Of a stretch of DNA of 37,902 bases, positions 1-37,902 are shown in pieces. The translations under genes and the position numbers were made by a program. This DNA comes from Candidatus Treponema caballi (GTDB lineage Bacteria > Spirochaetota > Spirochaetia > Treponematales > Treponemataceae): contig JAGHRS010000040.1 of assembly GCA_018066285.1 (NCBI GenBank), positions 1 to 37,902 of the forward strand, read 5' to 3'. Within the stretch, counting starts at the first letter, position 1. Every line of letters starts with the position of its first letter. The notes beneath the pieces are model-generated. The model was not told where the DNA came from, ran no database searches, and saw only the letters and a list, made by a program, of their open reading frames with translations.

Positions 1-46
1 TTTTTGTTCAGCGCAGTCTTTTTCAGACTGCACATTTCTCAAACTC

Positions 47-69
47 AAAGGTGGCTATACGCCACCTTT
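47..69 (-). terminator. Hairpin after oadB, probable terminator
   Basis: A perfect 9-bp inverted repeat (AAAGGTGGC / GCCACCTTT) with a 5-base loop begins just past the oadB stop codon. On the minus strand the following sequence is only moderately T-rich, so this is a weak intrinsic terminator or a Rho-assisted 3' end. A second inverted repeat (GCAGTCT / AGACTGC, 13-31) follows and has no T tract on the minus strand. Confidence 0.55.
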
Positions 70-74
70 TCTTG

Positions 75-1478
75 TTATTTTGCGTATGTAGCGATGAATA
101 CACCAGCTGCAACTGCTGTTCCGATAACACCGGAAACGTTCGGGCCCATAGCGTGCATGAGCAGGAAGTTACTCGGGTCATACTCAAGACCGACCTTGTT
201 GGAAACACGGGCAGCCATTGGAACTGCAGAAACACCTGCTGAACCGATAAGCGGGTTGATCTTTTCTTTCAGGAAGATATTCATGATCTTTACTACGATG
301 ATACCACCTGCAGTTGCAATTGCGAATGCAATGAGTCCAAGAGCAATAACACCAAGTGAAGAAGGATTCATGATCTTCTCTGGAGTCATCTGTGAACCGA
401 CACCAAGTGACAGAAGGATAGAAACGATGTTGAGCATTTCGTTCTCCATTGTCTTTGAAAGGCGGTCTACAACACCAGTCTGCTTTACGAAGTTACCGAA
501 TGCGAGCATACCGATAAGAGGGGCTGCAGGAGGCAGCAGCAGGATTGAAAGGAGCAGCAGGACGAGAGGAAAGATTGTCTTCTCTGCCTTTGAAACGTAG
601 CGGAGCTGGTTCATCTTGATGTGGCGCTCTTTGTCTGATGTCAGTGCCTTCATGATAGGTGGCTGGATCATTGGAACCAGAGCCATGTATGAATATGCAG
701 CAACAGCGATAACTGCCATCATCTCAGGAGCAAGCTTACCTGAAACGTAGATTGATGTAGGACCGTCAGCACCACCAATGATTGCGATAGCTGAAGCCTG
801 GAACATGTTGTACTCAACACCTGGAATCAGGTTCATGAGTGAAACACCAATCAGTGTTGCGAAAACACCGAGCTGTGCTGCTGCACCAAGCAGAGCCATC
901 TTAGGGTTGGCGATAAGAGGACCGAAGTCTGTCATTGCACCAAAACCCATGAAGATGAGCATTGGGAAGAACTCGTTACCTACACCTGCTGAGTAGATGA
1001 TGTGGAGCATTCCGTCTGGTCCCTGGCCCATGCCGGCACCAGGAATGTTGACGAGAACGACACCGAATCCGATAGGAACGAGCAGCAGTGGCTCAAATCC
1101 CTTAGCTACAGCGAGGTAGATGATAAGGAAGCCGAGTGCAATCATGATGATCTTCTGCCAGCCTGGAGCTGATTCAGCAAACTCAACAGCGCTCTTTACT
1201 TCAGCAGTTTCTTCAGCAGCAGGAGCTTCACCGAAAATCATCTGATAGATACCGGTGTTGTGCCACAGTTCTGAGAAGAACTTTCCAGCCTGGATTTCAG
1301 GAACCTTTTCTGATCCCTTGATGATGGCTGTATCTCTTGTTGACCATGACGGTGTAACGCGTGCGTTAGCATTGTCACTGGCAAATGTTGTTGGAACGAA
1401 AGAGAATACGAAAGCGAGTGCGAGCATTACTACGCAGCAGTTAACGATTCTCTTGCTCATATTTTTCTGACCAAGCAT
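75..1478 (-). CDS. oadB: Sodium-pumping oxaloacetate decarboxylase beta subunit (OadB)
   Basis: This is the integral membrane subunit that decarboxylates carboxybiotin and exports Na+ in the oxaloacetate (or related methylmalonyl-CoA/glutaconyl-CoA) decarboxylase family. The 467-residue protein contains the family signatures [11 protein letters not shown] and [18 protein letters not shown], multiple hydrophobic helices, and a C-terminal small-residue-rich block ending in GVFIATYAK. The start at 1478 is chosen because GGAG lies 7 bases upstream and it falls 13 bases after the oadA stop. An earlier in-frame start would overlap oadA. Compared with typical OadB of about 430 residues there is an N-terminal extension with a signal-peptide-like hydrophobic segment (about residues 10-32) ending near TTFAS. 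It is last in the oadGAB operon. Substrate specificity among biotin-dependent decarboxylases cannot be fixed from this subunit alone. Confidence 0.93.
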
Positions 1479-1491
1479 GTCAATTCTCCAA

Positions 1492-3534
1492 TTAGTTGAT
1501 TTCAGCCAGTGTCTGGCCCTGAGCGATTGAATCGCCAGTGTTTGCAAGGAAGTGAACCTTACCAGCAGCTGTTGCCTTTACTTCAAGTTCCATCTTCATT
1601 GACTCAATCATGATGATGGTGTCGCCAGAAGCAACTGTGTCACCTTCAGAAGCTACGAACTTCAGGAGCGTACCTGCAACAGGAGCTGTAACTGCTGTAC
1701 CACCAGTTGAAACCGGGGCTGGGGCAGCTGCGGCTGGAGCGGCAGCAGGAGCAGCTACTGGAGCTGCGGCGCCACCACCGATTGTTGCGAGTGTCTGACC
1801 AGCTGCAATTGCATCACCTGCTGCAGCGCAGAAGTGAAGCTTACCGTTTGCAGTAGCCTTTACCTCAAGTTCCATCTTCATTGACTCAATCATGATGATT
1901 ACGTCACCAGCCTTAACTTCATCGCCTTCTGAAGCAACGAGCTTAAGGAGTGTACCAGCAACAGGAGCCTTAACATCAGCACCGGCGCCTGTACCAGCTG
2001 CAGCAACAGCAGGAGCAGCACCAGCTGCACCGAATGTTACGTTGTAAGCTGTACCGTTTACTGTGACGCTCATTGTGTCAGCAGCAGGACCAGTTGTTAC
2101 ATTGTAAGCTGTACCGTTTACGTTTACTGTGTATGAACCACCCTTTCCGGCGCCACCAGCGGCAACCTTGAAAGAATCTGAATTTACAGGACCATTTGCT
2201 CTTTCCTTGAAGAACTTTGGAGCCTTCTTCGGGAACATAGCATATGTAAGTGTATCTTCGACTGAACCGTCACCGCCGGCAGCCTTAGCTTCATCAACCA
2301 TCTTGTCCCATTCGTTTTCGATGAGATCAGCCGGACGGCAGGTGATAGCCTCTTTTCCGCTCTTCTCAACAGCGAGCTTAACCAGATCCGGATTAGGATC
2401 AGCCGGGAGCTTTCCGTAGTATCCTGTAAGAAGTCCCTGGAACTCTGGTGTCATCATCTTGTAGCGTCCCTGGAGTACGTTGAGTACCGACTGAACACCA
2501 ACAATCTGTGATGTTGGAGTTACGAGAGGAACATAGCCGACGTCCTTGTGGACAATCTGGATTTCCTTCAGAACTTCGTCGAGCTTGTCAGAAGCATTCT
2601 GCTCCTTGAGCTGGTTTTCGAGGTTTGAAAGCATTCCGCCCGGAACCTGTGAAAGCAGGATCTGTGGCTTAACACCCTTGAGTGCTGATTCGAACTTTGC
2701 GTACTTTGCGCGTACACCGCGGAAGTAGTCAGAAATCTCAACGAGAGCCTTCATATCAAGGCCTGTGTCGTATTCTGTACCGCGCAGGATCTCAACAATT
2801 GACTCTGTCGGTGAGTGTGATGTTGTCATAGCCATTGAAGAAATGACTGTATCGAGGACATCAGCACCAGCTTCAGCAGCCTTTACCAGTGTTGCAACAG
2901 ACATACCTGTTGTTGCGTGTGTATGAATCTGAACAGGAATATCCACCTTAGCTTTGATTGCCTTTACCAGTTCATATGCATCGTACGGGCGGAGCAGACC
3001 AGACATATCCTTGATACAGATAGAGTCTGCACCGAACTTTGCATATTCCTTAGCAAGTTCAGCATATTTTTCGTTTGTGTGATATGGAGTGACAGCATAT
3101 GAGATAGCCATCTGAACGTGCTTACCGGTCTTCTTGGCAGCTTTTGTAGCACATTCCATGTTGCGTGGGTCGTTACATGCATCGAAAATGCGGAATACAC
3201 CGATACCGTTGTTTGCAGCAGCTTCTACGAACTTCTCAACAACGTCGTCTGCATAGTGGCGGTAACCGAGCAGGTTCTGGCCACGGAGCAGCATCATGAT
3301 AGGTGTGTTTGGAAGAGCAGCCTTAAGCTTGCGGAGGCGCTCCCATGGGTCTTCATTGAGGAAGCTGATGCATGAGTCGAATGTTGCTCCACCCCATGCT
3401 TCAAGGCTTTCATAACCAATCTTATCAAGTTTGTCACAGATAGGAAGCATATCAGCTGTTGTCATGCGTGTTGCATGCAGAGACTGATGAGCGTCACGAA
3501 GGACGAGGTCTGAAATCTTAACTTTCTTTGCCAT
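1492..3534 (-). CDS. oadA: Oxaloacetate decarboxylase alpha subunit with tandem biotinyl domains (OadA)
   Basis: This is the carboxyltransferase subunit, which moves the oxaloacetate carboxyl group onto biotin in the cytoplasm. Residues about 5-265 form the HMGL-like TIM barrel, with LRDAHQS (metal Asp14), IKDMSGL (candidate carboxylysine-type Lys) and HTHATTG metal ligands. A conserved PYC/OADA domain follows to about residue 490. The C-terminus is unusual: two consecutive biotinyl domains, each with IESMKME (biotin lysines at about 553 and 647), are separated by an Ala/Pro linker, giving 680 residues where about 590 is usual. A short linker element, VNGTAYNVT, is also doubled. The gene follows oadG by 22 bases and precedes oadB by 13. 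AAGGA and GGGAG lie upstream of the start. The function call is firm. Whether both biotin sites are used is unknown. Confidence 0.95.
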
Positions 3535-3556
3535 TTTCCTTATTCTCCCGGATTAA

Positions 3557-3805
3557 TTAAACGTTTTTTTCGCGTGCTGCTGTTGCAATTGCGGCAACTA
3601 CAGCTGCTGTGTTCTGAGCAGGGGCTTTTTTTGCTCCTGATCCCTTTGCAGGTGCTGCATCCTTATCAAGTCCCAGTTTCTTGATTATCTTTGCAGTGAT
3701 AGTCATAAAGATAATCATAATGATAAGGAACCCGAATACAACACTCATACCCAGCAGAGTAAGAAGAGCACTCTGGCCAAGCATGTCGTTGATGGTCATA
3801 CCCAT
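3557..3805 (-). CDS. oadG: Oxaloacetate decarboxylase gamma subunit (OadG)
   Basis: This small single-helix membrane subunit anchors and stabilises the decarboxylase complex. The 82-residue product has one transmembrane helix (LLTLLGMSVVFGFLIIMIIF, about residues 13-35), then a positively charged segment and an Ala/Lys/Pro-rich cytoplasmic tail. The start at 3805 is chosen over an upstream ATG because GGAGG sits 8 bases before it. In fact the upstream ATG overlaps that ribosome binding site. It is first in an oadG-oadA-oadB operon, the order known in enterobacteria. The sequence family diverges quickly, so identification rests on size, the helix and operon position. Confidence 0.88.
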   Translation of the reverse strand: MGMTINDMLGQSALLTLLGMSVVFGFLIIMIIFMTITAKIIKKLGLDKDAAPAKGSGAKKAPAQNTAAVVAAIATAAREKNV

Positions 3806-3877
3806 AATATAGTCCTCCATGTACACCGTATGGATTGTGAAAAATCCGCGGCATACAGCATTTACGTAATCAATTAA

Positions 3878-3906
3878 AGTATATAAAAAAAGAACGACTT
3901 ATTCAA
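3878..3906 (-). promoter_or_regulatory. Promoter of the oadGAB operon
   Basis: On the minus strand there is a -35 TTGAAT (3901-3906), a 17-base spacer and a -10 TATACT (3878-3883). The predicted start is near 3871, giving a leader of about 65 bases before oadG. The -35 overlaps that of the divergent phosphoglucomutase promoter. Confidence 0.7.
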
Positions 3907-3930
3907 GAACCGTCATATCCGTGCTATAAT
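3902..3930 (+). promoter_or_regulatory. Promoter of the phosphoglucomutase gene
   Basis: A perfect TATAAT -10 (3925-3930) is preceded at 17 bases by TTCAAG (3902-3907), a poor -35. The predicted start is near 3937, leaving a leader of about 90 bases before the ATG at 4029. Confidence 0.6.
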
Positions 3931-4028
3931 TGAAGAAAGCCATATTACTTGGTATACTGTCGCAGTTTCCGCCAGTCCGCTTTCCGCACGGACGGATGTA
4001 TTTTACGGAAGCTTCAGGAGGATTTTAC

Positions 4029-5804
4029 ATGGATAAAAACGAACTCGTCTCTCGCGCAAAAGCTTACATCGAAGCTGAAAAAGACGAAGGATTCCGCAAG
4101 GAAGTTGAAGCGCTCATTGCAGACGCTGACAAGAACGCTGCAGAGCTTGAAGATAGATTCTACCGCTCGCTCGAATTCGGAACAGGCGGTCTTCGTGGTG
4201 TCATCGGCGGCGGCACAAACCGCATGAACACCTACGTCATCAACAACGCAACACAGGGTCTTGCAAACTACTTCATCAAGACATTCCCGGACAAAGCTGC
4301 AAAAGGCGGACTGAAAGCTGTCGTTGCTTTTGACTCACGCCGCTATTCAGACGTTTTCGCAGAAGCAACCGCACTTATTTTTGCTGCAAACGGATTTACG
4401 ACGTACCTGTTCACCAGCCTGCGCCCTACTCCGGAACTTTCATTTGCCATCCGCACACTCGGCTGCGATACAGGCGTCGTCGTCACCGCGTCACACAACC
4501 CGCCGCAGTACAACGGCTACAAGGCTTACTGGAACGACGGTGCACAGGTCATTGAGCCTCACGACGCCGGCATCATCAATGAAGTAAACGCTGTAACATC
4601 CGTCAAGACAATCAGCCGCAATGAGGCAATCAAGAGCGGTAAGCTCATCCTGATTGATAAGGAAGTTGATGAAAAGTACTGGGCAATGTGTAAAGAACAG
4701 CTCTTCCGCCCTGACTTAATCAAGGAAAAGGCAGGAGAGGTAAAGATTGTCTACACTCCTCTTCACGGCACAGGCGCAATGCACGTCGAAAAAGTGCTCG
4801 GCGACCTTGGCTTAAAGGTAATCACCGTTCCTGAGCAGCGCGAACCGGATGGCACGTTCCACACGGTTGAAAAGCCGAATCCGGAGGAAGCTCCTGCACT
4901 GAAAATGGCTGTTGAGCTCGCTGAAAAGGAAAAGGCAGACGTTGTCATGGCAACCGACCCGGATGCTGACCGCTTCGGAAGCGCAGTTCCAGGCAAGGAC
5001 GGCAAGTACGTCCTGATTACCGGAAACCAGATGGGGGTCCTTCTTACAGACTACATCATCACCAGCCGCAAGGAACTGGGCAAGATGCCTGAAAACCCTG
5101 CCATGATCCGCTCAATCGTCACTTCCCCAATGGTAGACCGCATTGCAAAGGCAAACGGTGTCTATCTTTCTGAATGCCTCACCGGCTTCAAGTGGATTGC
5201 AAACGACATGGCAACATTCGAGAAATCAGGCGACCATAACTACATCTTCGGATTTGAGGAAAGCTACGGATACAACGTTGAGACTGCAGTCCGCGACAAG
5301 GACGGTGTTTCAGCAGCTGCAATGTGTGCGGAAATGACCCTGTACTGGAGAAGCAAAGGGAAGTCACTTCTAGAACGCCTTCAGGAACTGTACACAACAT
5401 ACGGCTACTTCCAGGACGTTTCCATTTCAAAGAACTTCCCGGGCGCATCCGGCGTTGATACGATGAAAGCCATCATGGCTGACCTCCGCACAAAGAACCT
5501 GACTGTTCTCGGCGGTAAGAAAGTTGAGAAAATCCGCGACGTTCAGCAGAGCGTACTCTTTGACCCGGCAAAGCCAGAAGCAAAAGAGACCATCAAGCTT
5601 CCTAAGAGCAATGTCCTCCAGTTCTTCCTGGAAGGCGGCACCGTTGTAAGTGCACGTCCGTCCGGAACTGAGCCAAAGATCAAGTTCTACATCAACAGCA
5701 CGGTAAGTTCAGCAAACGGTCTTGATGCAGCCAAAGCAGAAGCGGATAAGCTCTGCGGCGCCATCAAGCAGACTATTGACGACCTGCTTTCTGCTGCAAA
5801 ATAA
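4029..5804 (+). CDS. Phosphoglucomutase/phosphomannomutase
   Basis: This alpha-D-phosphohexomutase interconverts glucose-1-phosphate and glucose-6-phosphate (or the mannose equivalents), feeding glycogen, cell-wall and sugar-nucleotide synthesis. The 591-residue protein has the phosphoserine loop TASHNPPQYNGYK (Ser155), the metal-binding loop DPDADRFG, the sugar-binding loop GFEESYGY and the phosphate-binding loop ARPSGTEPKIKFY. All four active-site elements are intact. Length and motifs fit the long PgcA/PGM2-like group. The ATG at 4029 is preceded by AGGAGG with 8-base spacing. An in-frame TTG at 3930 is rejected because it overlaps the -10 box. The next gene begins immediately after the stop codon. 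Confidence 0.93.
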   Translation: MDKNELVSRAKAYIEAEKDEGFRKEVEALIADADKNAAELEDRFYRSLEFGTGGLRGVIGGGTNRMNTYVINNATQGLANYFIKTFPDKAAKGGLKAVVAFDSRRYSDVFAEATALIFAANGFTTYLFTSLRPTPELSFAIRTLGCDTGVVVTASHNPPQYNGYKAYWNDGAQVIEPHDAGIINEVNAVTSVKTISRNEAIKSGKLILIDKEVDEKYWAMCKEQLFRPDLIKEKAGEVKIVYTPLHGTGAMHVEKVLGDLGLKVITVPEQREPDGTFHTVEKPNPEEAPALKMAVELAEKEKADVVMATDPDADRFGSAVPGKDGKYVLITGNQMGVLLTDYIITSRKELGKMPENPAMIRSIVTSPMVDRIAKANGVYLSECLTGFKWIANDMATFEKSGDHNYIFGFEESYGYNVETAVRDKDGVSAAAMCAEMTLYWRSKGKSLLERLQELYTTYGYFQDVSISKNFPGASGVDTMKAIMADLRTKNLTVLGGKKVEKIRDVQQSVLFDPAKPEAKETIKLPKSNVLQFFLEGGTVVSARPSGTEPKIKFYINSTVSSANGLDAAKAEADKLCGAIKQTIDDLLSAAK

Positions 5805-6386
5805 GTGGACAAAAAGCTTTATCAGATGAAACGCGTCTGGTCTGCATTCCAGGCCGGCGCGGTCTTCACTGCTTTCGATACAGAAACAACCGGCCTCAAC
5901 CCCACAGAAGACCGCATCATAGAAATTGGTGCGGTCCGCTTCAATAAAGATGGCGAACTCGGCGAGTTTTCCACACTTGTCTATCCCGGCATGCTTATTC
6001 CGCGCTTCTGCACAGAGCTCACCGGCATAACGACGAAAATGGTGTACGGCCAGCCACCTTTCAAAGATGTTGCAGACAGTTTTCTTTCTTTCGCAGAGGG
6101 AACGACGCTGGTCGCCCACAACTGCAACTTCGACATCTCATTCATGAACGCGGAACTGTACCGCTGTGATAAGCCGATGCTCTCATCGCCACTGACACCA
6201 GGAGTGGACACAGTGAAGTTTTCGCGCGCAGCATTCCCTGACCTTGGGTCATGGAAACTGCAGTTTCTTGCCTCTCACTTCGGTATTCCACCGGGAAACG
6301 CACACCGCGCCACTGATGATGCCCGCGTATGCAAAGAGATTTTCCTTATCTGTCTGAAAGCGTATGAGGAAGCAGCTGCGCGCTGA
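5805..6386 (+). CDS. DEDDh 3'-5' exonuclease (DnaQ/epsilon-like)
   Basis: This 193-residue single-domain protein has the three exonuclease motifs: FDTETTGL (Exo I), HNCNFDISFMNAE (Exo II) and HRATDDARV (Exo III, with the DEDDh His). It probably trims 3' ends of DNA or RNA as a polymerase III epsilon-like proofreader, a RNase T-like enzyme or a stand-alone exonuclease. The motifs do not separate these. The GTG start directly follows the phosphoglucomutase stop (TAAGTG), so translation is probably coupled. A possible alternative is ATG at 5826, and neither has a clear ribosome binding site. Confidence 0.88.
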   Translation: MDKKLYQMKRVWSAFQAGAVFTAFDTETTGLNPTEDRIIEIGAVRFNKDGELGEFSTLVYPGMLIPRFCTELTGITTKMVYGQPPFKDVADSFLSFAEGTTLVAHNCNFDISFMNAELYRCDKPMLSSPLTPGVDTVKFSRAAFPDLGSWKLQFLASHFGIPPGNAHRATDDARVCKEIFLICLKAYEEAAAR

Positions 6387-6405
6387 AAGCGGAATCTGCT
6401 TTTAG
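6385..6405. terminator. Short hairpin between convergent genes
   Basis: AAAGC / GCTTT with a 7-base loop lies between the exonuclease stop and the end of the LysM gene, with a short run of Ts on each strand. It may serve as a weak bidirectional terminator. Confidence 0.35.
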
Positions 6406-7316
6406 CCACGCGGCGCTTTTGCAGGGTCTATGATTTTTCCGTTATCGTAAACCATCAGGTTTATCTGGGATTTACCGCTCAACGCATCTGTTCCCGTCAC
6501 ACCGATTTTTGTTCCATAAGCAACATCGTCGCCTTTTGAAACAGAAACGGAATCGAGTCCTGCATACACGTAGATATATCCCTTATCATCCTGCACAAAG
6601 ACCACTTTTCCAAAACCGCGGTACACGCCTGAGAACATGACTGTTCCCTTGTGGATAGCGTTAACAGCCTCGTTTTTTGCAGCTGTAAGTGCAACGCCGC
6701 TTATCTTTCCCGTAATATAGACGACTTCGCTTGCCTTTACCGGCCAGACAAGAGATGTATCACCTTTCTTGCCAGCTTCATATGTGCGCGGATCTGACTG
6801 TGTTGAAAGCGTTATGGCAGCTCCCGCAGATGCAGTAGCGGTTGCAGTAATGGTTGTTGTTGTGACTGTCTGTGTTGCAGCTGCTGTCTGAATTTCTGAA
6901 GTGGCACTTCCACCTGGCAGTTTTATAACCTGTCCGACTTTCAGGACAGTTGCTTCCGTAAATCCGTTGAGGGAACGGACTTCATCCACCGTCGTCCCGT
7001 TTTTGCGTGCTATGCTGTACAGTGTGTCGCCTTTTGCAACCGTATAGTTTTCTGTTGATACTGATGAAGTGGCAGGCGTTTCATCACCTGGAACCGTAAG
7101 TTTCTGCCCGGCTTTAAGGACAGCTCCCTGCTCAAGATTATTGGCCTTTAAAAGTTCATCTACAGTTATACCGTAGGAACGGGAAATGGAATAGAATGTT
7201 TCACCTTTTTCGACGACATGTGTTTCAGCAGAAAGGGAAAGAACTGCTGTGATTAAAAGAATAACACAAACTGATATTTTTTTTGCGACACTCATACTGT
7301 ATGAGTATCGGCACAT
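6402..7316 (-). CDS. LysM protein with degenerate LytM (M23-like) domain
   Basis: This is an exported envelope protein. A signal peptide (about residues 8-30) is followed by two LysM peptidoglycan-binding repeats (about 32-77 and 91-135, each with the GDTLYSIARK or GETFYSISRS pattern). A Thr/Ala-rich linker and a C-terminal domain with the fold signatures of M23 peptidases follow (RGFGKVVFVQ, YIYVYAGLDSVSVSKGDDV, GKIIDPA). All zinc ligands appear lost: the usual HxxxD is absent, YAHL reads YAGL and HLHF reads INLMV. The protein is therefore probably not a peptidase. By analogy with EnvC/NlpD it may be a regulator of cell-wall hydrolases, which is inference. The start lies 5 bases after the preceding HD-domain gene. 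ATG at 7295 is an equally good alternative start. Confidence 0.82.
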   Translation of the reverse strand: MCRYSYSMSVAKKISVCVILLITAVLSLSAETHVVEKGETFYSISRSYGITVDELLKANNLEQGAVLKAGQKLTVPGDETPATSSVSTENYTVAKGDTLYSIARKNGTTVDEVRSLNGFTEATVLKVGQVIKLPGGSATSEIQTAAATQTVTTTTITATATASAGAAITLSTQSDPRTYEAGKKGDTSLVWPVKASEVVYITGKISGVALTAAKNEAVNAIHKGTVMFSGVYRGFGKVVFVQDDKGYIYVYAGLDSVSVSKGDDVAYGTKIGVTGTDALSGKSQINLMVYDNGKIIDPAKAPRG

Positions 7317-7321
7317 TTATG

Positions 7322-8599
7322 CTAATCAAACAGAGCAAAAAATGCGCTTGGAACAAAGCCGTTTACACTGCTCTTTTCCGCATAGATTTTGCAGATGTTG
7401 TCCCGACCGTCACGAAGATGAACGGAAGTGATGCCGTATTTTATGGAACTGTCAGCCTCAATGAAAGCAGCTATGTGGTCGGCACAGCGGACAAGTTTTC
7501 CATCAACAGGACAATAGCGCTCATCATTGAACTTGGCATTCATATCCTCAAACGTAACGTGTTCAAGAGAATAGGCATACTTTGAACTGTTGCACTCTTT
7601 CTTTCCAGGGACATCAAATTCGAGCTGCGGCAGGACGATGCGGTTTTCAAACTCATCGCTCGTAAAGTACATCATCTCGTCTGAGTAGAAGCTTTCCATG
7701 AGCGGCAGAAGTTCCTTGCGGACAATCTCATCCTCAATGTTCTTGACGATTGACGGCAGCTCGTGAGTCGCCTGCTTTACCGGAGAAATGATGTCACGTG
7801 TTACCGCTTCCGGAAGGTCATGGAACAGCGCAGAGAAGAAGTTGTTGTACAGTCTGTTTTTGCAGAATTCAACATCATCCTGGCGGCTCAGCATGAGCGT
7901 CATGGCTGCAACATAGTATGAATGACCAAGGACTGAAGTTTTCGGAACGCGCGGTGTCTGATTCCATCTTGTCTGGAAACGGAGCTGCTCAATAATCATC
8001 AGGAATTCATACGGACGCTGTTTTGTGAGCAGCAGCTGAAGGCCGCGAAGGTCAAGGAAAGACTCAATGTCTTCATTAAGCTGCTTTTCAATGTTTCTTA
8101 TACGGAACGGCTCGTTAACGACCTTTATCATCTCAAACTCGCGCATGGCGCTGTATTTGTGTGCAGCACGCATGACGCGGGATGAACGCTCACGGGCTTT
8201 TGTCTCGGGTTCAGTGGGACATGCCATGTCCTTATGTTCGATATATTCCTTGAACTGAGTGAAAAGGTCCTTATCCAGGATGTCCTTGTATTGGGAAAGA
8301 ACCCACTTCTCAAGCTTTTTGTACTCTGCCGGATACTCGTTTTTTATCATGCGCTGCACAGGTGACTTAATGTCACACAGCGCAATTTTCTTTAAGAGAT
8401 CGAAAAAGGATGCATAAATCATCCAGTTCCAGTCAATTTCGTTTCCGGCATTTTCCTCGTACTTACCGATTATGTAGGCAAGCACCATACGCTCGGCAGC
8501 CTTATCCATCTCTATCATTTCACAGGGACGGATAAGGTCATTCCAGCGTTCTATTGAGAAAGCTTCAAAAAGTTTGAGTGCGAGTTCTTTAGTCAGCAT
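7322..8599 (-). CDS. YfbR-like HD-domain nucleotidase
   Basis: This 425-residue protein has an HD domain in its C-terminal half. The motifs are GHSYYVA, FHDLPEAVTRDIISPVK and VRCADHIAAFIEA, which resemble the YfbR-type 5'-deoxynucleotidase pattern (H...HD, Glu within the HD motif, distal Asp). YfbR enzymes dephosphorylate deoxyribonucleoside monophosphates. The N-terminal 190 residues (LFEAFSIERWNDLIRP onward) add helical sequence of unclear role. The ATG overlaps the TGA of the upstream permease by one base, so it is translationally coupled to the purine-nucleoside transporter. That suggests a role in nucleotide salvage. Substrate assignment is by motif resemblance only. Confidence 0.75.
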   Translation of the reverse strand: MLTKELALKLFEAFSIERWNDLIRPCEMIEMDKAAERMVLAYIIGKYEENAGNEIDWNWMIYASFFDLLKKIALCDIKSPVQRMIKNEYPAEYKKLEKWVLSQYKDILDKDLFTQFKEYIEHKDMACPTEPETKARERSSRVMRAAHKYSAMREFEMIKVVNEPFRIRNIEKQLNEDIESFLDLRGLQLLLTKQRPYEFLMIIEQLRFQTRWNQTPRVPKTSVLGHSYYVAAMTLMLSRQDDVEFCKNRLYNNFFSALFHDLPEAVTRDIISPVKQATHELPSIVKNIEDEIVRKELLPLMESFYSDEMMYFTSDEFENRIVLPQLEFDVPGKKECNSSKYAYSLEHVTFEDMNAKFNDERYCPVDGKLVRCADHIAAFIEADSSIKYGITSVHLRDGRDNICKIYAEKSSVNGFVPSAFFALFD

Positions 8600-9507
8600 C
8601 AGCTGGCGCCTTTCTCGTATGGCTTACCGTCTGCTGCAGGTGCATAATCGCGGCCTGAGAAGATGATGAGCGCAAGGAGCGTAATCACATATGGGAATAT
8701 GTTGAAAATCTCTGTTGGAAGCACGCGCAGTGACTGGAAGTTCGTAGCGATGACACTCATAGCCGAAGAGGCGCCGAAAAGCAGCGCAGCACCGGTTACA
8801 CCAAGTGGTGTCCAGCGGCCGAATGCGACGGCGGCAATGGCGATGAATCCGCGTCCGTTGATGGTGTTTGACGTATACTGGATTGTCTGCGTCAGTACGA
8901 TGCAGCCGCCGGCGAGTCCTGAAAGGAAGCCTGAAACTGCAACGCCCGTGTAGCGGATGCCCCGTACGTTGATACCAACGCTGTCAGCTGCTGCAGGATG
9001 CTCACCGCACGCTCTGAGGTGCATGCCAAACGGCGTCTTGTACAGCACAAACCACGCAAGCACGACAACGATGATTGCGATATAGACTGTCGGATACATA
9101 CCGAGCTTATCAGTCAGCATACCGATGCGGTATTCCTTTGTGCGGTCAGCCTTGAACAGAATCTGTGATGCGAAAATCGTGATTCCGTCTGCAAGCAGGT
9201 TGATACCCGTACCAGAAATGGTCTGGTCTGCCTTCAGGTCAATGGCGGCGAACGCATGAATCAGTGAGAACAGCGCAGAAATGACACAGCCAAGCAGGAG
9301 CGCCACCCAGATGCTGTAACGACCGCAACCGGCTGCTTCCATGAGATAGTGACAGGAAGCGCAGGCACAGGCACCAATGCCCATAAGACCTTCAATTGCG
9401 ATATTAACAACGCCGGAGCGTTCACAGACCATTCCGCCGATTGCTGCAATCAGAATAGGAGCAACCATCATAAGGACGGTTGGAAGCGTATTGATAAACA
9501 TCATCAT
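8599..9507 (-). CDS. pnrE: Purine-nucleoside ABC transporter permease 2
   Basis: This 302-residue inner-membrane permease of the BPD_transp_2 (RbsC/YufQ-like) family has about eight hydrophobic segments and the signature GMHLRACGEHPAAADSVGINV, typical of the coupling region that contacts the ATPase. With the neighbouring permease, ATPase and lipoprotein it should form a nucleoside importer. It starts with an ATGA overlap on the preceding permease, with AGGAGG 10 bases upstream. The first three codons are ATG, so the exact start could be one or two codons later. The pnr name is by analogy with the T. pallidum system and letter assignment is approximate. Confidence 0.88.
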   Translation of the reverse strand: MMMFINTLPTVLMMVAPILIAAIGGMVCERSGVVNIAIEGLMGIGACACASCHYLMEAAGCGRYSIWVALLLGCVISALFSLIHAFAAIDLKADQTISGTGINLLADGITIFASQILFKADRTKEYRIGMLTDKLGMYPTVYIAIIVVVLAWFVLYKTPFGMHLRACGEHPAAADSVGINVRGIRYTGVAVSGFLSGLAGGCIVLTQTIQYTSNTINGRGFIAIAAVAFGRWTPLGVTGAALLFGASSAMSVIATNFQSLRVLPTEIFNIFPYVITLLALIIFSGRDYAPAADGKPYEKGAS

Positions 9508-10610
9508 TTTTTAAGCACCTCCTTCTGAATCTTCATCTTGTCCCTGTACTGACGTACAAGCTCAAGTCCTGAACGGAGGGCGATGAAAACAACAATAAGT
9601 CCCTGAATGATAAACGTAATTTCCTTTGGAATGTTGTAGCTCTGCATGATGCTCTGCGCCTGCTTAAGGACACCGAACAGGAAACCGGCAAGCAGCGTTC
9701 CAATAGCCGTATTGTTACCGACGAGAGCAACTGCAATTCCGTTGAATCCGTAGTTGTGCATCGAGCTTACGACATGTCCCTTAGGATATGCACCGCCAAG
9801 CAGGACGATTGCACCTGCAAGACCGGCAAATGCACCGGAAACTGCCATACTGAGTGCGATTGACTTGACGACTGGAATACCGGAACAGCGTGCAGCTTCC
9901 TTGTTGAAGCCGGTTGCGCGCATACCGAATCCGAGTGATGTCTTTTCCATGATGTACCAGAAAAGGATGACTGCCAGAATCATGAAGAAGATACCAATGT
10001 TCATATTGGAACTGGTAATCAGGAACTTTGAAAGCAGCGCCGTCTTCGGAAGGTTTGTTCCAATGTTAAACGTCGTTGCATCCGGGCATGCAAGGCACAG
10101 AAGACGTGCCACATACAAACCGATGTAGTTCAGCATGATTGTCGCAACGACTTCACTTACCTGGTATTTTGCCTTCAATATACCGACTATGCCGCCCCAT
10201 ATTGCACCTACGACGGTTGCAACAATAAGACAGACAAGCCACTGTCCCGGGAATGGAGGAATGCATACTGCAACAAGCTGTGCAGTTGCAAGACCCATGA
10301 TGTACTGACCTTCAGCACCAATGTTGAAAAGGCCTACGCGGGCGGCAAATGCCATTGAAAGACCACAGAGGACGAACGGTACCGTATACGCGATACTCTC
10401 GCCCACGTTGCGGAAGTTCCATACGCCCTTCTTATTCTTTACTCCGATGAGCGAGTCTATCATTGCCTTATAAAGACCGCCCGGATTTCTTCCTACAATC
10501 AGGAGCAGGATCGTTCCCACCAGGAATCCAAGAAGGATTACACCAATGGAGATTGCACCGTTGCTCGAAAGGAACCAGTCAACAAATGACTTTTTCTTTT
10601 TATTTTCCAT
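9504..10610 (-). CDS. pnrD: Purine-nucleoside ABC transporter permease 1
   Basis: This 368-residue permease of the same family (YufP-like) has an N-terminal cytoplasmic basic stretch, a first helix at about residues 17-38, and further helices. Its coupling motif reads GFGMRATGFNKEAARCSGIPV. It lies 3 bases after the ATPase gene. Its ribosome binding site (AAGGAG) overlaps the last codons of that gene, and its stop overlaps the next permease start. It is therefore a core member of the importer operon. Assignment to nucleosides rests on the PnrA/BMP-type binding protein upstream. Confidence 0.88.
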   Translation of the reverse strand: MENKKKKSFVDWFLSSNGAISIGVILLGFLVGTILLLIVGRNPGGLYKAMIDSLIGVKNKKGVWNFRNVGESIAYTVPFVLCGLSMAFAARVGLFNIGAEGQYIMGLATAQLVAVCIPPFPGQWLVCLIVATVVGAIWGGIVGILKAKYQVSEVVATIMLNYIGLYVARLLCLACPDATTFNIGTNLPKTALLSKFLITSSNMNIGIFFMILAVILFWYIMEKTSLGFGMRATGFNKEAARCSGIPVVKSIALSMAVSGAFAGLAGAIVLLGGAYPKGHVVSSMHNYGFNGIAVALVGNNTAIGTLLAGFLFGVLKQAQSIMQSYNIPKEITFIIQGLIVVFIALRSGLELVRQYRDKMKIQKEVLKK

Positions 10611-10613
10611 CAG

Positions 10614-12140
10614 TTACTCCTTATGCTCACTTGATGCCATCATAAGACCAATATCACGTTCGGTGACCTCGCCTGCATTGAAGATGCCGACAATCTGTCC
10701 CTTACTGATTGTTGCAATTCTGTCACACAGATTCATGATCTCATCCAGCTCAAAGGAAACGAGCAGGATTGCCCTTCCCTTGTCGCGCTCTGCAATAATC
10801 CTCTTACGGATATACTCAATAGCGCCAACGTCAAGTCCACGTGTCGGCTGTGCAATCATGAGCACTTTCGGCGACAGGCTTATTTCGCGTGCAACAATGA
10901 CTTTCTGCTGGTTTCCACCTGAAAGCGAGCCTGCTTTTGTCGCATGTCCCTGTCCTGCCCGCACGTCAAACTGTTCAATCAGTTCGTCTGCAATGGTGTC
11001 CATCTCTGAGAAGTTCAGCATGCCATATTTACCGGCATAGCGGTCAGTATAGTAGTCTTTCAGGGCGACGTTTTCGCTTAATGTAAAGTCACCGACCATA
11101 CCGTGCTTATGACGGTCTTCCGGAATGTGACCAAGGCCTTTCTCAATGCGCTGCCGGATCGTCATCTTTGTGATGTCTTCTCCGTCAAGCAGAATCTGAC
11201 CGCTTTCTACAGGAAGCAGGCCACAGAGCCCCTGCAGCAGTTCAGACTGACCGTTTCCGTCAACACCGGCTATACCGACAATTTCGCCGGCGCGGACATC
11301 AATGGAAAGATCATGAATCTTCTGAATGCCGTTTGCATCCTTAACGTTCAGGTTTTTGACGCTCAGCATCACTTCACCGGGATTTGCCGGGCTTTTGTCT
11401 ATTTCAAACTTAACGGCACGGCCAACCATCATGTCGGCAAGCTCCTGTTCTGTTACCTTGTCTACATCAACCGTACCGATATACTTTCCACGTCTCAGGA
11501 CACTGCAGCGGTCTGCGACAGCTTTGATTTCCTTGAGTTTATGAGTAATGAGGACAATTGTCTTGCCCTCCTGCTTGAGCTTTCGGATAATATCCATGAG
11601 CTCATCTATTTCCTGCGGAGTCAGAACAGCCGTCGGCTCATCGAAAATGATGATTTCCGAATCAGAATACAGTGTCTTCAGGATTTCGACACGCTGCTGC
11701 TGACCAACCGTAATGTCTTCAATTTTAGCTTTCGGGTCAACCGCAAGTCCGTACTGCTTACTCAATGCAGCGACCTTTTCTTCAGCATCCTTCAGTTTCA
11801 GAATGCCGAAAGCATTGCGGGGTTCTCGTCCAAGGACGATGTTTTCAGTGACTGTATAATTATGAACAAGCTTGAAGTGCTGATGCACCATACCGATTCC
11901 AAGCTCTGTAGCCACATTCGGATTCTTGATAGTAACTTCATTTCCATTGATGAGGATCTTTCCGCTATCTGCGCTGTATGCACCGAAAAGAACAGACATA
12001 AGCGTACTTTTTCCAGCGCCATTCTCACCAAGGAGTGCGTGAACTTCGTTTTTCTTAACCTCTAAGGTTATGTTGTCGTTGGCAATTATACCCGGGAAGG
12101 CTTTTGTTATGCCAAGCATCTGAATTGCATATTCGCCCAC
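10614..12140 (-). CDS. pnrC: Purine-nucleoside ABC transporter, double ATPase subunit
   Basis: This 508-residue cytoplasmic ATPase has two fused ABC domains, as in sugar and nucleoside importers (RbsA/YufO class). Domain 1 has Walker A GENGAGKST, signature VGQQQRVEI and Walker B IIIFDEPTAVLTP. Domain 2 has a degenerate Walker A (GVDGNGQSE), signature LSGGNQQKV and Walker B VLMIAQPTRGLD, where the usual Glu region is altered. This asymmetry is usual for the family. The start is GTG at 12140 with GAGGG 6 bases upstream, directly following the T tract of a strong terminator. Expression therefore depends on read-through from the lipoprotein gene or on an unseen promoter. Confidence 0.92.
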   Translation of the reverse strand: MGEYAIQMLGITKAFPGIIANDNITLEVKKNEVHALLGENGAGKSTLMSVLFGAYSADSGKILINGNEVTIKNPNVATELGIGMVHQHFKLVHNYTVTENIVLGREPRNAFGILKLKDAEEKVAALSKQYGLAVDPKAKIEDITVGQQQRVEILKTLYSDSEIIIFDEPTAVLTPQEIDELMDIIRKLKQEGKTIVLITHKLKEIKAVADRCSVLRRGKYIGTVDVDKVTEQELADMMVGRAVKFEIDKSPANPGEVMLSVKNLNVKDANGIQKIHDLSIDVRAGEIVGIAGVDGNGQSELLQGLCGLLPVESGQILLDGEDITKMTIRQRIEKGLGHIPEDRHKHGMVGDFTLSENVALKDYYTDRYAGKYGMLNFSEMDTIADELIEQFDVRAGQGHATKAGSLSGGNQQKVIVAREISLSPKVLMIAQPTRGLDVGAIEYIRKRIIAERDKGRAILLVSFELDEIMNLCDRIATISKGQIVGIFNAGEVTERDIGLMMASSEHKE

Positions 12141-12151
12141 TTTTAACCCTC

Positions 12152-12184
12152 AAAAAAGACGCCCCTTTAAAAACAAGGGGCGTC
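12152..12184 (-). terminator. Strong intrinsic terminator between the binding protein and the ABC genes
   Basis: A perfect 10-bp GC-rich stem (GACGCCCCTT / AAGGGGCGTC) is followed on the minus strand by six Ts (12152-12157). It lies after pnrA and immediately before the ribosome binding site of the ATPase gene, so it should reduce transport-gene expression relative to the lipoprotein. Confidence 0.85.
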
Positions 12185-12214
12185 CTGTAAAAAATCTAGT
12201 TTTCTCTTTTCAGA

Positions 12215-13312
12215 TCAGTCATCAAGAGCGCCGAGACCTGCAGGAACAACACCAGCAGCAAGAGCGTCCTTATATGTTGGAATAACCTTGATCTTTCCAG
12301 AAACGATATCCTTTGCAGCTGCATCAACAGCCTTTACGACATCAGCCTTAAGCTCAGAGTTAGCTTTTGAGTAGCCTACACCACCGTCTGTCATTGACAT
12401 GACAACTTCACCAGCCGTGAATGTACCTGCCTTAATTTTGTTCAGTGCATCGAGTGTTGAAGCCTCAACAACCTTGAGCATTGAAGTAAGAACAGCAGAC
12501 TTTCCAGTTTCGTAGATACCATCCTCGTACTGATCTGAGTCTACACCGATAGCCCATACGTTCTTTCCAGCCATGCGGTATTCCTTAGCCTGTGCGATTG
12601 TACCGTTTCCTGTACCACCAGCAGCAGAGAAGATGCAGTATACACCTGAATCGTACCAGTTCTTAGCCTGGAGCTTAGCCTTCTCAGGTGCACCCCAGTC
12701 GTTGGCATAGTAGTCAACAATTTCTGCATCCGGGAAAATGCTCTTGATACCCTGGATGTAACCGACTTCGAACTTTGTGATTGTTGAAGATGCGATACCG
12801 CCGATGAATCCGAACTTTGGATTTGCAATACCGTCTGCCTTTGCCTGAAGAGCTGCAGCAAGACCAACCAGGTATGAACCCTGCTCTTCCTGATACATAT
12901 ATTCGCGGACGTTTGGCTGCATAACGTAGTTAACGTCAACAATCATGAACTTCTGGTCAGGATACTGTGGAGCAACCTCAGCGAGAGCATCAGCCCATGT
13001 GAATCCAGTAACAATGATGAGGTCGTTGCCTTCATCAGCAGCGTTCTTAAGGTTTGGAACATACATATCTGATGTAGCGGCAGTAATTACATCATACAGT
13101 TTTCCGCGATTTTTTGTATTGTCTACAGTGTCACCATAGAACTCAACAATTCCACGCCATGCAGCAGCATTGAATGACTTATCATCAATACCAGTTGCAT
13201 CTGTAAGGAGTTTACAAGTGATTCCTTCTGCTGCGGCAGAATTCTTTTTACAACCTGTGAATGCGACACAGGCAAGTACAAGTACCATAAGTACAAGAGC
13301 GAGTTTCTTCAT
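12215..13312 (-). CDS. pnrA: PnrA/TmpC-like purine-nucleoside-binding lipoprotein (BMP family)
   Basis: This 365-residue substrate-binding protein is anchored by lipidation. The signal peptide ends in the lipobox FTGC (Cys20), followed by a basic, Ser/Ala-rich tether. The BMP-family fold is marked by LLTDATGIDDKSFNAAAWRGI, DLIIVTGFTWADA, KFGFIGGIASSTI, FSAAGGTGNGTI and VWAIGVDSDQYE, the last including the ligand-contacting Asp region. In T. pallidum PnrA (TmpC) binds inosine, guanosine and related nucleosides. Similarity here supports the same role, although some BMP proteins bind other ligands. GGAGG lies 7 bases before the ATG. A promoter is present upstream and a strong terminator downstream. 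Confidence 0.9.
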   Translation of the reverse strand: MKKLALVLMVLVLACVAFTGCKKNSAAAEGITCKLLTDATGIDDKSFNAAAWRGIVEFYGDTVDNTKNRGKLYDVITAATSDMYVPNLKNAADEGNDLIIVTGFTWADALAEVAPQYPDQKFMIVDVNYVMQPNVREYMYQEEQGSYLVGLAAALQAKADGIANPKFGFIGGIASSTITKFEVGYIQGIKSIFPDAEIVDYYANDWGAPEKAKLQAKNWYDSGVYCIFSAAGGTGNGTIAQAKEYRMAGKNVWAIGVDSDQYEDGIYETGKSAVLTSMLKVVEASTLDALNKIKAGTFTAGEVVMSMTDGGVGYSKANSELKADVVKAVDAAAKDIVSGKIKVIPTYKDALAAGVVPAGLGALDD

Positions 13313-13342
13313 CTAGAAGCCTCCAAATTTGATAGACACCTC

Positions 13343-13394
13343 TCGTGTCCTTGTGCTTTGATTATACTATTTATGGGGAAAAAAAGAAACTGAA
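13343..13394 (-). promoter_or_regulatory. Promoter and leader hairpin of pnrA
   Basis: A TATAAT -10 on the minus strand lies at 13361-13366. The -35 is only a T-rich run at the expected distance. The short leader contains a small hairpin (GACAC / GTGTC) near 13335-13350 ahead of GGAGG. The leader is too short for a known purine riboswitch. Confidence 0.5.
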
Positions 13395-13419
13395 TTTCTT
13401 GTGATTTTAGGGAAAAATC

Positions 13420-14223
13420 CTATCTGCTGACGCCAGCCTGCTGGTCTTTATCCATTTTGGCTTTCCAGACGGTAATCTTCTTCTTAAGTTCTTCCGCATC
13501 TTCCTTCTCATTCATCTGAATGGCAAGTCTGCGTAAGGCAAGAAGATAGTTGATACCAAGGCGCATATCATCAAGACGCTTTGATGAAAGTTCGTACTTG
13601 TCACGGTAGCCTGTAGCTGATTTATCAAGCAGTTTCTTGATGAGGCGGATGTAATAGACGGTCATGTCGAAATCCGGAGAACGCGGATCGTAGTATGTCT
13701 TGATTGCTTCCTTCATATCGAGGATGTTTTTTGCAACTGTCGCATAGCGGCCTTCAAGCTCAACGAAAGACATTTTCCATTTTGTGTTTTCACCATACGC
13801 ATCGGTAACCAGCCGGATGGCAAGGCCGAGCTTTCTGGTAAGCAAATATCTCTTCTCTAGTGGAATATTGACGATTTCAGCAAGATATTCCTCGTAATCC
13901 GCATACGGTGCATCAATCATGGTGGAAACAACTTCCTCAAGATAGATGATTGCCTTGTACAGTGTCTTACGGGCTTCATTAAGTGCATCAGTGTTCTTCG
14001 TCTCGGTGATTGTCTCAGAAAGATTGTTTATGCCTACCCAAAGTGTAGCAACGTAAATCATTTCCTCAGCAAGCAGGAGCTTTTTATACGCCGTTCCAGA
14101 AGTATCTTTTGCGATAAGGGCAAGAATACTCTTTTCCTTTTCTGCGGATTTATCAATTAATTCCTTGTAAGGGGCCATTTTAGCAGCGAACTGCTTTCTG
14201 CTTTCTTCTGTTACCTTTGCCAT
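13420..14223 (-). CDS. Conserved helical protein of unknown function
   Basis: I do not recognise this 267-residue protein. It is predicted to be soluble and almost entirely helical, rich in Lys, Glu and Leu, with no signal peptide, no transmembrane segment and no cysteines in a metal pattern. It begins with a charged helix (MAKVTEESRKQFAAKMAPYK) and ends with a helical segment around KEDAEELKKKITVWKAKMDK. It follows recN by 21 bases with GGGAG upstream of the ATG, so it is probably the last gene of the cheW-to-recN transcript. No terminator is evident after it. Context gives no safe functional inference. Confidence 0.8.
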   Translation of the reverse strand: MAKVTEESRKQFAAKMAPYKELIDKSAEKEKSILALIAKDTSGTAYKKLLLAEEMIYVATLWVGINNLSETITETKNTDALNEARKTLYKAIIYLEEVVSTMIDAPYADYEEYLAEIVNIPLEKRYLLTRKLGLAIRLVTDAYGENTKWKMSFVELEGRYATVAKNILDMKEAIKTYYDPRSPDFDMTVYYIRLIKKLLDKSATGYRDKYELSSKRLDDMRLGINYLLALRRLAIQMNEKEDAEELKKKITVWKAKMDKDQQAGVSR

Positions 14224-14244
14224 TGAAAGTGCTCCCGGTTTTCA

Positions 14245-15939
14245 TCAACCTTTATTCTGCAGTAATGCCCGCGCATGTTGAAGTGAAGCCTCACTGACGG
14301 CATCTCCAGAAAGCATGCGTGCAATCTCTGTAACCCGCTCATCACCTGAAATCTGATGTACATGGGTTGCAGTAGAACCAGCCTCTACAGACTTTTCTAT
14401 CTTTAATTGATTATCGGCACAAACTGCAATGCTCGCAAGATGCGTAATGCACAAAATCTGTCTTTTTTTTGCAAGCTGCTGCATGTGGTGTCCGACCGCA
14501 ACGGCAATCTCGCCGCCAATACCTGTATCAATTTCATCAAACACAAGCGTATCCACCGTATCAGCAGCACTCAGAACGGTCTTTATAGCGAGCATGACGC
14601 GTGAAAGTTCACCGCCAGATGCAATCTTTGCAAGCGGACGCACTGGAGAACCAGGATTTGCAGAAAAGACAAATTCAATGTCATCAATTCCGTACGGACC
14701 ACATTTCTGCATGACGTCGTCACCAGGCTTCTGCTGAACCTGAACGATGAACTGAGTACCTTTCATGCCGAGTTTTGCAAGCACTTCCTCAATCTGCTGT
14801 GAAAGCACAGAAGCGGCTTTTTTTCTATCTGCGGATATAACCGTCGCGTCTTCGTATACCTTTTTCTCAAGAAAAGCGACTTCGGCGGCAAGTTTTTCAC
14901 GGCCACCTGAACTGTCAGTAAGCAACTCCAGTTCATTCCGGGCTTTTTCTGCGTAGGCAAGCAAATCTGCCGCCGTTCCGTTGCCGCCCGTTGTATACTT
15001 TTTAGTAAGGCGAGACAGGAAAGCAGAACGTTCCTGTACCTCTTCAAGGCGGGCAGGATCAAAGACAAGTCCGTTTTTATAGCTTCGGAGTTCTTCTCCT
15101 ATGTCTTCAATTTCATAGAAAGCGCTTTCAAGACGCTCGGAAAGAGAAGAAAGAGAAGCGTCTACAGCCGAAGCATGTTCCATGGTCTGACGTGTCCGCT
15201 TCAGAGTTGGAACTACAGCATTGTCGCCGTTCAGTGCACCGGACGCATCTTCAATGAGGGAATAGAGCTTCTCGAACTGAGAAAGGCGCGCTTCCTCTGC
15301 ATCAAGCTCTTCGTCTTCGCCCGCATGTATTTTCGCTTTTGTAATTTCTTCAACTGCAAACTGGAGCATTTCAACGCGCCGTTCACGTTCTGCGCCGGAA
15401 GCGTCAATTTCCTCAAGGGCCCTGCGCTTTTCGACAAGCTCGTTGTATAGTGTGGTGAAAGAGGCAACACGCTCATTAAGGCCTGCAAACGCATCAAGAT
15501 ACGGACGGTGTTTCTGGGGATACATCAGGCTCTGATGCTCATGCTGGCCGTGAATGTCCACAAGATGAGCAGTAAATTCTGCAAGATCAGCACGCGTAAC
15601 CGGCGTATCATTTATCCAGGCGGCTGTTTTTCCCGTGTCCTTTACGACGCGGCGGAGCAGTACGCGGTCATTTTCAAGTTCAACATCGTGCTCAGAAAGC
15701 CAGGCACGGCCTTCGACACAATTCTCAGGGACAACAAGCGTTCCTGAAACCTGAGCAGCATGCGTTCCACTCCTGATAACCTCAAGACCGCCTTTTCCAC
15801 CAAGCAGAAATGTCACCGCTCCTATCAGAATGGATTTACCGGCGCCCGTTTCACCGGAAAGAACGGTAAATCCCTTTGAAAAATCTATGGAAACAGAATC
15901 AATGAGGGCAAAATCCTTTACCTGTAAATCCTCAAGCAT
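14245..15939 (-). CDS. recN: DNA repair protein RecN
   Basis: This SMC-like ATPase acts early in double-strand-break repair. The 564-residue protein has an N-terminal Walker A (LSGETGAGKSILIGAV, about residues 29-45), the DIHGQHEHQSLM motif typical of RecN, a central coiled-coil region (about 150-370), and a C-terminal ATPase half with IASGGELSRVMLAIK and the Walker B LVFDEIDTGIGGE. Length and motif order match the family. Its start overlaps the end of nadK by 8 bases, so translation is likely coupled. This nadK-recN pairing is common in bacteria. Confidence 0.96.
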   Translation of the reverse strand: MLEDLQVKDFALIDSVSIDFSKGFTVLSGETGAGKSILIGAVTFLLGGKGGLEVIRSGTHAAQVSGTLVVPENCVEGRAWLSEHDVELENDRVLLRRVVKDTGKTAAWINDTPVTRADLAEFTAHLVDIHGQHEHQSLMYPQKHRPYLDAFAGLNERVASFTTLYNELVEKRRALEEIDASGAERERRVEMLQFAVEEITKAKIHAGEDEELDAEEARLSQFEKLYSLIEDASGALNGDNAVVPTLKRTRQTMEHASAVDASLSSLSERLESAFYEIEDIGEELRSYKNGLVFDPARLEEVQERSAFLSRLTKKYTTGGNGTAADLLAYAEKARNELELLTDSSGGREKLAAEVAFLEKKVYEDATVISADRKKAASVLSQQIEEVLAKLGMKGTQFIVQVQQKPGDDVMQKCGPYGIDDIEFVFSANPGSPVRPLAKIASGGELSRVMLAIKTVLSAADTVDTLVFDEIDTGIGGEIAVAVGHHMQQLAKKRQILCITHLASIAVCADNQLKIEKSVEAGSTATHVHQISGDERVTEIARMLSGDAVSEASLQHARALLQNKG

Positions 15940-16792
15940 GGGGACCTCCAGACCAGTTCAGTTTTGATTTGAGTGCGGTATAGAACACCTTTGAGTCACA
16001 GCCGGCAAGCTGCACTGTCGTATCCGCACGACGTATTTCAATTATATCATCTTCCTCAAGCGGGAACACACGCTGTCCATCGCATGAAAGCAGCAGTTTT
16101 GCGCCGCGGGAAGGAAGCACTTGTATTTCTATTCTTGCAGACTGATGCATGACGATCGGCCTTGAAGAAAGCGAGAACGGGCAGATCGGACTGAAAACAA
16201 GCACATCAAGGTCCGGGTCTACGATTGGTCCTCCTGCTGCCGCCGAGTACGCTGTGGAACCCGTCGGCGTTGCAACAACCACGCCGTCCGAGCGGATATG
16301 CCCGAACGGCTCATCATTGCAGCTTACAGAAAGCTCTGCTATCTGTGCAGCGCCTGCAACTTTTATGACGGCGTCATTCAGTGCCGTTGAGTTGAAAACA
16401 TCTGCACCCTTCTTTCCAGAAGCGCACTGACGCCTTACGCACACCTGTATGAGAGAGCGCTCTGCAAGCGGAAGGTTATCATCAAGAAAGAGAGAAAGTT
16501 TTTCCTGCCACGCGGTCTTGCTTATGCCTGCAATGAAACCGAACTGACCGAGATTTATCGGAAAAACAGGAATACTCAGCGGCGCACAATGACGTGCTGC
16601 ATACAAAACAGTACCGTCACCACCAAGAGTCACTGCAAAATTACATCCGGAAAAGTCATAATCAGCAAGTTCACGTTCAAGGGGAAACAATTCTGTCAGA
16701 TAGTTCCTTTCAGAAAGGAACTTCTGCAGATCACCTGCAATAGCGGCAGCTTCCTCTTTGTACGTATTAATGACGATGGCACATTTTTTCAT
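15932..16792 (-). CDS. nadK: NAD kinase
   Basis: This cytoplasmic enzyme phosphorylates NAD to NADP using ATP or polyphosphate. The 286-residue protein carries the hallmark GGDGT motif (TLGGDGTVLYAARH), the NE/D substrate region, and the second signature RSDGVVVATPTGSTAYSAAAGGPIV. The start chosen is ATG at 16792. An in-frame GTG four codons upstream (16804) directly abuts the AAGG sequence and so is less likely. It lies 20 bases after the DegT-family gene and overlaps recN by 8 bases. Confidence 0.95.
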   Translation of the reverse strand: MKKCAIVINTYKEEAAAIAGDLQKFLSERNYLTELFPLERELADYDFSGCNFAVTLGGDGTVLYAARHCAPLSIPVFPINLGQFGFIAGISKTAWQEKLSLFLDDNLPLAERSLIQVCVRRQCASGKKGADVFNSTALNDAVIKVAGAAQIAELSVSCNDEPFGHIRSDGVVVATPTGSTAYSAAAGGPIVDPDLDVLVFSPICPFSLSSRPIVMHQSARIEIQVLPSRGAKLLLSCDGQRVFPLEEDDIIEIRRADTTVQLAGCDSKVFYTALKSKLNWSGGPHA

Positions 16793-16812
16793 ACATTCAT
16801 CCACACCTTATA

Positions 16813-17868
16813 TTATGGCATGGTAGCAAGCACTTTTGTAATTTTTTCTACCTGTTTTTGTCCAAGACGCGGATATAACGGGAAATTAACACAGCGAAGT
16901 GCCATTGAAGCAGCATTACGGCAGTTGCGGATGTTCTCATCCTCACAATCTTCCCCGCCACGGATGGCAATTACTGACTGGGCAAACACAGGCGCTATCT
17001 CAATTTCCTTTTTCTGGGCGTACTGGCTGACATCCTTGAGACCGCTTGAAAGCAGGACAGGGAACGAATATACAGCACACTGCCCTTCCCCTTTCTGAGT
17101 GAGCAGTTTGTGCCGGCTCTGCAAAAGCGAGCGTGTGTACAGTTCACGAAGTTCGCGGCGCTTCTCCTCGTTTCTTGTAAGTTCTTTCAACTGGACAAAA
17201 CCGAGAGCGGCGTTTATGTCAGGAAGCCTGTCTGTAGACGGAATTCCGCTTAAAATTGACTTGAGCGCAGACCAGTTTCGGTCTTTTGCTGCAAAAAGCA
17301 CAGCGCCGCCGCCTGCTGTAAGGAGATCGTCCTGTTCCAGCCCGAGAATAGTGAAAACACCGAACGAGCCAGCTTTCTTTTCCGTATCTTCCAGAGTAAG
17401 GAAAGCGCCCGCACTCTGAGAAATGTCTTCAATAACAGAAACGCCTGTTTCCAGAATGGAAAGCATATCCGGCATAAAACCGCATGTCTCGTGAAGCAGA
17501 AGGACACGTCCACCCTTCACCATGCCGTCTTTTATCGTATCAGATGTCGGGAAAAGTTCATCAGGAGCTACATCAAGCACAATCGGATCACAGCCTGCAT
17601 CGCAGACAGCAGAATACTGCCAGTCAGGAGCAAGAGCTGAAATCATGACACCAATGCGGTCATCAAATCCAAGTGCGTGAAGAGCGTATTTCAATGCAAG
17701 AGCGGGACTTCTTAATGCAACAGCCCCACTCACCTCAAAAGTTTTTTGAATGAGTTCAACCAGGCGCAGATTCATTTCCCCAGGACCTGTTTTTTCTTCA
17801 ACCATACAGGTTAAAACAGCGTCCATCTCTTTTCTGCGGATGGTTGAGCTATATGTCTGAATCTTCAT
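16813..17868 (-). CDS. DegT/DnrJ/EryC1-fold protein lacking the PLP lysine
   Basis: This 351-residue protein resembles sugar aminotransferases of the DegT/DnrJ/EryC1/StrS family (aspartate aminotransferase fold). The N-terminus (MKIQTYSSTIRRKEMDAVL) and the VIEDISQSAGA motif (residues 145-155) fit the family. The segment that should hold the PLP-binding lysine (residues 172-190, FTILGLEQDDLLTAGGGAV) contains no lysine; the nearest are residues 164-165 and 195. An aminotransferase role is therefore doubtful. It may be a non-PLP paralogue with a binding or regulatory role. It sits 20 bases after cheW and 20 before nadK. No clear ribosome binding site is seen. Confidence 0.78.
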   Translation of the reverse strand: MKIQTYSSTIRRKEMDAVLTCMVEEKTGPGEMNLRLVELIQKTFEVSGAVALRSPALALKYALHALGFDDRIGVMISALAPDWQYSAVCDAGCDPIVLDVAPDELFPTSDTIKDGMVKGGRVLLLHETCGFMPDMLSILETGVSVIEDISQSAGAFLTLEDTEKKAGSFGVFTILGLEQDDLLTAGGGAVLFAAKDRNWSALKSILSGIPSTDRLPDINAALGFVQLKELTRNEEKRRELRELYTRSLLQSRHKLLTQKGEGQCAVYSFPVLLSSGLKDVSQYAQKKEIEIAPVFAQSVIAIRGGEDCEDENIRNCRNAASMALRCVNFPLYPRLGQKQVEKITKVLATMP

Positions 17869-17888
17869 AAATCATTATAAAAGCGATA

Positions 17889-18368
17889 TCAGCGGCCGAT
17901 GAGCTTCTGCAGTTCTTTCGGATTGAACAGACGTCTGATGTCAAGCACGATGAGGTATCCGTTTTCCTGGCGGATAACACCGTGGATGTACTCAGAGCCA
18001 ATTCCGCTGAGCATCTGTGGCGGCGGCTTAACTTCGTCTGATTTTACCTGAACTACGCGTGCAATGCGGTCAATGATAATACCAATTTTTATACCATCGA
18101 TATTGAGGATGATGAATCCACCCTGAGATTCTTCATCTTCATCTTCGTCAAACTGTACCTTAGCGATACGGAAACGCTTGTGCAGACTGATAACTGGTAT
18201 TATCTCCCTGCGCAAGTTGAAAATTCCTTCTACATAATATGGAGCATTCGGGATTGGGCGGACATTCTGAATCTTAACGATTTCCTTAACGTCCATAATA
18301 TCAACGCCGTACAACTCTTCTCCCAGCTGGAAAGTAACAAGCTGGAACTGTGAATCACCTACTGCCAT
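17889..18368 (-). CDS. cheW: Chemotaxis coupling protein CheW
   Basis: This scaffold links chemoreceptors to the CheA kinase in cytoplasmic-membrane arrays. The 159-residue single CheW domain shows LVTFQLGEELYGVDIMDVKEIVKI at the N-terminus, the NLRREIIPVISLHKRF motif (the usual NLRG segment reads NLRR) and IGIIIDRIARVVQV. GGAGG lies 4 bases before the ATG. It is separated from rpmE by a strong terminator, so it must have its own promoter, which I could not place with confidence. Confidence 0.96.
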   Translation of the reverse strand: MAVGDSQFQLVTFQLGEELYGVDIMDVKEIVKIQNVRPIPNAPYYVEGIFNLRREIIPVISLHKRFRIAKVQFDEDEDEESQGGFIILNIDGIKIGIIIDRIARVVQVKSDEVKPPPQMLSGIGSEYIHGVIRQENGYLIVLDIRRLFNPKELQKLIGR

Positions 18369-18451
18369 AACGCCTCCGAATTTTAGGATACAACGAAACC
18401 CACATTTTTACAAGCAAGAACAAATTATCGTAAAATCTAACGTATAAACCT

Positions 18452-18482
18452 AAAAAAAAGCGCGTCCACTTCTGAACGCGCT
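18452..18482 (-). terminator. Intrinsic terminator after rpmE
   Basis: A 7-bp stem (AGCGCGT / ACGCGCT) is followed on the minus strand by eight Ts (18452-18459), just past the rpmE stop. It closes the rho-rpmE transcript ahead of cheW. Confidence 0.85.
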
Positions 18483-18503
18483 CCTCTAATCCTCAAAAAG
18501 GAA

Positions 18504-18707
18504 TTACTGCTTGATATTGTAGCGTTTGTTGAAGCGTTCAATACGTCCTGCAGTGTCAACGAGCTTCTGCTTACCTGTGAAGAACGGGTGGCAGGCTGAA
18601 CAAATTTCAACGTTGATGTTCTCAACTGTTGAACGTGTTTCGATGACGTTACCACATACGCAGGTAATCTTTGTCAGTTCGTACTTTGGATGAATACCTT
18701 CTTTCAT
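18504..18707 (-). CDS. rpmE: 50S ribosomal protein L31
   Basis: This is the ribosomal L31 of the central-protuberance/bridge region. The 67-residue product starts [20 protein letters not shown] and has four cysteines (CVC and CSAC pairs) that form the zinc site of the C+ form of L31, followed by [24 protein letters not shown]. The start at 18707 is preceded by AGGAGG at 6 bases. A longer in-frame reading has no support. It lies downstream of rho, an arrangement found in many bacteria. Confidence 0.96.
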
Positions 18708-18793
18708 ATCTATCCTCCTGATATATTTACTGGTTTGCCCGGATATCACTGCCTTGCGGCCCCGCGATACACACAAACCCCACAAATTTCGCT

Positions 18794-20296
18794 TTACTCT
18801 CCGCCCATGCCGTTCATGGAGCGAAGGAACGCTTCATTATTCTTTGTTTTGCGCATTCTGTCAATAAGGAGCTCAATAATTTCCCCATCATCCATAGGAT
18901 TGATAACTTTACGCAGAACCCAGATCTTCTGGAGTTCTTCTTCAGTAAGCAGCAGGTCTTCCTTCCTTGTTCCAGACTTCTTGATATTGATAGCCGGGAA
19001 TAGGCGGCGGTCTGCGAGCTTTCTGTCCAGGTTGATTTCCATGTTGCCGGTACCCTTGAATTCTTCAAAGATAACTTCATCCATACGGCTACCTGTCTCA
19101 ATAAGAGCCGTAGAAATAATTGTAAGGCTTCCACCCTCCTCCACGTTACGCGCAGCACCAAAGAAACGCTTCGGCTTATGCAGTGCGTTTGAATCAACAC
19201 CACCTGACAGAACCTTTCCTGATGTAGGAACAGTCTGGTTGTAAGCACGTGCAAGACGGGTAATTGAGTCAAGGAAGATGACGACATCGCGCTTATGCTC
19301 TACAAGTCTCTTTGCCTTCTCAAGAACCATCTCAGCTACCTGAACGTGGCGTGTTGCAGGCTCATCAAATGTTGATGAAATAACTTCCGCATTGATTGAG
19401 CGCTCCATATCGGTAACTTCCTCCGGGCGTTCATCAATAAGAAGGACGATAATCTTTACTTCAGGGTGATTTGCAGTAATTGCGTTTGCAATCTTCTGCA
19501 TCAGGATTGTCTTACCTGCTTTAGGAGGTGCAACAATCAGGGAACGCTGTCCCTTTCCAATCGGGCAGAACAGGTCCATGATGCGTGTTGAAAGCTCTTC
19601 TGTAACTGTCTCAAGATGCAGTTTCTCATCCGGATACAGCGGGGTCAGGTTTTCAAAAGGAATACGTGTCTGTGCGGCACGTGTATCATCGTCGTTGACT
19701 GTCTCAACGCGGAGCAGCGCAAAGAAACGCTCGCCGTCTTTAGGTGAACGGATCTGGCCGTAAATGGTATCACCTGTCTTAAGGTTGAACAGGCGGATCT
19801 GGCTTGGTGAAATGTAAATATCATCCGGACCTGGCAGATAGCTGTTCTGTGGTGAACGGAGGAAACCATATCCGTCTGGCAGGATTTCCAGCGCACCGGA
19901 AGCAAAAATGATTCCACCATGCTCGGTATGAGCCTTAAGGATGACGAAGATAAGCTCCTGCTTCTTCATTGGAGCAAGGTCATTGCGGTCAAGACCATAT
20001 TGGGCTGCAAGGTCACGCAGGTCATGCATTCCCATTGCTGTAAGGTCATTGATAACAAGCTTCGGCTTTCCTTCGCGGTTCTGATCCTGAGCGTTTTCCT
20101 GCGGAACGGCCGCTTCTGCGACATCCTCCGGGATGGCTGTTTCTATTTTTGGTGTTGATTTTACGACTGGTTTTGCTGAAAACGCTCTTGGCGTCCTTTT
20201 TCTGTCATTCTTAACAACAATGCGTTTGCGGGGTGCAGATTCGGCTGCACGCTGCTCTTCCTGAGCGGGTACTGCTCCGTTTTCCTGTTCTTCCAT
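18794..20296 (-). CDS. rho: Transcription termination factor Rho
   Basis: This hexameric RNA helicase terminates untranslated transcripts. The 500-residue protein has an N-terminal charged, low-complexity extension (about residues 1-80, rich in Glu, Ala, Lys and Arg). The Rho N-terminal/cold-shock RNA-binding region follows ([30 protein letters not shown]), then the ATPase core with Walker [10 protein letters not shown], Walker [17 protein letters not shown], the Q-loop region [20 protein letters not shown] and the C-terminal ERRLFPAI-type segment ([21 protein letters not shown]). The extension resembles those in Rho of other phyla and may modify RNA binding or assembly. AGGAAG lies upstream of the ATG. 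Confidence 0.97.
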
Positions 20297-20367
20297 TACA
20301 GATTCTTCCTGTTGTTGATTGTTTACGGATTATGAATTGGCTGTGCCAAAGAAAATTGTATACAATC

Positions 20368-20397
20368 ACTATAAAATAATTATTTCAGTACTGTCAA
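20368..20397 (-). promoter_or_regulatory. Promoter of rho
   Basis: On the minus strand a consensus -35 TTGACA (20392-20397), an 18-base spacer and a -10 TATAGT (20368-20373) give a predicted start near 20361 and a leader of about 65 bases. Confidence 0.7.
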
Positions 20398-20413
20398 TAC
20401 TGTATTATATTGC

Positions 20414-20434
20414 ATCCTGAACTTGAGTCAGGAT
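20414..20434 (-). terminator. Hairpin after the bactofilin gene
   Basis: A perfect 7-bp inverted repeat (ATCCTGA / TCAGGAT, loop of 7) lies just after the bactofilin stop. There is no T tract on the minus strand, so it may stabilise the 3' end or assist Rho rather than terminate alone. Confidence 0.4.
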
Positions 20435-20437
20435 CTA

Positions 20438-20848
20438 TTATTGCTGATCGTTCTGAAGCTGTTCCTTGAACTCTGCAGTTGAAACTGAAAAGACATCAAC
20501 ATCCTGAGTATCTTCCAGCATGGTAACAGCTCCCTGATATTCAACATTTTCAGCGATTCTGAGTTTACGGGTTTTAATATCACCGTTAATCTTGCTTCCT
20601 GAGCGGATTTCAAGTCTGTCACGAGCGTTGATGTTTCCCTTTACAGAACCCGCAATCATTATTGCAGATGCAGACATCTCATCAACTTCACATTCAGCAG
20701 TCTTTGCAATTTCAAGTTTTCCTTCTGATTTGATGGTTCCTTCGAACTTTCCGGTTACAACAAGTGAATCTGTGAATTCAAGGTATCCTTCAAAGCAGGT
20801 TTCTTCACCCAAAACCGTAATATTTCCGTTAGTCTGCTGTTTTGCCAT
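20438..20848 (-). CDS. Bactofilin family cytoskeletal protein
   Basis: This 136-residue bactofilin (polymer-forming cytoskeletal protein, DUF583) has a central beta-helix of short repeats (about residues 15-105, e.g. GYLEFTDSLVVTGKFEGTIKSEGKLEI, ASAIMIAGSVKGNINARDRLEI, GSKINGDIKTRKLRI), flanked by short polar tails. Bactofilins form nucleotide-independent filaments that scaffold cell shape, wall synthesis or, in spirochaetes, envelope organisation. The start overlaps the end of lnt by 20 bases with AGGAAA upstream. The low-complexity acidic C-terminus is typical. Confidence 0.9.
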   Translation of the reverse strand: MAKQQTNGNITVLGEETCFEGYLEFTDSLVVTGKFEGTIKSEGKLEIAKTAECEVDEMSASAIMIAGSVKGNINARDRLEIRSGSKINGDIKTRKLRIAENVEYQGAVTMLEDTQDVDVFSVSTAEFKEQLQNDQQ

Positions 20849-22445
20849 ATTTTTTTCCTGTAATCTTCAATACTATTCCATATACGAACATTGCCGCCAT
20901 CAGAATGATGGAGAGAACACCCGTCCAGTCACCGAATCTGGTATATATCGTCATACCTTCTTTATCAGCAAGTGGTATTTTTCCAATAATGTAGCTTTCT
21001 GTAAACGGCTCGGCCTGAGCAAGTACTTTTCCATTAGGATCAATAATTACTGTCTGACCTGATGCTGTGGAACGGACAGAAGGTATGCGGTTCTCTACCG
21101 TCCGGAATAATCCCATGGCAAGATGCTGACGCTGACAGGCCTCACTTCTCGCCCACGCATCATTTGAAAGGTTTACAAGCGCCTCGGCACCATTAAGGGC
21201 AAAAAGTCTTCCGATGCTACCGAATGTGTCTTCAAAGCAGATTGGCGTACCAAACTTAAGGCCATCTACTTCAAAAATGACCGGATCAGTACCCTGCTCC
21301 CAAAAGTGTGTGTCATTTTCTACAAGGAACGTATAAATGCCAGGCAGCAGCTTTTCAAACGGGAAACTTTCAGTAAACGGAACAAGATGAAGCTTCCAAT
21401 AGCGCTCCGGCTCCGGTGGAATGCAGTTTTCTCCAGGGCGGAACAAAAGGACAGCGTTATAATCGCAGTCTGTCCAGATGCCGTTATGATCATATCCCTT
21501 TACACAGTCATCATTACCGATAATAAATGGAACGTCTTTTGAATCAATGTATTCAAGAAGTTTTTCAACAAGTTCGAGACGCGTCTCATCGTATCTTTCT
21601 TCATAATGATAGGTAATGCGTGGAACAAAAGCAGTTTCAGGCCAGACAACAAAATCGACTTCCGGGTTTTCAGCAAGCGCGTCATCTGAAAGCCGCTCAA
21701 GAGTACGAAGGTCACGTCTGTATGAAGCTGTACCCCCAACCCAGGGATCGCTGTTTGTCTGTATCAGGGCAACTGTCTTCGCATCTTCTTCCTTATAGTC
21801 GACAGGAGAAACAAGACCATACACGATGACAAGCGCGAAAACGCCAAGCCATACGAATCCCGCTGTTTTATGATTTCTGATTTTATCAGTAATCTTTCCT
21901 GCAGGATCAAGGATAACGGTTGCCAACCAGGCTGAAGTAAAGGTAATAATGGCGCTCAGTCCGAAAACGCCGATGATGTCCGCACACTGGATGATGACAT
22001 TCCATCTGTACTGAGAATAAGCGGTAACACCATAATTAAAGCCTGTAAAGCCCAGTGTCTTTATGTACTCGTATGCACACCAGACAATCCACTGTGCATA
22101 TACGGCCTTTTTCGGGAAAAGTACAGTTGCAGCTTTCATGATGGGGAATGTAATCATGAGATACAATCCATACATTCCTGCAATTACCGGCATTGCAGCT
22201 GGATTAAATGTCGCAAGCCACCAGACATAGACGGTATAGCTTCCTATTCCGTACAGAAAGCCATAAAACCATACTGTCTTCCATGACACACGGGTAATCA
22301 ATATGAAAATCGGGATAAATGCAAAATAAGAAAGGATTGGAATGCCACACAACAAAAGATTTGTTGGATGTGGCAAAGCAAAAAGGAAGATTCCGGCAAC
22401 AAGCAGCGAAATATTGATCAATACGCTTTTAGTTTTTTTACTCAT
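20829..22445 (-). CDS. lnt: Apolipoprotein N-acyltransferase
   Basis: This inner-membrane enzyme adds the third acyl chain to lipoproteins. The 538-residue protein has N-terminal hydrophobic segments (about six helices to residue 205), a periplasmic carbon-nitrogen hydrolase domain with a Glu-Lys-Cys triad (WPETAF Glu, KLHLVPF Lys, PICFED Cys), and a C-terminal helix. All catalytic elements are present. It follows the HU gene by 15 bases without a terminator and overlaps the bactofilin start. It fits the window's lipoproteins, which carry lipobox cysteines. Confidence 0.95.
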   Translation of the reverse strand: MSKKTKSVLINISLLVAGIFLFALPHPTNLLLCGIPILSYFAFIPIFILITRVSWKTVWFYGFLYGIGSYTVYVWWLATFNPAAMPVIAGMYGLYLMITFPIMKAATVLFPKKAVYAQWIVWCAYEYIKTLGFTGFNYGVTAYSQYRWNVIIQCADIIGVFGLSAIITFTSAWLATVILDPAGKITDKIRNHKTAGFVWLGVFALVIVYGLVSPVDYKEEDAKTVALIQTNSDPWVGGTASYRRDLRTLERLSDDALAENPEVDFVVWPETAFVPRITYHYEERYDETRLELVEKLLEYIDSKDVPFIIGNDDCVKGYDHNGIWTDCDYNAVLLFRPGENCIPPEPERYWKLHLVPFTESFPFEKLLPGIYTFLVENDTHFWEQGTDPVIFEVDGLKFGTPICFEDTFGSIGRLFALNGAEALVNLSNDAWARSEACQRQHLAMGLFRTVENRIPSVRSTASGQTVIIDPNGKVLAQAEPFTESYIIGKIPLADKEGMTIYTRFGDWTGVLSIILMAAMFVYGIVLKITGKKYGKTAD

Positions 22446-22460
22446 GTTACCGTCTGAATG

Positions 22461-22772
22461 TTATTTCTTTTCTACAGGAAGCTTCCACAGAGCGTTCTTC
22501 AAATCCTGACCAGATCTGAACGCAGCTACATAATGCGGCTCAACAGACAGCTGCTCTCCGGTTTTCGGATTGCGGGCCTTTTCCCTTCCTTTGCGGAGAC
22601 GGAGTTCGAATGTACCAAAACCGCGGAGTTCAATTGTTGAACCATCTTTAAGATTTTCTTTTATCTGAACAAGTAATGACTCAATAACAGACTGTACAAC
22701 TTTTTTTTCGCAGTTTACATCATTATAGACAGATTCTACTAAATCAAACTTTGTAACTTTTTTTGAAGCCAT
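22461..22772 (-). CDS. HU/IHF family DNA-binding protein
   Basis: This 103-residue nucleoid protein of the HU/IHF fold has helices around KFDLVESVYNDVN and KVVQSVIESLLVQIKENL, the conserved GSTIELRGFGTFELRLRKGREKARNPKTGE beta-arm region, and AFRSGQDLKNAL. The Pro-Lys-Thr-Gly segment of the DNA-intercalating arm is present. It is first in an HU-lnt-bactofilin cluster. The ATG is preceded by GAGG. Whether it acts as homodimeric HU or an IHF-like partner is not resolved. Confidence 0.94.
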   Translation of the reverse strand: MASKKVTKFDLVESVYNDVNCEKKVVQSVIESLLVQIKENLKDGSTIELRGFGTFELRLRKGREKARNPKTGEQLSVEPHYVAAFRSGQDLKNALWKLPVEKK

Positions 22773-22864
22773 ACAGCTACCTCATTCCTTATTTACTGAT
22801 TATTTACAAGTATATCTTTATTTATAAATAAAATATACAGATACATTTTGAAATTACAGAAAGT

Positions 22865-22913
22865 CAGAGTCCCGGAACTCACGATATCATGAACATTCCG
22901 GGTAATAGCTCTG
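22865..22913 (-). terminator. Long hairpin after rpsT
   Basis: Nested inverted repeats (CAGAG...CTCTG and CCCGGAA...TTCCGGG around a central GATATC) form a stable stem in the rpsT-HU gap, followed by a T-containing tract on the minus strand. It is probably the rpsT terminator, but it could also be the start of the HU leader. Confidence 0.55.
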
Positions 22914-22924
22914 ATTTTCTCTTG

Positions 22925-23203
22925 TTATTTCGCAGCTGCAAATGAAGCGTTATACAGCTTCATCATGCGTGACTTCTTACGCGAAACAGCATTCTTAGAC
23001 AAAATTCCCTTGCTTCCTGCAGTATCCAGCTCTTTGCAAAGAGCCTTCAGCTTTTCGGCTGCAAGTGCAGAATCCTTAGCATGTACAGCTTCTACGAATT
23101 TCTTAGCGCTGGTGCGTGCTGAACTTTTTGCGGTCTTATTGCGCAAGCGACGGACTTCGCTCTGCTTATGTCTTTTTTCTGCAGATGATTGTTTTGCTGC
23201 CAA
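22925..23203 (-). CDS. rpsT: 30S ribosomal protein S20
   Basis: This 92-residue 16S-rRNA-binding protein is highly basic, with the family pattern SSAEKRHKQSEVRRLRNKTAKSSARTS and the C-terminal KNAVSRKKSRMMKLYN. The start codon is TTG at 23203, with GGAGG 7 bases upstream. E. coli rpsT also uses UUG, where it takes part in translational autocontrol. It is monocistronic, with its own promoter and a following hairpin. Confidence 0.96.
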   Translation of the reverse strand: MAAKQSSAEKRHKQSEVRRLRNKTAKSSARTSAKKFVEAVHAKDSALAAEKLKALCKELDTAGSKGILSKNAVSRKKSRMMKLYNASFAAAK

Positions 23204-23233
23204 AGGAAACCCTCCAAACGTAAACTGTGGATT

Positions 23234-23262
23234 ATGTTACCAAACCGATTATGATTAGTCAA
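23234..23262 (-). promoter_or_regulatory. Promoter of rpsT
   Basis: On the minus strand a -35 TTGACT (23257-23262), a 17-base spacer and TAACAT (23234-23239) give a predicted start near 23227, a short leader for the TTG at 23203. Confidence 0.55.
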
Positions 23263-23323
23263 GTGTATTAAATATTATATCAGAAGAAATTAGCGGATTA
23301 AAAAAGTTCTTTTCCTGCAGTTA

Positions 23324-23352
23324 TTGACTACAAAACATAATTTGTGTATAGT
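23324..23352 (+). promoter_or_regulatory. Promoter of the small zinc-ribbon gene
   Basis: TTGACT (23324-23329), a 17-base spacer and TATAGT (23347-23352) form a near-consensus sigma-70 promoter. The predicted start is near 23359, with a leader of about 26 bases holding CCGGAGG. Confidence 0.7.
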
Positions 23353-23384
23353 TGCTTAATAAATAGAAATTCCGGAGGCTGATT

Positions 23385-23555
23385 ATGGCTGGAGCCAGTA
23401 AAAACTCACGTACAACCGTCGCAACACATAAATTCTTCTGCTCATGCGGTGGTGAAATTCAGATGAAGACAATGTTTGAAAACGGCAAATTGAAGAACAT
23501 CGCTGAGTGCACAAAGTGCAAGCGCACAGAACGCCGCCCAAAAGACTTCAAATAA
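23385..23555 (+). CDS. Small zinc-ribbon-like protein of unknown function
   Basis: This 56-residue product reads MAGASKNSRTTVATHKFF, then CSC, a central GGEIQMKTMFENGKLKN turn, then CTKC, ending in KRTERRPKDFK. The CxC/CxxC spacing (Cys19, Cys21, Cys42, Cys45 counted from the start) suggests one zinc ion. It is strongly basic, in keeping with RNA or ribosome binding, as in small ribosomal or RNA polymerase accessory zinc proteins. GGAGG lies 7 bases before the ATG. The gene has its own near-consensus promoter and an excellent terminator, so it is a short, probably abundant, stand-alone transcript. I do not recognise it as a named family. Confidence 0.82.
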   Translation: MAGASKNSRTTVATHKFFCSCGGEIQMKTMFENGKLKNIAECTKCKRTERRPKDFK

Positions 23556-23576
23556 GATTTTGTTGCTATAAAAAAG

Positions 23577-23609
23577 CTGCACGCCAGAAAGGTGATGCAG
23601 TTTTTTTTT
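23577..23609. terminator. Strong, probably bidirectional terminator
   Basis: The stem CTGCACGCC / GGTG(A)TGCAG, with one bulged A, is followed on the plus strand by nine Ts (23601-23609). On the minus strand it is followed by a six-T run. It serves the small zinc-ribbon gene and the convergent DinG-like gene. Confidence 0.88.
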
Positions 23610-23612
23610 GCC

Positions 23613-26036
23613 CTACAGAAAACGCTCTATCGTACCAAGAACTATCTTAAGCGGCGCAAAACACTGCTTTGTTTCAGGAATACTCTCAATAAACATCCTT
23701 CCGTAATTCTTTTTCAGAAGCCTTCCGTCAAGAATTGTGACAGCTCCCCTATCTGTTGCACGACGCATAAGACGACCAAATCCCTGCCTGAAGTGTATGA
23801 TTGCTTCCGGTACACTCAATTCAAAAAATGAGGAACCTCCCCTCTTTTCAATATCTTCAGAACGCGCTGCAAAAACCGGATCACTGGGAACAGGGAACGG
23901 CAGTTTTACTATAACAACATGAGAAAGCGATTCTCCAGGGACATCGACTCCTTCCCAGAAAGAATCTGTTGCAAACAGCACACTTGCGCTGTCGGTACGG
24001 AACTGTTCAAGCAGACGGAAACGGTCGTCATCTCCCTGCTTCAACACCGTAATTCCGCTTGATGCAAGAGCTGTACGCGCATGATTACAAGCGTACTTGA
24101 GCGAATCGTACGAGGTAAAGAGCACGAGACAGCGTCCCTGCGATGCACGGATAAGCTCTACAATCGTATTTTCAAGCCAGGACTGATAACCGTAATTCTT
24201 GGGATCAGGAGCGTCCGCCACAATGGAAAGCAGTACATTCGTACGATATGGAAAGGGCGACGGAAACACGCCTTCACAGACGCGCTCTTTCTCAGCAAAC
24301 TGCACACCGGTCCGCTTTTTCCAGAACTGAAAGCTTCCCGCAGTCTTGAGCGTTGCGGACGTACAGACAACACTGGAAAGCGGCTCAAAAACTCCCGAAT
24401 ACATGGTACTTGATATATCAAGCGGCGTTTCAATAAATCCAGGGAAGAACGTGCCATTACTGAGCCTTCTTTTCTCCATCCAGAAAATCATGTCATCATG
24501 CTCACTCCAGTCAACAAAATGCTGGCAGACAGCACCGCAGTTTTCAATGCGTTTCACAATCTGGCGGCATTCCCAGACAGACGGAGCTTCTTCCTGATCT
24601 TCAGGCACACTATCGAGCATGGTACGCATTCTGCCCGCGAAAGCCGCAATAGCGCCACGCAGCGTCTGCATTTTTGAAAGAATTCCTTCTGCACTTGCCG
24701 CAGTTCCAGGTTCAAGCCGCCATGTATAGCCGTCGCCAAGTACCTTCATCGCTTCATCTTCAAGTTCCATAAGAGAAACTTTAATGTCATCCAGAAAGCC
24801 AATTACTTCCTGTACATCAACTTCCGCAGATGTAAGAGCATCTATGGTAAAAAGAAGGCCAGCTTTAGAACCGCGACGCTGCTTGTACAGCAGATTCAGC
24901 TGTTTCTGCAGGCGGTATCTGTTGATCGTTTCAGAAAAGAAGCTCGTTGCCGCATCTTCAATACCATGCGCCTCATCAAACACAAGATGCTGATACGGCG
25001 GAAGCACGGCAGTATCTTCATAACCAGCCCCACCCTGCCGCATTTCAATATCTGCAAACAGAAGGTGATGATTGACAATGATGAGCTGCGCGTCAGCAGC
25101 CTCCTTCCTGAGGCGCATGACAAAGCACTCTTCCCTATACGGGCACTTCATTCCCATACAGGCGTCTGATTCGGAGTTGATCCGAGACCATATTCCCTCA
25201 GAAGGCATGAACGTCAGCTCAGAACGCGTTCCTGTTTCCGTTGTCCTGAGCCAGGCTGCAATTGCATCAAGTTCTTCCGTTTCCTCTGTAAAAAGGTCAC
25301 GTTCGCTTGTAACATCAGCAAAACGGCGTCGGCAGATGTAGTTCTGCCTTCCTTTCAAAAGGATGTATTTTATGTCCGTTCCCAGCATTTTCTGTGCAGC
25401 AGGCACATCCTTTTCTGCCAGTTGCTGCTGCAGGTTTATTGTTCCCGTAGACACAACAACGCGTTCATTATTTTCCTTTATCCAGAGGAGAGCCGGAATC
25501 AGATAGGCAAAAGACTTTCCAACGCCGGTTCCCGCTTCAAAAACGCCAAGAGTTCCGTCATTGAAAACAGAACAGATGTTTTTTACCAGTGAGATTTGAG
25601 AGGGACGCTCTTCATAAAAACTGTCCTTTTGAGCAAGCGGGCCTTCAGCAGATAAATACCAGGCAGCTTTCTCAGCATCAAGACGGCGGATGGAGCGCAG
25701 CTTTATCGGTTCAACAACTGCGTTTATACGGGTTACATCATTATTGATTATATAAAAGCCTTTTGCGTCGGCAGCTGCGCGGCTGGCTATTTCAAGATCA
25801 GCTTCGGAAGGTTCAAGGACGCCTGACGGATGATTGTGGATAAGCACATGACACTCCGTCCTGTGCAGGGTAAGCGGAGCGGCACAGTCACTGCCTCTTG
25901 AACCGATAACAGCTGATACTACAACGCCTTCAGGATTCACCAGTCCATACGCACTGATTTCATTCCCGCTGTTATCAGCAATCGCTTCTTTGAGTAACCG
26001 GATAACGTTATCCGACAGTTTTGATTCTACTTTCAC
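23613..26036 (-). CDS. JAMM (RadC/JAB-like) domain fused to a DinG/XPD-type helicase
   Basis: This 807-residue fusion starts with a JAMM/RadC-like domain (about residues 1-125). Its metal motif is complete: HNHPSG, then EPSEAD (His67, His69, Ser77, Asp80), with Glu26 as the likely upstream catalytic Glu. From about residue 145 it is a DinG/XPD superfamily 2 helicase with Walker A EAGTGVGKS, DEAH box VFDEAHGIED, four cysteines placed as for an iron-sulfur cluster (YIC, DACMGMKC, EEC) and motif VI QGFGRLMRR. A role in unwinding DNA or R-loops in replication or repair is likely. The function of the JAMM part is unknown. Start GTG at 26036 follows GGGGTGG. Upstream in-frame codons run into the tRNA terminator. 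Confidence 0.9.
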   Translation of the reverse strand: MKVESKLSDNVIRLLKEAIADNSGNEISAYGLVNPEGVVVSAVIGSRGSDCAAPLTLHRTECHVLIHNHPSGVLEPSEADLEIASRAAADAKGFYIINNDVTRINAVVEPIKLRSIRRLDAEKAAWYLSAEGPLAQKDSFYEERPSQISLVKNICSVFNDGTLGVFEAGTGVGKSFAYLIPALLWIKENNERVVVSTGTINLQQQLAEKDVPAAQKMLGTDIKYILLKGRQNYICRRRFADVTSERDLFTEETEELDAIAAWLRTTETGTRSELTFMPSEGIWSRINSESDACMGMKCPYREECFVMRLRKEAADAQLIIVNHHLLFADIEMRQGGAGYEDTAVLPPYQHLVFDEAHGIEDAATSFFSETINRYRLQKQLNLLYKQRRGSKAGLLFTIDALTSAEVDVQEVIGFLDDIKVSLMELEDEAMKVLGDGYTWRLEPGTAASAEGILSKMQTLRGAIAAFAGRMRTMLDSVPEDQEEAPSVWECRQIVKRIENCGAVCQHFVDWSEHDDMIFWMEKRRLSNGTFFPGFIETPLDISSTMYSGVFEPLSSVVCTSATLKTAGSFQFWKKRTGVQFAEKERVCEGVFPSPFPYRTNVLLSIVADAPDPKNYGYQSWLENTIVELIRASQGRCLVLFTSYDSLKYACNHARTALASSGITVLKQGDDDRFRLLEQFRTDSASVLFATDSFWEGVDVPGESLSHVVIVKLPFPVPSDPVFAARSEDIEKRGGSSFFELSVPEAIIHFRQGFGRLMRRATDRGAVTILDGRLLKKNYGRMFIESIPETKQCFAPLKIVLGTIERFL

Positions 26037-26060
26037 AAGCCACCCCACTACGTAAAAGCA

Positions 26061-26100
26061 AAAAAGAAGAAAAAAAAAGGACTGGATAATCACCAGTCCT
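26061..26100 (-). terminator. Terminator after tRNA-Glu
   Basis: An 8-bp stem (AGGACTGG / CCAGTCCT, 26078-26085 and 26093-26100) is followed on the minus strand by a long, T-rich tail from 26078 down to 26061. It ends the tRNA transcript about 24 bases before the helicase start codon. Confidence 0.87.
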
Positions 26101-26108
26101 TATGCTCG

Positions 26109-26180
26109 CATCTCCCGGGGGAATTGAACCCCCGTTGTCGGGATGAAAACCCGATGTCCTAACCACTAGACGAGGGAGAC
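26109..26180 (-). tRNA. tRNA-Glu (anticodon TTC)
   Basis: A 72-base cloverleaf is read on the minus strand. Acceptor GTCTCCC pairs with GGGAGAT (one G-T pair), the discriminator is G, and the D-arm contains CTAGTGGTTAGGAC. The anticodon stem TCGGG / CCCGA holds the loop TTTTCAT (anticodon TTC), and the T-arm reads GGGGGTTCAATTCCCCC. No CCA is encoded, so it is added after transcription. Confidence 0.95.
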
Positions 26181-26234
26181 ATAAACAACGTGTGATAAAT
26201 TATCATGTACGCCGATTTGTGTCAATAACAAATC

Positions 26235-27530
26235 TTAAAATTTCATCTCTTTTTGTGCAGAAAGCAGTTTTTCAAGTTTCTGCGTGTCTTCATTATCAAG
26301 TCCAAGCTTATGAGCCTTCACCATATCTTCTGCAGCTGCTTCATAGTTGCACATGTAATAATGGGTAAGAGCACGTCTGTAAAGTACATGAGACTGATAC
26401 TCGTTTCTCTCGAGGGATTTGGTGAAATACTCGATTGCACCTTCGTTATCCCCCTGAAGACCGTATACAATACCAATATAGTAAAAGGAACGGAAATTGG
26501 TATCATCTTTTTTCACACTTTCCATAAAATCAGAAAGTGCTTCCTCAAATTTATTCTGGGCAAAATACGCCATGCCGCGATGTTTATAGATTACAGAAAG
26601 CACAATATTGTTTGGCTGTGGTTCCGCATTTATAATCATCGTATAAATGTCTTCCGCCTTATCAAGATCTCCAGAATTATGTGCATGAATTGCATCAAGA
26701 ATCATGTCATCAATTGTTCCACGAACATATGGCATTTCTGAGTTTATGGATCCTGTAGGTTGAATTGGTTTTACAGCTTTCTGCGATGCGTCTGCATTTA
26801 CATTCAGCCGTTCATTCAGCTGATTTCTTACAAGAACATCAGCTTTTTCATAGAACGTCGCGCGGCGCGCATCAAGTTCCTGATTAAGCTTGTTCTGATA
26901 ATCGCGGATTTCCTGGAATATGATGTCAGCAAGGCTCAAACTTGCGTTGACAGAGGCAAGCTTTCTTCTGAGCGGCTTGTCAAACGGAGAAAACTCTGAT
27001 TTATAAACCAGCTCATGTTCAACTTCAGCCCATGCATCCTGCAGAATCGTTCTTATCTGAAGTTCACACACAAGTCCTTCCGGCAGCTGGATACGTTCAT
27101 CCTTTCCGCCCATATCAGCTATTTTTTCCGGAATCTTTATCAGAATATGCAGAGATTCATAGCCAAATTCGCTGAACGTACGCTCAGACCCTTTTCTTTC
27201 AATCTCAACAACTTCGAAGTTTTCACAGATTGTTTTCTGAACCTGGGCCAGATCTTCAAGAAATGCACAGATAATTCTTATTCCTATCAAATCTGTCAAA
27301 ACAGGAAGTGGCTGCCTTCCCAAAGATTCCGGCTGTATCCGGATCAACTTTTCATAGTAGCTTTCAAATGATTTGACTCTTGATTTATAAGATGGTGTTG
27401 AACCAAGCTTTATCACCGCTTTTACAGTATTCAAGACACCATAAAGAACGGCCTGCAATACAGGACGGCTTTTTTCATATGCTGCGAGTAAGTCTTCCTT
27501 TGGAGGAATCTGTTTATCCTTTATCTGCAT
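26235..27530 (-). CDS. RelA/SpoT-domain protein with C-terminal TPR repeats
   Basis: This 431-residue cytoplasmic protein has an N-terminal RelA/SpoT synthetase-like domain (about residues 25-190) and a TPR array (about 240-420). Conserved elements include YKSRVKSFESYYEKL, DLIGIRI (80-85), FGYESLHILIKIP (the G-loop Tyr and the SLH motif) and CELQIRTILQDAWAEVEHE. No HD hydrolase, TGS or ACT domain is present, so it is a stand-alone synthetase-type protein rather than a long RSH. It probably makes (p)ppGpp or a related nucleotide, with TPRs mediating partner binding. The start is ATG at 27530. An in-frame GTG 33 bases upstream has weaker support. tRNA-Glu follows it. Confidence 0.87.
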   Translation of the reverse strand: MQIKDKQIPPKEDLLAAYEKSRPVLQAVLYGVLNTVKAVIKLGSTPSYKSRVKSFESYYEKLIRIQPESLGRQPLPVLTDLIGIRIICAFLEDLAQVQKTICENFEVVEIERKGSERTFSEFGYESLHILIKIPEKIADMGGKDERIQLPEGLVCELQIRTILQDAWAEVEHELVYKSEFSPFDKPLRRKLASVNASLSLADIIFQEIRDYQNKLNQELDARRATFYEKADVLVRNQLNERLNVNADASQKAVKPIQPTGSINSEMPYVRGTIDDMILDAIHAHNSGDLDKAEDIYTMIINAEPQPNNIVLSVIYKHRGMAYFAQNKFEEALSDFMESVKKDDTNFRSFYYIGIVYGLQGDNEGAIEYFTKSLERNEYQSHVLYRRALTHYYMCNYEAAAEDMVKAHKLGLDNEDTQKLEKLLSAQKEMKF

Positions 27531-27586
27531 AATAAAAGTGTACCATTGTTTCCGTCCTAGCACAATGACACAATCCGTTCAAAGCG

Positions 27587-27621
27587 AAAAAAAAGACTGC
27601 GGTAACGTACCGCAGTCTTTA
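27587..27621. terminator. Terminator after the flaA pair
   Basis: A perfect stem (GACTGCGGTA / TACCGCAGTC) is followed on the minus strand by eight Ts (27587-27594). It ends the flaA transcript and sits just upstream of the RelA/SpoT-domain gene. Confidence 0.88.
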
Positions 27622-27639
27622 TATCAAAGAGTTTTAAGA

Positions 27640-28380
27640 TTACCAGTTATCATCCGGATTATCCATATCAATGTTCTCAATTTCATACAGATCTGTTACT
27701 GCACGGAGATCATCAACATAGAAATAGTATGATCCGATTGCGGTTTCTGGATCACAATCAATTCTGAAACCAACAATTCTAACACCTGGACGGCTTCCAT
27801 AGTAAGCATTCTGCTGAATGATACCATGCTTCTGGTCTGTTGACGGTGGAATTGATACTGTCAGCTTTTTCCAGCCAGAGAATGCCAGATTACCCATAGG
27901 AAGTTCAAAGCTGTTTCCGAAATAGTCCTGAATCAGGAGTGTTACCTTATGATTCTGGTTTCTTCCAGCCATCCAGACTGATACTGTCTTTGTTACACCT
28001 TCAATCGGGATAGGTGAAGCAGTCTTGATATAGAAAGAGTTGATTCCGCGCTTGAAGAACTCAACCTTTACACCATACATCTTTGTGTTAGATGCACCTG
28101 CAACTGATTCAGGAAGAGCAACCTTCTCTTCACGCTCAGATGTCTCCAGATCAGAATAAGGACCACCATCAAAAAGACGACCAGTGATTACACCACAATC
28201 TGGAGAAATGCTGCAGTTCCAGGATCCTTCACGTTCGAAAAGATCAAGTGAAACTTCACGGAGTGAAGCACTTGCTGAATCAGAAGTACTTCCGATATTA
28301 GCCTCTGCAAGGTCAACATTCTGTGCAAATACAAGACATGCAACGCACAGTAAAGCAATAACAACTAAAGCCTTTTTCAT
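27640..28380 (-). CDS. flaA: Flagellar filament sheath protein FlaA (second copy)
   Basis: This 246-residue FlaA-family protein coats the periplasmic flagellar filament in spirochaetes. It has a Sec signal peptide ending near VFAQ (about residue 20) and the FlaA signatures YGVKVEFFKRGINSFYIKTASPIPIEG, VSVWMAGRNQNHKVTLLIQDYFGN, LAFSGWKKLTVSIPPS and IDCDPETAIGSYYFYVDDLRAVTDL. It lies 3 bases after the other flaA gene, with AGGGGG upstream, so the two are co-transcribed. It resembles the FlaA2-type pair next to aldolase in T. pallidum. Which copy corresponds to which named paralogue is not determined here. Confidence 0.93.
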   Translation of the reverse strand: MKKALVVIALLCVACLVFAQNVDLAEANIGSTSDSASASLREVSLDLFEREGSWNCSISPDCGVITGRLFDGGPYSDLETSEREEKVALPESVAGASNTKMYGVKVEFFKRGINSFYIKTASPIPIEGVTKTVSVWMAGRNQNHKVTLLIQDYFGNSFELPMGNLAFSGWKKLTVSIPPSTDQKHGIIQQNAYYGSRPGVRIVGFRIDCDPETAIGSYYFYVDDLRAVTDLYEIENIDMDNPDDNW

Positions 28381-28383
28381 TAC

Positions 28384-29115
28384 TTATTCCCCCTGTGCTT
28401 CGAAGTTTGGCTTGCGAAGCTCGTATCCATCGTAGATATTGTTGAGAGTATTTGTTGAATAGCGGAGCTGATCGAAATAAATTACGAAATCATCTGCATA
28501 TTCATTAGCATCTGCATGAACTCTGAAACCGATGAAATAAGATGTTTCAGGACCTGAACGGAGACGTGACTGCTGTCTTACAGTAGAAGGCATGTCAATA
28601 ATGACGTTTCTCCATCCCTGAAAATTAAGGGTACATGCCGGGACGACGTGAACGTTACCATCTGCATCACGCAGAAGCAGCTCAAGATAATAATCGTAAT
28701 TTGCACCCCAAACCCAGACATCAAGCTGAGTTACAGTTCCAAGAAGCGGAATCTCATAAACCTTACCGGTTTCCTTGTCTGTAGGATAAACCTCAAACCA
28801 GTTGTCACCCTTACGGTCATATGAAACCTGAACACCAAGTACATATGGTTCTGGATCATTTGCTGTTCTGTAAGCTTTCAATGAGTTAGGGCTTGCCTGG
28901 AAATAACCCATTTTAGGATATGTATCGGAAGCATCTTCACCAATATGAATATACTTACTTGCCTGTACACTCCAGTTCCATTCCATGTCATCTTTTGTGT
29001 CAAATGTATCAATCATGATTGTTTCAACACTTTTCATATTGGGCTGCGCAAATACCGGTACGCTGAACATCAGCAACAGTAAAGCAATCACGCAGATTAC
29101 ACCGCTCTGTTTCAT
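28384..29115 (-). CDS. flaA: Flagellar filament sheath protein FlaA (first copy)
   Basis: This 243-residue FlaA-family protein has a Sec signal peptide ending near VFAQ and the family features GVQVSYDRKGDNWFEVYP, LDVWVWGANYDYYLELLLRD, LNFQGWRNVIIDMPS and FIGFRVHADANEYADDFVIYFDQLRYSTN. It diverges clearly from its neighbour, so the pair is not a recent duplication. The ATG at 29115 follows AAGGAG at 7 bases. A TTG three bases upstream is in frame but unlikely. A consensus promoter lies upstream, with a sigma-28-like element beyond it. Confidence 0.93.
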   Translation of the reverse strand: MKQSGVICVIALLLLMFSVPVFAQPNMKSVETIMIDTFDTKDDMEWNWSVQASKYIHIGEDASDTYPKMGYFQASPNSLKAYRTANDPEPYVLGVQVSYDRKGDNWFEVYPTDKETGKVYEIPLLGTVTQLDVWVWGANYDYYLELLLRDADGNVHVVPACTLNFQGWRNVIIDMPSTVRQQSRLRSGPETSYFIGFRVHADANEYADDFVIYFDQLRYSTNTLNNIYDGYELRKPNFEAQGE

Positions 29116-29173
29116 CAAAAAACTCCTTTTCTTACAGTTAAAAGAATACAGTCATAAAGACTATACAAGAAAT

Positions 29174-29202
29174 ATTATATTTCTAGCGACATTCTTTGTC
29201 AA
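29174..29202 (-). promoter_or_regulatory. Consensus promoter of the flaA pair
   Basis: On the minus strand a perfect TTGACA (29197-29202), 17-base spacer and perfect TATAAT (29174-29179) form an unusually strong sigma-70 promoter, with a predicted start near 29167. Confidence 0.85.
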
Positions 29203-29207
29203 ACTCA

Positions 29208-29215
29208 TTATCGGC
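29208..29215 (-). promoter_or_regulatory. Sigma-28-like -10 element upstream of flaA
   Basis: The minus strand reads GCCGATAA, identical to the flagellar sigma-28 -10 consensus. The -35 at the expected spacing (TCAA, 16 bases upstream) matches only partly. It lies just upstream of the sigma-70 -35, in the divergent flaA/fba region. Confidence 0.4.
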
Positions 29216-29231
29216 ACGAACAGTCTTTCTC

Positions 29232-29260
29232 TTGATTATTTTTTCTTATTTACATAGAAT
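29232..29260 (+). promoter_or_regulatory. Promoter of fba
   Basis: TTGATT (29232-29237), a 17-base spacer and TAGAAT (29255-29260) lie upstream of AAGGAG and the ATG at 29292. The predicted start is near 29267. Confidence 0.65.
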
Positions 29261-29291
29261 TGAAGTACATTTATCCACATAAGGAGTCGCT

Positions 29292-30296
29292 ATGACCAGT
29301 TATAAGGAACTCGGCCTCGTAAACACAAAGGAAATGTTTGCAAAGGCTGTAAAGGGCGGATATGCTATTCCAGCCTACAACTTCAACAACATGGAACAGA
29401 TGCAGGCCATCATTCAGGCTTGTGTCGAGACAAAATCACCTGTAATCCTGCAGGTTTCTTCTGGCGCACGCAAGTACGCAAACCAGACTCTGCTCCGCTA
29501 CATGGCACAGGGTGCCGTTGAGTACGCAAAGGAACTTGGCTGCCCTAACCCACAGATCGTTCTGCACCTTGACCACGGTGATTCATTCGAACTCTGCAAG
29601 GACTGCATTGAGATGGGCTTCTCATCAGTCATGATTGACGGTTCTTCACTTCCATATGAAGAAAACGTTGCACTCACCAAGAAGGTTTGTGATTTCGCAC
29701 ACAGCCAGAAGGACTACGTAACAGTAGAAGGTGAGCTCGGAGTTCTCGCAGGTGTTGAAGACGACGTCGTTGCAGAAGAAAGCCACTACACAAAGCCTGA
29801 AGAAGTTGCAGACTTCGTTTCAAAGACAGGCGTTGATTCACTCGCAATTTCAATCGGTACATCACATGGCCGCTGTAAGTTCAAGCCAGAGCAGTGCACA
29901 CGCAATGCAGACGGCATCCTCATTCCACCGCCACTCGCATTCGACGTTCTTGAAGGCGTAGAGAAGATGATCCCAGGATTCCCAATCGTTCTTCACGGAT
30001 CTTCATCTGTTCCACAGGAATATGTAAAGATTATCGAGAAGTTCGGCGGAAAGATTCCGGACTCAGTAGGTATCCCGGAAGAGCAGCTCCGCAAGGCAGC
30101 TAAGTCAGCAGTCTGCAAGATCAACATCGACTCAGACGGCCGCCTCGCAATGACAGCAGCTGTACGCCAGGTTCTCGCTGAGAAGCCAGGCGAGTTTGAC
30201 CCGCGCAAGTACCTCGGACCAGCACGCGATGAGCTGAAGAAGATGTACGCACGCAAGAACATTGAAGTTCTTGGTTCAGCAGGTCACCTCGACTGA
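29292..30296 (+). CDS. fba: Class II fructose-bisphosphate aldolase
   Basis: This zinc-dependent glycolytic enzyme cleaves fructose-1,6-bisphosphate. The 334-residue protein has the AYNFNNMEQMQAI N-terminus, the HLDHGDSFELC zinc/catalytic region (Asp and His), VEGELGVLAGVED, SIGTSHGRCKFKP and the phosphate-binding FPIVLHGSSSVP. Length and motifs match the class II type A/B family with a long C-terminus. Residues around NADGILIPPPLAFDVLEG are typical. It is divergent from the flaA pair, and the same neighbourhood exists in T. pallidum. A strong terminator follows. It is likely highly expressed. Confidence 0.96.
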   Translation: MTSYKELGLVNTKEMFAKAVKGGYAIPAYNFNNMEQMQAIIQACVETKSPVILQVSSGARKYANQTLLRYMAQGAVEYAKELGCPNPQIVLHLDHGDSFELCKDCIEMGFSSVMIDGSSLPYEENVALTKKVCDFAHSQKDYVTVEGELGVLAGVEDDVVAEESHYTKPEEVADFVSKTGVDSLAISIGTSHGRCKFKPEQCTRNADGILIPPPLAFDVLEGVEKMIPGFPIVLHGSSSVPQEYVKIIEKFGGKIPDSVGIPEEQLRKAAKSAVCKINIDSDGRLAMTAAVRQVLAEKPGEFDPRKYLGPARDELKKMYARKNIEVLGSAGHLD

Positions 30297-30300
30297 TAAA

Positions 30301-30361
30301 AGCCGGCCGCTTTCAACATAGCGGCTGACAAAAAAGCTGTCCTGAAGGACAGCTTTTTTTT
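30301..30361 (+). terminator. Terminator after fba
   Basis: The stem AGCTGTCC / GGACAGCT (30335-30354, TGAA loop) is followed by a T tract (30355-30361). A first weaker hairpin (AGCCG...CGGCT, 30301-30326) precedes it. Confidence 0.88.
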
Positions 30362-30380
30362 GCACTTTCACATTTTCAAT

Positions 30381-31025
30381 TCAGGACAGAAAAAACTTTT
30401 CCAATGTTCTGAATCCGGCAGATCCAAGGACATAGACTGCAATCAGTATGTATGTTCCCGCATCAGCAAGTTTCAGATAATAAAAAGCCTGGAAAACAGA
30501 AGGCAGCAATAACCCCGAGGCAACGGCAAAAAATGCTATGACACAACGCAGCCACAACAGATTTTTCATATCTGCATCGCTATCAAAAAGTGTTATGCCC
30601 GTATCCACGTTAAAAAGCATTGCAGCCATCATAAGCGGATATAAAATCATCCCGAAAAAATCAGGAGAAACAGAACTTGTCATAACCTTGTAAGGAAGGA
30701 AAACCGTCATGAATGCAGCAAGAATCGGAAAAAGATACTTTATTTTCACACGAATGCTGTCTCTGGCTGCAATAACTGGTATAAAGCAGACAAAAACGGG
30801 CAATATTGTTTCTGTAATCAGATAATGTCCCCATACCACTGACGGGGAATTTACCCATTCATGACTTACACCAACTGCAAAGAAATCAATCAGGCAATAA
30901 ATGCATGCAATGACAAATCCCCAGAATATACAGAACGCATGCTCGCGGTCTATTTTTCTTTCATGGCAGATATATTCAGTAACAAAATATACAAGCGGAA
31001 CTATTATCAATAAAAAAACGTACAT
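30381..31025 (-). CDS. Hypothetical membrane protein
   Basis: I do not recognise this 214-residue protein. It has about six or seven hydrophobic helices spread along its length, short loops, and no recognised catalytic motif. A few charged residues cluster at loops (ICHERKIDREHAF, DSIRVKIKYLF, DSDADMKNLLW). It stands alone, convergent with fba and divergent from infC. The upstream sequence offers no clear ribosome binding site for the ATG. It might be a small transporter or a structural membrane protein. It is long and coherent enough to be a real gene, but support is only moderate. Confidence 0.7.
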   Translation of the reverse strand: MYVFLLIIVPLVYFVTEYICHERKIDREHAFCIFWGFVIACIYCLIDFFAVGVSHEWVNSPSVVWGHYLITETILPVFVCFIPVIAARDSIRVKIKYLFPILAAFMTVFLPYKVMTSSVSPDFFGMILYPLMMAAMLFNVDTGITLFDSDADMKNLLWLRCVIAFFAVASGLLLPSVFQAFYYLKLADAGTYILIAVYVLGSAGFRTLEKFFLS

Positions 31026-31120
31026 ACAGAGAAATTAGCACGAATGAAATTCTAAGACAAGTACATACTGGCAATACCTTGTAAAATGAGTAATAATAAG
31101 TATATAAAAAGCAAATCTAC

Positions 31121-31150
31121 TAGACATTGAAAGCCCTTTTCTGATAAAAT
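31121..31150 (+). promoter_or_regulatory. Candidate promoter of the infC operon
   Basis: TAGACA (31121-31126), an 18-base spacer and TAAAAT (31145-31150) give a predicted start near 31157 and a leader of about 60 bases. The leader holds a short ATGCAT / ATGCAT stem (31185-31190 and 31197-31202) close to the infC start. Confidence 0.55.
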
Positions 31151-31217
31151 GGGGATTGCTAGTACTAAAAACAGTATTTTCAGTATGCATACCGTTATGC
31201 ATTACGAAGGAGGATCG

Positions 31218-31751
31218 TTGGCAGATAATAAACAGGAAAAGGGTCTGCGTATTAATGAGCAGATTCGTGTACGAGAGGTCAGACTTATAGACAGCGAGGG
31301 CGAACAAAGAGGTATTGTCCCTACCATAGAAGCTCTCAAAATGGCTAAAGAACAGGAACTCGATCTTGTTGAAGTTGCACCAACAGCTAATCCGCCAGTT
31401 TGTAAAATACTGGATTACGGCAAGTACCGGTTTGAACAGGAGAAAAAGCTCCGTGACTCCAAGAAAAACCAGAAACTGCTGAAACTCAAGGAAATCAGAA
31501 TGCAGCCAAAGATTGGCGCTGGTGACCTTGATTTTAAGTCAAAGCACGTACAGGAATTCCTTGCCGAGGGAAACAAGGTAAAGGTCACCATCCGTTTCAG
31601 GGGACGTGAGCTTGCCCACACAGAACTCGGACTTGTAGTTCTTCAGGAAGTACTTAAAAGGCTTAGTGAGGATGAATACAGCGTTGAAAAGCAGCCTGCT
31701 ATGGAAGGACGCTTCATGTCGATGGTTCTGAATCCGAAAGCTAAAAAATGA
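31218..31751 (+). CDS. infC: Translation initiation factor IF-3
   Basis: IF-3 prevents premature subunit joining and checks the start codon on the 30S subunit. The 177-residue protein reads [74 protein letters not shown] and ends [11 protein letters not shown], all typical. The start chosen is TTG at 31218 with AGGAGG 4 bases upstream. In-frame ATGs further upstream (e.g. 31149) overlap the promoter and lack conservation. A non-AUG start is a common device in infC for autoregulation. rpmI and rplT follow. Confidence 0.95.
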
Positions 31752-31766
31752 TGAGGTTGTAGTAAG

Positions 31767-31967
31767 ATGCCTAAGATGAAATCAAAGCGCAGTGCCGCAA
31801 AAAAGTTCAGCTTTACCGGCACAGGCAAAGTCAAGTACAAGAAGATGAATCTTCGCCATATTTTGACAAAGAAAACAGCAAAACGTAAGAGACAGCTTCG
31901 TGCAAGCGGTATTCTCTCAGAAGCAGACGCAGCAAAAGTTCGCAAGACACTGCTTCCATACGGTTGA
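31767..31967 (+). CDS. rpmI: 50S ribosomal protein L35
   Basis: This 66-residue basic ribosomal protein has the family signatures MPKMKSKRSAAKKFSFTGTGKVKY and RHILTKKTAKRKRQLR. It lies 15 bases after infC with GAGG upstream, in the universally common infC-rpmI-rplT order. Confidence 0.97.
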   Translation: MPKMKSKRSAAKKFSFTGTGKVKYKKMNLRHILTKKTAKRKRQLRASGILSEADAAKVRKTLLPYG

Positions 31968-31999
31968 TTAATAAGCTGTAATATTTCAGGAGATATAGA

Positions 32000-32359
32000 A
32001 TGTCAAGAGCAATAGACGGAACAAAACGTTCAAATCGCCGCAAGAAGATCCTTAAGCTTGCGAAAGGTTTCCGCGGTCGCCGTGGAACAAACTACAAAGC
32101 CGCAAGAGATGCTGTTACACAGGCTCTTTCTGATGCATACGTTGCAAGAAGAGATAAGAAAGGTGACATGCGCTCACTGTGGATTTCCCGTCTCAATGCA
32201 GCATGCAGGGAGCAGGGAATTGCATATTCACGCTTTATTGACGGCTTAACAAAGGCTAACATCAAGATTAACCGCAAGGCACTGTCAAACATGGCTATTG
32301 AAGACCCAGTTGCTTTCAAGGCTGTTGTAGACGCTGCAAAAAAAGCAATTGGAGCATAA
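32000..32359 (+). CDS. rplT: 50S ribosomal protein L20
   Basis: This 119-residue 23S-rRNA-binding assembly protein shows MSRAIDGTKRSNRRKKILKL, GFRGRRGTNYKAARDAVTQAL, RDKKGDMRSLWISRLNAACREQGIAYSRFI and ANIKINRKALSNMAI. AGGAGA lies 9 bases upstream of the start. L20 is a known autogenous repressor of this operon in E. coli. A binding site in this leader is not obvious here. Confidence 0.97.
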   Translation: MSRAIDGTKRSNRRKKILKLAKGFRGRRGTNYKAARDAVTQALSDAYVARRDKKGDMRSLWISRLNAACREQGIAYSRFIDGLTKANIKINRKALSNMAIEDPVAFKAVVDAAKKAIGA

Positions 32360-32362
32360 CGT

Positions 32363-32800
32363 ATGATATCCCTCAGTCAGGTTCAGGCACTTGAACAGAA
32401 AGTCGAAGTTGCAGTTGCAAAAATCCTTGAACTTCAGCGTGAAAATGCTGTTCTCAAGGAGAAATGTTCAGCTCTGGAACACCAGAGAAGCATGCTTACT
32501 ACAAGAGTAGCTTCTTTCGAAGATGACCAGAACAAGATTGAAGAAGGACTTATCAACGTATTGAACCGCCTGAATACAATAGAAGATTCTGTTCATGCAG
32601 AAGAATCTGTTGTATCAGAGCCGGCTTCACCAGAAGCAGAAGCAGCTGTTACTGCTCCTGTTTCTGAGCCTGCAGTTGAAACTCCAGCTGTAGAAGAGCC
32701 TGCTGAAGAACCTGTCCGGGATACATTCACAGAACCGGCAGTTCAGCAGGAAGAACCCATTGAATCAGAGCCAATCAACGGCACATTTGATATTTTTTAA
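32363..32800 (+). CDS. Coiled-coil protein, ZapB-like
   Basis: This 145-residue protein has an N-terminal coiled coil (about residues 4-75, heptad pattern in LSQVQALEQKVEVAVAKILELQRENAVLKEKCSALEHQ). A long, acidic, Pro/Glu/Ala/Val-rich disordered tail (about 80-135) follows, and the protein ends in a short hydrophobic motif INGTFDIF. It begins 3 bases after rplT and is followed 2 bases later by a ZapA-like gene. Both the coil and the pairing suggest a ZapB-type division protein, although coiled coils are easily mistaken. The terminal hydrophobic motif after a disordered tail may be a docking peptide. Function is inferred. Confidence 0.75.
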   Translation: MISLSQVQALEQKVEVAVAKILELQRENAVLKEKCSALEHQRSMLTTRVASFEDDQNKIEEGLINVLNRLNTIEDSVHAEESVVSEPASPEAEAAVTAPVSEPAVETPAVEEPAEEPVRDTFTEPAVQQEEPIESEPINGTFDIF

Positions 32801-32802
32801 CA

Positions 32803-33117
32803 ATGGGCGCACTTCAGATTGATACTTTAGGAACCTCTTTTGCCATTCAGGCTCAGGAGGATTCCCAGTATCTTGAAAACCTCCTTTCCTATTTTAATAA
32901 AATCACTGAACAGGTTAAAAAGAATACAGGACTTCAAGATCCTTTGAAATGCTCCATTCTCAGTGGCTTAATGCTTTGTGATGAACTTTACAGAGAGAAG
33001 AAAGCTAATTCAGAGAATGCGAAGAAACCTGCCGGTAATCAGATTCCAACAGAAGAGCTTTCAGAAGCTGAACGTATTACGCTCAGAATGATAAGCAAGA
33101 TTGATAACGTCCTTTGA
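32803..33117 (+). CDS. zapA: ZapA-like cell division protein
   Basis: This 104-residue protein matches the ZapA pattern. It has a short N-terminal beta strand region (LQIDTLGTSFAIQAQEDSQYLENLLSYFNKITEQ), the middle alanine/leucine helix (LKCSILSGLMLCDELYREKK), and a polar C-terminal helix. ZapA binds and bundles FtsZ at the division ring. It lies 2 bases after the coiled-coil gene, with no clear ribosome binding site (coupling likely), and overlaps the following gene's start by one base. Confidence is moderate because ZapA proteins are short and divergent. Confidence 0.72.
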   Translation: MGALQIDTLGTSFAIQAQEDSQYLENLLSYFNKITEQVKKNTGLQDPLKCSILSGLMLCDELYREKKANSENAKKPAGNQIPTEELSEAERITLRMISKIDNVL

Positions 33118-33593
33118 TGGAAAAAAGTTTTTCACTATGGGTTGATGCAGATTCCTGCCCTGCCCCCGCACGAGACATAATAATCAGATTTTCAAAACGC
33201 CTTTCTCTTGAATGCTGGTTCGTTGCGAACAGGATTATTTCTATTCCAAAAGCCGAAAACTTTCATATGATTGTTACTGACGCGGAAAAAGATGCCGCTG
33301 ACAATTATATTGTAGAAAACATCGGGCAGAATGATATAGCAATAACGCGCGATATTCCATTTGCAGCCCGGCTCGTTGAAAAAAACATTACAATCATCAA
33401 TGACAGAGGAACATTGTATAACAGGGATAACATTTCCGAGCGTCTGTCATTGAGAAACTTCAATCTTACTTTGTTTGAGAACGGTATTGAAAGTGAGAAG
33501 ACTTCTGTGTATGGAAAAAAAGAACTGAATGCCTTTTCCAACTGTCTTGACCGCGAAATCCAGAAAAAACTACGCGCTTCCCAGACAAACTAA
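33117..33593 (+). CDS. UPF0178 (YaiI/YqxD, DUF188) protein
   Basis: This 158-residue protein of the YaiI/YqxD family has the signature LWVDADSCPAPARDIIIRF, the VTDAEKDAADNYIVENI motif and AITRDIPFAARLVEKN, with an NDRGTLYNRDNI segment near the end of the domain. The acidic residues at these motifs resemble a PIN-like nuclease site, but the function is unknown. The ATG at 33117 overlaps the zapA stop codon by one base (TGATG), so it is coupled. Its stop codon overlaps that of the convergent HD-GYP gene. Confidence 0.9.
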   Translation: MEKSFSLWVDADSCPAPARDIIIRFSKRLSLECWFVANRIISIPKAENFHMIVTDAEKDAADNYIVENIGQNDIAITRDIPFAARLVEKNITIINDRGTLYNRDNISERLSLRNFNLTLFENGIESEKTSVYGKKELNAFSNCLDREIQKKLRASQTN

Positions 33594-34837
33594 GCGCTTA
33601 CAGGCACATCCGTAAGATCACGCTGTATTTCTGTAATCATTGGCAGCGCATCAAAAAAGGCCTTTATTACTGCAGGATCAAACTGTTTTCCAGCTTGTGA
33701 TTCCATTTCAGTAAGCACTTTCTCCCGACTCCATGCTTCCTTATAAACACGTGCTGATGAAAGAGCATCAAAGACGTCAGCAACAGATACAATGCGCGCA
33801 GAAAGAGGGATTTCCTCTCCTGACATTGAACCAAGAGAATGGATTTCAGGATTACTCAATTCAAAAGTTGTCGTATCTACCTTTCCGGGATATCCGTTTC
33901 CATCCCAACGTTCATGATGATGAAGCGCAACATCCATAGCCATGCGGTCAATTTCAGATGCATCATTCTTAAAAAGCAGGGAACCGATAAGCGTATGGCA
34001 TTTTATGACACCATATTCTTCATCAGTAAATTTACCGGGTTTCTTCAGGATAAGGTCAGAGATTCCCACTTTTCCAACGTCATGGAGCATGGCGGCAATG
34101 CGCAGACTGTCGCGATATTTAGAAGCTTCTTCCTTATCAATCTTGTGGTCAAAAGCCCAATGGTCATAAATTTCAACAGAGAAACTGGCGACACGGTTTA
34201 CATGGCTGCCTGTTTCCTTTGGATCACGGAAACCTGCCATTTCTACCATTCGCATAACCATTTCGCGTGTCAGTTTCGCACGGACGAGAGCCTGAGCTGC
34301 GGTTGCGGCAAAACGGGTAAGGAACAGCTCAGCATCGCTGTTAAATGACGTAATGTTGCCGTCTTTATCCTGAGGATTAATTATCTGAAGGACACCAATG
34401 ACATTTCCCTTGCCTTCCATAAGAGGAATGGTACATATTGATTTTGAATGATAGCCTGTCAGCATGTCTGGGTTTCTGTCAAAGGAATATGGCTTATCAG
34501 AAGGAATATCGTATACGTCAGGCACATTCAGCAGTGATTTAGTGACCACTGCACTACCACACATGGATTTTTCATTGATTTCAAAAGAAAAATACTTAAA
34601 TGGAAGTTTCTGTCCAGGAGCAAGCCTTCTCTGTTTGGTGTCATTCTGGGCATACTTAATCTTTAATCTGTTATCTTCGATGACATAAATTGAGCCTGCA
34701 TCAGCATTTACAATACGTCTTGATTCTGTAAGGATTCGTTCGAGAAGGACATCAATATCCTGTATATCATTGAGTACCTTTTCAAGTTCAATGATTTCCT
34801 GCAGCTTCATTTCACGTTCGTTGCTATAAACAGTCAT
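33590..34837 (-). CDS. GAF and HD-GYP cyclic-di-GMP phosphodiesterase
   Basis: This 415-residue cytoplasmic protein has an N-terminal GAF sensory domain (about residues 20-190, including DAGSIYVIEDNRLKI and SICTIPLMEGKGNVIGVLQIIN). A C-terminal HD-GYP domain follows (about 205-400) with GSHVNRVASFS, the MLHDVGKVGI catalytic HD, HTLIGS, HHHERWDGNGYPG (the GYP motif) and RIVSVADVFDALSSARVYK. It should hydrolyse c-di-GMP in response to a GAF ligand or redox cue. No receiver or transmembrane segment is present. The start is 34837 with AAGAAGGA directly upstream; ATG at 34810 is possible. Confidence 0.93.
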   Translation of the reverse strand: MTVYSNEREMKLQEIIELEKVLNDIQDIDVLLERILTESRRIVNADAGSIYVIEDNRLKIKYAQNDTKQRRLAPGQKLPFKYFSFEINEKSMCGSAVVTKSLLNVPDVYDIPSDKPYSFDRNPDMLTGYHSKSICTIPLMEGKGNVIGVLQIINPQDKDGNITSFNSDAELFLTRFAATAAQALVRAKLTREMVMRMVEMAGFRDPKETGSHVNRVASFSVEIYDHWAFDHKIDKEEASKYRDSLRIAAMLHDVGKVGISDLILKKPGKFTDEEYGVIKCHTLIGSLLFKNDASEIDRMAMDVALHHHERWDGNGYPGKVDTTTFELSNPEIHSLGSMSGEEIPLSARIVSVADVFDALSSARVYKEAWSREKVLTEMESQAGKQFDPAVIKAFFDALPMITEIQRDLTDVPVSA

Positions 34838-34896
34838 TCCTTCTTAATCCTTAAAAGCAGATATTGCTATATTTTACGTAATAGAACGCAATTGGT

Positions 34897-35733
34897 CTAG
34901 CATTTTTTTAAGATTAAACAAAAATAAATGGGACCAGCACCATTTTGTCTGTCAGGAAGAATGTGATATCCGTACTCTGTCTCTTCAACGTCTGGAATCA
35001 TTTGAACATCCGGAAAACATTCAGAGATTTTGCTTCTGATGTCTGCAATATCTGTTTTTTCAATTTCCAGATTATCATATTTCCGCAATGCTTTCTTGAT
35101 AACTTCATCGTTCTCTTCCCGCGTCAAAGAACATGTTGAGTAAAGAATATGCCCCTCGGGCTTTACAAGAAGTGACGCTGAGGAAAGAAGAGACCATTGG
35201 GTCATATAAATTGTTTTAACGCGTGCTTTTGTCCATAAGGAAAGATATTTCTGATCCTGGATAACATGTCGTTCGGATGAACATGGTGCGTCCAGCAATA
35301 TACTGTCATACTTTTCACGACCGAAATTACACATTGTGGCACCATCAAAACAAGATGTTTCTACCAGTGCTTTTTTATCTTCGGAAAGCGACACTTCCAG
35401 AACCCTGTTGAGACGCTGATATCTTTCACGGGACCGTTCATTTGCAGTAAGATGACACTCTTGTGAAATACGGGAAGCAAGTATAAGTGTCTTTCCACCT
35501 GGAGCTGCGCACATATCAAGAACACTGCCATTCTCCGGAAGCGGCAGTGCATAAGCTGCAAAAACGCTCGCTATATCCATAAAATAGGGCTTTTCAGCTT
35601 TTTCAAACTTAACTTCTGCATAGACGCTTTCTGTAAAAAGCGATTCGCGCAGAGAAGGCCAGCGTTCCCCAAACTGCTGAATATAGTATTCTTCGAATGC
35701 AGCTTCGCCCTGCTTTTTTTCAGCTTTTTTCAT
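34897..35733 (-). CDS. NOL1/NOP2/Sun family RNA m5C methyltransferase
   Basis: This 278-residue SAM-dependent methyltransferase resembles RsmB/RsmF/Trm4-type enzymes. Motif I (VLDMCAAPGGKTLILASRI, about residues 70-88), motif IV (LLDAPCSSERH, catalytic/releasing Cys in PC) and motif VI (LYSTCSLTREENDEVI, nucleophilic Cys in TC) are intact. It lacks an N-terminal NusB-like or C-terminal PUA/RNA-binding extension, so it is a minimal catalytic unit. The RNA target, rRNA or tRNA, cannot be told. The start overlaps the preceding pseudouridine synthase by an ATGA. Confidence 0.92.
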   Translation of the reverse strand: MKKAEKKQGEAAFEEYYIQQFGERWPSLRESLFTESVYAEVKFEKAEKPYFMDIASVFAAYALPLPENGSVLDMCAAPGGKTLILASRISQECHLTANERSRERYQRLNRVLEVSLSEDKKALVETSCFDGATMCNFGREKYDSILLDAPCSSERHVIQDQKYLSLWTKARVKTIYMTQWSLLSSASLLVKPEGHILYSTCSLTREENDEVIKKALRKYDNLEIEKTDIADIRSKISECFPDVQMIPDVEETEYGYHILPDRQNGAGPIYFCLILKKC

Positions 35734-36479
35734 TTATGGCATTTCCCGTTTTGTAAGAGCGCTGATGTTTCCGCAGATATAAAGTGCAGTGCGTCATTCC
35801 AAAGAGCGTCGGTCTCAGGAATTGGTGCGAAAAAAGCATATCTGCCCTCTCCTGGATAAGTAAACTCCAGACGAGCTGCATGCAGCCTTATTCCAGGTAA
35901 GGTATCAGCACGTCTTGCTCCGTATTTGACATCGCCCTTTATATGCATCTTCTGATTTGCAAGTTGGGCGCGTATCTGATGAGTTCTTCCTGTTACAAGC
36001 TGTACTTCCAGATAAGAATACCGTTCACCATTTCCCATTACCTGATAAAAGAGTTCTGCATATTTGCTTTTTCTATGTTCTTTCCCGCATATAAATGTTT
36101 TCTTTTTTGAAGGATTAAAATAAAGATAATCTTTCAGAGTCACCGGAATATCTGTTTTTTCCGAAATTCCTTCGACTATTGTCCAATACCGTTTGTCAAC
36201 TTTCTCTTTATTGTTAAATATTCCCTTCAGTATCCTGTCACTTTCTTCTGTAAGCGCCAAAAGAACAATTCCTGATACAGGACGGTCTATTCTGTTTACA
36301 CATTCAATAACATCCGGCTTTCGAGAAAGTTTTTTTTCAATTTCTGATCTGAAAATTTCAGGAACATAGAATTGTTCATCTATTTCCCCTTCATCAGAAG
36401 AACAGATCTCTCCAGCTACTTTATTTATTACAACAAAAGCATCATTACAGAAAAGCAGCCTGTCTTCTACAGCATTCAT
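35730..36479 (-). CDS. RluA family pseudouridine synthase
   Basis: This 249-residue enzyme isomerises uridine to pseudouridine in rRNA or tRNA. The catalytic motif is NRIDRPVSGIVLLAL (Asp in RID, where the usual HRLD is NRID), followed by KRYWTIVEG, VTGRTHQIRAQLANQKMHIKGDVKYGA and RLHAARLEF. There is no S4 domain at the N-terminus. The ATG at 36479 forms an ATGA overlap with the upstream GH3 gene and has GGTGG upstream. An earlier in-frame ATG at 36491 is less favoured. It forms a tight operon with the methyltransferase. The exact site modified is not predictable here. Confidence 0.93.
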   Translation of the reverse strand: MNAVEDRLLFCNDAFVVINKVAGEICSSDEGEIDEQFYVPEIFRSEIEKKLSRKPDVIECVNRIDRPVSGIVLLALTEESDRILKGIFNNKEKVDKRYWTIVEGISEKTDIPVTLKDYLYFNPSKKKTFICGKEHRKSKYAELFYQVMGNGERYSYLEVQLVTGRTHQIRAQLANQKMHIKGDVKYGARRADTLPGIRLHAARLEFTYPGEGRYAFFAPIPETDALWNDALHFISAETSALLQNGKCHK

Positions 36480-37792
36480 CTTGACCACCATACTTCATTA
36501 TATAATGCTTCTGCTTCTTTGTATGCTTTCTTGAAGTTTTCTTTATTGTTGTTTTTTGAAAATTCATCCTCAGGTTGCGGGAGATGCACATATGCTTTAT
36601 ATTCAAAAAAACCTGTCTGTTCTATATCTCTTTCAAGCAATCCACAAGAAACTTTCCATTCAAGTATTTTTTTAACTGATTCATCAACATTTTTCCGAAA
36701 ATGTTCATTCCACTCATATTCGTCAATCAAAATATCCGCATATTCATCAAACCGACATTCTGCAATCATAAGAATATTAATTCCTGCATCTACAGCTTCA
36801 ATCAAACTTCTTTCAATGGTAAAACCATTATCTGTTAACGCTTTCATCAGAAGATCATCTGAAAAAACAAGCCCATTGAAATCTTTATCTGAAGAAAGCA
36901 TACTGATCATTCTTTCAGAAAGACATGCAGGTCTATCATCAACAGATTGTGTTACAGTATGAGCTACAAGAACACCAATCATTTTATCATCGTATAGCTG
37001 ATAAAATGTTTCCAGATACTTATTTATTAATTCATCTAAACTTACATGCAGTACAGGAAGTCCTGTATGAGGATCATTATTACTATTTCCAGGAAAATGC
37101 TTCAGCACAGGTAAAACAGATGCTTTTCTCATTCCATTAATTTCTGCGTTGGAAAAGTGTATAACCGTCTGTTTATCTCCAAAACTTCTATTCTCAAGAA
37201 ATTCTTTATTTTCTTCAGTCAAAACTTCTACAACAGGTGCTATATTAACGTGAATACCAAGATCGTTTAATTGCTTTCCATGAAGTTCGTATAACTTTTC
37301 AGCTTGTTTTTCTGAGAAATACCTGGCAACACTTTGCTGTGATGGTAACGCTGAACAAACAGTCCTTAATCTGTTAACCGATCCTCCTTCATGATCAATT
37401 CCTATATATGGAGGAACCTGTTCCAAGTCCAGATAAGTATTTTTTAACTCTGCAAGAAAATCAATTGTATCGTCTGCAGTTTCAGCTATATTGAAACTGA
37501 AAAGAAGATAACCACCAGGAGATGTCCTGTTTACCTTCACAATATTTTCAACATCTTCTTTTGAATTACCATCAATTGAAATAAGGAATAATTGGCCTAT
37601 TCTTTCTTCAATAGATAGTTTTTCATAATATGCATTGATTGACTCGTTTTCTATTTTCTTCCTGCTTTCTTCCATATTATCAAGATAGCTTTTGAAAATA
37701 TTTTCAGGATGTGATTTTTCCGATGGATACTCTTTGTTGCAAGATAAAAAAAGAATTGAAACTGTTAAGAATAGTAAAACAATTTTTTTCAT
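36476..37792 (-). CDS. Glycoside hydrolase family 3 lipoprotein, NagZ-like
   Basis: This 438-residue lipoprotein (lipobox LSC at about residue 18) resembles beta-N-acetylhexosaminidase NagZ. Motifs include PPYIGIDHEGGSVNRL, NIAPVVEV, KHFPGNSNNDPHTGLP (Asp-His dyad region, with Asn where His is usual after KHFPG) and the nucleophile motif GLVFSDDLLMKAL. The single (beta/alpha)8 domain and length fit bacterial NagZ of about 340 residues plus an N-terminal tether and a C-terminal extension rich in Lys, Glu and Asn. It probably trims N-acetylglucosamine from muropeptides or glycans at the membrane. GGAAG lies 4 bases before the ATG. It is adjacent to a 5S rRNA gene. Confidence 0.88.
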   Translation of the reverse strand: MKKIVLLFLTVSILFLSCNKEYPSEKSHPENIFKSYLDNMEESRKKIENESINAYYEKLSIEERIGQLFLISIDGNSKEDVENIVKVNRTSPGGYLLFSFNIAETADDTIDFLAELKNTYLDLEQVPPYIGIDHEGGSVNRLRTVCSALPSQQSVARYFSEKQAEKLYELHGKQLNDLGIHVNIAPVVEVLTEENKEFLENRSFGDKQTVIHFSNAEINGMRKASVLPVLKHFPGNSNNDPHTGLPVLHVSLDELINKYLETFYQLYDDKMIGVLVAHTVTQSVDDRPACLSERMISMLSSDKDFNGLVFSDDLLMKALTDNGFTIERSLIEAVDAGINILMIAECRFDEYADILIDEYEWNEHFRKNVDESVKKILEWKVSCGLLERDIEQTGFFEYKAYVHLPQPEDEFSKNNNKENFKKAYKEAEALYNEVWWSR

Positions 37793-37831
37793 ATACTTCC
37801 ATTGTATCAGATTCTGTAATTTATTTTAAAC

Positions 37832-37845
37832 AAAAAAAAGCCTAG
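37832..37845 (-). terminator. T-run after 5S rRNA
   Basis: Eight consecutive Ts on the minus strand (37832-37839) follow directly after the 3' strand of the 5S helix I, as expected for the end of an rRNA operon transcript. The rRNA helix itself may act as the stem. Confidence 0.5.
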
Positions 37846-37902
37846 CAGCTTCCTACTTTCCCGCAATTAAGCAGTATCATCGGCGCAAGTGAGCTTGACT
37901 TC
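37840..37902 (-). rRNA. rrf: 5S rRNA, 3' portion (cut by window edge)
   Basis: On the minus strand the sequence reads AAGCTCACTTGCGCCGATGA, then TACTGC, GCGGGAAAGTAGGAAGCTGC and CTAGGC, matching the conserved 3' half of bacterial 5S rRNA (loop E / helix IV-V and the 3' strand of helix I). The rest lies beyond the window edge. An eight-T run follows at 37832-37839, consistent with its terminator. An rRNA operon is therefore expected just outside. Confidence 0.85.

Follow-up and report, generated by a model that had tools for sequence, protein, structure and literature searches.

Fusions of a RadC domain to a DinG/RAD3 helicase were mentioned by Iyer et al. (2017; PMC5512222), and from this and other fusions the Aravind group proposed a nuclease function for the RadC clade (PMC5512222), a proposal repeated in a 2012 publication (PMC3482391). 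RadC-clade JABs were also reported to lack a groove for the ubiquitin tail (PMC5512222). The name 'RadC-like DinG' was introduced by Cheng (2025; PMC11981726, section 3.8), with a protein of Desulfuromonas soudanensis as the model; four putative catalytic residues and a similarity to JAMM proteases were noted, DALI gave no likeness of the RadC-like domain to nucleases, and the subgroup was stated to be unresearched. Nucleases are found at the same N-terminal position in other DinGs (PMC5512222; PMC11981726), and a pExoDinG class is listed as well (Cheng 2025; PMC11981726). In a separate system, the helicase FANCJ translocates into a protein crosslinked to DNA and unfolds it, so that the protease SPRTN can cut (PMC12279946).

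RadC-clade JAMM domains are widespread and are the subject of two competing predictions, protease and nuclease; a fusion to DinG couples one of these domains to a motor whose type is known. Here, we analyse a JAMM-DinG gene in a 37,902-nucleotide stretch of DNA (hereafter the window). An earlier note, made from the window's sequence alone, had left room for the fusion being undescribed; the architecture was already known (PMC5512222; PMC11981726), and what we add is the co-inheritance of its two parts, the pattern of loss, catalytically dead variants, a motif difference from RadC, and genomes that carry the fusion without detectable E1 or ubiquitin-like (Ubl) genes.

The fusion gene and its two halves

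JAMM-DinG is encoded on the minus strand, a detail that the earlier note had not given, and the plus strand of the same segment is riddled with stops and non-coding (Table 1). The single 807-residue frame claimed from position 26036 is indeed free of internal stops, and its full length agrees with that of relatives. The longest open form of the frame, 23613-26093 (minus strand, 826 aa), begins at an upstream GTG; because the terminator of the upstream tRNA-Glu falls within this longer 5' form, the GTG at 26036 is the likelier start. The terminator stops about 40 bases ahead of that start, and no sigma-70-like promoter was found between the tRNA gene and the start. In its own genome (2.91 Mb, 99.8% complete), JAMM-DinG is present in a single copy (self match 100%) and is the sole helicase above the Helicase_C_2 cut-off. 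A frameshift or assembly error separating the two domains, which the earlier note had considered, is rejected, since the JAMM domain lies inside the same long single helicase frame (about 810-900 aa) in about 130 of 296 spirochaete genomes (a count from the match table, in which a few frames are cut by contig ends) as well as in other phyla.

Table 1. Features of the JAMM-DinG locus, in window coordinates.
Feature	Position	Strand	Details
JAMM-DinG fusion gene (RadC-like DinG)	23613..26036	(-)	807 aa + stop, GTG start; open frame
N-terminal JAMM (RadC-like) domain, residues ~1-112	25701..26036	(-)	Pfam RadC, AlphaFold fold, structural matches
JAMM catalytic set	25797..25961	(-)	E26, H67, H69, S77, D80
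E26	25961-25959	(-)	
H67	25838-25836	(-)	
H69	25832-25830	(-)	
S77	25808-25806	(-)	
D80	25799-25797	(-)	
Inter-domain linker, residues 113-140	25617..25700	(-)	retained in JAMM-less relatives
FeS SF2 helicase (DinG/YoaA type), residues 141-807	23616..25616	(-)	Pfam, NCBIfam, Foldseek
Walker A GTGVGKS, residues 169-175	25512..25532	(-)	G171, G173, K174 invariant
FeS-cluster segment, C235, C293, C298, C304	25125..25334	(-)	four Cys invariant in 40-sequence alignment
DEAH box, residues 354-357	24966..24977	(-)	invariant in 40-sequence alignment
Motif VI QGFGRLMR, residues 751-758	23763..23786	(-)	Q751, G752, G754, R755, R758 invariant
Intrinsic terminator of upstream tRNA-Glu	26077-26101	(-)	stem, dG -14.1 kcal/mol, z -3.5
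tRNA-Glu (TTC)	26108-26180	(-)	upstream of JAMM-DinG

The N-terminal part matches Pfam RadC (PF04002) at 24.7 bits against a cut-off of 22.1, a match that covers only profile positions 62-93. All elements by which JAMM/MPN+ enzymes are recognized are present, i.e. the E ... HxH-x10-D signature with exact spacing (E26, H67-N-H69, and ten residues to D80), the catalytic serine (S77) and the MPN fold; the full metal motif with its upstream glutamate and the RadC-like partner in place of DnaQ, both put forward in the earlier note, are therefore borne out. Modelled alone by AlphaFold, residues 1-140 reach a pLDDT of 94.6, and this model matches RadC (2qlc), AfJAMM and PfJAMM1 in Foldseek, and CsRpn11 (Z 10.7), BubCD (Z 10.7), PfJAMM1 and Rpn11 (Z ~10-10.7 for the latter two) in VIA-align. 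The predicted structure of residues 1-140 is a JAMM fold, and the suspicion that residues 1-125 might lack one can be set aside. Those structural matches that have a solved function (PfJAMM1, CsRpn11, Rpn11 and AMSH) are peptidases or isopeptidases; no nuclease is listed among the fold-search matches, a result that is nonetheless compatible with a nuclease.

Across 40 deeply diverged spirochaete relatives (found by the whole domain rather than by the motif, and with one decayed-site locus, L050, deliberately left out), E26, H67, H69, S77 and D80 are invariant, level with the ATPase motifs, which implies catalysis. Among 115 JAMM-bearing DinGs, 114 keep E, H, H and D, the sole exception being L050 (genome G183). 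For the 80 loci from named genomes, which were found through the motif IHNHPSG, conservation of both histidines is biased and that of E26, S77 and D80 is not.

The helicase half scores 159 bits with Helicase_C_2 and 32 bits with DEAD, and its Walker A, DEAH and motif VI sequences and four [4Fe-4S] cysteines make it an intact iron-sulfur SF2 helicase of the DinG/YoaA type, as the earlier note had proposed. The whole-protein AlphaFold model (built with 40 relatives; pLDDT 90.2, pTM 0.84) matches Escherichia coli DinG (6fwr; Foldseek, E 8e-43). All helicase motifs, the four FeS cysteines and a C-terminal helix (residues 796-806) are shared with E. coli YoaA, the top NCBIfam match (555.7 bits); however, this score lies under the NF053712 equivalog cut-off of 680, the JAMM domain is additional, and the genome lacks HolC, whose presence alongside YoaA is the criterion of Cheng (2025), so the protein does not qualify as a YoaA equivalog. 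HolC (PF04364) had no match in any of 20 JAMM-DinG genomes, including this one, under a positive E. coli control, in agreement with Cheng (2025).

With an N-terminal RadC-like domain bearing E, H, H and D, a four-domain YoaA-like FeS helicase, the extra C-terminal helix and a genome without HolC, the protein belongs to the RadC-like DinGs, from which it shows no essential difference; the main text that defined them (PMC11981726) does not mention Spirochaetes. A role as a defence system was rejected, as only the helicase half matches the PADLOC type IV DinG models.

Distribution, co-inheritance and loss of the JAMM domain

The fusion is real, ancient and common to several bacterial phyla. Outside Spirochaetes it occurs in Geobacter, Desulfuromonas, KSB1, Calditrichaeota, Nitrospirae, Acidobacteria and Dadabacteria, with many of these records being metagenome bins. 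All 80 loci from named genomes encode the JAMM-helicase fusion, and this JAMM clade did not turn up free-standing among them or among the spirochaete matches, which implies action in cis. A search of 50,697 phage and 72,556 plasmid records returned no JAMM-domain match, and an origin as a phage or mobile-element gene was rejected on this basis. At two loci the frame remains open upstream of the JAMM domain without a Pfam match, by 666 residues (L084, 5003-7000) and 353 residues (L100, 3083-4141); these extensions are either an extra N-terminal part or merely non-coding read-through.

Identities between members in the JAMM part track those in the helicase part (r 0.85; maximum of 0.14 over 200 permutations), and the JAMM part and the motor are conserved to the same degree. 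This sequence comparison shows that the two parts are co-inherited and implies a joint function.

A search with the helicase half alone recovered many relatives whose DinGs (about 705-750 aa) lack the JAMM domain and have intact helicase motifs. In the family of the window's genome, such proteins begin aligning at residue 113-120, i.e. the linker has been kept and the JAMM domain removed. In a helicase-only tree of 149 proteins (a 'quick' tree), the JAMM label switches 14-16 times, with at least 10 of these switches forced by well supported branches, and JAMM-less proteins nest among JAMM-bearing ones, including the nearest neighbours of the window's protein. Because of this nesting and the retained linker, we infer that the direction of change is loss. 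As judged from these sequences, the JAMM activity is accessory: strong selection keeps it intact in most lineages, and others have dropped it.

Decay within the fusion is also seen. L050 (positions 6460-8979) is a treponeme JAMM-DinG whose metal site has decayed and whose helicase is intact, i.e. a natural dead mutant of the JAMM site. A DinG of Fusobacterium vincentii (L186, NZ_CP084075.1) has an N-terminal JAMM-like domain without the metal ligands (a weak domain match, 19.9 bits), paralleling the pseudo-exonuclease DinGs; the 2.1 Mb record is labelled as a plasmid and is probably a chromosome. Close relatives with and without the JAMM domain, together with dead-site variants, thus form natural controls in one bacterial family, so that a single purified protein and simple knock-outs would suffice to test JAMM function.

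Candidate activities of the JAMM domain

RadC is the nearest family of the JAMM domain by profile (hhalign 98.2%), and the two share the JAMM fold and the HNHPSGxxxPSxxD motif. Unlike RadC, JAMM-DinG has no separate N-terminal RadC region, is always fused to a helicase, and lacks the HPRE and DH motifs, which are invariant in 20 spirochaete RadCs and present in 0 of 115 JAMM-DinGs. The window's genome additionally encodes a separate canonical RadC (229 aa), so a mere transfer of RadC onto a helicase does not account for the fusion. The earlier suggestion that the fusion offers a clue to RadC therefore keeps its footing in the profile relationship and loses it in the motifs and the separate gene. 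Most JAMM-DinG genomes likewise encode a separate RadC, and the idea that RadC substitutes for a lost JAMM domain was rejected, RadC being common with or without JAMM-DinG. Three genomes of one family (G041, G048 and G136; family f24) have an unusually high number of RadC matches, 5 to 14 each, which suggests mobile-element expansion.

The reading that we favour, tentatively as a whole, is a chromosomal DinG/YoaA-type FeS helicase joined to a catalytically competent, metal-dependent JAMM hydrolase acting in cis with the motor. On the sequence evidence, the JAMM domain itself is probably such a hydrolase: its peptidase-type catalytic set, its absence as a free copy, its inheritance together with the motor and its independence from E1 and Ubl genes all fit this activity. 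Its substrate is possibly, by analogy, protein roadblocks bound or crosslinked to DNA. The motor would track 5'-3' on single-stranded DNA like other DinG/XPD helicases and, on meeting DNA-bound or DNA-crosslinked proteins, would strip or unfold them, whereupon the JAMM domain could cut the exposed polypeptide; one chain would then do the work of the FANCJ helicase and the SPRTN metalloprotease in eukaryotes. The likeness is one of logic only, an XPD-family helicase (FANCJ) paired with a metalloprotease; SPRTN is a separate protein and belongs to the SprT-type zinc proteases, which are not related to JAMM, making this an analogy and not protease homology. It is this precedent, together with the peptidase-type set, co-inheritance and E1/Ubl independence, that leads us to favour processing of DNA-bound or crosslinked proteins over the alternatives of nucleic-acid processing, a role in structure or regulation, and removal of ubiquitin-like modifiers. 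The strongest form of the proposal, a self-contained, ubiquitin-independent machine that tracks, unfolds and cuts at DNA-protein crosslinks or stalled proteins, is rather unlikely; if true, JAMM-DinG would be, to our knowledge, the first JAMM protease known in DNA repair that acts without a ubiquitin-like tag.

Several observations stand against the favoured reading. Crosslink repair is not indicated by any conserved gene partner, and the crosslink-forming protein SRAP (YedK/HMCES), tried as a sign of such repair, is nearly missing from the whole set of 54 genomes and shows no correlation with the JAMM domain, which makes it uninformative. Repeated JAMM loss shows that many species can do without the activity. 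The invariant Glu, Ser and HxH..D constitute the peptidase catalytic set of JAMM enzymes, and we are not aware of any JAMM nuclease demonstrated by experiment; these points weigh against a nuclease, or a processor of nucleic acids or nucleotides, that trims helicase-opened DNA in place of a DnaQ-like exonuclease or an endonuclease. That alternative, the foremost competitor and somewhat doubtful in our estimate, draws on the nucleases at the same DinG N-terminal position, those of ExoDinG and EndoDinG, which favour nucleic-acid processing (PMC5512222; PMC11981726), on the Aravind group's proposal for the RadC clade (PMC5512222; PMC3482391), on RadC being the nearest profile relative, and on the F. 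vincentii pseudo-JAMM, which parallels the pExoDinG class (Cheng 2025; PMC11981726). Against it, DALI returned no nuclease similarity (Cheng 2025; PMC11981726), and the solved structures closest to the domain in our searches are those of RadC and JAMM peptidases.

Stripping of ubiquitin-like modifiers off proteins at stalled forks, the helicase serving as targeting motor in the manner of Rpn11 on the proteasome motor, is very unlikely. Structural likeness to Rpn11, PfJAMM1 and bacterial BubCD would suit it, as would the ThiF and ThiS homologues that some JAMM-DinG genomes do encode. However, among 22 JAMM-DinG genomes examined, four from one family, all 99-100% complete and with an intact JAMM site, have no match to ThiF or ThiS, 13 have no ThiS match, and the window's own genome has only one ThiS match, below the cut-off. 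An intact site without detectable ThiF and ThiS speaks for some substrate that is not a ubiquitin-like tail; such tails are therefore unlikely as the general substrate, and the isopeptide hydrolysis raised in the earlier note is weakened as a general role. RadC-clade JABs are also reported to lack the ubiquitin-tail groove (PMC5512222), and no Ubl or E1 gene was found to recur beside JAMM-DinG. JAMM/MPN+ metalloproteases (AfJAMM, PfJAMM1 and Rpn11) share with JAMM-DinG the fold (Z 9.0-10.7) and the full catalytic set, and differ from it in that JAMM-DinG carries a minimal domain on a DNA helicase and shows no dependence on ubiquitin-like proteins. A mainly structural or regulatory JAMM domain (protein docking, metal sensing or autoinhibition), with catalytic chemistry secondary, is improbable as well. 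Dead versions that persist in frame in G183 and F. vincentii speak for it, as does retention of the helicase in lineages without the domain, but nothing in a purely structural role would require E, H, H and D to be kept in all but one of the JAMM-bearing DinGs, or S77 in 40 of 40.

Genes beside JAMM-DinG

No neighbour conserved across phyla was found beside JAMM-DinG, and a conserved operon partner was rejected, the neighbours being lineage-specific only. A PNP_UDP_1 nucleoside phosphorylase/nucleosidase is adjacent at 15 distant spirochaete loci (L045, L065, L036, L041, L062 and L067 among others), often directly upstream, with a median gap of 4 bp. Other lineage-specific neighbours are an acyltransferase in treponemes and two-component genes mainly in Desulfuromonadia; several neighbour clusters without a Pfam match may be antisense artefacts. 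One cluster that includes a gene of the window turns up repeatedly near JAMM-DinG, at about 13 loci (treponeme and related); its member in the window is probably the gene at 26235-27563 (minus strand), which encodes a RelA/SpoT-type synthetase domain followed by TPR repeats, resembling a small alarmone synthetase with a TPR tail.
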